Shown here: piece after piece, positions 1 to 64,000 of the stretch
Numbering within the stretch: position 1 is the stretch's first letter
Layout of the letters: every line of letters begins with the position of its first letter
From: Mycobacterium sp. BK086
GTDB lineage: Bacteria; Actinomycetota; Actinomycetes; Mycobacteriales; Mycobacteriaceae
Direction of reading: 5' to 3'
Length of the DNA: 64,000 bases
NCBI GenBank assembly: GCA_004362315.1
Contig: SNWL01000009.1
Coordinates: forward strand, 310,001 to 374,000
Made by a program: the position numbers and the translations under genes
The notes under the pieces: model-generated
Seen by the model: the letters and a program-made list of their open reading frames with translations, nothing else
What the model was told of the DNA's origin: nothing
Databases searched by the model: none

Positions 1-546
1 GATGACCGGACCATGTTCCTCTTCCTGATCCGATGTCCAGAACCGTACGCCTCGAGCGAGACAGCTCGGCAAAAGGCGTTGGTACGCAGCCACTTTGCCG
101 ACGCGACCGGCGAATGCGCGGATATCCTCGCCGCGCTCGACGATGCCGACGATTTCTACTTCGACGTCGTCAGCCAGATCCGCCTCGATCGCTGGTCGCG
201 TGGACGCACGGCCCTGATCGGCGATGCGGCGGCCTGTGTGTCATTGATGGCAGGCGAAGGCACCGGCCTGGCCATGACCGAGGCCTACGTGCTGGCCGGT
301 GAACTGCAGCGAGCCCGAGGCGACCACCGCACAGCCTTTGACACCTACGAGTCCCGTCTACGCGCGTTCGTCCGAGGTAAGCAGGGAAGCGCCGAGAAGT
401 TCCTCCCCATCTTCGCCACGCAGACTGCGCTGGGCCTTTGGATACGCGACGTCGTCATGACCGTTCTCGACGCCCTTCCGAGAGCCGACCTGATCATCGG
501 CCGAGATCTGCGTGACGACTTCGAGCTACCCGACTATTCGATGTGA
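1..546 (+). CDS. FAD-dependent monooxygenase, C-terminal part (5' truncated by window)
   Basis: The reading frame is open to the first base, so the gene begins outside the window and only about the last 180 residues are seen. The segment GRTALIGDAAACVSLMAGEG followed by TGLAMTEAYVLAGEL is the conserved GD motif of class A flavoprotein monooxygenases (UbiH/TetX/PHBH type), which contacts the FAD ribityl and pyrophosphate. The N-terminal Rossmann GxGxxG would lie upstream. The family hydroxylates aromatic or polyketide substrates using NAD(P)H and O2; the substrate cannot be told from this fragment. The ATG at position 13 is probably internal. It is followed by about 165 bp without a gene. Confidence 0.8.
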   Translation, partial: DDRTMFLFLIRCPEPYASSETARQKALVRSHFADATGECADILAALDDADDFYFDVVSQIRLDRWSRGRTALIGDAAACVSLMAGEGTGLAMTEAYVLAGELQRARGDHRTAFDTYESRLRAFVRGKQGSAEKFLPIFATQTALGLWIRDVVMTVLDALPRADLIIGRDLRDDFELPDYSM

Positions 547-711
547 ACTGCCCGGGTTGAGGTTTGCAGAACATCCGCCCGGGAACCATTGCATATAGCA
601 ATAGTCGTAAGGCGGTGGTTGAGACGCTGATGTCGCGCTCATGCCGCATGTCAGGCAGTAGCGTGGTTACCTGATGCCGGGCCACTGTCGGGGGCTTGAA
701 CGGCAACGTGA

Positions 712-990
712 TTACTGCGTCCGGTAGGCGTCTGCTCGGCTGAAGACGCCCACGACCGTGACGCGGCGATGCCCATCGTCGATGCGGTAGATCACGCGAT
801 AAGTACCTCGACGGGCACTGTGGCGATCCTCTAGTGGTGGCCGCAAACGCTTGCCGACCCGATGGGGATTGTCCAAAAGCGGTCCGGTGATGAACTCGTA
901 GGCTGCGAACGCGACAGACTCCGGAAGGGTTTCGGTCAACTGTCGCCGGACGATCGGAGCGACGGTTAGTTCGTATCGCTGTTCGGTCAC
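712..990 (-). CDS. Type II toxin, RelE/ParE family
   Basis: A 92-residue basic protein with the RelE/ParE layout: an N-terminal helix region, then GKRLRPPLEDRHSARRGTYR and VIYRIDDGHRRVTVVGVFSR, the beta-sheet core with Arg and Tyr residues expected of a ribosome-dependent mRNA interferase. Known RelE proteins cut mRNA in the ribosomal A site; ParE members poison gyrase instead. The RVIYRID and VVGVFSRADAYR pattern favours RelE. Its ATG overlaps the stop of the upstream antitoxin gene by 4 bp, so the pair is translationally coupled, antitoxin first. The length is normal for the family and no truncation is seen. Confidence 0.85.
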   Translation of the reverse strand: MTEQRYELTVAPIVRRQLTETLPESVAFAAYEFITGPLLDNPHRVGKRLRPPLEDRHSARRGTYRVIYRIDDGHRRVTVVGVFSRADAYRTQ

Positions 991-1271
991 TTCCCGGCTC
1001 GACGCGCTTGCATCGCTGCGGCAAGTTGGTCTTGAGTCTCACCTTCGCCGCGGGCCAGTTGAGCATCGGCCTCGCTCAGCGCCCGTACCGCAGCTGAGTC
1101 GGACAGGACGGCGATGGTCTCCTCGAGTGACTCCAGATCATCGACAGCGAGAATGACCGCAGCCGGCCGCCCGTGGACCGTGACGGTGATCCGTTCGTGT
1201 TGCTCTCCGACCCGGGCCACCAACTCGGACAGGTGGGCTTTCGTCTCAGCCAACGAGCTGGTTTCGGTCAT
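987..1271 (-). CDS. Type II antitoxin, Phd/YefM family
   Basis: A 94-residue protein beginning TETSSLAETKAHLSELVARV, the N-terminal Phd/YefM DNA-binding fold, followed by ERITVTVHGRPAAVILAVDDLESLEETI. The acidic C-terminal tail would wrap the RelE toxin. Antitoxins of this type neutralise the toxin and autorepress the operon. The start at 1271 was chosen because it gives the canonical family N-terminus; an in-frame ATG at 1289 is possible. The coding region ends inside the toxin start codon (ATGA overlap), as expected of a toxin-antitoxin operon. Confidence 0.87.
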   Translation of the reverse strand: MTETSSLAETKAHLSELVARVGEQHERITVTVHGRPAAVILAVDDLESLEETIAVLSDSAAVRALSEADAQLARGEGETQDQLAAAMQARRAGK

Positions 1272-1343
1272 GGTCACAAGTATGACCATGAATCGATGGC
1301 GCGTCCACATGCGCCGAAGCCTCTGAAGCGGCCACCGCGGGGC

Positions 1344-1368
1344 GAATAAACGCCGACCGACGTTATTC
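1344..1368 (-). terminator. Weak inverted repeat downstream of tRNA-Arg
   Basis: GAATAA at 1344-1349 is complementary to TTATTC at 1363-1368, with further pairing inward around a short loop. It lies about 30 bp beyond the 3' end of tRNA-Arg on the minus strand and could end its transcript. There is no clear T tract, so the assignment is tentative. Confidence 0.3.
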
Positions 1369-1397
1369 AGTACGGCTAAATACCACCTCTGACCAGC

Positions 1398-1470
1398 GCC
1401 CCCGGCAGGAATCGAACCTGCGACCTAGGGATTAGAAGGCCCTTGCTCTATCCGACTGAGCTACGGAGGC
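1398..1470 (-). tRNA. tRNA-Arg (anticodon TCT)
   Basis: On the minus strand a 73-nt cloverleaf can be read. The acceptor stem is GCCTCCG paired with CGGGGGC. The D-arm contains TAGCTCAGTCGGATAGAGC, the anticodon loop CTTCTAA carries TCT, and the T-arm has GGTTCGATTCC. No CCA is encoded. The anticodon reads AGA, a rare codon in this high-GC genome. A toxin-antitoxin pair lies on its 3' side, but no integrase is nearby. Confidence 0.95.
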
Positions 1471-1565
1471 AGCGCGTCGACAGTCTAGCGGGGCGGATTT
1501 GCCAGAAGGGGCGCGTGTAGCTTCCTGTGAATTGGAATCTCCCTGAGCCGGAATCCGCAGTGGCG

Positions 1566-1976
1566 TCAATCGGTGCCGAATCGCGCCTGCAACGAATCCT
1601 GCAGTCGTCGCACTTCCTTCAGTTTTTCCCGCAGCCGCAACACGGGTTCGGGTGTCCGCTCGGCACCCCAGCCAGCGTCGAGCCGGCTTGACCACCGGCG
1701 CTCAGCAACCATGATCAGATCCTCGAGATCGTCAATCTCGGCCTGCATCAGCTCACTGAACAGTCGCGCCTGAGCTGCATCGTTGGGATGAAACGACTGC
1801 TTCTGCGGATGTCGCGGAAAACGTCGGCTCAAAGGTGCGGACGTGTGCGCGAAATACGTCGGCTCGGTGCGGGCTGTCAGTCCACCGGCAGCGACTGTGT
1901 AGGGATCCTCGAGAAGCATCGTCAAATCATCTATGGGAAACGCTTGGCGTTTCCTTAGGAGCGGGTTGGCAGACAA
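1566..1976 (-). CDS. Conserved hypothetical protein with C-terminal coiled coil
   Basis: Not recognised. A protein of up to 136 residues whose second half is strongly helical and charged (ELMQAEIDDLEDLIMVAERR, later LRLREKLKEVRRLQDSLQAR), suggesting a coiled coil or helical hairpin used for protein-protein contact. No signal peptide or membrane segment is seen. The start is uncertain. Position 1976 is a TTG without a clear ribosome site, and a perfect hairpin (1936-1943 with 1947-1954) falls inside that N-terminal extension, so the ATG at 1919 (117 residues) is a serious alternative. It stands alone between the tRNA-Arg and the divergent esterase gene. Confidence 0.55.
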   Translation of the reverse strand: MSANPLLRKRQAFPIDDLTMLLEDPYTVAAGGLTARTEPTYFAHTSAPLSRRFPRHPQKQSFHPNDAAQARLFSELMQAEIDDLEDLIMVAERRWSSRLDAGWGAERTPEPVLRLREKLKEVRRLQDSLQARFGTD

Positions 1977-2099
1977 CCCAACGCCACCCGGTGTTAACTT
2001 TGCCGGCCCGACACGCGGCCTTCGGTGGGGCCAAAGGTCCTCAGTTTCCGGTTACCTTGATCGCTGGCCTGCGGGAATCGTCCGCGCCAAAAAAAGATT

Positions 2100-2126
2100 C
2101 TGAGAATTTCTCAGCTTCGTCCGAAG
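2100..2126. promoter_or_regulatory. Two adjacent inverted repeats upstream of the esterase gene
   Basis: CTGAGAA (2100-2106) and TTCTCAG (2108-2114) form a 15-bp near-perfect palindrome around one central base. CTTCG (2115-2119) and CGAAG (2122-2126) follow directly. They lie about 85-110 bp ahead of the hydrolase start codon, in an AT-rich patch of a GC-rich genome, and could be operator sites. The regulator is unknown. Confidence 0.35.
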
Positions 2127-2208
2127 TTGGGTTATGGTGTGACGACTGGCACACCACGGGGGAGTGGCAAAGGCGTTAGGCAAGCTAAGGACAAGGGAGT
2201 CTTCAGCT

Positions 2209-3417
2209 ATGAGTAGCCCGATTGAGCAGGTCACCGCGCAATGCACGCGCGCCTTTCACACTGGCTCGCTACTGCTGCGGGGCTCGCCAGCGGCCGCCGG
2301 CTGGATTCTCGGCTGGCTCTCCGCTGAATTCGCCCCTCAGGTTCTCACGGGTCACGCGCTCTCAGCCTTGCCCTCACCGCTGGAAAACCTCGCCTGCGGA
2401 CTGGCGGTCCAAAAGGCCGACGCCGTCCTCGACGGCGCCCTGCAGGAGACGTTCGGCAAGAACTACGTCGACTCCGTCCGCCACCCCCTCGACGAGTACA
2501 AGGCTCGTCGGCCCAATCTGGCTGGCGTCGTCGACGCCATGCGGCACCGGCGTCACTACGCCGCCAAGACCAGGAACATCCCCTACGGCCCAGGCGGCCG
2601 CAGCAACCTGCTCGACATCTGGCGCCGGCCCAACTTGCCCGAGGGATATCGCGCGCCGGTCCTGATCCATGTGCCCGGCGGCGCCTGGTCGGTCAATGAC
2701 AAACTGGGCCAAGGCTATCCGCTGATGACCCGGATGTCCGAGCTCGGCTGGATCTGCGTCTCCGTCAACTACAGCCGTAGCCCCCGCGCCGCCTTCCCGA
2801 CGCACGCGGTCGACGTCAAACGCGCCATCGCCTGGGTGCGGGAGAACATCGCCGAGTACGGGGGCGATCCCGACTTCATCGCCATCACCGGCGGCTCGGC
2901 CGGCGGGCACCTCGCCTCACTGGCCGCGCTCACCGCGGGGGACGCCACGTTGCAGCCCGGCTTCGAGGACGCCGACACCAGTGTTCAAGCGGCGGTGCCG
3001 TATTACGGCGTCTACGACCTGACCAACACCGACAACATGCACCCGCTGATGATGCCGCTGCTCGAGCGCATCGTCATGCAGCGCAGCGTGGCCGACGATC
3101 CCACGCTGTACCGGGACGCATCGCCGCTGCACCGGATCCACCGCAACGCCCCGCCGTTCTTCGTCCTGCACGGTGAGAACGACGCCGTCATCCCGAGTTC
3201 GCAGGCCCGGGCGTTTACCGCCGCATTGCGAAAGTCCGGTCCGCGCACCGTGTCCTACGCCGAATTGCCGAACGCCCACCACGCCTTCGACCACATCGCC
3301 ACCCTGCGCTGTCAGCTGGCGGCCGAGGCCGTCGCGAGCTTCCTCGGCATCGTCTACGGCCGGCATATCGCCGCGGGCAAGCGCAGCGGGAGGGTCGCCG
3401 TCAGTTCGGCGAGCTGA
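2209..3417 (+). CDS. Alpha/beta hydrolase, LipQ/LipC-like carboxylesterase
   Basis: A 402-residue serine esterase of the hormone-sensitive-lipase group. The oxyanion segment HVPGGAW is near residue 154, the nucleophile elbow GGSAGG near 230, the catalytic Asp in HGENDAVIP near 325 and the His in NAHHAFDH near 357. The family hydrolyses short- to medium-chain acyl esters. The ATG at 2209 is preceded by GGGAG at a suitable distance. In M. tuberculosis lipQ lies next to the WS/DGAT gene; here a similar esterase sits 6.7 kb from that gene, so a LipQ identity is an inference from length and region. It ends 3 bp before the convergent SDR stop codon. Confidence 0.85.
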   Translation: MSSPIEQVTAQCTRAFHTGSLLLRGSPAAAGWILGWLSAEFAPQVLTGHALSALPSPLENLACGLAVQKADAVLDGALQETFGKNYVDSVRHPLDEYKARRPNLAGVVDAMRHRRHYAAKTRNIPYGPGGRSNLLDIWRRPNLPEGYRAPVLIHVPGGAWSVNDKLGQGYPLMTRMSELGWICVSVNYSRSPRAAFPTHAVDVKRAIAWVRENIAEYGGDPDFIAITGGSAGGHLASLAALTAGDATLQPGFEDADTSVQAAVPYYGVYDLTNTDNMHPLMMPLLERIVMQRSVADDPTLYRDASPLHRIHRNAPPFFVLHGENDAVIPSSQARAFTAALRKSGPRTVSYAELPNAHHAFDHIATLRCQLAAEAVASFLGIVYGRHIAAGKRSGRVAVSSAS

Positions 3418-3420
3418 CGA

Positions 3421-4065
3421 TCAGGCGACCGTCATCAGATAATCGGCGCCGCCGGCGTAGACAATCGTCGACGGGCTCGCGGTCACCGCGGCGTTCACGA
3501 TCGCGGTCGCGAATTCTTCTGCCGGGACGATGCTGGTTTCGTCGCCCGAGGCCACCGTCAGGTGGATCCCCGCATGGTCGAACGCGGAACGCATTGCGTA
3601 GAGCGCGGTTTCGCCCGCACGCTTGCTCGCGGCGACGCCCGCATACCCCTTCGGTACCGCCTTGTTCGGGAAGAAGTGAGCTTGGTGGCTGGTGACGAAT
3701 ACGATCCGGGAGCCGACAGGCATGAGCGGCATGGCCAACGTCGCGACGCGGCGCTGGGCGTCGCTGTTGCGCCGTATCTCGAGTCCGCCCGACGCGTTGA
3801 GGATCAGGGCGTCCAGCTTGCCGAATTGCGCAGCGATGCATTGCATCATCGCCGCGACCTCGACGTCGTCGGAGATATCGGCGGCCAAAGCTGTGGCGCT
3901 GCCACCCGCTTTACGGATCGAATCGACGACCGACTGCGCCTGTTTCGTCTTCTCCCGGTAGTTCACGATGACGTGGGTACCGGGCTCGGCGAGCTGGCGG
4001 GCGACTTCGGCTCCGATGCCCCTGGATGCGCCGGTGATCAACACAACGCGTGCGGGTGGCTGCAT
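3421..4065 (-). CDS. Short-chain dehydrogenase/reductase with unusual active-site spacing
   Basis: A 214-residue Rossmann protein beginning with VVLITGASRGIGAEVARQLA, the TGxxxGIG dinucleotide-binding motif, followed by an NAS(G) motif (LILNASGG) and SRIVFVTSHQAHFF. In classical SDRs the active site is YxxxK; here the nearest pair is in GYAGVAASKRAGE, where Tyr and Lys are seven residues apart. Activity is therefore either altered or uses a different geometry. The start at 4065 has AAGGA eight bases upstream; an ATG at 4092 is in frame but less well placed. It is downstream of the P450 gene on the same strand and may be co-transcribed with it. Substrate unknown. Confidence 0.75.
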   Translation of the reverse strand: MQPPARVVLITGASRGIGAEVARQLAEPGTHVIVNYREKTKQAQSVVDSIRKAGGSATALAADISDDVEVAAMMQCIAAQFGKLDALILNASGGLEIRRNSDAQRRVATLAMPLMPVGSRIVFVTSHQAHFFPNKAVPKGYAGVAASKRAGETALYAMRSAFDHAGIHLTVASGDETSIVPAEEFATAIVNAAVTASPSTIVYAGGADYLMTVA

Positions 4066-4159
4066 ATCGGGTTCCTTCCGTTGCTGCGGCAAGCCTCACC
4101 GTACACGAACTCTAAGAAAAATAAGGTAAAGATAAGATCACGCTAAGGTCTTGCGGAGG

Positions 4160-4171
4160 CGTCAATTGACG
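4160..4171. promoter_or_regulatory. 12-bp perfect palindrome between P450 and SDR genes
   Basis: CGTCAATTGACG is a perfect palindrome lying just past the P450 stop codon and about 95 bp ahead of the SDR start. It could be an operator for the SDR gene. No regulator can be assigned. Confidence 0.3.
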
Positions 4172-4197
4172 AGGAGTCGGGAGGTAACTTCTGCGGC

Positions 4198-5415
4198 TCA
4201 GACTGAGCGCTCGCCCGGTGTGAATGTCACTGGAACGGCGCGGTATCCGCGTGTGACGGAATTCCCGTGGAACTTGGCTTCGGAGTCGGTGGCCAGCGCG
4301 AAATCGGGCATTCGGGCCAGCACCTGTTCGACGCCGATGCGGAATTCGAGGCGCGCGAGATTGGACCCGAGGCAACGGTGCACTCCGGCGCCGAATCCAA
4401 GGTGCCTGTTCTGTCGTCGGTCGAGGATGCAGCGGTCGGGCTGTGGAAACTCGTCGGCGTCCCGGTTCGCCGAAGCGTAGTTCACCTGCACGGATTCGCC
4501 GGCGCGGAAGGTCTGCCCTGCCAGCTCGACATCGCGTGTGACGGTTCGTGGTATGCCGTGGATCGACCCGGCGAAGCGAATGAACTCCTCGATCGCGTAG
4601 GGCATGACGTCGGGTTCGTTGATCAGCCTGTCGCGTTCGCCGGGATGCGTGGCGAGGTAGTGGAAGGCGAAAGACATCGCGTTGGCGGTCGTTTCCAGCC
4701 CCGCCTGCACCAGCAACATGGCGTTGCCGACCACGTCTTGGAATGCCAACTTCTGGCCGTCGATCTCAGCGTTGAGCAGCACATCGATCATGTCGTCGGC
4801 CGACGGAGCCTCGGAGTGCGCGACGACCGCGTCCGTCAGGTGCTGGTACAGCCCACCCCACGCCGCGCTCCGCGCGTCGTCGGTGGCGCCGTTGAGGGCG
4901 GTATCGGTCAATTCGATGCACAGCGGTACGTCGTCTACCGGCATCCCCAGCAGGTACTTGAAGAAGACGACGCCGGGCTGCCGCCAGGCCACCTCGGCGA
5001 GGTCGCCGGCTCCCGATTCGATGAACTCATCGATCAATTGATCTGTTTCAGAACGGATTTCGGGCTGCAGCTGTTGCATCCGGCCTGGGGAGAAGTATGG
5101 ATTGAGCACTTTGCGGAACTTCTGCTGGCGTGGAGGATCAAGGGTGATCACGATGTCGCCGGGGAGTTGCTCGGCACCCTGCGGCGTCGGGTTGCTTGAA
5201 AAGTGCTCCCAGTCCTTGAGGATCGCCGCGCATGCGCTGTAGCTCACGGCGACCCACGATCCGCCGGCGTCGGGGGTCAGGAACGGTGTCTCGGTGTAGG
5301 CGAATGCGGACTTCGCGCGCATGACGTCGTACACGTCGTAGAGGAAGTCGTTGTCGTTGAAGTCCTCGTGGCGCAAATCCCAATGCTCTGCATGTTCCTC
5401 GCGAGACTTGGGCAA
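4198..5415 (-). CDS. Cytochrome P450
   Basis: A 405-residue soluble bacterial P450. The I-helix oxygen-activation motif is AGLETTANAMSFAFHYLATH, the K-helix ExxR is in AIEEFIRFAGS, and the haem-binding loop FGAGVHRCLGSNLARLEF supplies the thiolate Cys near residue 350. P450s insert oxygen into hydrophobic substrates using ferredoxin-derived electrons; no ferredoxin is adjacent. The start was set at TTG 5415 because AGGAGG at 5421-5426 is five bases upstream; GTG at 5418 is only two bases from it. The longer upstream extension would run through the operator region. It is divergent from a TetR gene across about 150 bp, the usual arrangement for a repressor-controlled catabolic or detoxifying P450. 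Confidence 0.92.
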   Translation of the reverse strand: MPKSREEHAEHWDLRHEDFNDNDFLYDVYDVMRAKSAFAYTETPFLTPDAGGSWVAVSYSACAAILKDWEHFSSNPTPQGAEQLPGDIVITLDPPRQQKFRKVLNPYFSPGRMQQLQPEIRSETDQLIDEFIESGAGDLAEVAWRQPGVVFFKYLLGMPVDDVPLCIELTDTALNGATDDARSAAWGGLYQHLTDAVVAHSEAPSADDMIDVLLNAEIDGQKLAFQDVVGNAMLLVQAGLETTANAMSFAFHYLATHPGERDRLINEPDVMPYAIEEFIRFAGSIHGIPRTVTRDVELAGQTFRAGESVQVNYASANRDADEFPQPDRCILDRRQNRHLGFGAGVHRCLGSNLARLEFRIGVEQVLARMPDFALATDSEAKFHGNSVTRGYRAVPVTFTPGERSV

Positions 5416-5477
5416 CACGACCTCCTGGGGTTGGTCGGCAGTACTGCCAGCCGACGTGTAGTAGCAGTTCAACGACT

Positions 5478-5516
5478 TATATTCGGAGTCGGATAATTTA
5501 TACCGACACGAATATA
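5478..5516. promoter_or_regulatory. Nested inverted repeats, likely TetR operator
   Basis: TATATTCG at 5478-5485 is exactly complementary to CGAATATA at 5509-5516. Inside it GTCGG (5488-5492) pairs with CCGAC (5503-5507). The element lies in the divergent promoter region between the P450 gene (start 5415) and the TetR gene (start 5570), so one repressor could silence both. The inner repeat is offset one base from the outer axis. Confidence 0.55.
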
Positions 5517-5569
5517 TCGAGTGGGGTCGAGCCGTACAAGGCGCGACAGCGATCTGAGACGATCGACCC

Positions 5570-6175
5570 ATGGCGGAGAGATGGACGCGTGAGCGTCGGC
5601 TGGAACACACCCGCAATCTGCTGCTCGATTCGGCAGAGCGGGCGTTCGCCGATCATGGCTTCGCGGGAGCCGCGCTCGATGACATCGCCGAGGCTGCCGG
5701 ATACACGCGCGGTGCCATCGCGTCGCACTTCGGGGCCAAGGACGACCTGTTCCTGGCCGTCGTGGAGCGACGGCTGCAACGCCTGGCGGCCAATTTCGAC
5801 GACGTCATCGGGACGTTCGAGGCGCTCGACGATCAACTGGTCGACGAACTCGTAAAGCGATGGCGCAGTGTCACCACCGCGAGCCGGGCCGACGCGGCAC
5901 TCAACTACGAATTTTCGCTGTACCTGCTTCGCAACCCGGACGCGCATGAGCGTCTCGCGCCGCAGCGCGAGCGAATGATTCAGTGGGTCGCAACGTATAT
6001 CGTCAATCACGTTGCTCGCCTTGGCGGCGAGCTCCGGATGCCAGCCGAGACGCTGGCTCGGCTGCTCGTAGCCAGCACCGAGGGCGTGTTGATGGGAAGC
6101 CATCTCGACGGCCAGGATCTCCACGAGCCCTATCTGCAGTTCGTGATGGCGAATCTCGTGCTGCCCGGCAATTGA
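5570..6175 (+). CDS. TetR/AcrR family transcriptional regulator
   Basis: A 201-residue protein with an N-terminal TetR helix-turn-helix: residues about 10-60 include LLDSAERAFADHGFAGAALD, then DIAEAAGYTRGAIASHFGAK and DDLFLAVVERR. The C-terminal ligand domain is helical and not specific by eye. TetR proteins are usually dimeric repressors released by a small molecule. The gene is divergent from the P450, and the nested palindrome at 5478-5516 is the natural target. The P450 substrate or a relative of it is a plausible inducer (inference). It ends 6 bp before the convergent stop of a small membrane-protein gene. Confidence 0.9.
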   Translation: MAERWTRERRLEHTRNLLLDSAERAFADHGFAGAALDDIAEAAGYTRGAIASHFGAKDDLFLAVVERRLQRLAANFDDVIGTFEALDDQLVDELVKRWRSVTTASRADAALNYEFSLYLLRNPDAHERLAPQRERMIQWVATYIVNHVARLGGELRMPAETLARLLVASTEGVLMGSHLDGQDLHEPYLQFVMANLVLPGN

Positions 6176-6181
6176 TGCTTG

Positions 6182-6484
6182 TCAGGTTGTTGCGCTGCCC
6201 TCTCGCGGTCGCAGCAACGGCACCACCAAAACGATGACGATCAGCCAGCCCAGTGCGGCCATGGGGATCGCCCACATCCGCCGGATCGCGAGCGCGTGCT
6301 GGCAGCGGTCGGTCGCGCCGGCGAACGTCGCCTGAACCAGCTCGGCACTAAAACCGCTGCCGCACTTGACTTGTACGCCCCAGGAATCGAATTCGGACAG
6401 GTACACCGGCCAGCGCAGCGCAAGCAGTCCAACCGTCAGCAACGCCACCGCGACCACGCCCAGGACGATCTGGCGGGCAGTCAC
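6182..6484 (-). CDS. Small two-helix membrane protein
   Basis: A 100-residue unknown protein. It begins with a hydrophobic segment (IVLGVVAVALLTVGLLALRW), continues with an extracytoplasmic loop holding two Cys residues (VKCGSGFSAELVQA and ATDRCQHALAIRR), and ends with a second membrane helix (MAALGWLIVIVLVVPLLRP). The two cysteines could form a disulfide outside the membrane. The GTG start at 6484 overlaps the TGA of the upstream gene by 4 bp, so the two genes are translationally coupled and the products probably work together. Longer starts further upstream would lie inside the other gene. Confidence 0.65.
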   Translation of the reverse strand: MTARQIVLGVVAVALLTVGLLALRWPVYLSEFDSWGVQVKCGSGFSAELVQATFAGATDRCQHALAIRRMWAIPMAALGWLIVIVLVVPLLRPREGSATT

Positions 6485-6711
6485 GTCATGCAGACATTGG
6501 CGAACAGCAGCACGGGCCACGACGCAATCGACCCGAGGAAGGACACGACGAGATCGGCGCCGTGCAACTGACTCAGATGCTCGGTGTGCGTGGACGACCA
6601 CACCAGGCCGACCGCGAGATAGGGGATGCCGAGCAGCAGTCCGATACCGATCAATTCGGCGATCGTCAGCTTGTAGTTCAGGATCTGACGAACCTTCGTC
6701 AGCAACTCCAT
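6481..6711 (-). CDS. Small membrane protein, paralogue of the divergent gene at 6814
   Basis: A 76-residue protein with an amphipathic N-terminus (ELLTKVRQILNYKLTIAELI), a hydrophobic helix (GIGLLLGIPYLAVGLVWSS) and a second hydrophobic stretch at the end (FLGSIASWPVLLFANVC). It aligns over most of its length with the 86-residue product of the divergent gene at 6814-7074: both have a VRQIL/MRRVL motif, then NYKLT/SYKVS, then a GIPY/AIPH helix and an xxQLxxxL stretch. Function unknown. It is followed by the coupled gene at 6182-6484. Confidence 0.65.
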   Translation of the reverse strand: MELLTKVRQILNYKLTIAELIGIGLLLGIPYLAVGLVWSSTHTEHLSQLHGADLVVSFLGSIASWPVLLFANVCMT

Positions 6712-6776
6712 GTGATTTCCTCCCGCCCCGAGTCAGGCCAATCGTAGTCAGTACGGCTCCCTGCTACAGCAATTTG

Positions 6777-6794
6777 TGAGAACCTAGGTTCTCA
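6777..6794. promoter_or_regulatory. 18-bp perfect palindrome between divergent paralogues
   Basis: TGAGAACCTAGGTTCTCA reads identically on both strands. It is placed between the start codons of the divergent small membrane-protein genes (6711 on minus, 6814 on plus), 20 bp ahead of the plus-strand ATG. A dimeric regulator bound here would control both units. Confidence 0.55.
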
Positions 6795-6813
6795 GACTTG
6801 GGGAGGAGGGCTG

Positions 6814-7074
6814 ATGGACGATCTGATGACCAGAATGCGCCGCGTGCTGAGCTACAAGGTGAGTCTCGAAACCTTGATCGAGATCGCGATGTGGCTGGCG
6901 ATCCCGCATCTGCTCATCGGACTCACGTGGGCGTTTTTCCACGTCGAGGCGGTGCAGCAGCTCGAGGTGCAGCTCGACCGCATCCTGCCGGCCGGTGCCG
7001 AGGTGGGCGCCTACGTCTTGGCTGCCCTGCTGTGGCCGGTGCTGTTGCTCCTGCCGCCGCTGTGCATTGGCTAG
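6814..7074 (+). CDS. Small membrane protein, paralogue of the gene at 6481
   Basis: An 86-residue protein starting after a strong ribosome site (GGGAGGAGGG, 6801-6810). It has a basic N-terminus (MTRMRRVLSYKVSLETLIEI), a first membrane helix (MWLAIPHLLIGLTWAFFHVE), an acidic loop (VQQLEVQLDRILPAG) and a C-terminal helix (VLAALLWPVLLLLPPLC). It resembles the divergent 76-residue protein, pointing to a local duplication. Function unknown. Its stop is 8 bp from the convergent end of the decarboxylase gene. Confidence 0.7.
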   Translation: MDDLMTRMRRVLSYKVSLETLIEIAMWLAIPHLLIGLTWAFFHVEAVQQLEVQLDRILPAGAEVGAYVLAALLWPVLLLLPPLCIG

Positions 7075-7081
7075 ACCCCGG

Positions 7082-9865
7082 CTAGTCGGCGCCCGGGTCC
7101 TCGCTGCCCGCTGCCACCAGCGTGCGATGCCCGTTCGACTCGGGCGCCGTGGTGCCTCCGGCGATTTCCATCGCCTTTTCCGTATACACGCGATAGCCGT
7201 AGTCCGGCCGGTAGCCGTGCACCTCAGGAGTGTCCAGGTCGCGGATGAAGGCCAAGATCTGCGGACTGAACAACTGCCCGGGCACCAGCACCGGGAAGCC
7301 CGGTGGGTAGGGCGTGACGAATGTCGCCGACACCACCTGTCGTCCCGCCGCCAGCCGCTCATCGATCTCGGCGTCGCTGAGGTATTCACAGTTGGTGTCG
7401 TTGTAGGACAGGTAGAACGCCGGCCGCACGTCACCTTCGGGGGTGTCACCGTCGCGGAACGCGGTATGGAATCCACTGAAGTCCGGCAGCGGAATCGATT
7501 GTCGCGTGAGGCGATGCACCCGCCGCTCGAATCGGCCGCGCTCGCCGAGACTCATCTCGGAGACGTGCTCCTCGAGCTCGCGGGCGATCTTCACCAACAC
7601 CTCGACAAGGAACGCCACCGAACTGCGCGTGGTACCGATGTTGGTCATGAACAACACGGTGTTGCGTGAGGTCTTGTTGATCTGAACTCCGTGCCGGTCC
7701 ATCAGCTGTTGGCGCTTGAACTGGTCGCCGTCGTAGCCAGTGTTGCCGATTGACAACGTGATTCGCGACGGGTCGAGCACGAACTCGTCGGCCTCCCACG
7801 CGGCCATCATGTTGCGCAGACCCGATCGCAATGGCTGGGCGATGCGCGAGGGCCGGTACGCCTCGGGGATCAGATCCGAGGTACGTAGGCACGAAACGTA
7901 CTTGCGCAACAACGGATGATTGTCGATCGCGTCGCGCAGTTGCATCGCGTTCTCGAGCTGACGCTGAACGAGCTCGACCCCTTCGAGGGCCACCTGGCGC
8001 CGGCCCAGATCCAGCGATGCCAGGATCTGATAATTCGGCGACGTCGACGTGTGCGCCATGTACGCCTCGTGGAACGCCTCGGCGACCTTCTGCTCGAAGT
8101 CCTGGTCGAAAACGTGAATCATCGAGCCCTGGCGCAGTGCCGTCAGCGTCTTGTGGGTCGACTGGGTGGCGTACACCCGGACCCGCGCCCGGGCCGGATC
8201 CGGGATCAGCCGGGTGTTCAGCAGTTCCTCGTCGGACATGGCCGCGCGGTCGTCCAGCGTTGACTCGTAGTGTGCGATGTAGGACGGGTCCGCCAGCTTT
8301 TCGCGCAGTGCCTTTGCCGACGCCATCGCAGTGCGGGTGCGGTACACCGGGTGAAAGCGCGCGAATGCGAACCATGCCTCGTCCCAGAGGAATACGAGGT
8401 CAGGCTTGATGGCCAGGCATTCCTCCATGACCCGTGTGACGTCGTAGACGATCCCGTCGAACGTGCAGTTGGTCAGTGAGATCATCTTGACGCGATCGAG
8501 CTTGCCGGCGGCCTTGAGCGCCAGCAGCTTCGACTTGATCTCGTGCAGCGGCACCGCGCCGTACATCGAATACTGCTCCAGCGGATACGCCTCGAGATAG
8601 ACGACGTGCGCGCCGGCCAGCATCATCCCGTAGTGGTGGGACTGGTGGCAGTTCCTGTCGAGCAGCACGATGTCGCCCGGGGCGACGAGCGCTTGGGTGA
8701 CGACCTTGTTGGCTGTCGAGGTGCCGTTGGTGACGAAGTAGCTGTGGCGCGAACCGTAGGTTTCCGATGCCAGCGTCTGCGCATCCCGCAGCGGGCCGGT
8801 CGGGTCGAGCAGCGAGTCCAGCCCTCCGCACGTCGCCGACGTCTCGGCCATGAACACGTCCAGGCCGTAGAACCCGACCATGTCCTTGATCCAGTGCGAC
8901 GTGACGATCGACTTGCCCTGCGAGATCGGCAGCGCGTGGAACACTCCGGTCGGCCGGTGACTGTATTGCTTGAGAGCGCTGAAGAACGGGGTGCGGTAGC
9001 GCGCAGCCACTCCGTGCAGGATCGACAGGTGTAGCTCGAGCATGCCTTCGCGGGCGTGGAACACCCGTCGGAAGTGCTGGCCCAGCCGCCCGGCGATGTC
9101 CTCGACCTCGATCTCGGTCATCAGATACAGGTCCAACTCGGGGCGAAGCTCGGCCAATGAGGTCGCCAGGATCTCGGCCCGGTCGTCGGGGGACTGGTGA
9201 TCGGCGAGCTCGTCGGTCAGCTCGGTGTCGACGAACTCGGTCAGCATCGACAGGTCACGCGTCGACTGATGAGAGAACCGCCGCCGGATCACGACGGCCT
9301 GGAGGTTGACGTTGAGCCGGGCGGCGATCAGCGCCTCATCGCCGCTGCCCACCACCACCAGCTCGTAGACGAACTCGTCGTCGGGGCGCCGCCAGCTGCG
9401 GACCTCTTTGCGCAGCGCACGCTCTTGGGCGTCGGTCATCTTCTCCACGACCAGCACCTCGAAATACGGCTGATCGCGGTGCGTCGTCGGCTGGCTCTCC
9501 AGTTGACGCGGGTCGGTCGGGAACATGTCCTGGTCCTCGACGCCGGCGTTCTCGGCGTGCCCGGCCCGGTAGGACTCGGTGGTCAGCGCGCGGTTGATGC
9601 GCGTGACGACGGCCGCGAACTTGTCGTAGCTTCCGCCGGCGAACAGCCGCTGCACCCTGGCGAATTGCGGGGAGCCAGGAAACGCCCAGTACGGCTCCAG
9701 CGGAGTCAGATCGCTCAGCAGATCCCGGCAGATGCCGACGTATTTCTCTTTCAGCGCACCGGTCGTGGTCGTCCTGGTGAGCCGGTCGGCGGCCTCTTCG
9801 AGGCGACACCAGGCGTCCGCCCGCAGTTGTCCGACACTGTTGTACGCACGCGAGATGTCCGCCAT
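7082..9865 (-). CDS. PLP-dependent Orn/Lys/Arg decarboxylase family protein (Rv2531c-like)
   Basis: A 927-residue fold-type I PLP enzyme. The catalytic domain shows NGTSTANKVV (phosphate binding), SLTNCTFDG, DEAWFAFARF (the Asp that pairs with the pyridine nitrogen) and TQSTHKTLTALRQGS, whose Lys near residue 571 should form the Schiff base. About 300 residues precede this core, much longer than the wing domain of E. coli LdcI/SpeC, and match what I remember of the mycobacterial Rv2531c type. The expected reaction is decarboxylation of a basic amino acid to a polyamine or diamine; the substrate is not assigned. The start at 9865 has AAAGGG upstream; a 48-residue extension to 10009 is possible but lacks family character. 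Confidence 0.85.
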   Translation of the reverse strand: MADISRAYNSVGQLRADAWCRLEEAADRLTRTTTTGALKEKYVGICRDLLSDLTPLEPYWAFPGSPQFARVQRLFAGGSYDKFAAVVTRINRALTTESYRAGHAENAGVEDQDMFPTDPRQLESQPTTHRDQPYFEVLVVEKMTDAQERALRKEVRSWRRPDDEFVYELVVVGSGDEALIAARLNVNLQAVVIRRRFSHQSTRDLSMLTEFVDTELTDELADHQSPDDRAEILATSLAELRPELDLYLMTEIEVEDIAGRLGQHFRRVFHAREGMLELHLSILHGVAARYRTPFFSALKQYSHRPTGVFHALPISQGKSIVTSHWIKDMVGFYGLDVFMAETSATCGGLDSLLDPTGPLRDAQTLASETYGSRHSYFVTNGTSTANKVVTQALVAPGDIVLLDRNCHQSHHYGMMLAGAHVVYLEAYPLEQYSMYGAVPLHEIKSKLLALKAAGKLDRVKMISLTNCTFDGIVYDVTRVMEECLAIKPDLVFLWDEAWFAFARFHPVYRTRTAMASAKALREKLADPSYIAHYESTLDDRAAMSDEELLNTRLIPDPARARVRVYATQSTHKTLTALRQGSMIHVFDQDFEQKVAEAFHEAYMAHTSTSPNYQILASLDLGRRQVALEGVELVQRQLENAMQLRDAIDNHPLLRKYVSCLRTSDLIPEAYRPSRIAQPLRSGLRNMMAAWEADEFVLDPSRITLSIGNTGYDGDQFKRQQLMDRHGVQINKTSRNTVLFMTNIGTTRSSVAFLVEVLVKIARELEEHVSEMSLGERGRFERRVHRLTRQSIPLPDFSGFHTAFRDGDTPEGDVRPAFYLSYNDTNCEYLSDAEIDERLAAGRQVVSATFVTPYPPGFPVLVPGQLFSPQILAFIRDLDTPEVHGYRPDYGYRVYTEKAMEIAGGTTAPESNGHRTLVAAGSEDPGAD

Positions 9866-10089
9866 GGAAGGCCCTTTCACGATTCTCGATGACAAGGGTT
9901 GCAGAGCCGGCGTGACGCGCGGGCCAACCGGAAGCCAACCGTGGCCGTCGATCGGCCGACGTCGGGGTTTCGACGGCCGCCAAGCCGTCTCACAATCGAG
10001 ACCCGCCACTGGCGCGCGCCGACTAGCGTGGTTTCCGGGCTTGCCGGGGTGCGAACAGGAGGGGATGCGGTGTCGAGGAGGTGCGGTCG

Positions 10090-11574
10090 ATGAGCGGAGC
10101 CGTCGATGCGAATGGTCTGCCGGACGAACTCGGCCCCCTCGACATGCTGTTGCATCGTGGCGAGGCCAATCCGCGAACCCGCTCGGGGATCATGGCGCTG
10201 GAGATCCTCGACAGCACGCCGGACTGGAACCGGTTCCGGTCGGCGTTCGAGAACGCCTCCCGCAAGGTGCTTCGGTTGCGCCAGCGCGTCGTCGTGCCGA
10301 CTCTCCCGACGGCGGCTCCCCGCTGGGTCGTAGACCCCGACTTCAACCTCGACTTCCATGTCCGCCGTGTGCGGGTCCCGGAGCCCGGCACCCTGCGCGA
10401 GGTCCTCGACCTGGCCGAGGTGAGCCTGCAGTCCCCGCTCGACATCTCGCGACCGCTGTGGACGGCCACCCTTGTCGAAGGCCTGGAAGGCGGCAAGGCC
10501 GCGACCCTGCTGCACCTGAGTCACGCGGTCACCGACGGTGTCGGTGCGACCGCGATGTTCGCCGAGATCTACGACCTGGAGCGCGAACCCGCGCCGAGGC
10601 CGGCCCCGCCGATGCCGGTCCCGCAGGATCTGACACCCAACGACCTGATGCGCGAAGGGTTCAACCAGCTGCCCGGCGCCATCGTCAGCGGACTGTTCGG
10701 CGCCGTTTCGGGTGGACTGTCGGTGATCGGACGGGTGGTACGCAACCCGGGGACCGCGGTGTGGGACGCCGTCGACTATGCCCGCTCCGGGCGTCGGGTC
10801 ATCGGCCGCGCGGCCGAGCCGTCACCGCTGCTGCGTCGCCGAAGCCTGTCGTCACGAAGTGAAGCCATCGAGATGCGGCTCACCGACCTGCGGTCGGCCG
10901 CGCACGCCGCGGGCGGCTCGATCAACGATGCCTACCTCGCCGGCTTGTGCGGGGCCCTGCGGCGCTATCACGAGGCGCTCGGTGTGCCGATCAACAGCTT
11001 GCCGATGGCAGTCCCGGTGAGCCTGCGCGCCGAAGCCGACCCGGCCGGCGGCAACCGATTCGCCGGGGTCAACCTTGCCGCGCCGATCGCGGTCGCCGAC
11101 CCGGCGGTGCGGATCCAGAAGATTCGCAAGCAGATGACGTCCCGGCGCGAGGAGGCGGCCATCGACCTGATGGGCGCCGTCGCGCCGGTGGTCGGACTGT
11201 TGCCCGACGCGGTGCTCGAGGCGATGACCGGGTCGGTCATCGCCTCCGACGTGCAGGCCAGCAACGTGCCCGTCTACGCCGGCGACACCTACATCGCCGG
11301 GGCGAAAGTCTTGCGGCAGTATGGCATTGGACCGCTTCCCGGGGTGGCGATGATGGTGGTGCTGGTCTCCCGTGGCGGCTTCGCGACGGTGACCACGCGC
11401 TACGACCGTGCATCGATCACCGACGAAGACCTGTGGGCGAAGTCCTTGCGTGAGGGCTTCGACGAGGTGCTGGCACTGGCCGGCGATCCGCCGCCGCGCG
11501 TGGTGCCCTCGTCGTTCCCCGACAAGGCCGACAGCTCCGCCCAACCCTCCACGAACGGATCGGTGTCCTTCTGA
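10090..11574 (+). CDS. Wax ester synthase/diacylglycerol acyltransferase (WS/DGAT) family, Rv2484c-like
   Basis: A 494-residue acyltransferase that would join acyl-CoA to diacylglycerol or a fatty alcohol. The family motif HHxxxDG appears as LSHAVTDGVG near residue 145: the catalytic second His is kept and the first is Ser. A C-terminal PLPGVAMMVVLVSRGG block is also typical. The N-terminus has the family LGPLDMLLHRGE segment. ATG 10090 was preferred over GTG 10081 because GAGGAG (10075-10080) is nine bases upstream. The stop overlaps the next start by one base (TGATG), the first gene of a three-gene coupled glycerolipid acyltransferase operon. Confidence 0.9.
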   Translation: MSGAVDANGLPDELGPLDMLLHRGEANPRTRSGIMALEILDSTPDWNRFRSAFENASRKVLRLRQRVVVPTLPTAAPRWVVDPDFNLDFHVRRVRVPEPGTLREVLDLAEVSLQSPLDISRPLWTATLVEGLEGGKAATLLHLSHAVTDGVGATAMFAEIYDLEREPAPRPAPPMPVPQDLTPNDLMREGFNQLPGAIVSGLFGAVSGGLSVIGRVVRNPGTAVWDAVDYARSGRRVIGRAAEPSPLLRRRSLSSRSEAIEMRLTDLRSAAHAAGGSINDAYLAGLCGALRRYHEALGVPINSLPMAVPVSLRAEADPAGGNRFAGVNLAAPIAVADPAVRIQKIRKQMTSRREEAAIDLMGAVAPVVGLLPDAVLEAMTGSVIASDVQASNVPVYAGDTYIAGAKVLRQYGIGPLPGVAMMVVLVSRGGFATVTTRYDRASITDEDLWAKSLREGFDEVLALAGDPPPRVVPSSFPDKADSSAQPSTNGSVSF

Positions 11575-13163
11575 TGAGCGACAAGGAGATGCGGCTGCCC
11601 GGTTCGGTTGCCGAGGTGATGGCCAGCCCGGAGGGGCCGAAGATCGGAGCGTTCTTCGATCTCGACGGCACTCTGGTGGCCGGATTCACCGCCGTCATCC
11701 TCACCCAGGAACGCTTCCGCAGCCGCGATATGGGCATCGGCGAGCTGATCACGATGATCGCCGCCGGGCTCAACCATCAGCTCGGCCGGCTGGAGTTCGA
11801 AGAGCTGATCACCAAGGCGTCCCAAGCACTGCGCGGGCGGGCACTGAGCGATTTGCACGAGATCGGCGATCGGATGTTCGTGCAGAAGATCGAGAAGCGG
11901 ATCTATCCCGAGATGCGCGAGCTGGTGCACGCGCATATGGAACGCGGCCACACGGTGGTGCTCAGTTCCTCGGCGCTGACCCTTCAGGTCGAACCGGTGG
12001 CCAACTTCCTCGGCATCGAGAACACCCTGACCAACCGCTTCGAGGTCGATGAGAACGACGTGCTGACCGGTGAGGTGGTTCGGCCCATCCTGTGGGGGCC
12101 GGGTAAGGCCAACGCCGTGCAGAAGTTCGCCGCCGACAACGACATTGACCTCAAGCAGTCGTATTTCTACGCCGACGGTGACGAGGACGTCGCGCTGATG
12201 TATCTGGTCGGCAATCCGCGCCCGACCAATCCCGAGGGCAAGATGGCCGCGGTGGCTCGGCGCCGCGGCTGGCCGATCCTGCAATTCCACAGCCGCGGCG
12301 GCGGCGGGGTGATGGGTCAGATTCGTACCCTGCTCGGTGTCGGCACTCTGGTACCGGCCGCGACCGGCGCGATCTGGTGGGGCGCACTCACCCGCAGTCG
12401 GCGCCGCGGCCTGAACTTCTTCACCACCGCGTTCCCCAACATGCTGCTGGCCGTAAACGGTGTGCGGCTCAACGTCCTTGGCCAGGAGAACCTCAAGAAG
12501 CAACGCCCGGCGGTGTTCATCTTCAACCACCGCAACAACGTCGACCCCCTCATCGTGGCATCGCTGCTCCGCGACAACTGGACCGGTGTCGGCAAGAAAG
12601 AACTGAAGGACGACCCTGTTGTCGGCACGCTGGGCAAGCTGACCGACACAGTGTTCATCGACCGCGACGACCCCAAGGCCGCTCTCGAAACCATGCACGA
12701 GGTCGAGGAATTGGTGACCAAGGGCCTGTCGATCATGATCGCGCCCGAAGGCACTCGGCTGGACACCCGCACCGTCGGACCGTTCAAGAAGGGGCCGTTC
12801 CGGTTGGCGATGGCGGCCGGTGTGCCGTTGGTGCCCATCGTCGTTCGCAATGCGGAGGTGATCGCCTCCCGTGATTCGTCGACGATGAATCCGGGGGAGG
12901 TGGATGTCGTTGTCTATCCACCGCTTTCGGTCGAGGACTGGACGCTCGACGACCTGCCGCAACGCATCGAGGAGGTCCGTCAGCTCTATCTGGACACGTT
13001 GAAGGACTGGCCAAACGGCGAAGTGCCGACGCACGAGATCTACAAGAAGGCGCCCGCGAAGAAGGCCGCCGTCAAGAAGGCACCCGCGAAGAAGACCGCA
13101 GCGAAGAAAGCACCCGCGAAGAAAGCCGCCGCAAAAGCGCCGAATGCCAAGGGCCGCAAATGA
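11574..13163 (+). CDS. plsC: Bifunctional HAD phosphatase-like / PlsC acyltransferase with Lys-Ala tail (Rv2483c-like)
   Basis: A 529-residue fusion. Residues about 25-290 are a HAD-family (SerB-like) domain starting with [12 protein letters not shown]. Residues about 300-450 are a PlsC 1-acylglycerol-3-phosphate acyltransferase with NHRNNVD (the NHx4D motif, near 316) and APEGTR (near 390). The predicted product is phosphatidic acid. The HAD half could dephosphorylate a phospholipid or phosphoserine-like substrate (inference). The last 40 residues are a repeat of KKAPAK/KKA units giving a strongly basic tail like those of mycobacterial HupB. The gene is coupled to WS/DGAT upstream and overlaps plsB by 4 bp. 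Confidence 0.92.
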
Positions 13164-15499
13164 CCCGATCCGACCACCTGGCCGACTTCAGCACCACCGA
13201 CGACGCCCTGGTGCTGGCGTCGGTGTCCTCCAAGGCCGAGTTCGAGCTGCTCAACGACTGGCTGCACGCCCAGCGTCGCGCCCACCCTGACACCAGGGTC
13301 GAAGTACTGCGCCTGCCCGCCGGCGACCCGCCGCCCGGGGTGGTGGCTCAGCTCGTCGAAGAACTCGCCGGCGGCGAGGATCGTCTTGTCGTCCCCGTGC
13401 GCGTCTTCTGGGTCCCCGGCGGCCTGCCCACCCGGGTCAAAATCGTCGGCCTGCTGTCCGGGCGCGACACCTACCGTCCGCCGGAACTGTTGCAGCGCAG
13501 CATCCTTCGCAAGGATCCATCCCGCGCCCGCATCGTAGCCGGTGAACCGGCGAAGGTGTCCGAACTGCGCCAGCAGTGGCAGGAGAACACCGTCGGCGAC
13601 AGCCCGCGCGACTTCGCGCGCTTCGTTCTGCGCCGCGCGGCGTTGGCGGTCGAGCGGATGGAACTGCGGCTGCTCGGCCCGGAATACAAGTCACCGCGAC
13701 TGATCACCGACGAGCTGATGGCGTCCACCCGGTTCATGGAGGGCCTCGAGCAGATCCCCGGAGCCGATCCGGCCAAGGCCGAAGAGATGCTCAACGAGCT
13801 GGCCACCGGGTGGAGCAGGTTCTCGGTCGACCTGATCCCCAACCTCGGGCGCGCCATTTTCAGCCGTGGCTTCGATTCCCGAATCGACTACGACACCATG
13901 GAAATCGAAGCCATGCGTCGCGGCCTGGAAGACCACCCCGCGGTTCTGCTGTGGTCGCACCGGTCCTACCTCGACGGTGTCATCGTCCCGGTGGCGATGC
14001 AGGAGAACAAGCTGCCCCCGGCGCACACCTTCGCCGGGATCAACCTGTCCTTCGGGTTCATGGGCCCGCTGATGCGCCGCTCGGGCGTCATCTTCTTACG
14101 CCGCAAGCTCGACGATCCGCTGTACAAGTACGTGCTGCGCCAGTTCGTCGGGTTCATCGTGCAAAAGCGCTTCAACCTCAGCTGGTCGATCGAGGGCACC
14201 CGGTCGCGAACCGGAAAGATGTTGCCGCCCAAGCTCGGTCTGCTGGCCTATGTCGCCGACGCCTACCTGGACGGCCGCAGCGAGGACATCCTGCTGCAGC
14301 CGGTCTCGATCAGCTTCGATCAACTGCACGAGACCACCGAGTACGCCAACTACGCCCGCGGCGGGGAGAAGACGCCGGAAAGCGCGGAGTGGCTGTTCAA
14401 CTTCATCAAGGCGCAGGGGGAGCGCAACTACGGCAAGATCTACGTCCGCTTCCCCGAGGCGGTCTCGATGCGCCAGTACCTGGGCGAGCCGGGCGGCGAG
14501 GTCGCCTCGGACGAGGCCGCCAAACGGCTGGCCATGCAGAAGATGGCGTTTGAGGTGGCCTGGCGGATCCTGCGGGTGACGCCGATCAATGCGACCGCGT
14601 TGTTGTCGGCGCTGCTTCTCACCACCCGCGGCCGTGCGCTGACGCTGAGCCAGCTGCACCACACGTTGCAGGATTCGCTGGATTACCTTGAGCGTAAACA
14701 GAATCCGGTGACCAACAGCGCCTTACGGCTCAGGACCCCCGAAGGGGTTCGGGCAGCGGTCGACGGGCTGTCGAACGGTCATCCGGTGACCCGGGTGGAC
14801 GGCGGCCACGAACCGGTGTGGCGCATCGCTCCCGAGCAGGAGCACGAGGCAGCCTTCTACCGCAACACGCTCATCCACGCATTCCTGGAAACGGCGATCG
14901 CCGAATTGGCGCTGGCCCATGCCGGCCGGGCGCCCGACGGTGACCGGGTGGCGGTGTTCTGGGACCAAGCGATGCGGTTGCGCGACCTGCTGAAGTTCGA
15001 CTTCTATTTCGCCGATTCCGCGGCCTTCCGCGAGCATCTCGCCGAAGAGATGTCGTGGCAAGAGGATTGGGAGATCCACGTCGCCGCCGGCGGTGACGCG
15101 GTCGACGACCTGTTGCGTCGCAAGCAGCCGCTGATGTCGCACGCCATGCTGCGCCCGTTCATTGAGGCCTACGAGATCGTCGCTGACGTGCTGTGCGACG
15201 CGCCGACCGACATCGAGGAAAAGGAACTGACCAAGCTGGCGCTGGGCGTGGGCGCCCAGTACGCGGCGCAGGGCCGGATCCGCAGCAACGAGTCGGTGTC
15301 GGCGTTGTTGTTCGCAACCGCGCGGCAGGTGGCCGTCGACCAGCATCTGCTGGAGGCCGCTCCCGACCTGAAGCAGCGCCGCAAGGATTTCCTGCACGAA
15401 CTGCGCAGCATCCTGGCCGATATGGATCGCATCGGCGCGCTGTCGTCGGAGCAGTTCTATGCCCGCGAGCTGAAACTCCGTGAGCTCGACGCACCGTAG
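13160..15499 (+). CDS. plsB: Glycerol-3-phosphate 1-O-acyltransferase (PlsB2-like)
   Basis: A 779-residue membrane-associated acyltransferase making 1-acyl-glycerol-3-phosphate, the first committed step of phospholipid and triacylglycerol synthesis. The acyltransferase blocks are SHRSYLDG near residue 265 (HxxxxD), the [17 protein letters not shown] substrate block, and [17 protein letters not shown]. Length agrees with M. tuberculosis PlsB2 (about 790 residues). Its ATG overlaps the PlsC stop by 4 bp (ATGA). With the two upstream genes it supplies all acyl transfers from glycerol-3-phosphate to neutral lipid except phosphatidate dephosphorylation, which the HAD half of the neighbour might contribute (inference). 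Confidence 0.95.
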
Positions 15500-15571
15500 C
15501 GATGCGATGAGCCACTGCCCTGTCCTCGCTCGTTAATCTGTGCGTGGGAAGTTTTGTGGGAGTGGGGTGTT

Positions 15572-16855
15572 GTGGAGAGGCTTGTTCAGGCGCTGGCCGC
15601 GTCGATGGACCCCGTGTCATTGATGGGTCGCATAGCTGAGCAGGCGTGTGCGTTCATGCCCAAGGCTGAGGGAGCAGCCATCACGCTCCTACGGGCTTCC
15701 GATGACTCGTACGTCACCGTGTCCGCCCACGGTGTGATTGCCGACACGACGGGCTTCGTCGTACCCAATCAGAGCAGCTTCCAAGGCCTTGCGGCCCGGG
15801 AGAGACGCCCGAAGCTGTTGCACGACGGGCGGGTAGACGGGCGACTCTCGCCTCGGGTTCGCGCGATCAACAGGGAGTGGGGCACTCGGTCGTGGGCGGT
15901 AATTCCCCTGATGCACAACGACATCGTGATCGGCTCGCTGTTGTTGGCCGCCACCGCCCCAGGTGTCTTCGACGACGCGGATAGTGACGCGATGGTGGCG
16001 ATCAGTGAATTCGTGTCGGCCTTGATCAGCTCTCAGTCGCAACTCTCGACGCTGCTGACCAACGTGATGACCGATGGCGACGAGCGTGGACGACGCGCAC
16101 TCACGGCGCGATTCGTCGCCTCGGTGATGGTGCCGGGAGCCGCGGAGGTCGAGCGACTGCAAGCCGGGTTGGACGCCTTGCTCGCGGAGCGAGAAGCACT
16201 CGTCGCGGTGTTCCAGCCCATCGTCCATCTGGCGAGCGGGACCGCAATTGCCTACGAAGGGTTGACGCGCTTTCCCGCATCTTTCGAGTTGACTCCAGCG
16301 CAGTGGTTCAGCGCCGCTCGCCGAGTTGGCCAGGGAGTTGTCCTGGAACACGCCGCACTCCGCACCGTCCTGGCCGCCGCTCGTAGCATTCCCAGCGATT
16401 GTCCGGTCGCGGTGAACCTGAGCCCGAGCGCCGTTCTGGAGCCGACGATCCAGGATGTCTTGGCGGTGCAGGACCGAGCGCTCATCATCGAAGTTACCGA
16501 GCACGAACCGTTTCCCGACGAGCTGGCTGTGGGTCTGAAGTCATTGCGCGAGCGAGGAATACAGGTGGCAGTTGACGATGCGGGCGCTGGATATGCCAGC
16601 TTCGCCCAACTGCTGCGGCTGCGTCCAGACCTCATCAAGATCGATGGCGAGTTGATCGCCGGCATCGACCACGATCCGGTGAAACGCGCGCTGGCAACCG
16701 CGCTCACGTCACTGGCGTCGGAGCTTCCCGCGAAACTGGTGGCCGAATCGGTGGAGACAGCCAGCCAGCTCAACACGCTGGTCCAACTCGGAATCGAATA
16801 CGGCCAGGGCTTTCATCTGGGACGACCTCAGCCAGCACCTACGCTGAGGCCATGA
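15572..16855 (+). CDS. GAF-EAL protein, predicted cyclic di-GMP phosphodiesterase
   Basis: A 427-residue protein with an N-terminal GAF domain (residues about 10-170, containing WAVIPLMHNDIVIGSLLLAA) and a C-terminal EAL domain (about 195-425). The EAL catalytic set is present with one conservative change: YEGLTRF in place of EAL, then NLSP, EVTEHE, DDAGAGYAS, KIDGELI, AESVET and GQGFHLGRP. It should hydrolyse c-di-GMP to pGpG, gated by a ligand of the GAF domain. There is no GGDEF partner domain. The GTG at 15572 follows a purine-rich site; TTG 15554 is an alternative. The stop overlaps the start of the CopD-CtaG gene by 4 bp. Confidence 0.88.
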   Translation: MERLVQALAASMDPVSLMGRIAEQACAFMPKAEGAAITLLRASDDSYVTVSAHGVIADTTGFVVPNQSSFQGLAARERRPKLLHDGRVDGRLSPRVRAINREWGTRSWAVIPLMHNDIVIGSLLLAATAPGVFDDADSDAMVAISEFVSALISSQSQLSTLLTNVMTDGDERGRRALTARFVASVMVPGAAEVERLQAGLDALLAEREALVAVFQPIVHLASGTAIAYEGLTRFPASFELTPAQWFSAARRVGQGVVLEHAALRTVLAAARSIPSDCPVAVNLSPSAVLEPTIQDVLAVQDRALIIEVTEHEPFPDELAVGLKSLRERGIQVAVDDAGAGYASFAQLLRLRPDLIKIDGELIAGIDHDPVKRALATALTSLASELPAKLVAESVETASQLNTLVQLGIEYGQGFHLGRPQPAPTLRP

Positions 16856-18855
16856 CCGCGCCCACCGACCGCCGCACCGCCGCATGGCCGGTGCTCTGGC
16901 TGGTGGCGCTGCTCGCCGGGATCACCGCCGCCGGCATCGGCGCGCTGTCGCTGGCCGACGCGCTCACCGCGACCGGGTTGCCCGACCCCGGCCCCGTCAC
17001 CACCCTGGGCCTGCCGTCCGTACGGGCGGCAGGCGAGATCGCTGCGGTCGTGGCGGTCGGCTCGTTCCTGTTCGCGACGTTCTTCACCCCGCCGCAGGAC
17101 AACGGGGTGCTCGACGCCGACGGTTATCGGGCGCTGCGCATGGGTGTCGCCGCGTCCGGGGTGTGGGCGGTGTGCGCCGTGCTGCTGATCCCGCTGACCG
17201 TCTCCGATGTCTCCGGCCAACCGCTGCGCGACCATCTCAACCCCGTCGAGCTGTGGTCGGTGGCCAGCCTGGTCGACACCGCCGGTGCGTGGCGGTGGAC
17301 GGCGTTCCTGGCGTTGGTCGTCGCGGCCGCGGGCCGGGCAGTGCTGCGCTGGTCGTGGACGCCGTTCCTGCTGGCCGGCTCGCTGATCGCGCTGGTGCCG
17401 CTGGGCCTGACCGGCCATTCGTCGGCGGGCGGGGCACACGACATCGCCACCAACAGCCTGCTGATTCACCTGCTGGCCGGTGCGCTGTGGGCGGGCGGTC
17501 TGCTCGCGCTGCTGGCCCATGCTCTGCGCGGTGGTGAGCATGCCGGCCTGGCGGCGCGACGCTTCTCGGCGGTCGCGTTCTGGTGCTTCACCGCCATGGC
17601 ACTGTCCGGGGTCGTCAACGCCTTCGTCCGGATGCGGGTGTCTGACCTGTTCGCCAGCGAGTACGGCTGGCTGGTGGTGGCCAAGATCGTGGCGCTGTGC
17701 ACACTGGGCTTCATCGGATGGCGTCAACGGCGCGGCCCGGTGGCCGAGTTGCAGGCTGCCCCGCAGGCGCGCGGCCTGCTGATCCGGCTGGCCTTCATCG
17801 AAGCATTGGTGTTCGGCCTGACCTTCGGTATCGCCGTCGGCTTGGGTCGCACCCCGCCGCCCCCGCCGCTGTCGGCCAACCCGAGTCCGGCCGAAGTGGC
17901 GATCGGCTACGACTTCGCCGGCCCGCCGACGGTCGCGCGGATCCTGCTGGACTGGCGGTTCGACCTGGCGTTCGGCACGGCGGCCCTCGTGTTCGCCGGA
18001 ACCTATCTGGCCGGCGTGATCCGGTTGCGTCGTCGCGGCGACGCGTGGCCGATGGGTCGCACGCTCGCCTGGCTGCTGGGCTGCGCGGTGCTGCTGTTCA
18101 CCACATCGTCAGGTCTGGGCCGATACATGCCCGCGATGTTCAGCATGCACATGGCAGCGCACATGCTGCTCTCGATGCTGGTGCCGGTCCTGCTGGTGCT
18201 GGGGGCACCGGTCACTCTGGCGCTGCGAGCGTTGCCGGCGGCGGGCAAGGGCAATCCGCCCGGACCTCGGGAGTGGCTGCTCGACGCCCTGCACAGTAAG
18301 TGGTCGCGGTTCTTCACCCACCCGGTCGTGGCGACGGTCGTGTTCGTCGCCGGGTTCTATGGCCTGTACTTCGGCGGCATCTTCGACGCCGCGGTCAGCA
18401 ATCACGGCGCGCATGTGCTGATGAACCTGCATTTCCTGATGAGCGGCTACCTGTTCTATTGGGTGGTCATCGGCGTCGACCCCACACCGCGGCCGTTGCC
18501 GCCGGTAGCCAAGATCGGCATGGTGTTCGCCTCGCTGCCGCTGCACGCGTTCTTCGGTGTCGTGATGATGGGGATGGACGACGTGCTGGGGGAGGGCTTC
18601 TACCGATCGCTGCACCTGAGCTGGCACACCGACCTGATCGGCGATCAGCATCTGGGCGGCGGAATCGCCTGGGCGGCAGGCGAAATCCCGCTGGTGGTGG
18701 TGATGATCGCGCTGCTGGTCCAGTGGAGCCGCAGCGACCGGCGCACCGCCAAACGGATCGACCGCGCCGCCGATCGCGACGACGACGCCGACCTGGCCGC
18801 CTACAACAGGATGCTGGCCCACCTGGCCCGCCGCGAACGCGACGCCAATCACTGA
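16852..18855 (+). CDS. CopD-CtaG fusion: copper transport / cytochrome c oxidase assembly membrane protein (Rv0102-like)
   Basis: A 667-residue polytopic membrane protein. The first half (to about residue 330) resembles CopD: repeated hydrophobic helices with LTGHSSAGGAHDIATN and a His-containing LLIHLLAGALWAGGL. The second half (about 400-640) resembles caa3-type CtaG, with MFSMHMAAHMLLSMLVPVLL, GAHVLMNLHFLMSGYLFYW and LHLSWHTDLIGDQHLGGG, rich in His and Met that could carry copper across the membrane to the oxidase CuA/CuB sites. A charged cytoplasmic tail follows. M. tuberculosis Rv0102 is of similar size (recalled). Here it is translationally coupled to an EAL protein. Confidence 0.88.
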   Translation: MTAPTDRRTAAWPVLWLVALLAGITAAGIGALSLADALTATGLPDPGPVTTLGLPSVRAAGEIAAVVAVGSFLFATFFTPPQDNGVLDADGYRALRMGVAASGVWAVCAVLLIPLTVSDVSGQPLRDHLNPVELWSVASLVDTAGAWRWTAFLALVVAAAGRAVLRWSWTPFLLAGSLIALVPLGLTGHSSAGGAHDIATNSLLIHLLAGALWAGGLLALLAHALRGGEHAGLAARRFSAVAFWCFTAMALSGVVNAFVRMRVSDLFASEYGWLVVAKIVALCTLGFIGWRQRRGPVAELQAAPQARGLLIRLAFIEALVFGLTFGIAVGLGRTPPPPPLSANPSPAEVAIGYDFAGPPTVARILLDWRFDLAFGTAALVFAGTYLAGVIRLRRRGDAWPMGRTLAWLLGCAVLLFTTSSGLGRYMPAMFSMHMAAHMLLSMLVPVLLVLGAPVTLALRALPAAGKGNPPGPREWLLDALHSKWSRFFTHPVVATVVFVAGFYGLYFGGIFDAAVSNHGAHVLMNLHFLMSGYLFYWVVIGVDPTPRPLPPVAKIGMVFASLPLHAFFGVVMMGMDDVLGEGFYRSLHLSWHTDLIGDQHLGGGIAWAAGEIPLVVVMIALLVQWSRSDRRTAKRIDRAADRDDDADLAAYNRMLAHLARRERDANH

Positions 18856-18869
18856 CGGCGGGGGCAGCC

Positions 18870-18885
18870 TTGATCAATCGATCAA
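18870..18885. promoter_or_regulatory. Operator-like palindrome ahead of the TetR gene
   Basis: TTGATC (18870-18875) and GATCAA (18880-18885) separated by four bases form an inverted repeat 16 bp before the TetR start codon. The same arms and spacing recur at 19883-19898 ahead of the next gene, suggesting autoregulation and shared control. Confidence 0.6.
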
Positions 18886-18901
18886 AATGCTACTGTGCCC
18901 T

Positions 18902-19543
18902 ATGCCCATCGAGGCGCGAAAACGGCGGTCACGCGGCGAAGTTCCGCGGCGGGCGCCCGCGAACACCAACGCCGACGACGGCGGGACCCGACAGCGACTC
19001 GTCGAGGCGACGGCGCAGATCATGCACGACGACGGGTACGCCGCAGCGACGTCACGACGGGTAGCAGCGAAGGCTGGAGTGAAACAGGCGCTGGTCTATT
19101 ACTACTTCCCGACGATGGACGACCTCTTTCTTGCCGTGATGCGTTCCGGCGCCGAGGCCGCGCTGGAACAGCTGCGCCACGTGCTGACCGAGGAAGATCC
19201 GTTGCGCGCACTCTGGCGAATCAACGGTGACACCCGGCAGACGGTCATGAGCACTGAGCTCATGGCGCTTGCCAACCACCGCAAAGCAATTGGCGCCGAG
19301 CTGCGGAACTACGCCGAGCGAGTACGTGACATTGAGACCGCGGCGGTCACGATGTCCTTGCGGTCGTACGGGGTCGATCTCGACGCCTATCCACCCGTCG
19401 TGATCTCGATGCTGGTGGCGCAAATCGCCAGGAGCGTCAGCAACGAGAGCGTGGTCGGGTTGACCCAGGGGCATGACGAACTGCGGCACTTTGTCGAGAC
19501 TCAGTTCGCGATACTGTCCCGCGGCGGGGGTAAGCCAACCTAG
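18902..19543 (+). CDS. TetR/AcrR family transcriptional regulator
   Basis: A 213-residue TetR protein. After a basic disordered N-terminus (EARKRRSRGEVPRRAPANTN) comes the helix-turn-helix region RLVEATAQIMHDDGYAAATS, then RRVAAKAGVKQALVYYYFPT and MDDLFLAVMRSGAEAAL. The C-terminal half is helical ligand-binding sequence. The ATG at 18902 was chosen over an in-frame start at 18887 that would fall inside the upstream palindrome region. The 16-bp palindrome 18870-18885 lies just upstream, and a second copy precedes the propeller-protein gene at 19925, so a two-site regulon is likely (inference). Confidence 0.9.
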   Translation: MPIEARKRRSRGEVPRRAPANTNADDGGTRQRLVEATAQIMHDDGYAAATSRRVAAKAGVKQALVYYYFPTMDDLFLAVMRSGAEAALEQLRHVLTEEDPLRALWRINGDTRQTVMSTELMALANHRKAIGAELRNYAERVRDIETAAVTMSLRSYGVDLDAYPPVVISMLVAQIARSVSNESVVGLTQGHDELRHFVETQFAILSRGGGKPT

Positions 19544-19834
19544 CGCCTTCGCCCTGATTTGATCGGGTGACCGACCCGCGACTCTTCCGTCTTCGGGCCT
19601 GGGTTCGACCAGTTCGTGAGGCCGTCGGCGCGGTGTGAATGCCGAGACCGTCCACTCCGGTTGTCAACCAGCGCGCCGGCGTCGCGGCCGGAGGGTCCAA
19701 CGCGGGGTGTCCTAATCTGCTTCTGTCACAACAATTCCTGTGGCGTAAGTACCTGTGAAGTCGCTGTGAAATCAGCGCAGTCGCGCCTCCCCGCATCGAC
19801 CCACTCGGCCGATGCGGGAATTCTCGCCGATTGC

Positions 19835-19864
19835 TTGACAGCTCCTGATTCGCCCTGTTATGAA
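19835..19864 (+). promoter_or_regulatory. SigA-like promoter for the propeller-protein gene
   Basis: TTGACA at 19835-19840 is followed after 18 bases by TATGAA at 19859-19864 (17 bases to TTATGA). This is a good match to a primary-sigma promoter, placed about 60 bp ahead of the start codon and just upstream of the palindrome at 19883. It is the only clear signal, apart from that palindrome, in the 380-bp gap between the TetR gene and the propeller gene. Confidence 0.55.
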
Positions 19865-19882
19865 GTTCATCACATCTCAAAT

Positions 19883-19898
19883 TTGATCGATCGATCAA
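19883..19898. promoter_or_regulatory. Perfect 16-bp palindrome overlapping the likely transcription start
   Basis: TTGATCGATCGATCAA is a perfect palindrome lying about 20 bp past the -10 of the promoter at 19835-19864 and 26 bp before the start codon of the large secreted protein. A repressor here would block initiation or early elongation. The same arms occur at 18870-18885 upstream of the TetR gene. Confidence 0.62.
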
Positions 19899-19924
19899 CA
19901 CATTCTCATTGCCGGAGGCACGCC

Positions 19925-22408
19925 ATGTCGGATGTCCGTAAGCCCGCCAACCCGCTGTTCGTCTCGGCGGAGCCCGCACGATCTCGGGAGACCGCGCGCA
20001 CCGCCGTCAAGTTCGGCGGGTATGGCGGTATGGCGGTCGCCGTCTGGCTGTTCACGGCTCTGGCGGCGGGGCATGGGGTGGCATCGGCTGACGTCGGCAA
20101 CGCGTCGTCGGGCGCTGGATCGTCGTCGCCTGCCTCATCCGCCGGCTCGGCCTCCGGGGCGGAGTCGGGATCGGCGAGCGCCAAGCGGCGGTCGACTGGT
20201 TCGGCTAAACCTCGTGCGGCGCAGCCTACGACGAACTCGCATGCCGTCTCGACTGGTCGCACCTCGGGTGCAAGCCGCGCTGCCGCCGCAAAGGTGCCCT
20301 CCACACTCCTCGCGGACCTCCCGTCGCCGACAGCGGTCGTCACATCCGGCGCAACGGTGACGGAGGTGAGCCCGCCCGTCGCTTCGTCGACGGTCGTGGG
20401 TAGTGCTCACTCGGCTCTGGTCAGATCGCCGGCGGCCACGGTCACGTCAGCGGTGACGACCACCGCTCAAACACCGGCATCGACCCCGATCGGCTTCCTC
20501 AACCACGTCGTCACGACCCTGCTCAACCCGTTCCTGAACCCGCCGCCCAACACCCCGGGGCCTGTCGTTCCGATGGTGTGGAGCCTGCTGGGGTGGGTGC
20601 GCCGCGATGTGTTCAACCAGGCCCCGACGATCGGTGACCCCACCACCACGGTGCAGACCGGGCAAACCGTCACCGGCAACATCGGCGCCACCGACATCGA
20701 AGGCGACGCGCTGAAATACACGGTCACCCAGGGGCCGAAGTACGGAACCCTGACGATCGACCAGGCGACCGGCAACTATACGTATACGCCTGACGACATC
20801 AATTACGATGCTGCCCAGACTGATTCGTTCACGGTCTCGGTGTCCGACGGGAAGTTCAATCTTCTGACACCGCTGAGCTCGCACAGCGCGCAGGCCACTG
20901 AGGGCCTGACCGTCCTCAATCCCACTGTGCAGCGGGCGATCCTGAACTTGCCTGCGGGTGTGACAAAGCCCGTCAATCCGCGGTACTCGGAGGATGGGCA
21001 GTCCATCTACTTCGCGGGCACCCCGGCCGCGGGAGGCCGCCAGGAGATCTATCAGATCAACATCGACGGCTCGAACGCCAAGTGCCTCACCTGCGGACTG
21101 GCGCCAAGTGTGACCGCGAACCTGGGCAAACCGGTTCCGTTCACCGACGGGTCCGGACGGGTGATCGTGCTCGTCGACAGCGGCGCCCAGTCGGGGCCGA
21201 CGTATTCCGTTCTGCAACAGGATGTCAACGGAACGCAGCTGGTTCCCATCACCACACCGGCGGGAGCGCCGGGCGTCATCTCGATCAATGCGCAGCGTGA
21301 GATGCGAATCTCCCCGGACGGACAGCACGTTTTGTTCAGCCGGATCATGCTCAACGGTGCGACCGGCGTCTTGCAGATCGTTCCGGTCGTGGGCGACCTG
21401 ACCTACAACGACTCCACCAATGAATACGACGTCACCAATGCGCGTGTCGTGTATCCCACCGGGGAGGGCAAGCAGTGGACACCGGACGGCAAGGGCGTGG
21501 TCATTCTCGGCGGGTCTTACGAGCAGGGCAACGCCGATGACATCGAAATCGACTTGGCCACAGGCACTGTCACCCGGGTGACGGCGAGTCTCGACTATGA
21601 CGAGGACATGGATTACTCGCCCAACGAGCAGTGGATCGCGATCGGAAGCACGCGCGGATACGGCGCACTGACTCCGATGACGAGGATCGTGCGCGAAAGT
21701 CTGTTGCCCGTCTATGTGGCCGCGCCGGTGTACGGGTATTACGCGACGCCGGTCAATGTGTCGAACCAGGAGTGGGCGGTCGCAGTCGGCGATGAACTCA
21801 ACCGCGAGAACGGGATTCCGCTGTTCGAGACCGGTGATGGCTGGGCCGCGCGAAGCATGCCGAGTTGGAACCCCACCGGCGACGCGGTCACCTTCTGGGA
21901 GTCGAGCGTGTCTGACCCGACCCAGTCGAGGTTGGTCATCGCGAACCTGAAGTACACCACCAGCGTTGGACCGGTGGCGGCGGACCGGACCACCCCGGAT
22001 TCGTCGGCGTGGGCTCCAGATCTGACCACCTACCATCCGACCACCACACCGCTGCCGCCGGTTGGGACCTACAGCGGAGCGAAGGGGGGAACCGCGGTGG
22101 TCACCGAAGCGCCCGACCCCAACAACGCGGCGCTGACGATCCGGACGGTCACGTATACCGACTACGTCAATGAGGACGGGATGATCCTGAACGGCACCGA
22201 GTCAGCCGACTATCTGCCGAACCAGTCGAACGTCCACTATCTGGCCGACGTCACGGTGACCGGCACTCACACCGGCTACCTGCACGCCGACGCCACGATC
22301 AACGCCTTCCAACAGACGCTGACCGGCTACATCACGTCCAACGTCGACGGTGACATCGAAAGCCTGCCGGATCCGACCAAGGCGACAGAGGCTCAGCAGA
22401 ACGCCTAG
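19925..22408 (+). CDS. Large secreted protein: Ig/cadherin-like domain plus TolB-type beta-propeller
   Basis: An 827-residue exported protein. Residues about 36-58 are a hydrophobic signal or anchor (MAVAVWLFTALAAGHGVASA), followed by an Ala/Ser/Thr-rich linker to about 220. Residues about 228-330 form an Ig/cadherin-like module with NIGATDIEGDALKYTVTQGP and the YGTLTIDxxTGNYTYTPD signature of VCBS-like repeats. From about 340 there are PD40/TolB-like propeller blades (RYSEDGQSIYFAGTPAAGGR, RISPDGQHVLFSR, YSPNEQWIAIGS). These folds bind ligands or partners rather than catalyse. GGAGG precedes ATG 19925. Expression is probably controlled by the palindrome at 19883. Mycobacteria carry related propeller proteins of unknown role. 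Confidence 0.85.
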   Translation: MSDVRKPANPLFVSAEPARSRETARTAVKFGGYGGMAVAVWLFTALAAGHGVASADVGNASSGAGSSSPASSAGSASGAESGSASAKRRSTGSAKPRAAQPTTNSHAVSTGRTSGASRAAAAKVPSTLLADLPSPTAVVTSGATVTEVSPPVASSTVVGSAHSALVRSPAATVTSAVTTTAQTPASTPIGFLNHVVTTLLNPFLNPPPNTPGPVVPMVWSLLGWVRRDVFNQAPTIGDPTTTVQTGQTVTGNIGATDIEGDALKYTVTQGPKYGTLTIDQATGNYTYTPDDINYDAAQTDSFTVSVSDGKFNLLTPLSSHSAQATEGLTVLNPTVQRAILNLPAGVTKPVNPRYSEDGQSIYFAGTPAAGGRQEIYQINIDGSNAKCLTCGLAPSVTANLGKPVPFTDGSGRVIVLVDSGAQSGPTYSVLQQDVNGTQLVPITTPAGAPGVISINAQREMRISPDGQHVLFSRIMLNGATGVLQIVPVVGDLTYNDSTNEYDVTNARVVYPTGEGKQWTPDGKGVVILGGSYEQGNADDIEIDLATGTVTRVTASLDYDEDMDYSPNEQWIAIGSTRGYGALTPMTRIVRESLLPVYVAAPVYGYYATPVNVSNQEWAVAVGDELNRENGIPLFETGDGWAARSMPSWNPTGDAVTFWESSVSDPTQSRLVIANLKYTTSVGPVAADRTTPDSSAWAPDLTTYHPTTTPLPPVGTYSGAKGGTAVVTEAPDPNNAALTIRTVTYTDYVNEDGMILNGTESADYLPNQSNVHYLADVTVTGTHTGYLHADATINAFQQTLTGYITSNVDGDIESLPDPTKATEAQQNA

Positions 22409-22438
22409 CTTCCGTCCCCAGTCCGGCGTCCATCCACA

Positions 22439-22473
22439 GCTCACGTCGCCGTTGGCGCAACGGCGACGTGAGC
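22439..22473. terminator. 15-bp perfect stem hairpin between propeller gene and ssb
   Basis: Bases 22439-22453 are exactly complementary to 22459-22473 around a 5-base loop. It lies 30 bp after the propeller-gene stop and 60 bp before ssb. There is no T tract, as is common for actinobacterial stem terminators. Confidence 0.65.
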
Positions 22474-22533
22474 CGTCGGGGTCTGAGCGCTCACTGGAGG
22501 CGCACATCGCATCCAGTCGAAAGGACCCCTGCC

Positions 22534-22986
22534 ATGTTCGAGACCCATCTGACCGTCGTCGGCCGCGTCGTCACCGACCCGCGCCGTCGCGTCGTCGGCG
22601 ACCAGGAGCTGATCAGCTTCCGGGTGGCCAGCAATTCCCGCCGCCGCACCGGCGAGGGCACCTGGGAGCCCGGCAATTCGCTGTACATCACCGTCAACTG
22701 CTGGGGCAAGCTCGTCACCGGCGTCGGCGCCGGCCTCTACAAAGGCGCGCCGGTCATCGTCGTCGGCGATGTCTTCACCAGCGAGTACGACGACAAAGAA
22801 GGGGTGCGGCGCTCGTCGTTGGAGATGCGGGCCACGGCCGTGGGCCCGGACCTGTCCCGCGCGATCATCCGCTACGAGCAGCCCCAGCCCAGGGCCGCCG
22901 AACCCGCAGCTGAGGAGCCGGCGGCCGGGGAACCCCTGGACCCCGAGGACGCCGACGAGACGACGGGTCTGCCACTCTCGGCGTGA
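22534..22986 (+). CDS. ssb: Single-stranded DNA-binding protein paralogue (Rv2478c-like)
   Basis: A 150-residue OB-fold protein: FETHLTVVGRVVTDPRRRVV at the start, then SFRVASNSRRR, SLYITVNCWGKLV and GAPVIVVGDVFTSEYDDKEG. These match SSB residues that stack on single-stranded DNA. The C-terminus is Ala/Glu-rich and ends TTGLPLSA, without the DDDIPF-type tip through which housekeeping SSB recruits partners. It is therefore the second mycobacterial SSB, not the replication one. ATG 22534 is preceded by an AAAGGA site. It lies directly upstream of ettA, the same neighbour as in M. tuberculosis. Confidence 0.9.
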   Translation: MFETHLTVVGRVVTDPRRRVVGDQELISFRVASNSRRRTGEGTWEPGNSLYITVNCWGKLVTGVGAGLYKGAPVIVVGDVFTSEYDDKEGVRRSSLEMRATAVGPDLSRAIIRYEQPQPRAAEPAAEEPAAGEPLDPEDADETTGLPLSA

Positions 22987-23099
22987 GGCGGCCCCGCGGC
23001 CGCGTTGGCCTGGCCAGCGCGGCCGCAAGGCCTCCGCCGTGCGCGCCTAGGATGGTCGGCGAGCAATTCCCGAACCAGACGGAAGGCAATACCGCGGCA

Positions 23100-24773
<1,674 letters not shown>

Positions 24774-24824
24774 TGTGGCGCTGCGGACCAGCGTCGGTTC
24801 GCATGCTGATCAGGAGCGGCAGGT

Positions 24825-27800
24825 ATGACGGTTGACCCCAGAACTACCGAGTCGATGGGCGAGGCCTACCTCGCCACCTATCGCGGTCCACACGGAGGGG
24901 CGCCCGACGCGGACGCCACCGACACCGGGCCATTGGTCACGGCGGCTGCCGACCGGGTGATTCCGCCGGGCCTGATCGCCGCACAGGAACAGCTGGCGCA
25001 CAGCCGGGTGGTCGGCGAGACCCTCGTCGCGATCTACCCCGGCGACGACCCCGGCGGGTTCGGGCCTGCGCTGCAGATCGTCACCGACCAGGCCACCATG
25101 CTGCTGGACTCGGTCACGGTCCTGTTGCACCGGCTCGGGGTCGCCTACGTCGCGTTGATGAACCCGGTGTTCCGGGTTCGCCGAAGCGCGGGCGGCGAGC
25201 TGCTCGAGGTGCGGCCGCTGGCCGACGCGGATTCCGAGGGCTTCGAGGAGTCCTGGATTCACGTGCAGCTCTCGCCGTCGGTCAACCGCAAGGCACTGGC
25301 CGAGGCGGAGCGGATGCTGCCGATGGTGGTGGCCGACGCGCGGCAGGTGGCCCTGGATTCGGTGGCGCTCAGTGCCGCCCTGCACGACCTGGCCCGCGAG
25401 ATCGACCACGACACGGGAACCCGGTTCGCGGGTCCCGACCGCGAGCAGGTCGCCGACCTGCTGCGCTGGCTGTCGGTGGGCAACTTCGTGCTGCTGGGCT
25501 GCCAGGACTGCACCGTTGGCAACGGGGTGGCCACCGTCGTGGAGCCCAGCCGGCTCGGGGTGGCCCGGCTGCGCACCGAGGTGCTGCCGGAGCTCACCAA
25601 ACCGGGCGATCTGCTGGTGCTCGCCCAGGCCACCATGCCCAGCTTCCTGCGGTATGGGGCGTACCCGTACATTGTGGTGATCCGCGAGCACACGCCTTCT
25701 GGGGATGTGGAGCACCGGTTCGTGGGGCTGTTCACGGCCACCGCGATGAGCGCCAATGTGCTTGACATCCCGCTGATCTCGCGGCGGGTGCGCGATGTCC
25801 TGGAGCTGTCGCAGAACGACCCCAGTCACCCCGGTCAGCTGATGCTCGACATCGTCCAGACCATTCCGCGCTCCGAGCTGTTCGCGCTGACCGGTGCCCA
25901 GCTGCTCGAGATGGCCGGCACCGTCGTCGATCTCGGTTCGCGCCGCCGCGCGCTACTGTTCCTGCGCGCCGCCCAGCTCGGCCACTTCGTGTCCTGCCTG
26001 GTCTACCTGCCCCGCGACCGGTACACCACCGAGGTGCGGCTGCATATGCAAGACATCCTGGTGCGCGAGTTCGGTGGCGCAAGTATCGACTACACCGCGC
26101 GCGTCAGTGAATCACCCTGGGCGGTCGTGCATTTCACTGTCCGGCTGCCGGACGGGTCGACGCGCCAGTCGATCGACGACAGCGAGGCCAACCGCACCCG
26201 CGTCCAAGGACTTCTGACCGAGGCGCTACGCACCTGGGGCGACCGGCTGCTGGGGTCCGCGCGAGAGGGCAAGATCGACCTGGCGGTCGCCGAGCATTAC
26301 GCCGACGCATTGCCCGAGGAGTTCAAGAAGGTCGTCACCTCCACCGAGGCGATCACCGACATCGGCATCATCGAAGCGCTGCAACCGGATTCGGTCAAGC
26401 TGCAGTTCGAAGAGGGCGACGAACCCAACGAAGCCTTCCTCACCTGGTACCTGGGTGGGTCGACGGCGTCGCTGAGTCACCTGCTGCCGATGCTGCAGTG
26501 CATGGGCGTGCTGGTGCTCGAGGAGCGCCCGTTCACCGTTGTGCGCCCCGACGGGCTCACGGTCTGGATCTACCAATTCAAGATCCGGCCGGACACGTCG
26601 ATGCCCGAGTCCACCACCCCCGAAGAGTTGGACGCCAACGGGCAGCGGTTCGCCGACGCGGTGACCGCCATCTGGCAGGGGCGCGCCGAGATCGACCGAT
26701 TCAACGAGCTGGTCCTGCGGGCCGGCTTGACCTGGCAGCAGGTCGCGGTGCTGCGGGCGTATGCAAAGTACTTGCGGCAGGCCGCTTTCCCGTACAGCCA
26801 GTCGCATATCGAATCGGTGCTCAACGGAAACCCGAGGACCGCGCGTTCTCTGGTGGCGCTGTTCGAGGCGATGTTCGATCCGGACTCGGCGGCCAAGGGC
26901 CTGGACGCGCTGGCAGCTGCGGATGCCGTCGCCACCGACATCGATGCGCTGGTCAGCCTGGACACCGACCGGGTGCTGCGCGCGTTCGCGTCGATGATCC
27001 AGGCCACGCTACGCACCAACTACTTCGTCACCAGCCCGGACTCGGCGCACGCCCAGAACGTGTTGTCGCTCAAGCTGAATCCGCAACTCATCGACGAGTT
27101 GCCACTACCGAGGCCGAAATTCGAGATTTTCGTCTACTCACCACGCGTCGAGGGTGTGCATCTGCGATTCGGTCACGTCGCCCGCGGCGGGCTGCGCTGG
27201 TCGGACCGCCGGGAGGACTTCCGTACCGAGATCCTCGGCCTGGTCAAGGCGCAGGCCGTCAAGAACGCCGTCATCGTGCCCGTCGGCGCCAAGGGCGGCT
27301 TCGTCGTCAAGAAGCCGCCGGCCCCGCTCGGAGACGACGCCGCCGACCGGGATGCGTTCCGCCACGAGGGAATTGCGTGCTACCGGCTGTTCATCGCGGG
27401 CCTGCTCGATGTCACCGACAACGTCGACCGGGCCACCGGCGACGTCATCACCCCGCCTGGTGTGATTCGACGCGACGGTGACGACGCCTACCTCGTCGTC
27501 GCGGCGGACAAGGGCACCGCCACCTTCTCCGACATCGCCAACGACGTCGCCAACTCCTACGGCTTCTGGCTGGGTGACGCGTTCGCCTCCGGCGGCTCGG
27601 TGGGCTACGACCATAAGGCCATGGGCATCACCGCCAAGGGCGCCTGGGAGTCCGTCAAACGGCACTTCCGGGAAATGGGGGTGGACACCCAGAGTGAGGA
27701 CTTCACCGTGGCCGGCGTCGGCGACATGAGCGGTGACGTGTTCGGCAACGGAATGCTGCTCTCGCACCACATCCGGCTGATCGCGGCCTTCGACCACCGG

Positions 27801-29633
27801 CACATCTTCATCGACCCCACCCCGGACGCCGAGCGGTCCTGGACGGAGCGGCAGCGGCTGTTCGACCTGCCGCGCTCGAGCTGGGAAGACTACGACGCCG
27901 GCTTGATCAGCGAGGGCGGCGGGGTGTTCAGCCGCCAGCAGAAAGCGATTCGGATCACCCCGCAGATGCGCTCGGCGCTCGGTCTGCAAAGCGACGCCGA
28001 CGAGATGACGCCGCCCGCCCTGATGAAGGCGATCATGCAGGCGCCGGTGGACCTGTGGTTCAACGGCGGAATCGGGACCTACATCAAGGCCGAGTCGGAA
28101 TCGGACGCCGAGGTCGGCGACCGTGCCAACGACACCATCCGGGTGAACGGAAACCAGGTGCGGGCCAAGGTGATCGGCGAGGGTGGCAACCTCGGTGTCA
28201 CGTCGCTGGGCCGGGTTGAGTTCGACCTGTGCGGCGGGCGGATCAACACCGACGCGATGGACAACTCCGCCGGTGTGGATTGCTCCGACCATGAGGTCAA
28301 CATCAAGATCCTGATCGACTCGCTGGTCACCGCGGGCAAGGTCAGCGCGGACAAGCGCACCGATCTGCTCGCCTCGATGACCGACGAGGTCTCGCGGCTG
28401 GTGCTGAACGACAACATCGACCAGAACGACCTGATGGGCACCAGCCGGGCCAACGCCGCGTCGTTGCTCAACGTGCACGCCCGCCAGATCGTCGAGCTCG
28501 AGGAGCGCCGCGGGCTCAATCGCGAGCTGGAAGCGTTGCCGTCGAACAAGGAGATCCGCCGGCGTCAGGAGGTCGGGATCGGCCTGACCTCACCGGAATT
28601 GGCGACCCTGATGGCGCACGTCAAGCTGGCTCTCAAGGACGAGGTGCTGGCCAGCGACCTGCCCGATCAGGAGGTGTTCGCTTCGAGGTTGCCGCGCTAC
28701 TTCCCGAGCCAGCTGAGCGACAACTTCACCGCCGAGATCCGCACGCACCAGCTGCGCCGCGAGATCATCACCACGATGCTGGTCAACGATGTCGTCGACA
28801 TCGGCGGGATCACGTTCGCCTACCGCGTCACCGAGGACACCGGCGTGGGCTACGTCGATGCGGTACGCACCTTCGTGGCGGCCGACGCGATCTTTGGCAT
28901 CGGCAGGGTGTGGCAGCGGATCCTCGACGGCGGGCGCAACAACGAACTGCCGGTGAGCGTGTCCGACCGGATGACGCTGGATCTGCGCCGCTTGCTCGAC
29001 CGCGCCGCGCGGTGGCTGCTGAACTACCGGCCGCAGCCGCTGGCGGTCGGCGCCGAAATCAATCGGTTCGCGGCCAAACTGGCCGAACTGACACCGCGGA
29101 TGCCGGCGTGGCTGCGCGGCGACGACAAGGCCATCGTCTCCAAGGAGGCCGGCGAGTTCGCCGCCCACGGCGCCGCCGAAGACCTGGCCTATGAGGTGGC
29201 CAGCGGCCTCTACCAGTACAGCCTGCTCGATGTGATCGACATCGCCGACATCGTCGACCGTGATCCCGCCGAGGTGGCCGACACCTACTTCGCACTGATG
29301 GATCACCTGAGCACCGACGGGCTGCTGACCGCGGTGTCCGGGCTGCCGCGCGATGACCGGTGGCATTCGTTGGCCCGCTTGGCGATTCGCGACGATATCT
29401 ACGGCTCGCTGCGCGCGCTGTGTTTCGACGTGCTGGCAGTCGGCGAGCCGGAGGAGACGGGCGAGGAGAAGATCGCCGAGTGGGAGCACACCAACGGATC
29501 CCGGGTCGAGCGGGCCCGCCGTACGCTGGCTGAGATCTACCAGGACGACGAACGGGATCTGGCGACGCTCTCGGTGGCCGCGCGCCAGATTCGTAGCATG
29601 ACGAGGACAAGTGGAACAGGATCAAGTGGTTAA
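24825..29633 (+). CDS. gdh: NAD-specific glutamate dehydrogenase, 180-kDa class (L-GDH)
   Basis: A 1602-residue enzyme that oxidatively deaminates glutamate to 2-oxoglutarate with NAD. The N-terminal half contains the ACT-like regulatory modules of this class. The catalytic core follows at about 780-1130, with [33 protein letters not shown] (catalytic Lys) and [20 protein letters not shown]. The C-terminal helical region is family-typical. In mycobacteria this enzyme is inhibited by unphosphorylated GarA under PknG control (known for Rv2476c). The product length agrees with that gene. Its last 23 bases overlap the start of the thioesterase gene, so translation is coupled. Confidence 0.96.
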
Positions 29634-30039
29634 CGGATTCACCACCGGCGTGCGGGTGCGCTGGTCGGATATCGACATGTACCAGCACATCAACCACGCG
29701 ACCATGGTGACGATCCTGGAAGAGGCGCGGGTGGACTTCTTGCAGGAGCCGTTCGCCGAGGACATCGCGACCATCGGGCTGCTCATCCACGAGGTGCAGG
29801 TGCTCTACAAAGGCCAACTGCGGCTTGCCGATTCACCGCTGCAGGTGACGATGTGGACCAAGCGACTGCGTGCGGTGGACTTCACCATCGGCTACGAGGT
29901 GCGCTCACTGCTCGCCGATCCGGACTCGAGGCCCTCGGTAATCGCGGAAACGCAGTTGGCCGCCGTGCACATCGAAGAGCAACGGCTGGTTCGGCTTTCG
30001 CCCAAGCACCGGGAGTACCTGCAGCGCTGGGAGCGATAG
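29611..30039 (+). CDS. Acyl-CoA thioesterase, hotdog fold (Rv2475c-like)
   Basis: A 142-residue 4-hydroxybenzoyl-CoA-thioesterase-type protein. [20 protein letters not shown] and LEEARVDFL form the conserved active-site helix (Asp/Asn-His of the hotdog fold), followed by the beta-strands [18 protein letters not shown]. It should hydrolyse an acyl-CoA in the cytoplasm; chain-length preference is unknown. The GTG at 29611 has GAGGAC upstream and lies inside the end of gdh. Its TAG overlaps the GTG of the next gene by one base. In M. tuberculosis the same gene follows gdh. Confidence 0.9.
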
Positions 30040-30689
30040 TGGACCGTGAACGTGGTCTTGTCATTCCCGATGCCGTCGTGCGCAATGACCTGTCGGCATT
30101 CGTCGAGCATGCGCTGCGCCTCGACGAAGCCGCGGTGATCCGGTTACGGGCGCGTTCGGACGGTCTGGTGACAGCGTGGGTGGCCACGGGGTTGGACGTC
30201 CTCGCCGTCCGCGTCATCGCCGGTCAGCTCAAGCCGGACGACTTGTCCTGCGGGGCGGACGAATTGGCTCGTGGACTGCGTCAGGCCGACGCGTCGGGCT
30301 ATGTCGACCCCGGCTATCCGATGGACTCCGCGTGGCGCGGTGGGCTGCCGCCGGACACCGGTTTCAGTCATCTCGACGACGTGCCGGCCGCAGTGCTCAC
30401 CACCCTGGCTGAGCGCGGGGCCGGTTTGGCCAAGGAGCACAGCAGCGCGCACGGGCCCCCGGCCTCGCTGCTGGATCAGGATGTGCTGCAGGTGAGTTCG
30501 GGCGACACCGCCGTCGGTGTTCCGATGCGGTGCGTGTTCGCTCTGACCGCGATGGGATTCGTGCCCGAATCGCCGGGTGACGAGGAGATCGTGCGGGTGC
30601 GGCTCTCGCCGACGTGGCTGCGGATCGACGCCCGGTTCGGATCGGTGTATCGCCGACGCGCGGATTCGGCGTTGGTACTGCATGGCTGA
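30039..30689 (+). CDS. Conserved actinobacterial protein of unknown function (Rv2474c-like)
   Basis: A 216-residue cytoplasmic protein, not recognisable as a characterised family. It shows VIPDAVVRNDLSAFVEHALR at the start, a middle SGYVDPGYPMDSAWRGGLPP and a C-terminal VRLSPTWLRIDARFGSVYRR. No signal peptide, membrane segment or obvious catalytic motif is seen. The GTG start at 30039 shares a base with the thioesterase stop, and its end overlaps the next gene by 8 bp. Position and length match Rv2474c, which supports a shared gdh-thioesterase transcription unit. Confidence 0.75.
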   Translation: MDRERGLVIPDAVVRNDLSAFVEHALRLDEAAVIRLRARSDGLVTAWVATGLDVLAVRVIAGQLKPDDLSCGADELARGLRQADASGYVDPGYPMDSAWRGGLPPDTGFSHLDDVPAAVLTTLAERGAGLAKEHSSAHGPPASLLDQDVLQVSSGDTAVGVPMRCVFALTAMGFVPESPGDEEIVRVRLSPTWLRIDARFGSVYRRRADSALVLHG

Positions 30690-31326
30690 TACCGACCACG
30701 GCAAGCTCGGCTTCTGGGAAAGCCCGGCGGCGCGGGTCACGGTCGGCGTCCTGGTCGGCGCGATCGTCACGGCGGTGTTGTGGGACCGAAACGGCATGCT
30801 GTCGCTGCTCGGCGGATGGACGGCGCTGACGCTGACGTTCTCCGCCTGGACGTGGATCGTGCTGTGGCGGTTCGACTCCGGCAAGACCAAAGACCATGCC
30901 GAGCGGGAGTCACCCTGGCATTGGGCAGTGGTATCGCTGGTGCTCGGAGGCGCGCTGGTGAGCCTGTCGGGTGTGTGGGTGCTGCTGAACAAGGCTCACG
31001 ACGACGGGGGTCGATGGCTGGCGGTCGGCAGCATCGTGTTGTCGTGGTTCACGATCCACACGCTGTACGCGCTGATCTACGCCAAGCATTACTTCAATCC
31101 GGCCCGCGGCGGCGGGATCGACTTCAACGACCCGCACAACAACGATCAACCGTCCTATACCGACTTCTTCTATGTCGCCTTCGCTGTCGGGATGAGCTTC
31201 GCGATCTCGGACACCAACCTCACCTCAACGCGCATGCGCAAGACCGCGTTGGTCCACGGGCTCTTGTCGTTCGTGTTCGGCACGACCATCGTCGCGTCAG
31301 TGGTGAACGTGATCTCGTCGGGCTAG
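30682..31326 (+). CDS. DUF1345 family membrane protein (Rv2473-like)
   Basis: A 214-residue polytopic protein with about five hydrophobic helices: ARVTVGVLVGAIVTAVLW, ALTLTFSAWTWIVLWRF, WAVVSLVLGGALVSLSGVWV, GSIVLSWFTIHTLYALIYA, and a C-terminal LLSFVFGTTIVASVVNVISS. The segment YTDFFYVAFAVGMSFAISDT followed by NLTSTRMRKTALVHG is the DUF1345 signature. Function unknown; the family lies in the inner membrane. The start overlaps the previous gene by 8 bp, and its stop overlaps the convergent alpha-glucosidase stop by 4 bp, leaving no room for a terminator. Confidence 0.85.
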   Translation: MADTDHGKLGFWESPAARVTVGVLVGAIVTAVLWDRNGMLSLLGGWTALTLTFSAWTWIVLWRFDSGKTKDHAERESPWHWAVVSLVLGGALVSLSGVWVLLNKAHDDGGRWLAVGSIVLSWFTIHTLYALIYAKHYFNPARGGGIDFNDPHNNDQPSYTDFFYVAFAVGMSFAISDTNLTSTRMRKTALVHGLLSFVFGTTIVASVVNVISSG

Positions 31327-32885
31327 ACCGTCGCGATCCAGGCCGCCGCATCGGGCGCCAGCTCGTCGCCCACCAGCGGCGCGCTGACCGCAAGTACGTC
31401 GCCGTCGGGCAACGGCAACGCAACCGACCCCGTGTTGACCACACACAGCACGCCGCCGGACAGGAAGGCCAGCGCGTCGTCGCGCAGCTGCAGCCATTCG
31501 ACGTCGTATTCGGTGAAGTGAAAACGCTCTCGCCGCAACCCCAGAATCGTGCGGAAGAACACCAGCGTCGAGTCCGGATCCGTGAGCTGACGCTCGACGG
31601 TCAGCGCCGCCCATTCGACAGGCATCGGCAGCCAGGTGTCGGGGTTGGACGAAAAGCCGAACGGGGGAGCGTCACCCGACCACGGCATCGGAACCCGGCA
31701 GCCGTCGCGGCCGCGTTCGGTGTGCCCGGACCGCTCCCAGACCGGATCCTGCAGTACCTGGTCGGGTAGATCGACGTTCGGCAGGCCGAGTTCCTCACCG
31801 TTGTAGAGGAACATCGCGCCCGGCAGTGCCAGCATCACCATCGCGATGGCGCGGGCCTGGGCCAGCCCCTTCGCGCCGCCGCCGTAGCGGGAGACTTCCC
31901 GCTCGACATCGTGGTTGGACAACGTCCACGTCGGGCTGGCGTCGGCCAGCGCGGCCGCCGCCAACGCGTTCTCGATCGCGCCGTGAATGCTGGCGACGTC
32001 GAATTCGGCTCGTACCAAACGGAAATTGAAGCCCATGTGCAATTCGTCGGGGCGCAGGTACTTCGCGAAGTCCTCGTTCTCGAACACCCAGATCTCGCCG
32101 ATCGTCACCGCTTCGGGGTAGTCGTCGAGCACGGTGCGGATTCCGCGATGGATCTCGTGCACGCCGTCGTGGTTGAACCGCGGATCGTCGTCGTCGAGGG
32201 TCAGCATGCCGACATCGGGATTGGCCATATCCGGCAGGCCGGGGGGCTTGGCCATCCCGTGCGCGACATCGATGCGGAAGCCGTCCACGCCGCGGTCGAG
32301 CCAGAACCGCAAGGTCTTTTCCAGATCCTCGAACGTTTCGGGGTTGTCCCAGTTGAGGTCTGGCTGTTCGGCGTCGAACAGGTGCATGTACCACTGACCG
32401 TCCGGAACCCGGGTCCAGGCCGGACCGCCGAACACCGACACCCAGTTGTTGGGTGGCATGGAACCGTCGACACCGAGGCCGTCGCGGAAGATATACCGTT
32501 CTCGCTCAACACTTCCCGGCCCCGCAGCCAGCGCCGCCTGGAACCAGGCATGCGCAGAGCTGGTGTGGTTGGGCACCAGATCCATCGTGACCTTGATACC
32601 GCGCGCATGTGCCTCGGCGATCAGCCGCTCCAGTGCACCCAGCCCGCCGAAGAGGGCATCGACATCACGCGGGTCGGCCACGTCGTAGCCGTGATCGGCC
32701 ATCGGCGACACCATCACCGGGTTGAGCCAGATCGCGTCGACACCGAGCCAGCTCAGGTGGTCGAGGTGGGCGGTCACACCGTCGAGATCGCCGACTCCGT
32801 CACCGTTGCTGTCGGCGAACGAGCGGGGGTAGACCTGGTAGAAAATCGCGTTCGCCCACCACGGGGCGGTGCCGGCGCGGGCCAT
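31323..32885 (-). CDS. aglA: Alpha-glucosidase, GH13 (AglA, Rv2471-like)
   Basis: A 520-residue glycoside hydrolase 13 enzyme. The (beta/alpha)8 barrel begins IFYQVYPRSFADSNGDGVGD. The conserved blocks are TMDLVPNHTS, GFRIDVAHG (nucleophile Asp), TIGEIWVFEN (acid/base Glu) and LSNHDVERE (transition-state Asp). It should release glucose from alpha-1,4- or alpha-1,6-linked oligosaccharides; the QIRELL-like loop that separates oligo-1,6-glucosidases cannot be judged by eye. No signal peptide, so cytoplasmic. It starts 8 bp downstream of the globin gene on the same strand, as in M. tuberculosis where glbO and aglA are neighbours. Confidence 0.93.
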   Translation of the reverse strand: MARAGTAPWWANAIFYQVYPRSFADSNGDGVGDLDGVTAHLDHLSWLGVDAIWLNPVMVSPMADHGYDVADPRDVDALFGGLGALERLIAEAHARGIKVTMDLVPNHTSSAHAWFQAALAAGPGSVERERYIFRDGLGVDGSMPPNNWVSVFGGPAWTRVPDGQWYMHLFDAEQPDLNWDNPETFEDLEKTLRFWLDRGVDGFRIDVAHGMAKPPGLPDMANPDVGMLTLDDDDPRFNHDGVHEIHRGIRTVLDDYPEAVTIGEIWVFENEDFAKYLRPDELHMGFNFRLVRAEFDVASIHGAIENALAAAALADASPTWTLSNHDVEREVSRYGGGAKGLAQARAIAMVMLALPGAMFLYNGEELGLPNVDLPDQVLQDPVWERSGHTERGRDGCRVPMPWSGDAPPFGFSSNPDTWLPMPVEWAALTVERQLTDPDSTLVFFRTILGLRRERFHFTEYDVEWLQLRDDALAFLSGGVLCVVNTGSVALPLPDGDVLAVSAPLVGDELAPDAAAWIATV

Positions 32886-32893
32886 CGGCGTCC

Positions 32894-33304
32894 TTAGAAG
32901 GCGGAGTTGACCATCGATTGGGCGGCCATCTCGAGATAGGCCAGGAGTTCACGGCGATGCTCGTCGTCGAGCGTCGCCGAGTCGATCGAGGCGACCGCGG
33001 TGTGCATGCAGCGCAGCCAGGCGTCACGTTCCAGGAAACCGATGACGAACGGGGCATGACGCATCCGCAGCCGGGGATGGCCGCGCTGATCGGAGTAGGT
33101 TCGCGGGCCGCCCCAGTACTGCTCGAGGAACATCCGCAGCCGGTCCTCGGCGGCGTCGAGCTCGTCCGGCGGGTAGAGCGGAAGTAGCACCTCGTCCTCT
33201 CGAACCAGCTCGTAGAAGCGGGACACGATCTTGTGGAACGTCTCAGCGCCGCCCACTGCGTCGTAAAACGTCTGCCCATCTCCGTCGGCCTGAGTCTCCG
33301 TCAC
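32894..33304 (-). CDS. glbO: Group II truncated haemoglobin, GlbO-like
   Basis: A 136-residue truncated globin. [20 protein letters not shown] is helices [22 protein letters not shown] is the group II E helix and loop, and [10 protein letters not shown] carries the proximal F8 His. The Trp in [10 protein letters not shown] is the invariant group II TrpG8, and Tyr residues near the CD corner are kept. GlbO binds O2 tightly and may deliver it to the membrane or detoxify ROS and NO. GTG 33304 gives the family length; a longer frame upstream lacks globin sequence. Probably co-transcribed with the glucosidase 8 bp downstream. Confidence 0.93.
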
Positions 33305-33434
33305 CCCACCATTGTGTACATCCGCGTCACCCGCTACCCACGTCACCCGATGTTCACGGATTTGACCTGCGAACACGGCCCAAAATGTCGTGCGATTGCG
33401 GCGGATCCATGGTGGACTGGTTGCCGGAGGACGC

Positions 33435-34067
33435 ATGTCGCAGCGCAAACGGAACCGCGGCCACCGTGCCGCGGCGGGCCCGATCGGGTCTTTGCCGAGT
33501 TCAAGCCTGCACGCCGACCCTCACATACCCAGCCCGGCCGACGGATCAGTGTGGGGACGTCGCCGGGTGCTGTTACTGAATTCGACCTACGAACCGCTGA
33601 CGGCGCTCCCCATGCGCCGAGCGGTGATCATGCTGCTGTGCGGCAAGGCGGACGTGGTGCACGACGACCCGAACGGCCCGGTGATTCACTCGGCCACCCG
33701 GGCGATCGTGGTCCCGTCGGTGATCCGGCTGCGCAGCTTTGTGCGGGTGCCGTACCGGGCGCGGATCCCGATGACGCGGGCCGCCCTGATGCACCGCGAT
33801 CGGTTCCGCTGCGCCTACTGCGGCTCCAAGGCCGACACCGTCGACCACGTGGTGCCGCGCAGCCGGGGCGGTGAGCATTCGTGGGAGAACTGCGTGGCCG
33901 CCTGCGCGGGCTGCAACCACCGCAAGGCCGACAAGTTGTTGACCGAGTTGGGCTGGACGCTGCGGCTGGTGCCGACGCCGCCGAAGGGTCAGCATTGGCG
34001 GCTGCTGTGCACCATCAAGGAACTCGACCCGGCCTGGGTGCGCTACCTGGGTGAGGGCGCGGCCTGA
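33435..34067 (+). CDS. HNH endonuclease family protein (Rv2469c-like)
   Basis: A 210-residue protein. Residues about 35-110 form the N-terminal region typical of this family ([20 protein letters not shown]). Residues about 115-165 form an HNH nuclease fold: [47 protein letters not shown]. It has the two CxxC zinc pairs, the DH of the first His, the central Asn and the final His. It should cut DNA with a divalent metal; biological target unknown. ATG 33435 has GGAGG four bases upstream. It is divergent from glbO and followed 19 bp later by the ctaJ-like gene. Confidence 0.88.
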
Positions 34068-34086
34068 GACTGCTACGGTTTGCCTC

Positions 34087-34326
34087 GTGAATACCGCTGT
34101 CATCCATGGGTTGTTCGTGGGCATCCCGTTCGGGCTCGCGGCCTTGCTGTGTCTGCTGTACATCCCCGGCAAGAGCAACCACCCCAAGACGTACAACCTG
34201 TCCGAGAAGTGGACGCACGCCCCGATCCTGTGGGCTGCCGTCGACGAGGTGGTTCCCGGCGGTGGCCATCACGGTCACGGCTCGGCCGAGGTGAATGTGG
34301 GAGGTGGCGCAAGTGGCAAGTGGTGA
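34087..34326 (+). CDS. ctaJ: Small membrane protein, probable aa3 oxidase accessory subunit CtaJ
   Basis: A 79-residue single-span protein: [20 protein letters not shown] then LCLLYIPGK form the helix, followed by an outside or inside domain [20 protein letters not shown] and a His-rich end [11 protein letters not shown]. Size, one helix and location between the HNH gene and a DUF5130-like gene match, from memory, CtaJ of the M. smegmatis respiratory III2-IV2 supercomplex. The role is therefore an inferred accessory subunit of cytochrome aa3 oxidase. GTG 34087 is the best start. Its last 14 bases overlap the next gene. Confidence 0.65.
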
Positions 34327-34789
34327 CCACGGCACCGTAGCGACGGTCGATCCGGCCAACCTGCCGTACGGCTATGCGCTGACCACCAGCGGACGCGTCT
34401 CGGGCGTCACCGAGCCGGGCGAGCTGTCGGTGCACTACCCGTTCCCGATCAGCCAGCTCGTCGAGCTCGACGATGCGCTGAAGTACGGCACCCGGCAGTC
34501 GAAAGCCCGCTTCGCGGTCTACATCGGCGACCTGGGCAGCGACACCGCGGCGCGGGCTCGCGAGATCCTCGCCGACGTGCCGACGCCGAACAATGCGGTG
34601 CTGCTGGCCGTGTCGCCCGATCAGAAGGCCATCGAGGTCGTCTACGGCGCGGACGTGCGCAGCCGCGGCGCTGAGTCGGCGGCCCCGCTCGGGGTGTCGG
34701 CAGCCGCGTCGGCCTTCAAAGAGGGCAACCTCATCGACGGGCTGGTCAGCGCCGTGCGGGTGATGTCGGCAGGCATTTCCAGGCCGTAG
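34313..34789 (+). CDS. DUF5130-like protein, probable respiratory supercomplex associated factor (Rv2468c-like)
   Basis: A 158-residue protein with [40 protein letters not shown], then [20 protein letters not shown]. This resembles the TPM/DUF5130 fold, which sits at the membrane face, although no membrane helix is obvious. A homologue was reported in the mycobacterial bcc-aa3 supercomplex (recalled as PRSAF1/AscB); identity here is inferred from sequence style and position. GTG 34313 follows GGGAGG at 34299-34304 by eight bases; an ATG at 34295 is possible. It overlaps the ctaJ-like gene upstream and, on the opposite strand, the last 148 bp of an HNH gene. Confidence 0.7.
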
Positions 34790-35121
34790 TTCTGGCTCTT
34801 GATCGCGACGTAGCGCTCCAGGAAGGCGCGCTCGTCGAGGCGTTTACGCCGCATCCAGCCGGTGACCTCGTCATTGCACTTACTCGCATTGCAGGCCGCG
34901 CAGGCGGGCACGACGTTGTCGATCGTGTACCTGCCGCCGCGGGAGATCGCCATGACGCAGTCCCGCTGCAGCGGCTTGCCCTTGGCTCCGCAGTACGCGC
35001 AGCCGTTCCAGGCGTCCTTGAGCGCTGACCACTGCTCTTCGGTCAGATCGTTGACGACGGCCTTGACCCGGCGGACGCGCCTGCGTGCCGCGCGTGCTCG
35101 CCGGGTGTTCTTGGCCGCCAT
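34642..35121 (-). CDS. Small HNH endonuclease-like protein with antisense-overlapping tail
   Basis: A 159-residue protein. A basic N-terminus ([20 protein letters not shown]) precedes an HNH-like module: [53 protein letters not shown]. Both CxxC pairs, the central DN and the final NASK are present, but the position usually holding the first catalytic His reads DCV instead of DHV. From about residue 110 the frame runs antisense through the convergent DUF5130-like gene and ends only at 34642, so the last 50 residues are the reverse reading of that gene. It is unrelated in detail to the HNH protein at 33435. Confidence 0.75.
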
Positions 35122-35144
35122 CGCCTGATGATGGCAGTGCGAGG

Positions 35145-37703
35145 TCAGTCAGCGTCGAAGGCGCGCGCTTTCAGCGAGCGTTCGGTACCGGCCCGGCCCT
35201 CGAGCACCAGCCTGCGCAGCGCCGACGGCAGCTCGCCCTCGAGGAACTGATCGGCAGCCGCCAGGGCCTCGGCGCTGATATCCCACGACGGGTACAGACC
35301 GATCACCACCGTCTGCGCCACCTCGCTGGACCGGCGCTCCCAGACTCCGGGGATCGCCGCGAAATAGCGCTCGGTGAACGGCTGGAGCAGCGCGCTCTGG
35401 CCGGCCGGCGCGAAGCCGCCGATGATCGACCGCGCGGTGATGTTGGCCAGGGTGTCGTCCTCGATCACTTGCTGCCAGGCGGCTTCCTTGACCGCGAGTT
35501 GTGGGCGGGCCGCGGCGGCGGCGGCCGCATGACGGCGCCCGGCGGCGGTCGGGTCGCGCTGCGCCTCGGCGTCGATGAACGGGCTCTCGGGACCGTCGCC
35601 GTCGATGTCACCGGACGCAGCCAGCGCGGTGACGATGCGCCACCGCAGATCGGTGTCGATCACCAGCCCCGGCAGATTCACCTCGGCCGGCTCGTTGTCC
35701 AGCAGCGTCGCCAGCACCGCGACGTGGTGCAGCTGCAGCACCGACGTGCACAGCGCGTTGACGAACGCCAGCTGATGATCCGAACCGGGGGCCGACTCGC
35801 GTGCCAGGTCCAGCAGCCGGTCGGCGAACGCGGGCCAGCCGTTGGCGCACGCCCATGCCGGATCGGCGTAGGAGTTCAGCGCGGTCTGCGCCTGCAGCAG
35901 CAGCCGCTGGGCCACACCGACTTCGGTCTCGGCGTGGACGCCGCTCATCACCAGCGCCACGAAATCGCGGGCCTTCAACTCTGCGTCGCGGGTCATCTCC
36001 CACGCGGCCGACCACACCAGCGTGCGGGGGAGCGGCTCCTCGATGTCGGCGATGCGGCTCAGCGCGGTCTTCAGCGACGCGTCGTCGAGGCGCAGCGAGC
36101 AGTATGTCAGGTCATCGTCGTTGACCAGGATCAGCTTCCCGCGCGAAACTCCCTGCAGCGCAGGTACTTCCGTCACAGGCCCGGCCACGTCGAGTTCCTC
36201 GCGGTGCACCCGCACCAGCTTGCCGGTCATCGGGTCGTCGTCGTAGATGCCGACCGCGAGCCGGTGCACGCGGGTCTCGCCGGCGCCGGGGGCCGCACCG
36301 CCCTGGGCGATCGCGAACCGGGTGAAAGCGCCGTCGGCGTCGACGTCGAAGTCGGCGCGCAACGTGTTCAGACCGGTGGTCTTGAGCCACTGGCGTCCCC
36401 AGTCGGACAGGTCACGGCCCGAGGCCTTCTCCAACGCGCTCAACAGGTCGTCGAACGTCGCGTTGTCGAAGGCGTGAGCGGCGAAATAGTCACGCAGGCC
36501 GGCCAGGAAGTGCTCGAGCCCGACGTAGGCGACGAGCTGCTTGAGCACGCTGGCGCCCTTGGCGTAGGTGATGCCGTCGAAGTTGACCTCGACGGCATGC
36601 AGGTCGGGGATGTCGGCGGCGACCGGGTGGGTCGACGGCAGCTGGTCCTGCCGGTAGGCCCAGGACTTCTCCACGTTGGCGAATGTGGTCCACGCCTTGT
36701 CGTATTCGGTGGCCTCGGCCTGGCACAGCACCGAGGCGAACGTCGCGAACGACTCGTTGAGCCACAGGTCATCCCACCACGTCATCGTGACCAGGTCGCC
36801 GAACCACATGTGCGCCATCTCGTGCAGCACGGTCTCGGCCCGGCGCTCGTAGCTGTACCGGGTGACCTTGGACCGGAAGACGTAGTCCTCCAGGAACGTC
36901 ACCGCGCCGGCGTTTTCCATTGCGCCGGCATTGAATTCGGGCACGAACAATTGGTCGTACTTGCCGAACGCGTAGGGCACACCGAAGTTCTGGTGATAGA
37001 ACCCGAAGCCCTGTTTGGTCTCGGTGAACAGCCGCTCGGCGTCCATGTACTCGGCCAGCGAGGCCCGGCAGAACAGGCCGAGCGGGATCTCGCCGTGCTC
37101 GTCGGCGTAGACGTCGTCCCAGCGGGCGTACGGGCCGGCGATCAGGGCCACCAGGTAGGTGCTCATCTTCGGGGTGGTGGCGAAGACGTGCACCCCATTG
37201 TCGACGGAAACCGTTGCGCCGTTGGAGATCACCTGCCAATGCGCCGGAGCGGTGACGGTGACGTCGAACGTGGCCTTGAGGTCGGGCTGGTCGAAGCACG
37301 CGAACATCCGCTTGGCGTCGGCGGTTTCGAATTGCGAGTACAGGTAGACCTCGCCGTCGACGGGGTCGACGAAGCGGTGCAGGCCCTCACCGGTGTTGGA
37401 GTAACTGCAGTCGGCGTCGACCACCAGAACGTTGGTCTCGGCCAAACCCTGCAGTGCGATGCCGGTCGACTCGTCGTATCCGGACACGTCGATGTCGATG
37501 CCGTTGAGCACCGCGCTGCGCACGGTGGCGGCGGCCAAGTCGATGACGGTGTCGGCGCCCGGTGTCGCCTGGAATTCGACGGTCGTCGTGGAGCGGAACG
37601 TCGTCTCAGAGGAAGTCAGGTCGAGAACGATGGAGTAATTGCCGACGGTGACCAGAGCAGCGCGCTCGATGGCCTCGTCACGAGTGAGGTTGGGAAGTGC
37701 CAC
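35145..37703 (-). CDS. pepN: Aminopeptidase N (PepN, M1 family)
   Basis: An 852-residue zinc aminopeptidase. The exopeptidase motif GAMENAGAVTFLEDYVF is followed by VLHEMAHMWFGD (HExxH zinc site) and the third ligand Glu in LWLNESFATFAS, 18 residues on. The N-terminal bowl domain (about 1-190) and the helical ERAP-like C-terminal domain (about 530-850) are complete. It removes N-terminal residues from peptides in the cytoplasm, downstream of Clp and proteasome action. No signal peptide. Length agrees with M. tuberculosis PepN (861). It begins 25 bp after the end of a small secreted-protein gene on the same strand. Confidence 0.96.
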   Translation of the reverse strand: MALPNLTRDEAIERAALVTVGNYSIVLDLTSSETTFRSTTTVEFQATPGADTVIDLAAATVRSAVLNGIDIDVSGYDESTGIALQGLAETNVLVVDADCSYSNTGEGLHRFVDPVDGEVYLYSQFETADAKRMFACFDQPDLKATFDVTVTAPAHWQVISNGATVSVDNGVHVFATTPKMSTYLVALIAGPYARWDDVYADEHGEIPLGLFCRASLAEYMDAERLFTETKQGFGFYHQNFGVPYAFGKYDQLFVPEFNAGAMENAGAVTFLEDYVFRSKVTRYSYERRAETVLHEMAHMWFGDLVTMTWWDDLWLNESFATFASVLCQAEATEYDKAWTTFANVEKSWAYRQDQLPSTHPVAADIPDLHAVEVNFDGITYAKGASVLKQLVAYVGLEHFLAGLRDYFAAHAFDNATFDDLLSALEKASGRDLSDWGRQWLKTTGLNTLRADFDVDADGAFTRFAIAQGGAAPGAGETRVHRLAVGIYDDDPMTGKLVRVHREELDVAGPVTEVPALQGVSRGKLILVNDDDLTYCSLRLDDASLKTALSRIADIEEPLPRTLVWSAAWEMTRDAELKARDFVALVMSGVHAETEVGVAQRLLLQAQTALNSYADPAWACANGWPAFADRLLDLARESAPGSDHQLAFVNALCTSVLQLHHVAVLATLLDNEPAEVNLPGLVIDTDLRWRIVTALAASGDIDGDGPESPFIDAEAQRDPTAAGRRHAAAAAAARPQLAVKEAAWQQVIEDDTLANITARSIIGGFAPAGQSALLQPFTERYFAAIPGVWERRSSEVAQTVVIGLYPSWDISAEALAAADQFLEGELPSALRRLVLEGRAGTERSLKARAFDAD

Positions 37704-37728
37704 GTGTCCAACTTAGTGGCAGCCCGAC

Positions 37729-38106
37729 CTACATGTGCGGGGCCTGGATCCAGTTGAAGAAGGTGCCGTTGGTGACCGACTTCATCATCGCCGGGCAGTA
37801 CAGCTTCACGGCCATCCCCGCGAAGAATCCCGCCATCTGCGGCGGGATGCCGCCGCCCTGCACCTTCGACACCGCCTCGCCGAAGGATGCGCCCGGGCCG
37901 ACGAGCTGCGGGCAGACCGACTTGGCCAGCTGGGTGGCGGCTGCGGCGTTGTCGTAGTGGATGCCGGCCTGATTCAGGGCGGCGATGAAGGCGTCGTCGA
38001 CGGTGTCGGCCTGGGCCGGCGCTGCCAGTGCGGTTGCGCCTGCGACGAACGCGGCGGCGGTCACTACTCGAATCACTGCAATCACTTGTGGAACACTGGT
38101 GCACAT
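37729..38106 (-). CDS. Secreted DUF732 family protein
   Basis: A 125-residue exported protein. The signal peptide is VIRVVTAAAFVAGATALAAP with cleavage likely after AQA. The mature part is a small helical domain, DDAFIAALNQAGIHYDN then AAATQLAKSVCPQLVGPGAS, with a second Cys in VKLYCPAMM; the two would form a disulfide. This matches DUF732, a mycobacterial exported family of unknown function. Several starts are possible near 38106, and one a few codons later would leave the signal intact. It lies upstream of pepN on the same strand. Confidence 0.85.
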   Translation of the reverse strand: MCTSVPQVIAVIRVVTAAAFVAGATALAAPAQADTVDDAFIAALNQAGIHYDNAAAATQLAKSVCPQLVGPGASFGEAVSKVQGGGIPPQMAGFFAGMAVKLYCPAMMKSVTNGTFFNWIQAPHM

Positions 38107-38263
38107 TGGTCACAGGAACAACACGGTTGGGTCAAGACTTGCCACCTATGCGTTTCCTGTGCCGTCATCTCCAGCTTGGTGGTGTTCGCGTGCGAGAACG
38201 GGAACAGTGATCTCACCACATGAGTTGAGTTGAAGGTCTGCGTCCATCGCTGGGAGGAGCCCC

Positions 38264-38872
38264 ATGTCCGAGAAGTCCGTCGCCGGTTTCTGGTTCGACC
38301 CGCTGTGCCCGTGGTGTTGGATCACCTCGCGCTGGATTCTCGAGGTCGAGAAGGTGCGCGATATCGACGTCGACTTCCGGGTGATGAGCCTGGCGGTACT
38401 CAACGAGGGCCGTGATCTCCCCGAGGAATACCGCGAAGGGCTGAAGCAGGCATGGGGTCCGGTCCGGGTCGCCATTGCCGCCGAGCAGGCGCACGGCCGC
38501 GAGGTACTCGCGCCGCTGTACACCGCGATGGGCACCCGCATCCATGACCAGAACAACAAGGACTTCGCCGTCGTCATCTCCGAAGCGCTCGAAGAGGTGG
38601 GCCTGCCCGCCGAGCTCGCCGAGGCGGCCGCCACCGACAAGTACGACGATGCCTTGCGTAAGAGTCACCACGAGGGCATGGACGCCGTCGGCGAGGATGT
38701 CGGGACGCCGACCATCCACATCAACGGCGTGGCCTTCTTCGGCCCGGTTCTCTCGCGCATTCCGCGCGGCGAAGAAGCCGGCAAATTGTGGGATGCCTCG
38801 GTGATTTTCGCGTCGTACCCGCACTTCTGGGAGCTCAAGCGGACCAGGACCGAAGCGCCGCAGTTCGACTAG
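38264..38872 (+). CDS. DsbA-like mycothiol-dependent reductase (Rv2466c-like)
   Basis: A 202-residue thioredoxin-fold protein of the DsbA/FrnE group with [16 protein letters not shown] carrying the active CPWC near residue 20. A helical insertion follows, and the cis-Pro region is [16 protein letters not shown]. It has no signal peptide, so it is cytoplasmic, unlike true DsbA. In M. tuberculosis Rv2466c is a mycothiol-dependent reductase induced by oxidative stress through SigH, and it activates a thienopyrimidine prodrug (known). ATG 38264 follows GGGAGGAGCCC. A 157-bp gap with an 8-bp inverted repeat (38111-38118, 38154-38161) separates it from the divergent DUF732 gene. Confidence 0.92.
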
Positions 38873-38921
38873 ATTTCGTCCTCCGGTTGCGCGCCGGCTC
38901 GCCAGGTACAACCTTTAGTCC

Positions 38922-40331
38922 ATGACAGTGGCTGACCCGGCAGAGCCGAGCGTGCAGACCGACGGCACCTACCGCGACAAGTTGGTGGCCGTCGAACCCG
39001 GTGGCAACGAGTTCATTTCCCACGAAGACCGGCACGGACAGCCGCGCCAGCTGTTCTGGACGTGGACGTCACCCAACCTCGAGTTCGCCACGATCTTCGT
39101 CGGCGTGCTCGCGGTGGCCGTCTACGGAATGACGTTCTGGCAGGCCGTCGCGGGCATCGTGATCGGCACCGGCCTCGGCGCGATCGCGCACTACTTCCTG
39201 TCCGCGCGCGGGCCACTGCACGGCGTGCCGCAGATGGTGCTGGGCCGAATGGCGTTCGGGTTCAAGGGCAATGCGGTGCCGTCGGTGCTCATGTCGGTGA
39301 CCGCCGGCGTCGGCTGGTTCGCTACCAACAGCGTCAGTGGCGCCTACGCGCTGGCCACGTTGTTCCACATCGCGCCGCTGGTCGGCCTGGTCATCATCGT
39401 GCTGATCCAGACCGCGTTCGCGTTCTTCGGCCACAACCTGGTGCAGGCATTCGAGCGGTGGTCGTTCCCGGTACTCGCGGTGATCTTCGCCGTCGCGTCG
39501 GTGGTGATCCTGTCCAAATCGCACTTCGACGCGCCCGCGGTCGACGGTGGCGTCGGCGGCCTCGGCGGGTTCCTGCTCACCGTCGGCACCGCCTTCGGCT
39601 ACGCCGCCGGATGGACGCCGTATGCCGCCGACTACACCCGGTATCTGCCGGCCACCGTGTCGACCGCGCGCACCGGGCTGTTCGCCTCGATGGGACTGTT
39701 CTGGTCCTGCGTGATCCTGGAGACCGTCGGTGCGGCCTCGGTGACCATCGGCCCGGCGCTGTCCGACAACCCCACCGAGGCGTTCACCAGTGAGCTGGCC
39801 TCCCCGCTGGCGAAAGCCACGTTGCTGGCCATCGCCGTCGGCGCCATCGCCGCGAACGCGATCAACATCTATTCCGGGGCAATGGCTTTCGTGACGATCG
39901 GCGTCAAGTTGCCCGCCCACATCGCGCGAGCTCTGGTCACGGTGTTCTTCGGTGTCGCGGGCTTCGCGATCGCCTGGTGGGCATTGCCCGATGCCGCCGC
40001 CAGCTACGAGGCCTTCCTGCTGATCATCGCCTACTGGATCGGGCCGTGGCTGGGTGTGGTGTTCGCCGACCAGTATTTGCGGCAGGGGCAGTCGATCGCC
40101 GGGTTCCTCTACGACCGCAGCTACACCAACTGGCCCGGGTTCGCGTCGTTCGCGATCGGCCTGGTGGTGTCGGTGCTGCTGTTCTCCAACCAGGTGAAGT
40201 TCGTCGGCTACGTCGCCCGAGAGCTGCCCCAGCTCGGCGACATCACGTTCTTCGTGGGCTTCCTGATCGCCGGCGCGAGTTATCTTGGGCTATGCCGATC
40301 GAAGATCGCCGCCGAACGCAAAGCGGTATGA
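38922..40331 (+). CDS. NCS1 family nucleobase permease (cytosine/purine type)
   Basis: A 469-residue transporter with about twelve hydrophobic helices. After a soluble N-terminus come PRQLFWTWTSPNLEFATIFV (the NCS1 helix-1 region), VPQMVLGRMAFGFKGNAVPS and WTPYAADYTRYLP, all characteristic of CodB/Mhp1-like symporters. It should import cytosine or another nucleobase with a cation. Its stop overlaps the start of a yeast-type cytosine deaminase by 4 bp, which strongly suggests cytosine as the substrate. There is no equivalent between the Rv2466c and Rv2465c genes as I remember the M. tuberculosis map, so it looks like an insertion into the conserved block. Confidence 0.9.
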   Translation: MTVADPAEPSVQTDGTYRDKLVAVEPGGNEFISHEDRHGQPRQLFWTWTSPNLEFATIFVGVLAVAVYGMTFWQAVAGIVIGTGLGAIAHYFLSARGPLHGVPQMVLGRMAFGFKGNAVPSVLMSVTAGVGWFATNSVSGAYALATLFHIAPLVGLVIIVLIQTAFAFFGHNLVQAFERWSFPVLAVIFAVASVVILSKSHFDAPAVDGGVGGLGGFLLTVGTAFGYAAGWTPYAADYTRYLPATVSTARTGLFASMGLFWSCVILETVGAASVTIGPALSDNPTEAFTSELASPLAKATLLAIAVGAIAANAINIYSGAMAFVTIGVKLPAHIARALVTVFFGVAGFAIAWWALPDAAASYEAFLLIIAYWIGPWLGVVFADQYLRQGQSIAGFLYDRSYTNWPGFASFAIGLVVSVLLFSNQVKFVGYVARELPQLGDITFFVGFLIAGASYLGLCRSKIAAERKAV

Positions 40332-40774
40332 CGCCTCCCGAGATGCTCGAGGTCGCTATCGACGAGGCGCGAAAAGGCTTGGCGGAAGGCGGAATTCCGA
40401 TCGGTGCCGCGCTGTTCAGTGCCGACGGCGTGCTCTTGGGCAGCGGGCACAACCGACGCGTTCAGCAGGGTGACCCGTCATTGCACGCCGAAACCGACGC
40501 CTTCCGCGCTGCCGGCCGTCAACGTGACTACCGCTCGACGATCATGGTCACCACGCTCTCGCCGTGCTGGTACTGCAGTGGGCTGGTGCGCCAGTTCAAC
40601 ATCGGCGCGGTGCTGATCGGGGAGAGTCGCACCTTCGTCGGCGGGCACGACTGGCTGGCCGACTACGGCGTCGACGTGACGCTGCTGGACGACGAGCGCT
40701 GCGTGACCATGATGACCGACTTCATCGCCGCGAACCCCGAACTGTGGAACGAGGACATCGGAGTGGCCGAGTGA
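40328..40774 (+). CDS. Cytosine deaminase, yeast FCY1-type (CMP/dCMP deaminase fold)
   Basis: A 148-residue zinc deaminase. The first zinc motif is LHAETDAF (His ligand and proton-shuttling Glu) and the second SPCWYCSG (PCxxC). GLAEGGIPIGAALFSADGVL and the C-terminal DWLADYGVDVTLLDDERCV match the fungal cytosine deaminase rather than the large amidohydrolase CodA of E. coli. It should convert cytosine to uracil and ammonia. It is coupled by an ATGA overlap to the permease upstream and a GTGA overlap to an oxygenase downstream. A guanine deaminase role is less likely, as the family's extra C-terminal segment is absent. Confidence 0.85.
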   Translation: MTPPEMLEVAIDEARKGLAEGGIPIGAALFSADGVLLGSGHNRRVQQGDPSLHAETDAFRAAGRQRDYRSTIMVTTLSPCWYCSGLVRQFNIGAVLIGESRTFVGGHDWLADYGVDVTLLDDERCVTMMTDFIAANPELWNEDIGVAE

Positions 40775-41724
40775 TCGCCACCATCGACATCTCCCGCTGG
40801 CGGGCCGGGGGAGCCGAGGCCGACATCGTCGCCGCCGAACTCGACGAGGGATTGCAGCGGGCCGGATTCATCCTGGTGACCGGCCACGGCATTGACCCGG
40901 CGTTGGCCGCCGCGGTGCGAGCCGCGTCGCGCCAGTTCTTCAGCCTGCCCGACGCCGTCAAACGGCAGTACTCGGTGCCGGTCGGCGGGCACGGCTGGAT
41001 CGCGCCCGGCGCCGAGGCCAATGCCTACGCCGAGGGCACCGAGACGCCACCCGACCTCAAGGAGAGCTACAGCCTGGGCGCCGAGACCGCCGTCGGCGAT
41101 CCCGAGGTCGACCGGATCTGGTTCGCGCCCAACGTCTGGCCCGAAGAGGTCGCCGAACTGCAGGCGCTGGTGAACGAATACACCGAGGCCGTGCACCGGT
41201 TGGCCGACGACCTGCTGGCGCTGATGGCCCACGCGCTCGGGCTGCCCGACAACCCGTTCGTCGCCCTTGCCGACCGGCCGACCTGGACGTTGAACATCAA
41301 CCACTACCCGCCCGTCAGCGTCGTCGGAGAGCCCGAGCCCGGCCAGTTCCGGATCGGCCCGCACACCGACTTCGGCACGGTGACGATCCTGGATCGCGAG
41401 CCCGGAGCCGGTGGGCTGCAAGTCTTTTCCGAGGCTGACGGCTGGGAGGATGCGCCCTACGACCCGTCGGCGCTGACGATCAACATCGGGGACCTTCTCG
41501 AATACTGGAGCGGACGGCGCTGGCCGTCGGGACGACATCGGGTGCTGCCGCCGCAGCCGCACGCTCCTGAGGAGGACCTGATCTCGCTGGTCTACTTCTA
41601 CGAGGCCAACCACGACGCACTGGTCACCCCGCTGGCGCCGCCGATCGGCAAGGTGTCAGGCCTGACGGCGGTGACATCGTCGGCGTTCATCAAGGAGCGG
41701 CTGGACGCCATCACTGTGGGCTGA
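40771..41724 (+). CDS. 2-oxoglutarate/Fe(II) oxygenase, isopenicillin-N-synthase-like
   Basis: A 317-residue non-haem iron oxygenase. The N-terminal DIOX_N domain is ELDEGLQRAGFILVTGHGID. The iron triad is HTDFGTVTIL (HxD, near residue 202) and the distal His in SGRHRVLPP (near 256). LISLVYFYEANHDALVTPL follows, with an RxS-like pairing not obvious. Family members hydroxylate or desaturate small molecules. The context of cytosine permease and deaminase makes a pyrimidine substrate plausible, by analogy with fungal thymine 7-hydroxylase of the same superfamily (inference). Its GTG start overlaps the deaminase stop. Confidence 0.85.
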   Translation: MIATIDISRWRAGGAEADIVAAELDEGLQRAGFILVTGHGIDPALAAAVRAASRQFFSLPDAVKRQYSVPVGGHGWIAPGAEANAYAEGTETPPDLKESYSLGAETAVGDPEVDRIWFAPNVWPEEVAELQALVNEYTEAVHRLADDLLALMAHALGLPDNPFVALADRPTWTLNINHYPPVSVVGEPEPGQFRIGPHTDFGTVTILDREPGAGGLQVFSEADGWEDAPYDPSALTINIGDLLEYWSGRRWPSGRHRVLPPQPHAPEEDLISLVYFYEANHDALVTPLAPPIGKVSGLTAVTSSAFIKERLDAITVG

Positions 41725-41750
41725 GCGGGCGCCGAAGTAAGGTAACGGCC

Positions 41751-42230
41751 ATGCGTGTCTACCTCGGCTCAGACCATGCCGGATACGAACTCAAGCAGGC
41801 CATCATCGAGCACCTGAAAAAGGGTGGTCACGAGCCGATCGACTGCGGCGCGTTCACCTATGACGCCGAGGACGACTACCCGGCGTTCTGCATCGCCGCC
41901 GCGGTGGCGACGGTCGCCGACCCCGACAGCCTCGGCATCGTGCTGGGCGGCTCGGGTAACGGCGAGCAGATCGCCGCGAACAAGGTGCCCGGCGCCCGCT
42001 GCGCGCTGGCGTGGAGCACCGAGACCGCGTCGCTGGCCCGCGAGCACAACAACGCCCAGCTAATCGGCATCGGCGGCCGCATGCACACCGAGGACGAAGC
42101 GCTGGCGATCGTCGACGCGTTCCTGTCCACCCCGTGGTCGAAAGCTGAACGCCACCAACGGCGTATCGACATCCTCGACGAGTACGAGCGCACCCACGTG
42201 CCGCCGCCGGTGCCCGGCGCCCCGGCCTGA
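41751..42230 (+). CDS. rpiB: Ribose-5-phosphate isomerase B
   Basis: A 159-residue LacA/RpiB isomerase interconverting ribose-5-phosphate and ribulose-5-phosphate in the pentose phosphate pathway. SDHAGYELKQAIIEHLKKGG is the phosphate-binding start, and GIVLGGSGNGEQIAANKVPG is the active loop; Glu stands where E. coli RpiB has Cys, as known for the mycobacterial type. ALAWSTETASLAREHNNAQL and GIGGRMHTEDEAL complete the motif set. It is followed after 3 bp by the nei-like gene, the same pair as Rv2465c and Rv2464c. Confidence 0.95.
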   Translation: MRVYLGSDHAGYELKQAIIEHLKKGGHEPIDCGAFTYDAEDDYPAFCIAAAVATVADPDSLGIVLGGSGNGEQIAANKVPGARCALAWSTETASLAREHNNAQLIGIGGRMHTEDEALAIVDAFLSTPWSKAERHQRRIDILDEYERTHVPPPVPGAPA

Positions 42231-42233
42231 CCC

Positions 42234-43025
42234 GTGCCGGAAGGCCATACCCTGCACCGGCTCGCCCGGCTGCATCAGCGCCGCTTCGCCGGCGCTCCCG
42301 CGGCCGTGTCCAGCCCGCAGGGCAGGTTCGCCGACGCCGCGATCCTCAACGGCCGGGTGTTCACCCGGGCGTCCGTGTGGGGCAAGCACCTGTTCCATCA
42401 CTACGACGGCGGCTCGATCGTGCACATCCACCTCGGGCTGTACGGCACCTTCACCGAGGCGCCGGTGCCGATGCCGCTGCCCGTCGGCCAGGTGCGGATG
42501 CGGGTCGTCGGTGCGGAATACGGCACTGACCTGCGCGGCCCGACCGCCTGTGACGTGGTCGACGAGGCGCAGGTCTCGGCGATCGTGGCTCGGCTGGGGC
42601 CCGACCCGTTGCGCCGAGACGCCGACCCCGCACAGCCGTGGGAGCGAATCTCCAAGTCGCGCAAAACCATCGGTGCACTCTTGATGGATCAGAGCGTGAT
42701 CGCCGGAGTGGGCAACGTGTATCGCAGCGAATTGTTGTTCCGCCATCACATCGACCCGTTCCGGCTGGGCCGCGACGTCAGCGAGGCCGAATTCCTCGAC
42801 GCCTGGACCGACCTGGTCGCGCTGATGAAGGTCGGCGTGCGGCGCGGCAAGATCGTGGTGGTGCGCCCCGAACACGACCACGGTGCGCCGTCGTATGCGC
42901 CGAACCGGCCTCGGACCTACGTGTACCGACGGGCCGGCGACCCGTGCCGGGTGTGCGGGACGCCGGTGCGGACCGCCGTGCTGGAGGCCCGCAACGTGTT
43001 CTGGTGTCCCACCTGTCAGGTGTAA
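42234..43025 (+). CDS. Fpg/Nei family DNA glycosylase (Nei1, Rv2464c-like)
   Basis: A 263-residue base-excision repair enzyme. The GTG start gives PEGHTLHRLARLHQRRF, with the catalytic Pro and Glu of the family. VWGKHLFHHY carries the beta-turn Lys. A helix-two-turn-helix is present (ALLMDQSVIAGVGNVYRSEL), and a zinc finger CRVCG-x16-CPTC closes the protein. It should excise oxidised pyrimidines and cleave the abasic site by beta/delta elimination. All key residues are kept, so it is probably active. It follows rpiB by 3 bp and is probably co-transcribed. Confidence 0.93.
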   Translation: MPEGHTLHRLARLHQRRFAGAPAAVSSPQGRFADAAILNGRVFTRASVWGKHLFHHYDGGSIVHIHLGLYGTFTEAPVPMPLPVGQVRMRVVGAEYGTDLRGPTACDVVDEAQVSAIVARLGPDPLRRDADPAQPWERISKSRKTIGALLMDQSVIAGVGNVYRSELLFRHHIDPFRLGRDVSEAEFLDAWTDLVALMKVGVRRGKIVVVRPEHDHGAPSYAPNRPRTYVYRRAGDPCRVCGTPVRTAVLEARNVFWCPTCQV

Positions 43026-43064
43026 CGCGCTGCACCGAATTGCGCCACCCGCGAGAATGCTTGC

Positions 43065-44756
43065 ATGGAACTGATTCTCGTCGTCGTCGGCGCCATCGTT
43101 GTCGCGGCGATCGCCAATCAGCGTGGCCTGGAACCCGCCCTGATGATCGTCATCGTCGGCATTGCGGCATCGTTCCTGCCGGGATTCGTAGCGCCTGAAC
43201 TGGACTCGCATGTCCTGCTGACCGTGGTGTTGCCGCCGCTGCTGTATTCCGCGGCGCTGGACTTCTCGTTCCCGGCGTTCATCCGCAACATCAAACCGAT
43301 CCTCGGCCTCGGGGTGGGCTTGGTGGTCGTCACCGCGGTCACCGTCGCCGCGGTCTCGGCGTGGGTGGGTGTGGTGCCGTTGACGTTCGCCACCGCGCTG
43401 GTGCTGGGCGCCATCGTCGCGCCACCGGATGCCGTGACCGCCGTCGCCGTGGGCCGCAAGCTGGGCCTGCCCAAGCGGGTCATGACGATCCTGACCGGCG
43501 AAAGCCTGATCAACGATGCCGCCGCGCTGGCGTTGTTCTCGATCGCCGTCGCGCAGGTCGCCGGCACCCACATCTTCATCGACAACCCGTTCTTGCTGTT
43601 CGGCTACAGCGCGGTGCTCGGTCCGGTGGTGGGCGTTGTCCTGGGCTACGTGACGCTGTGGATCCGCAACCGCCTGAACAGCGCGAGCCTGGAGACGATC
43701 CAGGGCCTGGTGGTGCCGTTCGCCGCCTACATCACCGCCGAGCGGTTCCACGCCTCGGGCGTGCTGGCCGTGGTGGCCGCCGGATTCGTCGTCGGCAGCG
43801 GCACGTTGAGTGCGGGCTACCAGACGCGGCTACAGGAGCGCTACGTCTGGCATTCGGTCGACGTGCTGCTGGAGGCGTTCGTCTTCGCCTACATCGGCCT
43901 GCATCTGCGGTTCGTCCTGGAAGACCTGCGCGACGCCCACGAGTCCCTGACGGAGGTGGCCGTCGCCGCAGCGGTGGTGCTGGCGATCGTGTTGGTGATC
44001 CGTCCGCTGTCGGTGTTTGTGATGTTCGGTCGCGGCGCTCTGTTCCGCCACGTGGATCGAAGGCTGAGTGTGCCGATCCCGGAGAGCGGTGGTCGCGGTG
44101 CGCTGGGTGTTCGTCAGCGAAAGAAGCCAAAGGGCAAGTGGCGGGCCATGATCGACCACACCTCGTTGACCTGGCAGGAGAACGTGGTGGTGTCCTGGAC
44201 CGGGATGCGCGGTGTGGTGACGCTGGCCGCCGCGGCCGGTATCCCGCCGACGATCGCCAGCGGTGAGCCCTTCCCCGAGCGCGCCACGATCCAGGCGATC
44301 GCCTTCGTGGTCGCGGTCGGCACGCTGCTGCTGCAGGGGTGGACTCTGCCGCCGTTGATCCGCCGGCTGAACTTGTCGTCGCCCGAAGACGACCGCGCCT
44401 ACGACCGGGAGGAGACGGCCAAGGCCGAGACGACGGTCCACGAAGCGGCCGATCATGTGCTGGCGTGGTTCGAGGCCCACCCGCCCGACGGGCTCGATCC
44501 CCACGTGCTGACCGACATCCGCAACTGGATCGCCCGGCACTCGAAGGATGCCGACGAGATGCCCGATCCCGAGGAGCATGACCTGCGCGCGGAAGTGTTC
44601 TCAACCCTGTACCGCGAGGTGCTGGCCGCGCAGCGCGCCGCGCTGATCAGCCAGCGTGACTCCGGCCAGATCGATGACGAGGCCGTGCGCGCGATGCTCG
44701 GCCGCCTCGATCTGCAGGAAGCGAGTGTGACCGCGCGGATGGAGAGCAGACTCTAA
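43065..44756 (+). CDS. Na+/H+ antiporter, CPA1 (NhaP-like) family
   Basis: A 563-residue membrane protein with about twelve helices. APPDAVTAVAVGRKLGLPKR and ILTGESLINDAAALALFSIA hold the conserved ND motif that binds cation and proton. SWTGMRGVVTLAAAAGIPPT is the CPA1 helix with the conserved Arg. The last 130 residues are soluble and charged (REVLAAQRAALISQRDSGQI) and may sense pH or regulate transport. It would extrude Na+ (or K+) in exchange for protons. It is 40 bp after the nei-like gene and convergent with the next gene. Confidence 0.92.
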   Translation: MELILVVVGAIVVAAIANQRGLEPALMIVIVGIAASFLPGFVAPELDSHVLLTVVLPPLLYSAALDFSFPAFIRNIKPILGLGVGLVVVTAVTVAAVSAWVGVVPLTFATALVLGAIVAPPDAVTAVAVGRKLGLPKRVMTILTGESLINDAAALALFSIAVAQVAGTHIFIDNPFLLFGYSAVLGPVVGVVLGYVTLWIRNRLNSASLETIQGLVVPFAAYITAERFHASGVLAVVAAGFVVGSGTLSAGYQTRLQERYVWHSVDVLLEAFVFAYIGLHLRFVLEDLRDAHESLTEVAVAAAVVLAIVLVIRPLSVFVMFGRGALFRHVDRRLSVPIPESGGRGALGVRQRKKPKGKWRAMIDHTSLTWQENVVVSWTGMRGVVTLAAAAGIPPTIASGEPFPERATIQAIAFVVAVGTLLLQGWTLPPLIRRLNLSSPEDDRAYDREETAKAETTVHEAADHVLAWFEAHPPDGLDPHVLTDIRNWIARHSKDADEMPDPEEHDLRAEVFSTLYREVLAAQRAALISQRDSGQIDDEAVRAMLGRLDLQEASVTARMESRL

Positions 44757-44820
44757 TTCCCGGGTCGCTACGCTCTCCCCCTAGCCTGCGGCGGGGCGGT
44801 ACCCCCAGCCCGCCGGATCC

Positions 44821-45663
44821 CTAGAAGTCGCCGAACCCGCCGCCGAAATCGCCGCCACCGAAATCGCCGAGACCGCCGCCATCGCCGCCCCAGCCGCCGC
44901 TGTCACCGCCGCCGTCACCACCCCAGCCGCCGCCGTCGGCGCCCCAACCGCCGTCTTGGCCGGCGTCCAGACCCTGGTCATAACCCTGGTCGAAGCCTTG
45001 ATCGAAGCCTGAGCCGTAGCCGTTCTCGAAGCCCGAGGCGCCGTAGTCGACGCCACCCATACCGGAGAACAACGCATCGAACAGCAGGACCGAACCCACA
45101 CCCCAGGCGCCGGCGACCAACGCCGTCTTCCACCACGGCTCGGAGTACCAACCGGCCGGCACCGGACGGCCGGCGACCCGACCGCCGGGGTAGTAGTTCG
45201 GGGTGCGCGCACTGGGCACGGGGGAGGCCTCGATCTCGCGGCCCTCGAACTGAACTTTGCGATCCTCGGTGACCGCACCCGCCGACTTCTGGCCTGCCAT
45301 CGTCTCGAGCTCCGGGCCGGGATCCATGCCCATCGCGGTGCGCGCCGCGCGCACGTAGTACAGCCCCTCGATCGCACTTTCCTTGGCCAGCATGGCCTGC
45401 TTGGCGGTGGCCGCCTGGTCGATCTGCGACGAGGCGGCGGTGAACCGCTCCGAGGCGTCGGCGAGTGCCTGGGTGGCGGCATCGTTGGTGCCGTTGAGGT
45501 TCAGCACCTGGCCGCCGAGGCGTTCGATCACCCGGCGCGCGTCAGCTTTGGCGTCGGCCAGCGAGGCCGCGTTGCGATTGCCCGAGGCCCGCGACGAGCT
45601 CCACACCGCCAGCACGATCGCCACCACGACCACCAGGATGAGCACCACCAGCACACCGTTCAT
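44821..45663 (-). CDS. Membrane-anchored protein with Asp/Gly-rich tail (DUF1542-like)
   Basis: A 280-residue protein. An N-terminal helix (MNGVLVVLILVVVVAIVLAV) anchors it. A helical soluble region follows (RRVIERLGGQVLNLNGTNDA, FTAASSQIDQAATAKQAMLA), then a second hydrophobic segment (TALVAGAWGVGSVLLFDALF). The end is low complexity: a Gln/Asp/Gly stretch and then GGGWGGDGGGDSGGWGGDGG repeats finishing GGGFGDF. The name DUF1542-like is from memory of mycobacterial annotation and not a tested match. Function unknown; the tail could form an extended surface segment. The ATG at 45663 directly precedes the hydrophobic helix. Confidence 0.65.
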   Translation of the reverse strand: MNGVLVVLILVVVVAIVLAVWSSSRASGNRNAASLADAKADARRVIERLGGQVLNLNGTNDAATQALADASERFTAASSQIDQAATAKQAMLAKESAIEGLYYVRAARTAMGMDPGPELETMAGQKSAGAVTEDRKVQFEGREIEASPVPSARTPNYYPGGRVAGRPVPAGWYSEPWWKTALVAGAWGVGSVLLFDALFSGMGGVDYGASGFENGYGSGFDQGFDQGYDQGLDAGQDGGWGADGGGWGGDGGGDSGGWGGDGGGLGDFGGGDFGGGFGDF

Positions 45664-45717
45664 GGCGTCCACACTACCGATGCTGTGAATGTGGCTCGGA
45701 GAACGAGAATTTGCTTG

Positions 45718-46899
45718 TCAGAGCACGCCGAGGGCGCGGTAGACCGCATCGCTCAACACCGTGCTGCGGGGGTCCGCGTTGCATTTGGTGGCGTCGAAAT
45801 AGTTCATCACGTAGGCGTAGCCGATGCGGTGTTCGAGGTCGACGAACCCGTAGGAGCCGCCCGATCCGCCGTGGCCGAAGCTGCGCAGGTTCGGCCCGGC
45901 GACCCCGCGCTGATTGAGCATGTAGCCCAGGCCCCATCCGTGATCGGCCACTCGGGCACCGAGTACGACGTCGGCGTCGAAGCCGCCCTGGGAGACCCGC
46001 ACCAATTCCAGATGGTCGCGGCTGAGCAGCTTCTCCTGCGCCAGCCCGTTGTAGAACGTGGCCAGTCCTAGCGCCGACACGTGACCGTTGGTGCCGGGGA
46101 ACTCGCTGGAGCGCCAGCGCGTGAGTTCGTTGGAGCCGAGTTCGTCGTCGGGCACGAAACCCATGGCGACCGACAGCCCGGCCATCGGGTGCTCCGCGAG
46201 CGAGGTCGGATATCCCGGCGCCTCGCCGTTGGCCAGCACGTCGCGGATGTGGGGCTTGTTGATCATCTCGGCGCAGCGATGGTGCTCGGCGGCGGGCAGT
46301 CCGATGTGCACGTCGATACCCATCGGCTCGGCGATCTCGGTGCGCAGATAGTGGCCGACGGTGCGCCCGGTGACCCGGCGGATCACCTCACCGAGGATGA
46401 AGCCGAACGTCACCATGTGGTAGCCCTGCGCCGTTCCCGGCGGCCACCACGGTTCGGCGGCGGCCAGGTCAGCACACACTCGGTCCCAGTCGGTGGTGTC
46501 ACTCCAGTGCATGCGGGTGCGTGGGCCGATCACCCCGGACCGGTGCCCCAGCACCGATGCGATGGTGATGTCCTGCTTGCCGTTCTGGGCGAACTCCGGC
46601 CAGTACTGCGCGACGGGCGCGTGCAGGTCGATCTCGCCGCGGTCGGCCAGCAGATGCACGCAGGTGCTGGTCAGGCCCTTGGTGCCGGAGAAGACGCTGG
46701 CCAGGGTGTTTTCCCGCCACGGCCGCCGCCGGCGGGCGTCGGCGTAGCCACCCCACAGATTGACCACCAGATCGCCGTCGACCCACACCGCCACGGCGGC
46801 GCCCACTTCGTTGCCGTCAGAGAAGTTCTCGGCGAAGGCGTCGCGAACCGCGCCAAAACCCGCGGCACAGGTACCGCCCATGGGTGTGTGGTCGCTCAA
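45718..46899 (-). CDS. lipP: Serine-hydrolase esterase, beta-lactamase-like (LipP, Rv2463-like)
   Basis: A 393-residue class C beta-lactamase-fold esterase. The SxxK motif is SGTK in LASVFSGTKGLTSTCVHLLA, the Tyr motif is in GYHMVTFGFILGEVIRR, and HGGSGGSYGFVD stands in for the KTG/HTG box. Such proteins hydrolyse acyl esters. The TTG at 46899 was chosen because AGGAGG (46904-46909) is four bases upstream and the product then has LipP length. Internal ATG 46881 and a longer start at 46959 are alternatives. No signal peptide. Confidence 0.9.
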   Translation of the reverse strand: MSDHTPMGGTCAAGFGAVRDAFAENFSDGNEVGAAVAVWVDGDLVVNLWGGYADARRRRPWRENTLASVFSGTKGLTSTCVHLLADRGEIDLHAPVAQYWPEFAQNGKQDITIASVLGHRSGVIGPRTRMHWSDTTDWDRVCADLAAAEPWWPPGTAQGYHMVTFGFILGEVIRRVTGRTVGHYLRTEIAEPMGIDVHIGLPAAEHHRCAEMINKPHIRDVLANGEAPGYPTSLAEHPMAGLSVAMGFVPDDELGSNELTRWRSSEFPGTNGHVSALGLATFYNGLAQEKLLSRDHLELVRVSQGGFDADVVLGARVADHGWGLGYMLNQRGVAGPNLRSFGHGGSGGSYGFVDLEHRIGYAYVMNYFDATKCNADPRSTVLSDAVYRALGVL

Positions 46900-47085
46900 C
46901 GCGCCTCCTGGCCGCCGGGTATCAACGTCCGAATCTACGGAGATCACGCTAGCCAGCAAAGATGTGAGGACGATTGGAGCGCAATCGCAACCAGGTCGTA
47001 ATTAGCGTTGGCGCCCACAAATCTGTTCACGCCGAGTTTCCAGACACTTCCCCGTTCTCCCAGGTCGGTAGGTCACGATCGTGAT

Positions 47086-48759
47086 GTGGAGATTCCCGAT
47101 ACGGGCATTCCGCCGGCGCTGGCGAGCCGGATGACGATGGCCGAGCAGCACGAATGGCATCAGACGTACCTGCGCCGCCACGCGGTGTCGCGCCGTAACT
47201 TCCTGCGCGGGTCGGCGGCCGCCGCGGCTGTCGCGGCCCTGGGCACCGCGCCGTTCGGGCACCGGGCCTACGCGCAGGACGCGCCCTTGGGAGTGGCGGG
47301 CCGGCGGGTCGGATACGGCCCGGACGCGTCGAGCCAGCTAAGGCTGGCCGCCCAGCTTTCCCGCAATCCCGGCGCGACCAAGGTCTTCGTCGACCACGGC
47401 CCGACGCCGGGACTCGGGGCGACGCTGGAGGCGGAAGTCCGCAACCTGGTCACCCAGCTCCCGGACAGCAGCGGCGGCGTGCTTTCGGCCGAGCAGTTCT
47501 ACGTCCACGCACCGCTGGACGGGCTGCCCGGGCGTACGCCGCACTTCTACCGCTGGCGCACCGACGACGGCGTCGTCACCGATGTGCTCTCCGCGACCAC
47601 CGGCATGCCCAGTGCGCGTGATGCCGTGGGCTGGTTCCGGTTCACGATGATGGGGGATCAGGGAACCAACGAAACACCTTTGTTCCCACCGGGTCTGGCC
47701 CCCGGTTACTACGACGACAACTCTTACAGGCCCGACAACGACCCGACGGCCCCGCATGCCGCGAACGTGCTGAATCAGATCGTCGCCTCGCGCCCTGATT
47801 TTCACGTGCTGGCCGGCGACATCGCCTACGCCGACCCGAGTGGGGAAGGTAAACCGCCACAATTCGTCCGAAAAGGCGATCCGCCCAAGGGATTCGACAA
47901 GTTCAACCCCTACGTCTGGGACGTGTACCTGGGCTCCATCGAGGCCAGCGCGTCGACGACACCGTGGATGTTCGCCACCGGCAACCACGATATGGAGGCT
48001 GCCTACCCGGTGCACGGCTACGGCGGCCACCTTGCGCGGCTGGGCTTTCCGGGCAATGGCCCCGCGGGATGCCCGTCGGTCTACTCGTTCACCTACGGTA
48101 ATGTCGCGGTGCTCTCGCTGGACGCCAACGACGTCAGCTACGAGATCAAAGCTAACACCGGGTACTCGCACGGCGCTCAAAATCTCTGGGTGGAAAGAAC
48201 ATTGGCGGAACACCGGGCGAACCCCGATATCGACTTCATCGTCGCGTTCTTCCATCACTGCGCCTACTCCACTGTCTCCGACCATGCCAGCGACGGGGGT
48301 GTGCGGGCGGCCTGGGAATCGCTGTTCGACCGCTACCAGGTCGATCTGGTGTTGCAGGGCCACAACCACGCCTTCGAGCGGACCGATCCGATGCGTGCCG
48401 GGGCGCCCACCCGGGTCGCCGAGGACAACGCGATCGTCTACCCCGAGACCGACGGCACCGTGTACTACACAGTGGGTTCGGGCGGGCGGCGCCGCTACAA
48501 CTTCCAGCCTGGTGAGCAGGAGAGCTACCGCGGCCACGAGTTACCTGACACCGCCGTGCCCAACAGCTACGTCTGGACGGCCGACGGCCACAAGCAGACC
48601 GAGGGGATCGCGTGGTCGCGGGTACGGTTCCGCAACTATGCGTTCATCCGGGTCGACGTGCGGCCGGGAAATCTGCTGAGCGAAATGGACGTCACTGCCG
48701 TCGACGAATACGGGCGTGAGTTCGACAAGCTGACCTACCGCCGCGAGGTCCGCGCTTAG
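47086..48759 (+). CDS. Tat-exported calcineurin-like metallophosphoesterase (purple acid phosphatase-like)
   Basis: A 557-residue exported phosphoesterase. A twin-arginine signal is near residue 35, SRRNFLRGSAAAAAVAALGT, ending at AYAQ. Metal-site motifs in order are MMGDQGTNE, LAGDIAYADPSGEG (near 243), TGNHDMEAAYP (near 298), FHHCAYS, and QGHNHAFERTDP (near 424). The GHNHAFER block and an N-terminal fibronectin-like region are typical of purple acid phosphatases, and Rv2577 is the M. tuberculosis protein I would compare. It should hydrolyse phosphate mono- or diesters outside the membrane. GTG 47086 is a reasonable start, but ATG 47131 also leaves the Tat signal complete. Confidence 0.87.
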   Translation: MEIPDTGIPPALASRMTMAEQHEWHQTYLRRHAVSRRNFLRGSAAAAAVAALGTAPFGHRAYAQDAPLGVAGRRVGYGPDASSQLRLAAQLSRNPGATKVFVDHGPTPGLGATLEAEVRNLVTQLPDSSGGVLSAEQFYVHAPLDGLPGRTPHFYRWRTDDGVVTDVLSATTGMPSARDAVGWFRFTMMGDQGTNETPLFPPGLAPGYYDDNSYRPDNDPTAPHAANVLNQIVASRPDFHVLAGDIAYADPSGEGKPPQFVRKGDPPKGFDKFNPYVWDVYLGSIEASASTTPWMFATGNHDMEAAYPVHGYGGHLARLGFPGNGPAGCPSVYSFTYGNVAVLSLDANDVSYEIKANTGYSHGAQNLWVERTLAEHRANPDIDFIVAFFHHCAYSTVSDHASDGGVRAAWESLFDRYQVDLVLQGHNHAFERTDPMRAGAPTRVAEDNAIVYPETDGTVYYTVGSGGRRRYNFQPGEQESYRGHELPDTAVPNSYVWTADGHKQTEGIAWSRVRFRNYAFIRVDVRPGNLLSEMDVTAVDEYGREFDKLTYRREVRA

Positions 48760-48815
48760 CTTCGGCTCGGGTTCGGTGCAAATCGCACGTCAGTGCACTA
48801 TGGTTCGGTTCACCC

Positions 48816-50399
48816 ATGACTCGTACGGTGCTAGCCCTGCTATCGGTGGGCGTGCTCGCGCTCGCCGGATGTGGTGCGCGGCCCCACGCTGATTCGATTG
48901 CACCGCAAGCGATTACCGGCCCCTATCAACTGTTGCTGGCAGCCTCGGACAACCTCGGTGACTCGCAGGTGCAGGCGGTGCAGCTGACCGCCGAACTGCA
49001 GGGCACCCAAACCCCGGACCGGCTGCAGCGGTGGGCGGCGGCCAACGGACTGTCGGTGCGTTGGGAACAGGGTGCCCGGTGGGCGGTGCTGCAGGGGCCG
49101 CCGGCCAGCGTCGCGTCCGCGTTGGGCGTCGCGGTGCACGACTACCGCAGCCCGCTGGGCGAGCGGTTCTACGCCTCACCCGAGCAACCGGCGGTGCCTG
49201 CGGCGCTGCGTGATTCGGTGTCGGCCCTGGGTCGCATTCTCAGCTACACGCCGTATCACTCCAGCAGCCCGTCGATCCGGCCGCTCCCCACCGATGTGCC
49301 CGACCACAGCCTGCCGCCGGATGCGTTGCGCACCATCTACAACGTGCGGCCGCTGGCCAGTGCCGGCTACACCGGTAAAGGCACCACGATCGTGGTGTTC
49401 GCGTTCGACGGCTTCGACCAGGCTGACCTCGACATGTATGCCCAGACCTACGGTCTGCCCACGTTCACCCCCGAGGTCGTCGGCGGCATGCCCGAGCAGC
49501 GCAACAACGAGGCATCGATGGATCTGCAAGTGGCGCATGCACTGGCCCCCGATGCGCGCAAGGTCCTGGTCAACGCGCGTCCCACGGTCGAGGGCGGCGG
49601 CACCTACGTCAAGATCGCCGACATGATGCAGCAGGTCGCGAAGCGATTCCCCGGTGCGGTGTGGAGCCTGTCGATCGGGTGGGGCTGCGATCGGATGGCG
49701 ACCGCCGCCGACATGACCCCGATCCGCGAAGCCGTGACCGACGCCGTGTCGCGGGGCACCACCGTGTTCAACGCCAGCGGGGACCTCGCCGGCCTGGAAT
49801 GCAAACGCGGGCATGACTGGTCGGCTCCACCGGGTCCGGCTGATGTGGGCCTGGACGCGGTGGCCTCGCTGCCGGAGGTGACAACCGTCGGAGGCACGAC
49901 GCTGTCGACCGACCAGCATTATCAGTGGCTCGCCGAAAACGGCTGGAGCGACGGGCCGCTGACGCAGGGCAGTGGGGGTGGGATCTCCGCCCTGTTCGAC
50001 CGGCCGGAGTGGCAGACGGCGGCACCGACCACCGCGTTGCGACGGCTGACCCCGGACGTCTCGGCCGTAGCCGACACGACCACCGGCGCTGTGATCGTAT
50101 TGCGCCAGCAACTGGTCGTCGGCGGCGGCACATCGCAGGCCGCGCCGCTGTGGGCGGGCATCGCTGCGGTGATGAACCAGTTCCTGCGCGACAACGGAGG
50201 CAGGGCGCTCGGCGATCTCAATCCGACGCTGTACCGGGTGGCCGCCGGGGCGACCAGGCCGGCATTCCATGACATCGTGCTGGGCACCAACGCGGTGGCT
50301 GTTGCGGGCCCCGGCTATGACATGGTGACCGGGCTGGGCACCCCCAACGTCGACAACCTGGCTCGCGACATCCTCGACATCCAGCGGGGCATGGCATGA
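48816..50399 (+). CDS. Sedolisin (S53) family serine-carboxyl protease, lipoprotein
   Basis: A 527-residue protease with a lipobox (VLALLSVGVLALAGC), so it should be lipid-anchored outside the membrane. Residues about 30-150 are a pro-kumamolisin activation domain (TPDRLQRWAAANGLSVRW). The catalytic set is EASMD (Glu/Asp pair, near 231-235), ASGDLAG (oxyanion Asp) and GGTSQAAPLWAGI (Ser near 437). DIVLGTN and GYDMVTGLGTPN form the C-terminal calcium site. All active residues are present. Sedolisins are usually acid proteases. The stop overlaps the next start by 4 bp, starting a three-gene coupled unit. Confidence 0.92.
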   Translation: MTRTVLALLSVGVLALAGCGARPHADSIAPQAITGPYQLLLAASDNLGDSQVQAVQLTAELQGTQTPDRLQRWAAANGLSVRWEQGARWAVLQGPPASVASALGVAVHDYRSPLGERFYASPEQPAVPAALRDSVSALGRILSYTPYHSSSPSIRPLPTDVPDHSLPPDALRTIYNVRPLASAGYTGKGTTIVVFAFDGFDQADLDMYAQTYGLPTFTPEVVGGMPEQRNNEASMDLQVAHALAPDARKVLVNARPTVEGGGTYVKIADMMQQVAKRFPGAVWSLSIGWGCDRMATAADMTPIREAVTDAVSRGTTVFNASGDLAGLECKRGHDWSAPPGPADVGLDAVASLPEVTTVGGTTLSTDQHYQWLAENGWSDGPLTQGSGGGISALFDRPEWQTAAPTTALRRLTPDVSAVADTTTGAVIVLRQQLVVGGGTSQAAPLWAGIAAVMNQFLRDNGGRALGDLNPTLYRVAAGATRPAFHDIVLGTNAVAVAGPGYDMVTGLGTPNVDNLARDILDIQRGMA

Positions 50400-51580
50400 C
50401 GACGCCGGCCGAGACCATGCCGTGCCGAGTCTGCGGGCACGACGTTCCGGCGGGCAGGTTCTGCGGACGGTGCGGAGCACGTCTGGTGCGTGAACAGGGT
50501 GGTGGCCCGGACTGGTTGCGGGTCAACGCCTTTGTCGCGGCACCCGGTGAGAACGTTTTGCAACCCTCGCTCGTCAGCTCACTGTTCCCGCACCTGCCGC
50601 GTCGCTCGCTTGGCACATTCCGGGTCGGATTGGCTTTGGTGGCGGCGCTGCTGATCGCGTTCAGCGTGCTGCACTGGTACGTCCCGATGGTGGCGGTGGC
50701 GACGTTCGCGCCGCTGCTGCTGTTCGTGATCTACCTGACCGAGACCGGTGTCATCGCCGACTTATCTTGGCGTGTTTGGGCTTTGACCGTGGTGTTCGGC
50801 ATCGCGGTGGGGGTGGGCTGGACGCTGCTGACCGCCTCGATCGTCGCCGAGTCCTACAGTCTCGGCCTGGGCACCGAAGTGCCGACGGCGACATTGGTGA
50901 AAGACGCCCTGATCATCCCGTTCGGGGGGCTGTTGGCGATGCAGCTGCCGACCGTGTTGGTTCGGCTGACCCGGCCCCGGGTGCGAGAGTCGTTGGACGG
51001 CTTCGCGATCGGTGTGCTCGGCGCGACGGTGTTCGCGGTGACGGCGACAATGGTCCGGCTGGTTCAGGAGATCGACGCCGGCATCACGTTGAGCGACCAG
51101 TCGGTGACCGATCTGTTGATCGAGGCCGGTGTCCGCGGGCTGACGATGCCGCTGACGGCGGCGACGGTGAGCGGCCTGGTTGGTATCGGGCTGTGGTACC
51201 ACCGCCGGCCGGACGCCTCGCGTATCCGCCAACTGGCGGCCGGGGGACTGATACTGGTGGTCGCCGCTGCGGCGTATGCCAATGTGGGACTGGTCGAGGT
51301 GCTCCAGATCGCCTCGGAACTCCAGTTTTTGGTGCACGTCGCACTGGCGTTCGCGGCGGTGGTGGCGCTGCGGGTCGGGATGCAGGTGGCAGTGCTTCAC
51401 GAACCACAGGACCCGCTGCATCCCGAGCTGCCCATCCTCTGTCCGGGATGCGGGCACGTCGTGCCCGACGTGGCGTTCTGTCCGGCGTGCGGTGTCGCCG
51501 CGCATGCCGCGTCGCGCAGCTCACGTGAGGCTCGCCGGCAGGATCGCCCGCAGCCCGACACCGAGTTGGTGGAGCAGTGA
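50396..51580 (+). CDS. Polytopic membrane protein with zinc ribbons at both ends
   Basis: A 394-residue protein of unknown function. Residues about 9-35 form a zinc ribbon (CRVCGHDVPAGRFCGRCG). The middle has about seven to eight hydrophobic helices (FRVGLALVAALLIAFSVLHW, MVAVATFAPLLLFVIYL, VWALTVVFGIAVGVGWTLL and so on), reminiscent of PrsW-type protease membrane cores but without clear EExxK sequence. A second ribbon is near residue 345 (CPGCGHVVPDVAFCPACG). The two ribbons are very alike. It is coupled to the sedolisin gene upstream and to the next gene by 4-bp overlaps on both sides. Confidence 0.78.
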   Translation: MTTPAETMPCRVCGHDVPAGRFCGRCGARLVREQGGGPDWLRVNAFVAAPGENVLQPSLVSSLFPHLPRRSLGTFRVGLALVAALLIAFSVLHWYVPMVAVATFAPLLLFVIYLTETGVIADLSWRVWALTVVFGIAVGVGWTLLTASIVAESYSLGLGTEVPTATLVKDALIIPFGGLLAMQLPTVLVRLTRPRVRESLDGFAIGVLGATVFAVTATMVRLVQEIDAGITLSDQSVTDLLIEAGVRGLTMPLTAATVSGLVGIGLWYHRRPDASRIRQLAAGGLILVVAAAAYANVGLVEVLQIASELQFLVHVALAFAAVVALRVGMQVAVLHEPQDPLHPELPILCPGCGHVVPDVAFCPACGVAAHAASRSSREARRQDRPQPDTELVEQ

Positions 51581-52314
51581 GCGCGCCGGCGGTGACGCGC
51601 GAACTCGCGCCCGGCTACTCGGTGCTGTCCGGGTCGTATTCGGCGACGCCGCTTCGCTATACGTCGCTGCGACGACTGTTGATGCTGTTGACCGCCGGGC
51701 TCGTGGTCGTCGTCGGCGCGATGACCGCCGCCTCGTTGCTCACCGCCGCCCCGCCGGTTCGCTACGCCTGCCCACCGGACTGTGGCAAGCCGCCGACCGG
51801 GATTCCGGTACAAGCCAATCCGCGTTTCTCGCCGCCCGACGGGTCGTTCTCGGTGGCGTATCCGGGGGAGGGGTCGGCCTACACGATCACCAAGGAGAGT
51901 GACGGGGTCAACGCCGTGTTCACCGGTGGTGACGGCGGCGCAATGGAACTGTTCAGCGTTCCGGCCAAGGGGCGCACGGCCGAACAGGTCGTCGACGACC
52001 TGCTGCACGAGAAGCAGCCTGACGCCACCGTCGCCTACGTGCTGCCGAACGCGACCGTCGGCTACCAACTCGGCTATGGCGCCGTGCTGGATGTCTATCC
52101 GCAGGGCACCAGCGGAGTCGCCCGGCGCACCCGCATTGTCGTGATGGCGGCGGTCAAGAACGACCTGACGCTCATCGGCGCCGCGATCGGGCCCTACCGC
52201 CCATTCCGGCCCGGTGATGGCCCCAGCTTGCCGTCGGGAGCCAATTTGCAACTCGCCCAGGATTTGGGCAAGTACATCAACAGCTTTCAGTGGAAGGGCG
52301 ATCCACCCCGGTAG
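51577..52314 (+). CDS. Membrane-anchored extracytoplasmic protein of the sedolisin operon
   Basis: A 245-residue protein. A cytoplasmic N-terminus of about 35 residues is followed by one helix (LLMLLTAGLVVVVGAMTAAS), then an external domain starting PPVRYACPPDCGKPPTGIPV, with a probable disulfide. The domain FSPPDGSFSVAYPGEGSAYT through YQLGYGAVLDVYPQGT resembles no family I can name. GTG 51577 overlaps the TGA of the upstream gene. With a sedolisin lipoprotein and a zinc-ribbon membrane protein as translationally coupled partners, it may be a substrate, inhibitor or scaffold for the protease (inference). Confidence 0.72.
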   Translation: MSAPAVTRELAPGYSVLSGSYSATPLRYTSLRRLLMLLTAGLVVVVGAMTAASLLTAAPPVRYACPPDCGKPPTGIPVQANPRFSPPDGSFSVAYPGEGSAYTITKESDGVNAVFTGGDGGAMELFSVPAKGRTAEQVVDDLLHEKQPDATVAYVLPNATVGYQLGYGAVLDVYPQGTSGVARRTRIVVMAAVKNDLTLIGAAIGPYRPFRPGDGPSLPSGANLQLAQDLGKYINSFQWKGDPPR

Positions 52315-52317
52315 GGA

Positions 52318-53682
52318 TCAGCCCACCGACGCCGGCTCGAGCGCCATGACTTCCTTGGCCGCGCGTTCGCCCGAACGGACCGCACCGTCGACCCAGCCGT
52401 GCATGACACCCGACGTTTCGGTGCCTGCCCAATGGATGCGGCCGCACGGTTCGGTGATGGCGGGCCCGAACTCGGTGAGCACACCGGGCGGGCAATGGCT
52501 CAACATGCCTCCGCCGGAGTATCTTTCGACGCTCCAGTCCTGATCGAGGTAAGCCACCGGTGTCGCGGCCTGCTCACCGAATCGGTCGACGAGGTTGGCC
52601 AGAACTTCCTTCCTTCGGGCCTCGTGATCCATCTTCGAATACCGACGGCCCTGGGGGCCCTCGGTGATCACGCACATCACCCCGGGGCGCGGCTCGTCGG
52701 TGGAGGCGTCGATCGTCAGCGTCGCCAATGTGTCGGGCGCGAACGTCTGGCCGGTCAATCCGTCCTTACGCCAGAACGGCTCGTCGTACACGATGTTGAT
52801 CTTCACGACGGCACCACTGGGCATGCGCTGATGCAGGAACGACCGATCGACCGGGAGCATCGGCTCGTACAGGATGTGGCTTGCGATCGCGACCGGGACG
52901 GCCACGATCACCCGCTGTGCGCGCACGGTCATGCCGTCGGCCTCGACCGTGACGCCCCCCTCGTCCTGGACGATGCGCCGCACGGGCTGGTTCAGGTGCA
53001 GCGAGTCACCGAGTTCGGCGGCCATCTTGCTGGACACCGCACCCATCCCGCCGACGATGCGCGAATCCTGCGATCCGTCCTTGATACCGAGCACGAAGGA
53101 CGGCCCGCCACCGGAGGCCAGCTGCCGGAGCACGAACAACATCGAGGTCTCCGACGCTGCCGACGTGTACAGGCCCGCGATCGCCGCGTCGAGCAACGTA
53201 TGCGCCGGCTTGGACAGCGTGTGGTTCTCGAGCCACTCCGCGTAGGAGATTCGATCCAGCTTTGCGGCGTTCTTGGCTTCCCACGGTTTCTCGAGCGGGA
53301 TCGTCTTGCACAACCGCGTCAGATCGAGGAAGACCGCCCCCATGTTGAGTGCCGCCCACGGGCTCATCGTCAGCGGGATGGTGCCCTCGTAGCGAAAGTG
53401 TTTCCCGTCGACGACCATCATCGCTTCGCCGTCGATGTACTGCTTGTAGCTGCCGACACCGAACTCTGTCATGAGCCCGTAGATGGCGTCCTGACCAGGT
53501 CCGATCCAGGCGCCGCCGCGGTCGATCCAAATGCCCTCCGGGCCTTCGACGGTGAATGTGCGCCCACCGACACGGTCGCGGGCTTCCAGCAGGGCCACCG
53601 ATCGGCCCGCTTGTTTGAGTCGCAGTGCAGCAGTCAGTCCGGCAAAGCCTGCGCCGACCACACAGATCTCTACATCAGCCAT
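52318..53682 (-). CDS. Flavin monoamine oxidase family protein
   Basis: A 454-residue FAD enzyme. EICVVGAGFAGLTAALRLKQ is the dinucleotide-binding GxGxxG, followed by the family LLEARDRVGGRTFTV. The substrate core includes IDRGGAWIGPGQDAIYGLM, and the C-terminal FAD contact is GRIHWAGTETSGVMHGWVDG. These enzymes oxidise amines to imines with hydrogen peroxide as by-product, including putrescine and monoamines. Length is normal. It is convergent with the sedolisin operon (stop codons 3 bp apart) and divergent from the following hydrolase-like gene. Confidence 0.93.
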   Translation of the reverse strand: MADVEICVVGAGFAGLTAALRLKQAGRSVALLEARDRVGGRTFTVEGPEGIWIDRGGAWIGPGQDAIYGLMTEFGVGSYKQYIDGEAMMVVDGKHFRYEGTIPLTMSPWAALNMGAVFLDLTRLCKTIPLEKPWEAKNAAKLDRISYAEWLENHTLSKPAHTLLDAAIAGLYTSAASETSMLFVLRQLASGGGPSFVLGIKDGSQDSRIVGGMGAVSSKMAAELGDSLHLNQPVRRIVQDEGGVTVEADGMTVRAQRVIVAVPVAIASHILYEPMLPVDRSFLHQRMPSGAVVKINIVYDEPFWRKDGLTGQTFAPDTLATLTIDASTDEPRPGVMCVITEGPQGRRYSKMDHEARRKEVLANLVDRFGEQAATPVAYLDQDWSVERYSGGGMLSHCPPGVLTEFGPAITEPCGRIHWAGTETSGVMHGWVDGAVRSGERAAKEVMALEPASVG

Positions 53683-53768
53683 GGCTTATGGTGCGCTCAG
53701 CTGTGTGCATACTGGGTGCGTTTTGGCAAAGTGTTAACCGGCTTGCCGCACGGTCCCCAGGAGGACGA

Positions 53769-55232
53769 TTGAGCACCGACACCGCCGTACGCACCGCCGT
53801 GGTTTTCGTGCACGGCCTGCTCGAACGGCGGCCGATGGATATCTTCGACGACTTCGCGAAGACGGTGTTGCCTCGCCGCGACGGTCACTGGGAGTACTAC
53901 CCCCAGCCCGTCGAGATCACCGATTCCTACGAAGCGCGCCGCTACACCGTCCCGTCGGCGAGAACCGACATCTATGAGTACGACTGGTCGTTCTTGATGA
54001 CGGGTCCCCGCTACGCCGGATTCATTGCGGCGCTGGCGCGGTTGTTCCTGCGTCGGCCCAGCAATGTGCCCGATCAGCTGTTCGGTATCTGGCGTGCCGC
54101 GTGGCTGGTGCTGATCGTCCCGCTGACCGCCCTGGTCGGTGTGCTGGTTGTCGGCGGTTGGTATCTGCAATCCGGGGTGGCCGGTTGGATCATCGGACTG
54201 GTCACCAGCGTGGTTGTCCTCAGTATCGCGCTGGCCGTGCTGCGCATGGCGCCACGGGCGTTGCTGCGTAGCTTCCTGACGACCGGGTTTGTCAACGCCG
54301 CCCGGTATTTCGACCTGCTCGCGCCCGAGTCGCACGTGGTGCGACGGGCGATCCGCGGCGGCCTCGTCGATCTTCTGTATACCCTGCAGCAGGGACGCTA
54401 CGCGCGAATTGTCTTGGTGGGACACGGACTTGGCGGCTGCATCGCCTACGATGCGCTGACGGCATTGTGGGCCGAGACGCATGAGTTGCGCGCCGTACCG
54501 GCCGAGCGGCCTGAGGGCCTGGGATCGTTGCACGGGCTGGAGGCGGCCGCGGATCGGCTGACGGCCGAGCCGGACTCCGCAGGCGCGCTCGACGAGTTCC
54601 AGGCCGCACAGTTCGACTTGTGGCAGGACGTGCGTGGGCAGGGGAATCCCTGGCGCATCACCGATTTCGTCACGGTCGGAACGCCGATGGCGCTGGCTGA
54701 TTTCTTCGTCGGCCGCCCGCCGATCCTGGGCGGCCTCAGCCGCGGCGACGGGCGCCGGCATGATCTGTTCGACAAGCTGACTCGTGAGGGCGTGGTGGTC
54801 CGGTGCCCACCGCGATCGGAGGCGTTGCCCGTCGATGCCGCCGGAGTCGGGCCGGCGAGCTTCGGCTTCGATGGTGTGTTGGGAGCGCAGTCGCCGTTCG
54901 CGGTGACTCGGTGGACCAACATCTGGTTTCCGGTGCGCCGGGGCAGCATGCGTGGTGATTGGTTCGGCGGGCTCCTTCGCCCGTTGTTCGGGCCGGGCGT
55001 TCGGGAGATCGCGGTCAGCGGCAACCTGCCCGAGCGGCTGCGGCCGGGAGTCCCGCAGATCAAATACTTCAAGTACCCCGACCGTGACGCCGAAGGTGAT
55101 GTGGCGTTCCATCTCCGTGAAGTGCTTGCACTAGAGGATCTTTCGGGACTCGACGTCTCGGTGAACGCACCCGAGCCCGATCCCGCGACCGTGGAGCGCG
55201 TCGTGTACCGGTCTTGGCAGCGCAGCATGTGA
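53769..55232 (+). CDS. Alpha/beta-hydrolase-like membrane protein lacking the nucleophile serine
   Basis: A 487-residue protein. It opens with VRTAVVFVHGLLERRP, the strand-turn of alpha/beta hydrolases. Residues about 105-160 are two membrane helices (AAWLVLIVPLTALVGVLVVG, WIIGLVTSVVVLSIALAVL). Near residue 217 the nucleophile elbow reads LVGHGLGGCIAYDAL, where the usual GHSxGG Ser is Gly. It is therefore either a non-catalytic member or has a displaced nucleophile. The TTG start at 53769 has AGGAGG four bases upstream. Its stop overlaps the next small membrane gene. Function unknown. Confidence 0.72.
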   Translation: MSTDTAVRTAVVFVHGLLERRPMDIFDDFAKTVLPRRDGHWEYYPQPVEITDSYEARRYTVPSARTDIYEYDWSFLMTGPRYAGFIAALARLFLRRPSNVPDQLFGIWRAAWLVLIVPLTALVGVLVVGGWYLQSGVAGWIIGLVTSVVVLSIALAVLRMAPRALLRSFLTTGFVNAARYFDLLAPESHVVRRAIRGGLVDLLYTLQQGRYARIVLVGHGLGGCIAYDALTALWAETHELRAVPAERPEGLGSLHGLEAAADRLTAEPDSAGALDEFQAAQFDLWQDVRGQGNPWRITDFVTVGTPMALADFFVGRPPILGGLSRGDGRRHDLFDKLTREGVVVRCPPRSEALPVDAAGVGPASFGFDGVLGAQSPFAVTRWTNIWFPVRRGSMRGDWFGGLLRPLFGPGVREIAVSGNLPERLRPGVPQIKYFKYPDRDAEGDVAFHLREVLALEDLSGLDVSVNAPEPDPATVERVVYRSWQRSM

Positions 55233-55579
55233 TGACGCGAGCAATCGCCGTGCGGGTGGCCTGCGTGCTGTGCGCGGTCGCCGCGGTCCTGCTGGCCCTC
55301 ATCGGGTGGAACGACCTGTACTTCACCGGGTTCCCGGATTCGCATCTGACCGACTACGACAAAGCGGCCGAGCTGCCCAAGCGGGTGCTGATGCGGACGG
55401 ACTGGGGTTTCGCTTTGCTGTTCCTGTTCCTCGCGGTCTGGCCGCTCAAGCTCCGGACTCGCGGAATCGGGCTGGCAGTTGCGACGATCGCACTCGTCAT
55501 CGTCACGATCGTCCAGTGGGTCGGCATCCCTTGGTATTTCATCACCCACCTCGGTCTGGACAACGGAATCGGCGGCTAG
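55232..55579 (+). CDS. Small multi-span membrane protein
   Basis: A 115-residue protein with about three hydrophobic helices: AVRVACVLCAVAAVLLALIG, WGFALLFLFLAVWPLKL and LAVATIALVIVTIVQWVG. Between the first two lies an external acidic loop (FTGFPDSHLTDYDKAAELPK). No known family is recognised. The ATG at 55232 shares a base with the TGA of the hydrolase-like gene; a GTG three bases upstream is an alternative. The overlap suggests the two membrane proteins are made together and may interact. Confidence 0.65.
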   Translation: MTRAIAVRVACVLCAVAAVLLALIGWNDLYFTGFPDSHLTDYDKAAELPKRVLMRTDWGFALLFLFLAVWPLKLRTRGIGLAVATIALVIVTIVQWVGIPWYFITHLGLDNGIGG

Positions 55580-55689
55580 GTCCGCTATGTGACGTAGATC
55601 ACTTTATGGCTGTGAACCGTTCGGGGTGGGTTCGTCGTGAACCCAGGGAAGTCCGCCAACGTAGGCGGCTCCCACGAAAGGGGCGGGCG

Positions 55690-57000
55690 ATGAAGCTTGC
55701 CACGACGAAGGTCATCACCGTGACGGCGATGAATGTACTCGCCACGGCAGCAATGCATTTCCCGAGCGACCCGCCGTCGGCAGCTCCACCTGTGCAAGTC
55801 CGGCCGTACGCCCTGATCGGGTTACCCGACCACGCCGTCCCGCCGGTTGCACCGACCAGGCTCATCGCCGCCGAGATCGAAATGCCCACCGCCATTGCGG
55901 TGTTGGCGCCCGAGGTCGTCATACCTCACAGCAGCGTGATGCCGTTGCGGCCGGCGGGTACGCCCCGGATCATCAGCTCCGTATCGTTTCTGTCGCCGAC
56001 CGTGCATCGCTCGATCGCGGCGTCGACGTCCCGTCATCGACAGGCCGCCGCAGTGCCGGCACTGCCGACCCCGGATGCGGTCGCAGACCAGATTCGCGCG
56101 GCCGTCGCCGTCTACATCAGCAATGGCACCGCGGCACATCCCGACGCAGGTCTGTTGATCGGCAACGGATTCGACGGCGCGCCCGGCCAGGACGGTGGCC
56201 GCGGCGGCATGCTCTTCGGCAACGGTGGTCGGGGTGGTGACGGGGTGTTGAACATCAACGGCGGCTCGGCCGGCGATGGTGGTGACGCCGGACTGATCGG
56301 TAACGGTGGTGCCGGCGGCCGGGGCGGCGACCTGATCGCCACGACAAACGTCGCCGCATTCGGACGTCAAGGCGGCGATGGCGGCCGTGGCGGCCTACTG
56401 ATCGGCAATGGTGGCAAGGGCGGTACCGGCGGCACCGGCCAAAACCTCGACACCGGCGGCGCCGTCGGTGGCATCGGCGGACAGGGCGGTAAGGCCGGAG
56501 TGTTCGGCCGCGGCGGCGACGGTGGTCAGGGCGGAACCGCGAACGCCGGCACCGGAACCGCCCGGGCAGGCGCCGGCGGTGACGGCGGCCAGGGCGGACT
56601 CGTAGGCAATGGCGGCGCCGGTGGCACCGGCGGAGGCGGGTCGAGTAAGGGCAACGCCTTCGGCGGTGACGGTGGCAAGGGCGGTGAAGGTGGGCGAGTC
56701 GTCGGCACCGGCGGTAAGGGCGGCACCGGAGGGGCGGCCGGCAGCAACGTCGTGACCAGCACTGCCACCGGAGGCAAGGGTGGCAACGGCGGGAACAGTC
56801 ATGGGATCTTGCGGCCGGGCGGCGCGGCCGGCAACGGCGGCAATGCCCAGTCCCAACCGGGCACCGGTATCGGCGGCGACGGCGGCAATGGCGGCCGCGG
56901 CGGGCCTGGTGGAAATCCGGGGATGGGCGGTATCGGCGGCGTCGGCGTCGGCAGCACGCCGGGCAGCCATAACGGCAAGGCCGGCAGCGGGGCTGTCTAA
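55690..57000 (+). CDS. Secreted PGRS-domain protein without a PE domain
   Basis: A 436-residue exported Gly-rich protein. The N-terminus MKLATTKVITVTAMNVLATA AMHF looks like a signal or anchor. Residues about 30-140 are Pro/Ala-rich. From about residue 150 the sequence enters with LLIGNGFDGAPGQDGGRGG, the same style as the GRPLIGNGANGAPG entry of PE_PGRS proteins, followed by about 280 residues of GGxGG and GNGG repeats (GLIGNGGAGGRGGD, GVFGRGGDGGQGG). There is no PE domain. Residues such as VADQIRAAVAVYISNGTAA form the connecting helix. A GAAAGGGG ribosome site precedes ATG 55690. The gap of about 110 bp upstream holds no other gene. Confidence 0.82.
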   Translation: MKLATTKVITVTAMNVLATAAMHFPSDPPSAAPPVQVRPYALIGLPDHAVPPVAPTRLIAAEIEMPTAIAVLAPEVVIPHSSVMPLRPAGTPRIISSVSFLSPTVHRSIAASTSRHRQAAAVPALPTPDAVADQIRAAVAVYISNGTAAHPDAGLLIGNGFDGAPGQDGGRGGMLFGNGGRGGDGVLNINGGSAGDGGDAGLIGNGGAGGRGGDLIATTNVAAFGRQGGDGGRGGLLIGNGGKGGTGGTGQNLDTGGAVGGIGGQGGKAGVFGRGGDGGQGGTANAGTGTARAGAGGDGGQGGLVGNGGAGGTGGGGSSKGNAFGGDGGKGGEGGRVVGTGGKGGTGGAAGSNVVTSTATGGKGGNGGNSHGILRPGGAAGNGGNAQSQPGTGIGGDGGNGGRGGPGGNPGMGGIGGVGVGSTPGSHNGKAGSGAV

Positions 57001-57039
57001 AACCCGGTCACGCGCCGATCAGGCGCCAATGATGTAGGG

Positions 57040-57561
57040 ATGAAACTCAGGTTCGTCGGCGTCGGCGTCGTCGTCGCCACCGCTCTGCCGATCGTCTCGC
57101 CGGTCGCTCACGCGGATCGCGCCGAACCGCCGCCGCTGTACGGGTACTACACCCTGGCCATCGACTTCTCGAAGCAGAGCTTCGACGGTGCACCGACCCC
57201 GATGAACCCGATCAGCTTTCCGGTTCCCTTCAGCACGCGGTGCGACGTGGCCGGTTGCGTTGCGACCATGGACAACTCCGACGACCATGCCCGCAATCCG
57301 GCCGCGCCCATGTCCTATGACTATCGATGGAATGGCGACCGGTGGGAGACCAGCGGTCAATATCCGTACTTCTGCGATCGCAACGACCCGAACAGCGTTG
57401 TGCAGGCGACCCGTTCGGACTATTGGATCCCCAATCCCGATGGCAGTTTCTACGGCGAGCGCACACTCGTCATCGGTGGTGCCGGCTGCCCCGGTGAGGG
57501 ACCGGGCACACACGTGGTGCCGATCTCGTTGTCGCCCATCGATCCACCACCGCCGCGCTAG
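57040..57561 (+). CDS. Secreted protein of unknown function
   Basis: A 173-residue exported protein. The signal peptide is LRFVGVGVVVATALPIVSPV with cleavage likely after AHA. The mature part has PLYGYYTLAIDFSKQSFDGA, then a Cys pair region (FSTRCDVAGCVATMD), YRWNGDRWETSGQYPYFCDR and GAGCPGEGPGTHVVPISL. Four cysteines suggest two disulfides. It resembles small mycobacterial secreted proteins annotated only as hypothetical. It begins 40 bp after the PGRS gene and may share its transcript. It is convergent with the Ro/TROVE gene. Confidence 0.72.
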   Translation: MKLRFVGVGVVVATALPIVSPVAHADRAEPPPLYGYYTLAIDFSKQSFDGAPTPMNPISFPVPFSTRCDVAGCVATMDNSDDHARNPAAPMSYDYRWNGDRWETSGQYPYFCDRNDPNSVVQATRSDYWIPNPDGSFYGERTLVIGGAGCPGEGPGTHVVPISLSPIDPPPPR

Positions 57562-57566
57562 CGGAA

Positions 57567-57603
57567 TCGGGGGTGACGTCCTTTGCAGAATTGTCACCCC
57601 CGA
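57567..57603. terminator. Bidirectional hairpin terminator between convergent genes
   Basis: Bases 57567-57577 are exactly complementary to 57593-57603 around a 15-base loop. The 11-bp stem sits between the stop codons of the secreted-protein gene and the TROVE gene and could end both transcripts. Confidence 0.6.
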
Positions 57604-57607
57604 CCCA

Positions 57608-59254
57608 CTAGATGTCGCCGCGGGAGAAATCGGCCAGCACTGTCGGCACCGCCGAGTCGAACCCGGTGATGTCGAGCTGCCTCGGATCGGCCGGATCGGC
57701 GATCGAGTTGAGGCTGGCGGTCATTGCGACGACCACCAGTCGCGCGTCGATACCCATCCGCTGGCGGTACTGCTCGAGTGCCTGATGCGGGTGGATGTCG
57801 CCGTACCACGTCTCGTTGTCGGTGTAGATCTGGAACGTGTCGACCTTGATCCGGTGCTTGTGTGCCCAGACCATCGGCAGCGCGCAATCCGTGGCTCCGA
57901 ACGCGAGCCTGGACATGTACTTGCACACGTCGTCGAGGCGACGACGCGCGCTGATGTCCAGACCCCGGATCGCGGTGTTCGGGTAGCCGCCGGTGCCGGC
58001 GGTGAACCCGACGATCCGGCACCTCGGCTCGGTGGCCGCGGTGACCAGAGCGAGTGCAGCCGAGGCCTCCCGGCAGGTCACCGGCAGACCCGACACTCGA
58101 GAACCCATCGAACCCGAGACGTCCAGCGCCAGCAGCGTGCGCTTGTTCGCCGGACGCACCGCACCGTATGCCGCGTAGAACGCAGCGTCCAGCGCATCGG
58201 CGATCCGCGGGACCGGGGTCCAGCGGCCGCCCTCACCCCACCCGGAAGCGTAAGTACGCTGTGCCACAAGCACATTGACCGGGTGCACGCGGGCGCGTGC
58301 CAGCCGATCGGCGTCGGCCAGCTGGGCGGCCACCGTCTCACCGACCTCGCCGTCGAGCAGGCCGAGGCGGGTCAGACGCGGAAGCTGGCGCATCAGCGCC
58401 GTCTGCGGCAAGCCGCGGACGATCAGCGCCTCCCACACCGCCGGCTCGGCCAGCGCTGCGTCGGGCAGCATCTCCCAGGACATACCGTGCCCACGGTCGA
58501 CGATCTCGACCCACCGCGCCGCCGTCGAGGCCGCCTTGGCGTCCTCGAAGTCGGCGATGATCGCGATCTCGTCGGGCACGACGTCGCACGCGGTCACCTG
58601 AGCGGACGTGCCGTGCACGACCGTGTCGCCAAGGCCCCTGCCCACCGCCCAGTTCAGGGCGATACGACGAGCCGGGTCGACGACCCCGCCCGGGCTGGCC
58701 AGCCGCAGCACATCGCGGTGGCGCCAGCCCTCGCGCTGCCGGTACTTGACCAGCTGGTAGGCCAGCCGGTCGACCGGCTGCTCGGTGTACCACCGGCCCA
58801 CGGCCCGACGCAGCGTGCGACCCCACCCACGGAACTGCTCGACGTAAGTAACGAACAGGAACAGGTGGGTGCCGGTGCGCGCGACGCGCGGCAGTGCCGC
58901 CAGCGCCGCGCGACGACCGTCGACACTGTCGACCGATGCCGCGATCGCCAGGGCGAACAGGGCCGGGTTCGGCTTGGGAGCCCGGCCCGCCTCGGAGATC
59001 TCGACGATCAGGTTCACCAGTCGCACAGGGTCATTGGCGGCAACCCGCAGTACCACGTCGGCGTTGTCGCGCGTCAGCTCGCGGGCGGAGACGTAGAACG
59101 TCCCGCCGTCGGTGCCCAGCGTCAGGAAGCGGCGCACCCGCGCCCAGTCATCGACCGAAAAGGTGTAGCCGCCAGCGGCATTGAGCACTTGTTCCGGCTT
59201 CGCGGCATGACGCTGCGGTGTCCGTCGCAGGCCGATCGTCTTGAGAATGTCCAT
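57608..59254 (-). CDS. rsr: Ro60/Rsr-type TROVE domain RNA-binding protein
   Basis: A 548-residue Ro autoantigen orthologue. The N-terminal two-thirds is the HEAT-like TROVE ring (YTFSVDDWARVRRFLTLGTD GGTFYVSARELT then VRLVNLIVEISEAG). Residues about 365-545 form a von Willebrand A domain with the MIDAS motif DVSGSMGSR near residue 375. Ro rings bind Y RNA on the outside and pass misfolded RNA through the centre. In bacteria Ro and a Y RNA tether the exonuclease PNPase and act in RNA turnover under stress (known from Deinococcus and Salmonella). Two Y-RNA-like genes lie directly upstream on the same strand, and AAAGGAG precedes ATG 59254. Confidence 0.92.
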   Translation of the reverse strand: MDILKTIGLRRTPQRHAAKPEQVLNAAGGYTFSVDDWARVRRFLTLGTDGGTFYVSARELTRDNADVVLRVAANDPVRLVNLIVEISEAGRAPKPNPALFALAIAASVDSVDGRRAALAALPRVARTGTHLFLFVTYVEQFRGWGRTLRRAVGRWYTEQPVDRLAYQLVKYRQREGWRHRDVLRLASPGGVVDPARRIALNWAVGRGLGDTVVHGTSAQVTACDVVPDEIAIIADFEDAKAASTAARWVEIVDRGHGMSWEMLPDAALAEPAVWEALIVRGLPQTALMRQLPRLTRLGLLDGEVGETVAAQLADADRLARARVHPVNVLVAQRTYASGWGEGGRWTPVPRIADALDAAFYAAYGAVRPANKRTLLALDVSGSMGSRVSGLPVTCREASAALALVTAATEPRCRIVGFTAGTGGYPNTAIRGLDISARRRLDDVCKYMSRLAFGATDCALPMVWAHKHRIKVDTFQIYTDNETWYGDIHPHQALEQYRQRMGIDARLVVVAMTASLNSIADPADPRQLDITGFDSAVPTVLADFSRGDI

Positions 59255-59293
59255 GGGGCTACTCCTTTCGTTGTGGGTGTGACGTTGTTGAAA

Positions 59294-59375
59294 GCTGCGA
59301 GCGTGGGTGTGAACCGACCGGAGTATGGATTCGAACCATAGGAGCCAGGTAACCGACCGACGTCCGGCTCGCAGC
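59294..59375 (-). ncRNA. Short Y-RNA-like noncoding RNA (T-arm only)
   Basis: An RNA of about 82 nt on the minus strand. Its ends pair perfectly over 9 bp (plus-strand 59294-59302 with 59367-59375). Just inside the 5' end it carries the motif read on plus as 59348-59370, shared with the longer upstream RNA at 21 of 23 positions and expected to be the Ro-binding stem. The distal part has one tRNA T-arm-like hairpin: five-bp stem TATGG/CCATA closing the loop TTCGAAT. No D-arm is seen. It ends about 40 bp before the rsr start codon. Confidence 0.7.
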
Positions 59376-59395
59376 AATCAAGTTGTGGGCCAGGC

Positions 59396-59531
59396 GATGT
59401 GAGCGTCTAGTGCCGACCGGCGTTAGCGCTCTGCCAAACTGAGCTACTGTCCCGCCGAAGCGAGACAGACGGGATTCGAACCCGCGACCTAACCATTCAA
59501 AGTGGTAACCGATCAACGTCCGGCTCACATC
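59396..59531 (-). ncRNA. yrlA: YrlA-like Y RNA with a circularly permuted tRNA module
   Basis: An RNA of about 136 nt on the minus strand. The ends pair over nine bases (plus 59396-59404 with 59523-59531), forming the Ro-binding end with the 23-nt motif at plus 59504-59526. Inside, read 5' to 3', it has an anticodon-arm-like hairpin (ACCA CTTTGAA TGGT, plus 59492-59506) and a T-arm (GCGGG TTCGAAT CCCGT, plus 59469-59485). Then comes an acceptor stem CTGTCTCGC/GCGGGACAG closed by a TTCG tetraloop (59447-59468), and a D-arm (59428-59444). The 3' half of the tRNA thus precedes the 5' half. Bacterial Y RNAs next to Ro genes are known tRNA mimics. Confidence 0.82.
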
Positions 59532-59551
59532 ACCGGGCTGAACGAACTGTA

Positions 59552-59566
59552 CGGCAGCGTCTGCCG
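59552..59566. promoter_or_regulatory. Small hairpin in the divergent region before the Y-RNA locus
   Basis: CGGCAG (59552-59557) and CTGCCG (59561-59566) pair around CGT. It lies between the Y-RNA 5' end (minus strand) and the plus-strand gene starting at 59607, where both promoters must be. It could be a leader hairpin or operator. No clear -10 or -35 was recognised. Confidence 0.3.
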
Positions 59567-59606
59567 CTGGGCGACTGATTATTTCGCCTGTTTGAGGGCG
59601 CCGCGA

Positions 59607-60323
59607 ATGGGACATCATGGAACGGTGAAACTGTTACCCACACCTGACGTCACACTGTCCGATTCCGAGGTCGAAGACGCACTCGGGCGGGCCGTCGCGG
59701 TCATCAACCCGCTGCTCGATGTGCTGTGGGGGACAGACCCTTTCGGGCTCAAGCGGCAATCCCCGCCGAACGCCGTGTCGTGGGCGCTCAACGCCGCCGA
59801 TATCCCGGGCACCCTGGCCTGGGACGAGCTGACTACCGACGAGCGGATCAGCTGGTGGGTGTGGCGCGTCGGCGCGCTCAACACGGTCGTGGTGGCGTTC
59901 CCCGGCGTGCTGGGTGTCATCGGGCGACGACTGCCGATCCAGGATTTGCTCGGGTTCGCCAGTCAGGCCATCGTGCTGGTCGCGGTGGCCCGAGAACTCG
60001 GCGTCACCGATCGTCGGCCGCAGGTCCAGTTGCTCGCCTCGGTGCTGTGCGGACGGGATCTGTCGGCCGGGGTCCTCGACGCCGACGAGCACCCGCCGGT
60101 GTCGATCGAGTTCACGCCGAAGGGGATCGTCTCGGCGTTGTGGAAATTGGTCGGTGTCTTCGACGCCATCGGCGACGAGCTCGCGAAGCGGCCGCACCCG
60201 CGCGCGCCGTTCCGCTACGTGGCCATGCTGCCCGCCGTGGGAGCGGTGGCGTCGTACCTCGGGGAGTGCGGTGCGCTGTCTCGCGCGGCCAAAGCAGGCC
60301 GGCGGTGGATCGAGCAGCGGTGA
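59607..60323 (+). CDS. Conserved hypothetical protein
   Basis: Not recognised. A 238-residue cytoplasmic protein with LLPTPDVTLSDSEVEDALGR, INPLLDVLWGTDPFGLKRQS, WWVWRVGALNTVVVAFPGVL and LGFASQAIVLVAVARELGVT. The helices are moderately hydrophobic but not long enough to be convincing membrane spans. ATG 59607 has GAGGG eight bases upstream; GTG 59625 is an alternative, and a longer frame to 59502 would run through the Y-RNA gene. It is divergent from the Ro/Y-RNA unit and convergent with the next gene (3 bp between stops). Its link to the Ro system, if any, is unknown. Confidence 0.65.
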   Translation: MGHHGTVKLLPTPDVTLSDSEVEDALGRAVAVINPLLDVLWGTDPFGLKRQSPPNAVSWALNAADIPGTLAWDELTTDERISWWVWRVGALNTVVVAFPGVLGVIGRRLPIQDLLGFASQAIVLVAVARELGVTDRRPQVQLLASVLCGRDLSAGVLDADEHPPVSIEFTPKGIVSALWKLVGVFDAIGDELAKRPHPRAPFRYVAMLPAVGAVASYLGECGALSRAAKAGRRWIEQR

Positions 60324-60326
60324 GGC

Positions 60327-60989
60327 TTAGCGGCCGCGCTTGCTGCCGCCCGTGCTCGAGGTAGCCGCGGCGGACGACTTCTTGGTGGGACGGACTTTCG
60401 CCGCCGTCGTGCCGTTCTTGGTGTCGGCAGCGCGCTTGGACGTCGCCACCCCACGACCGGCCGGCGCGCTCACGCTGCTGGCGGGTTTGACCGCCCGCAC
60501 CTGCGCCGCGGCCGAGCTGCCGGCGCAGGTCTGGCCGGCGAAACAGACCGGGAATTTCGGCAGCCGCGGGATGTGCAGGGCCCTCAGCCCGGGATTGACG
60601 TTGTCGGCGACGGTGTTCCAGGCGTAGGCGGTCGCGGCGAAAGCCACAACGACGCCGCTGAGGCCGATGGCCGCAAGACCGGGTCCGGCGCCCAGCCCCA
60701 GGCTGTTCAGGTACTCCAGGATCGACGCCGCGAACGCGAGGAAGTCCGGGGTGTCTGCCGCGGTGACGTCGGCGCTGGTCTTATTAGCTGCTGGTCGAAC
60801 GGGAGTCAGGCTGATGTCGGCCGCCGTGACGGCCGTGAGCTGCACCGTCTGGACGTCGACGCGGGGGAGCGCCACGCCCGACACGGGCGGTGGAGCCGTC
60901 ACCAGACCCAGCGTGACAATGCCGGCGCCCGCGAGGGCCACAGCAGCGGTGTGCGGACGAGCAGCCTTGCTCTGGAATCCTCGGTGCAT
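60327..60989 (-). CDS. Exported or membrane protein with basic Lys/Ala/Ser tail
   Basis: A 220-residue protein, not recognised. It begins MHRGFQSKAARP and then a hydrophobic segment (AAVALAGAGIVTLGLVTAPP), which fits a signal sequence. A second hydrophobic stretch is in the middle (GAGPGLAAIGLSGVVVAFAA). The last 60 residues are basic and low complexity (ATSKRAADTKNGTTAAKVRP, TKKSSAAATSSTGGSKRGR). Two Cys lie in FPVCFAGQTCAGS. The ATG at 60989 is five bases from AAAGG; starts at 60992 and 61046 are alternatives. Its tail could bind nucleic acid or the cell wall. Confidence 0.6.
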   Translation of the reverse strand: MHRGFQSKAARPHTAAVALAGAGIVTLGLVTAPPPVSGVALPRVDVQTVQLTAVTAADISLTPVRPAANKTSADVTAADTPDFLAFAASILEYLNSLGLGAGPGLAAIGLSGVVVAFAATAYAWNTVADNVNPGLRALHIPRLPKFPVCFAGQTCAGSSAAAQVRAVKPASSVSAPAGRGVATSKRAADTKNGTTAAKVRPTKKSSAAATSSTGGSKRGR

Positions 60990-61101
60990 CATTGCCTTTG
61001 GGTCGTCAGCCACGTGAACAAGCGCATCGATCATCGCATCCGTCAATACGGGCGAGTTGATTTTTCAAACAAGGACGATCGCGCCCGACCATGAAACAGA
61101 G

Positions 61102-61133
61102 AGAGCCCGTCGAATGCGTGTTCGACGGGCTCT
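61102..61133 (-). terminator. Terminator hairpin after tRNA-Gly
   Basis: Bases 61102-61114 are exactly complementary to 61121-61133 around a 6-base loop. It lies 16 bp past the tRNA-Gly 3' end on the minus strand and is followed there by CTCTGTTTCATGG, moderately T-rich. Confidence 0.7.
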
Positions 61134-61149
61134 GCGCTGGTCCTGGTGG

Positions 61150-61220
61150 AGCGGGCGACGGGAATCGAACCCGCGTAGCTAGTTTGGAAGACTAGGGCTC
61201 TACCATTGAGCTACGCCCGC
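61150..61220 (-). tRNA. tRNA-Gly (anticodon TCC)
   Basis: A 71-nt cloverleaf on the minus strand. The acceptor stem begins GCGGGCG and ends CGCCCGC with discriminator T, the D-arm is in TAGCTCAATGGTAGAGC, the anticodon loop CTTCCAA carries TCC, and the T-arm has GGTTCGATTCC. CCA is not encoded. A strong hairpin terminator follows at 61102-61133. Confidence 0.96.
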
Positions 61221-61354
61221 GTGCTTGCGCGGACCCAAATGTACCGGCGCCGACCTGATCAAATCCAATCGGCCCACCTGAGAGCGCATCGTCGAGGTCG
61301 ATTGCCGCTGAACAGGCATTGGGCCGTAGGATTCGGGCGCGAGAAATACAGCAC

Positions 61355-61428
61355 CGGGGTGTAGCGCAGCTTGGTAGCGCATCCGCTTTGGGAGCGGAAG
61401 GCCGCAGGTTCAAATCCTGTCACCCCGA
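61355..61428 (+). tRNA. tRNA-Pro (anticodon TGG)
   Basis: A 74-nt cloverleaf on the plus strand. CGGGGTG pairs with CACCCCG, the D-arm is TAGCGCAGCTTGGTAGCGC, the anticodon loop TTTGGGA carries TGG, and the T-arm has GGTTCAAATCC, with discriminator A. It lies 54 bp upstream of tig, in the same direction, and may share its transcript. Confidence 0.96.
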
Positions 61429-61481
61429 CACGCCCAACGAACGTCCCACACGAGTAGAAGATCGACCCGAGGAGCACAGCA

Positions 61482-62900
61482 GTGAAGAGCACCGTCGAGA
61501 AGTTGAGCCCGACCCGGGTTCGCATCAACGTGGAGGTGCCCTTCACGGAATTGCAGCCCGACTTCGACAAGGCCTACAAGGAGCTCGCCAAGCAGGTCCG
61601 GCTCCCCGGATTCCGGCCCGGCAAGGCCCCGGCGAAGCTGCTCGAGGCCCGCATCGGCCGCGGCGCGGTGCTGGAGCAGGTCGTCAACGACGCGCTGCCC
61701 GGCCGCTACAGCGAGGCCCTGGTCGCCACCGAGCTGAGCCCGCTGGGCCAGCCCGAGATCGAGGTCACCAAGATCGAGGACGGCGAGGAGCTGGTCTTCA
61801 CCGCCGAGGTCGACGTCCGCCCCGAGATCACGCTGCCCGACTTGAGCGCGCTGAAGATCTCCGTCGATCCCATCGAGATCAACGACGACGAGGTCGAGGC
61901 CGAGCTGGAGTCGCTGCGCGCCCGCTTCGGCACCCTCAAGGGTGTCGAGCGTCCGGCCCAGACCGGTGACTTCGTCTCGATCGACCTGTCGGCCACCGTC
62001 GGCGGCGAAGAGCTGCCCGACGCCGCCACCGAGGGCCTGTCCCACGAGGTCGGTTCCGGCCAGCTCATCGACGGCCTGGACGACGCCATCGTCGGCCTGG
62101 CCGAGGGCGAGTCCAAGGTGTTCACCACCAAGCTGGCCGCCGGCGAGCACGCCGGTGAAGAGGCCGAGGTCACCGTCACCGTCAAGTCGATCAAGGAGCG
62201 CGAGCTTCCCGAGGCCGATGACGAATTCGCCCAGCTGGCAAGCGAATTCGACACCATCGAGGAGCTGCGCGAGAACCTCGTCGACCAGGTGAAGCGGGTC
62301 AAGCGCATCCACCAGGCCGAGAAGATCCGCGACAACGCCCTCGAGCTCCTGCTGGAGACCACCGAGGTGCCGCTGCCCGAGGCGATCGTGCAGGCCCAGG
62401 TCGACCAGACCGTGCACAACGCCATCCACGGCCTCGACCACGACGAGGACAAGTTCGCCGAGCAGCTCGAGGCCGAGGGCAGCTCGCGCGAGAAGTTCGA
62501 CACCGAGACCCGCGAGGCCGCCGAGAAGGCCGTCAAGACCCAGCTCTTGATGGACGCGATCGCCGACGACCTCGACATCCAGGTCGGCCAGAACGACCTC
62601 ACCGAGCGGCTCGTGCTGATGTCGCGGCAGTACGGCATCGAGCCGGCGCAGCTGCTGCAGATCCTGCAGCAGAACAACCAGCTGCCGGCGATGTTCGCCG
62701 ACGTGCGCCGCGGCCTGACCGTAGCCGCGGTGGTCGAGGCGGCCACCGTCACCGACACCGACGGCAACGTCGTCGACACCGCCGAGTTCTTCGGCCCGCC
62801 GGCCGAGCATGAGGATGCCGAGGCGGTTGAAGGCGACACGGACGACACGAGCGACGAGGCCGAAGAGGCCGCTGAGCAGCAGGCCGACAAGGCTGAGTAA
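61482..62900 (+). CDS. tig: Trigger factor
   Basis: A 472-residue ribosome-associated chaperone and peptidyl-prolyl isomerase. The N-terminal ribosome-docking loop is [20 protein letters not shown] (the GFRxGKxP signature). The FKBP-like PPIase domain follows (residues about 160-240, [20 protein letters not shown]), then the helical substrate cradle. An acidic tail of about 40 residues closes it, rich in Glu and Asp, as in actinobacterial homologues. GTG 61482 has GAGGAG upstream. tig directly precedes clpP1 and clpP2 as in most bacteria, linking nascent chain folding to proteolysis. Confidence 0.97.
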
Positions 62901-62913
62901 CGCCGACAGCGAA

Positions 62914-62937
62914 AGCGCACTCTCCTGGGAGTGCGCT
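62914..62937 (+). terminator. Hairpin between tig and clpP1
   Basis: AGCGCACTC (62914-62922) and GAGTGCGCT (62929-62937) form a 9-bp stem, 13 bp past the tig stop. No T tract follows at once, so it may attenuate rather than stop transcription into clpP1. Confidence 0.6.
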
Positions 62938-62996
62938 GCGCGCTGCTTTGGTTAGGGTCGGGTAGAACGAAGTCCGTAGAAAGCAGGTACTAAGTC

Positions 62997-63593
62997 GTGA
63001 CTGAAATGCGGTCGAGCATGCCAGGGCTGAATCTTTCTGACTCGGTGTATGAGCGGTTGCTCGCCGAGCGCATCATCTTCCTCGGTTCGCAGGTCGATGA
63101 CGACATCGCCAACCGGCTGTGCGCGCAGATCCTGCTGCTCGCCGCCGAGGACCCGGCCAAAGACATCTCGCTGTACATCAACTCGCCCGGCGGCTCGATC
63201 AGTGCCGGCATGGCGATCTTCGACACCATGGAGCTGGTGCCGTGCGATGTCGCCACTTATGCCATGGGCATGGCGGCCTCGATGGGTGAATTCCTGCTCG
63301 CCGCGGGCGCCAAGGGCAAGCGCTACGCCCTGCCGCACGCCCGCATCCTGATGCACCAGCCGCTCGGTGGTATCACCGGTGGCGCGGCCGACATCGCGAT
63401 CCAGGCCGAGCAGTTCGCGCTCATCAAGAAGGAAATGTTCCGGCTCAACGCCGAGTTCACCGGCCAGTCGATCGAGCGCATCGAAGCCGACTCCGATCGC
63501 GACCGCTGGTTCACCGCACAGGAAGCGCTCGAGTACGGCTTCGTCGACCACATCATCACCCGCGCCCACTTCAACGGAGTGTCCAATGCCTGA
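62997..63593 (+). CDS. clpP1: ATP-dependent Clp protease proteolytic subunit ClpP1
   Basis: A 198-residue serine peptidase. [20 protein letters not shown] starts the fold, the nucleophile Ser is in [15 protein letters not shown] near residue 98, the catalytic His is in ILMHQPLGG, and the Asp is in the region before [12 protein letters not shown]. In mycobacteria ClpP1 and ClpP2 form one mixed tetradecamer, which is essential and works with ClpX and ClpC1 (known). The GTG at 62997 starts the product and ATG 63006 is an alternative. Its stop overlaps the clpP2 start, so the two subunits are made in step. Confidence 0.97.
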
Positions 63594-64000
63594 TTACACA
63601 GATTCGCGGCTTGCTCCGCAGGCGCGCTACATCCTTCCCTCGTTCGTCGAGCACTCCAGCTGGGGTGTGAAGGAGTCCAACCCGTACAACAAGCTCTTCG
63701 AGGAGCGCATCATCTTCCTCGGCGTGCAGGTGGACGACGCCTCGGCCAACGACATCATGGCCCAGCTGCTGGTGCTGGAGTCGCTGGATCCCGACCGCGA
63801 CATCACCATGTACATCAACTCACCGGGTGGCTCGTTCACCTCGCTGATGGCGATCTACGACACCATGCAGTACGTGCGTGCCGACATCCAGACGGTGTGC
63901 CTCGGGCAGGCCGCCTCGGCCGCCGCGGTGCTGCTGGCCGCAGGTACGCCGGGCAAGCGCCTGGCCCTGCCGAACGCGCGCATCCTCATCCACCAGCCGT
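63586..64000 (+). CDS. clpP2: ClpP2, N-terminal part (3' truncated by window)
   Basis: The second ClpP subunit, cut by the window edge after 138 residues. [20 protein letters not shown] is the long N-terminus that distinguishes ClpP2, followed by [40 protein letters not shown], and the nucleophile Ser in [23 protein letters not shown] with the His is the last visible block. The ATG at 63586 lies 8 bp inside the end of clpP1, giving coupled translation. Confidence 0.97.

What the first reader, a model, noticed from the sequence alone, without database searches (positions are those of the whole stretch)
59396..59531. Y RNA that is a circularly permuted tRNA with a UUCG-capped acceptor stem
On the minus strand, directly upstream of a Ro60/TROVE gene, a 136-nt RNA can be folded by eye. 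The 9-nt ends are perfectly complementary. Inside them a T-arm (loop TTCGAAT) is followed by a 9-bp acceptor stem closed by a TTCG tetraloop and then by a D-arm. The 3' half of the tRNA thus comes before the 5' half. If the halves are rejoined, a CTAAC/GTTAG stem and an anticodon-like loop CTTTGAA (TTG, Gln-like) complete a cloverleaf. Bacterial Y RNAs (YrlA) are known to mimic tRNA and to sit beside Ro genes. The permuted order with a tetraloop-sealed acceptor end, and the near-complete anticodon arm, are what deserve attention: the RNA could be seen by tRNA-modifying enzymes or RNase P but never aminoacylated.
Basis: partly seen in the sequence, partly recalled or inferred. Interest (0 to 1): 0.82.

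Follow-up and report, generated by a model that had tools for sequence, protein, structure and literature searches.

The report
Y RNA: complete, circularly permuted tRNA mimic
Beside the Ro60 gene of a mycobacterium lies a small RNA with all four arms of a transfer RNA in rearranged order, anticodon loop included; relatives in phages and other bacteria share the design with differing anticodons, which suggests a tRNA look-alike that may act as bait for tRNA-handling enzymes.

Summary
Window 59396-59531 (-) encodes a YrlA-type Y RNA upstream of an intact Ro60 gene. That YrlA is a circularly permuted tRNA mimic is already published. What looks new is the anticodon arm. In many relatives the 5' half carries a 7-nt loop (mostly U33, R37, A38, variable triplet) on three stem pairs, while tRNA positions 27-28 come from the 3' half, after the D arm, and pair with 42-43, with compensatory changes. 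The permutation point then lies inside the anticodon stem (28/29), where the Ro60-type stem is inserted. Of 137 dereplicated permuted RNAs, 68 show all five pairs; another class has the break in the anticodon loop. The window copy is a deviant member: 27-28:42-43 do not pair, but a 4-bp local anticodon hairpin and the loop remain. 190 of 196 matching phage records hold most of the cluster C relative; the 60 rows listed annotate hypothetical proteins or nothing there. Function is inferred: a Ro60-tethered tRNA mimic, perhaps a decoy for anticodon-loop enzymes. The three primary papers on Y RNA mimicry were not held, so novelty is provisional.

The parts
59396..59531 (-). YrlA-type Y RNA (136 nt), a circularly permuted tRNA on a paired stem
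59523..59531 (-). 5' arm of the 9-bp terminal stem (GATGTGAGC), partner 59396-59404
   Evidence: pair probability 0.88-1.0
59396..59404 (-). 3' arm of the terminal stem (GCTCACATC)
59509..59517 (-). 5' arm of the inner 9-pair stem, partner 59412-59420
   Evidence: pair probability 0.88-0.89
59412..59420 (-). 3' arm of the inner stem
59492..59506 (-). local anticodon hairpin ACCA-CTTTGAA-TGGT (loop 59496-59502: U33, anticodon UUG, A37, A38)
   Evidence: pair probability 0.35-0.42
59486..59490 (-). variable loop AGGTC (tRNA 44-48)
59469..59485 (-). T arm (tRNA 49-65)
59447..59468 (-). acceptor stem in permuted order (66-72, then 1-7), extended by 2 bp and sealed by UUCG (59456-59459)
59428..59444 (-). 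D arm (tRNA 10-25), preceded by U8-A9 at 59445-59446
59425..59427 (-). tRNA positions 26-28 (G-CT); in many relatives 27-28 pair with 42-43, here 42-43 are TT and do not pair
59294..59375 (-). second Y-like RNA (82 nt): 9-bp ends GCTGCGAGC/GCTCGCAGC, inner stem with several G-U pairs, T arm only
   Evidence: read from the sequence, not folded; relatives with T arm plus hairpin
57608..59254 (-). Ro60/Rsr gene (TROVE + vWA)

Best explanation
It is a YrlA-type Y RNA whose tRNA-like domain has all four arms of a class I tRNA in circularly permuted order: anticodon arm, variable loop, T arm, acceptor stem (sealed by a loop), D arm. In the relatives that define the class, the new ends lie inside the anticodon stem, between tRNA positions 28 and 29, and the stem expected to bind Ro60 is inserted there. 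Shown here by comparison: the arms, the split anticodon stem, the tRNA-like rules of the anticodon loop, and linkage to Ro60 genes. Inferred: Ro60 holds the RNA by its stem; the RNA presents a full tRNA surface, anticodon loop included, but as a sealed molecule cannot be charged or used in translation; it therefore engages tRNA-handling enzymes (modification enzymes, PNPase as in the known Ro RNP, possibly anticodon-loop nucleases) as a tether or decoy. In phages this could blunt tRNA-targeting defence or tune Ro60.
For: Register chosen by the local hairpin only: 54 of 65 Ro-linked RNAs (66 of 80 of all) also pair 27-28 with 42-43, against means of 27.7 (max 36) and 32.5 (max 43) in 2000 swaps of the 3' halves. 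Local 3-bp hairpin with 7-nt loop plus U33, R37, A38: 53 of 108 Ro-linked RNAs, shuffled mean 0.55, max 3. Five split pairs: 68 of 137, swapped mean 26.5, max 38 of 500; 49 with a variable loop of 5 and 19 with 4, against 0-5 at the eleven other spacings tried. On 44 chosen RNAs, 95.2% of cells pair, 17 of 21 pairs change on both sides, the split pairs hold in 95.5% of cells with 25 both-side changes, 0 of 500 shuffles reach it, slid structures give 33-45%. Rejoined in tRNA order, 68 of 68 are tRNAs for ARAGORN with the predicted anticodon, 6 of 68 are called in native order (the 68 had been chosen for their stem, so this is a consistency check). A34 is 4 of 61 and G37 follows G36 in 14 of 15 cases. 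A Ro60-like frame lies in the fetched stretch of 85 of 120 viral loci. The decoy idea has been raised in print for Salmonella YrlA (passage of PMC7790460).
Against: The window copy has only 3 of 5 split pairs and its local hairpin has pair probability of only about 0.4. 32 of 108 Ro-linked RNAs fit neither stem model perfectly and 20 fit only the one with the break in the anticodon loop. The loops also differ from real tRNAs of the same loci: A32 20% against 1%, A38 95% against 70%, and G36 is followed by A37 in 3 of 17 Y RNAs but in 57 of 110 tRNAs. Salmonella YrlA was not cut by the SOS-induced anticodon nuclease (PMC7790460). No expression, binding or modification data were available.
Confidence: 0.6

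Rival explanations
1. Ordinary YrlA tether: the tRNA-like domain only positions PNPase or gates Ro60, and the anticodon arm is a structural support for the L shape with no function of its own.
For: Published role of Rsr and Y RNA with PNPase (passages of PMC8394870 and PMC7790460); a class of 20 of 52 Ro-linked RNAs without the split stem forms the anticodon stem between the halves with the loop open (swapped mean 1.2, max 7).
Against: The loop rules (U33, R37, A38, G36 with G37) and the variable triplet are more than a support seems to need.
Confidence: 0.33
2. The anticodon arm is a relic: permuted RNAs arise repeatedly from neighbouring tRNA genes in phage arrays (3' part of one, 5' part of the next), so they inherit anticodon loops and the encoded CCA.
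For: N-CCA stands right after position 72 in 18 of 94 acceptor caps of 5 nt or more, shuffled mean 2.0, max 7; loop composition partly like real tRNAs; some phage members lie in tRNA arrays.
Against: Compensatory changes between distant halves point to continuing selection; 14 of 61 anticodons are of Ser or Leu type (my tally, code recalled) although the variable loops are short, so these are not copies of that isotype; 10 of the 18 N-CCA caps are in the unclassified group, which may hold tandem tRNAs.
Confidence: 0.2
3. A permuted tRNA gene: the RNA is opened at the acceptor end (RNase P, 3' processing) and becomes a chargeable two-piece tRNA held together by the Ro60 stem.
For: N-CCA in a minority of caps; RtcB RNA ligase is encoded elsewhere in this genome, which is weak support.
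Against: The window copy is sealed by UUCG without CCA; 76 of 94 longer caps lack N-CCA; some anticodons do not fit the variable loop of their isotype.
Confidence: 0.06
4. The window copy is a degraded Y RNA without function.
For: Unpaired 27-28:42-43 and a second RNA reduced against relatives.
Against: Ro60 frame intact; terminal, T, acceptor and D stems all formed; z -2.95.
Confidence: 0.1

Closest known systems
YrlA Y RNA (Rfam RF02553; Salmonella YrlA, PDB 6CU1)
   Same: Beside Ro60; pairing ends; permuted T arm, acceptor hairpin, D arm; superposes on tRNA with a circular permutation, covering 0.91 of the tRNA (passages of PMC11472068 and PMC13355120)
   Different: A closed 7-nt anticodon loop and, in relatives, a split anticodon stem; 36.4 bits against a gathering score of 69; none of 16 related loci tested reaches that score. 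The coverage of 0.91 suggests that the Salmonella RNA also fills part of the anticodon stem; I could not see how.
Canonical class I tRNA (RF00005)
   Same: Arm lengths, variable loop AGGUC, U8-A9, T loop, D arm, U33, R37
   Different: Circularly permuted; no free acceptor end in the window copy; stem inserted in the anticodon stem
Permuted tRNA genes of algae (recalled, not tested)
   Same: 3' part precedes 5' part; some relatives keep CCA between them
   Different: No sign that the window RNA is processed to a tRNA; its ends pair into a Y RNA stem
Phage tRNAs that escape anticodon nucleases (PMC10264068, passages)
   Same: Same mycobacteriophage cluster C; anticodon loops in conflict with host nucleases
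   Different: Those are real tRNAs; the terms Y RNA, Ro60 and decoy have 0 occurrences in the paper's main text

Membership tests
YrlA-type bacterial Y RNA (as published) | Encoded beside a Ro60 orthologue | tested here: met
   Ro60 57608-59254
YrlA-type bacterial Y RNA (as published) | 5' and 3' ends pair in a long stem | tested here: met
   9 bp plus 9 pairs, probabilities 0.88-1.0; over 107 Ro-linked RNAs own outer arms pair at -32.5 against -22.4 kcal/mol swapped; 61 of 107 lie more than 1 sd below the swapped mean
YrlA-type bacterial Y RNA (as published) | tRNA-like T, acceptor and D arms in permuted order | tested here: met
YrlA-type bacterial Y RNA (as published) | Bound by Ro60; modified by DusA and TruB | not testable with these tools
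   needs RNA-protein work
Rfam family RF02553 | Score at or above the gathering score of 69 bits | tested here: not met
   36.4 bits
tRNA (RF00005) | Score at or above the gathering score of 29 bits in native order | tested here: not met
   27.0 bits over 59461-59526; ARAGORN no call
tRNA (RF00005) | Free acceptor end with CCA | tested here: not met
   acceptor sealed by UUCG, no CCA
Split anticodon-stem class described here | All five split pairs with a 7-nt loop | tested here: not met
   window copy 3 of 5; it keeps the loop and 4 local pairs; mycobacterial relatives L002, L003, L004, L006 have 5 of 5

The most novel reading that the evidence does not exclude
Phage and bacterial Ro60 modules carry a class of complete permuted tRNAs whose anticodon triplet is free to diversify while the loop architecture is held: a Ro60-held set of tRNA decoys aimed at anticodon-loop nucleases, some of which (those with CCA in the acceptor cap) might even be opened into chargeable two-piece tRNAs. 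In nine cluster C phage copies, eight of them nearly identical, the third anticodon position has three states.
Probability: 0.2. Interest if true: 0.9.

Novelty: new variant of a known kind. Interest (0 to 1): 0.62.

Why it matters
If right, many Y RNAs mimic a whole tRNA, anticodon included, and the exact place where the Ro60 module enters the tRNA fold is known. It makes the decoy idea for Y RNAs testable with laboratory phages, explains some odd tRNA calls in phage genomes (15 ARAGORN calls in the fetched loci overlap such RNAs), and gives a descriptor for members that Rfam's YrlA model misses at its curated score (0 of 16 loci tested).

Tried and rejected
CTAAC/GTTAG as anticodon stem: rejected (pair probability 0.08-0.09; 1 of 137 with five pairs in that register, swapped mean 0.9). 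Cis-only anticodon stem of 5 pairs: 0 of 137 at a variable loop of 5 and 7 of 137 at 4. Trans-only stem (break in the loop): real, but a separate class. The Ro60 protein scan of viral contigs confirmed no relative, probably because the peptide patterns were too close to the query; the pattern scan then reached viral loci with Ro60. Model R1 matches all 397 genomes sampled; I take the many low scores to be neighbouring tRNA genes and did not use it to count prevalence. In the own genome the window copy scores 79.1 bits and the other 11 matches at most 38.5; these were not inspected. Cluster C phages gave no hit at first for L030 and L032 (part of that output was cut) because their acceptor cap is 16 nt; R1 and a wider cap found them.

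Rows dropped: extractor score under 13; of 159 rows one with short flanks dropped, 137 left after 85% dereplication; 29 of 137 are not Ro-linked and are left out of Ro-linked counts. Ro-linked means that the locus came from a Ro60 search or holds a tblastn match; for L017 to L023 the Ro60 match is weak (E 4.5e-6 to 6e-12; L022 was left out). The 44 sequences were chosen by me (34 window-like, the window among them, and 10 of the trans class), so its percentages lean towards the model. One search uses another set, also of 137 by coincidence, with a wider cap, a GGTT-like motif required and tRNA-like 5' parts removed; 13 of its rows come from later loci. One search crashed before printing its last rows; the rows had been saved and were used.

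Full report
Observation. The fold is better than chance (z -2.95, 1 of 200 shuffles). Rfam's YrlA model matches the T-acceptor-D core at 36.4 bits, E 1.6e-6 for the 401 bases searched, well under its gathering score of 69. The tRNA model matches 59461-59526 at 27.0 bits (gathering 29), placing CTTTGAA in its anticodon loop.

Surroundings. Downstream on the same strand come a second Y-like RNA (59294-59375; 9-bp ends, inner stem, T arm only; read) and the Ro60 gene, start placed at 59254 (TROVE and Ro60 vWA domains; solved relatives by sequence are the Rsr protein 2nvo and Ro60 entries such as 1yvp). The two named genome relatives found are Mycolicibacterium wolinskyi (80% in the best segment) and a Mycobacterium sp. 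(78%). Ro60 is rare in the genus: 5 of 198 genomes at E <= 0.001, the own one included, 4 over the family's cut-off; 17 of 397 genomes of the order match the protein, about half weakly. 340 of 50,697 phage records match, 197 of them named Mycobacterium phages. In a quick tree of 89 Ro60 proteins the five mycobacterial chromosomal rows form one group (support 100); its sister group (joint support 91) is one prophage record and four viral contigs, and other mycobacteriophages branch next. The module probably moved between phages and chromosomes; the tree is quick and midpoint-rooted.

The anticodon arm. An extractor with no condition on the anticodon (T arm, paired acceptor halves, D arm) gave 159 distinct RNAs in 160 loci and 137 after dereplication. 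In 68 of 137 the five pairs of an anticodon stem form if positions 27-28 are taken from the 3' half, just after the D arm, and 29-31 from the 5' half, with a 7-nt loop and a variable loop of 5 (49) or 4 (19); the eleven other spacings tried give 0-5. Swapping 3' halves among RNAs gives 26.5 on average, at most 38 in 500. With the register fixed by the local hairpin alone, 54 of 65 Ro-linked RNAs pair 27-28 with 42-43 against 27.7 (max 36) for swaps; the dinucleotides change together (CT/AG 27, CC/GG 15, CG/CG 5, GC/GC 2). On 44 chosen RNAs all five helices covary and the split pairs hold in 95.5% of cells, the local three pairs in 78.0%, ten trans-class RNAs included. Of the 20 dereplicated RNAs found through Ro60 searches without the pattern, 9 have the split stem (2 of them also a full trans stem), 6 only the trans stem and 5 neither (tally).

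Loop rules. Among the 68: U33 61, R37 67, A38 65. The 61 loops with U33 hold 30 different anticodons; G37 follows G36 in 14 of its 15 cases; A34 is 4 of 61; there is no stop anticodon. In 452 distinct ordinary tRNAs of the same loci A34 is 5%, stop anticodons 5, and G37 follows G36 in 53 of 74 cases. The two sets also differ: A32 20% in the Y RNAs against 1%, A38 95% against 70%, and G36-A37 3 of 17 against 57 of 110. So the Y loops keep the architecture of an anticodon loop but obey a stricter 36-37 rule. Related sequences are not independent, so the Fisher value is only indicative. Put back in tRNA order, 68 of 68 are called tRNA with the expected anticodon; as they were chosen for their stems, this is a consistency check.

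The window copy. Mycobacterial relatives L002, L003, L004 and L006 have 5 of 5 split pairs; the window has TT at 42-43 and so only 3 of 5, though the local hairpin gains a pair with T42. Its loop CUUUGAA keeps U33, A37 and A38, anticodon UUG. CTAAC/GTTAG is not supported. The window therefore holds a deviant member of the class.

A second class. Of 52 Ro-linked RNAs without the split stem, 20 form all five pairs 27-31 with 39-43 between the two halves, against 1.2 (max 7) for swaps; there the break lies in the anticodon loop. 32 of 108 fit neither model perfectly, the window among them.

Spread and annotation. 196 phage records match the I3 copy, 190 over at least 80% of the query; in the 60 rows listed only hypothetical proteins or nothing is annotated there. 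The copies of I3, Rabinovish and Tonenili have 5 of 5 split pairs. In nine such phages the third anticodon position is C (6), A (2) or T (1); eight copies are nearly identical otherwise, Tonenili's differs more. Of the seven records that I fetched for this, three were picked for lower identity, and one (Phabba) is another phage, with a similar RNA inside a tRNA array. 15 ARAGORN tRNA calls overlap permuted RNAs, one of them annotated as tRNA-Thr(tgt) in prophage prophiGD43A-5. At its gathering score RF02553 finds none of the 16 loci tested.

Origin. Right after position 72, 18 of 94 caps of 5 nt or more read N-CCA, against 2.0 (max 7) in shuffled caps: 6 in the split class, 2 in the trans class and 10 in the unclassified group; one further split RNA has the 4-nt cap ACCA. 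This hints at an origin from two neighbouring tRNA genes, the cap being the encoded CCA plus spacer. Some unclassified RNAs may be real tandem tRNAs.

What is known. YrlA's tRNA mimicry, circular permutation and structure are in print (passages of PMC11472068, PMC8394870, PMC7790460); the superposition covers 0.91 of a tRNA (passage of PMC13355120), so part of the anticodon stem may be filled in Salmonella YrlA too. A review names Yrl RNAs in M. smegmatis (passage of PMC4726728); YrlA was predicted in some mycobacteria (passage of PMC9569102) and Y RNAs in mycobacteriophages (passage of PMC12282133). Searches for YrlA with anticodon found three held papers; the passages I read of them describe no anticodon arm in YrlA. 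The three key papers are not held, so I cannot say that the anticodon arm is unpublished.

Function. Best reading: Ro60 holds the stem while the tRNA-like domain presents a complete tRNA surface. Variation of 34-36 with 33, 37 and 38 held fits a partner that reads loop shape and position 37, such as modification enzymes or anticodon nucleases, better than decoding. A competitive-inhibitor role has been proposed for Salmonella YrlA, which was itself not cut by the SOS-induced nuclease (PMC7790460). All of this step is inference. Confidence was lowered slightly at checking, since the loop likeness to real tRNAs is less close than first written.

Noticed in passing
window 59294-59375: A second, 82-nt Y-like RNA with T arm only lies between the YrlA and the Ro60 start; in L002, L003, L004 and L006 the corresponding RNA has T arm plus a hairpin but no D arm, like a tRNA minihelix.
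   Followed up: partly
L027 1247-1325: In Mycobacterium prophage prophiGD43A-5 a permuted Y RNA is annotated as tRNA-Thr(tgt); 15 ARAGORN tRNA calls in the fetched loci overlap permuted RNAs.
   Followed up: partly
L172 1480-1660 (phage I3): The Y RNA of cluster C mycobacteriophages lies just upstream of Ro60; in the 60 rows listed it is covered by hypothetical-protein annotations or left unannotated.
   Followed up: partly
acceptor caps of permuted RNAs: N-CCA stands right after tRNA position 72 in 18 of 94 longer caps, a hint that these RNAs arose from neighbouring tRNA genes.
   Followed up: partly
Ro60 proteins: Mycobacterial chromosomal Ro60 groups with Ro60 of a prophage and of viral contigs, suggesting exchange between phages and chromosomes.
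   Followed up: partly
L034 4485-4541: Gordonia phage GMA2 carries a Pistol ribozyme (56.8 bits) in its tRNA array, near a tmRNA.
   Followed up: no
L013 1262-1367: A Y-like RNA of a bacterial genome matches the nematode small-RNA family RF01656 just over its gathering score (38.9 against 38), perhaps a chance likeness of Y RNA stems.
   Followed up: no
window 55270-57000: Glycine-rich repeat frame resembling mycobacterial PE_PGRS proteins (recalled likeness, no family search made).
   Followed up: no
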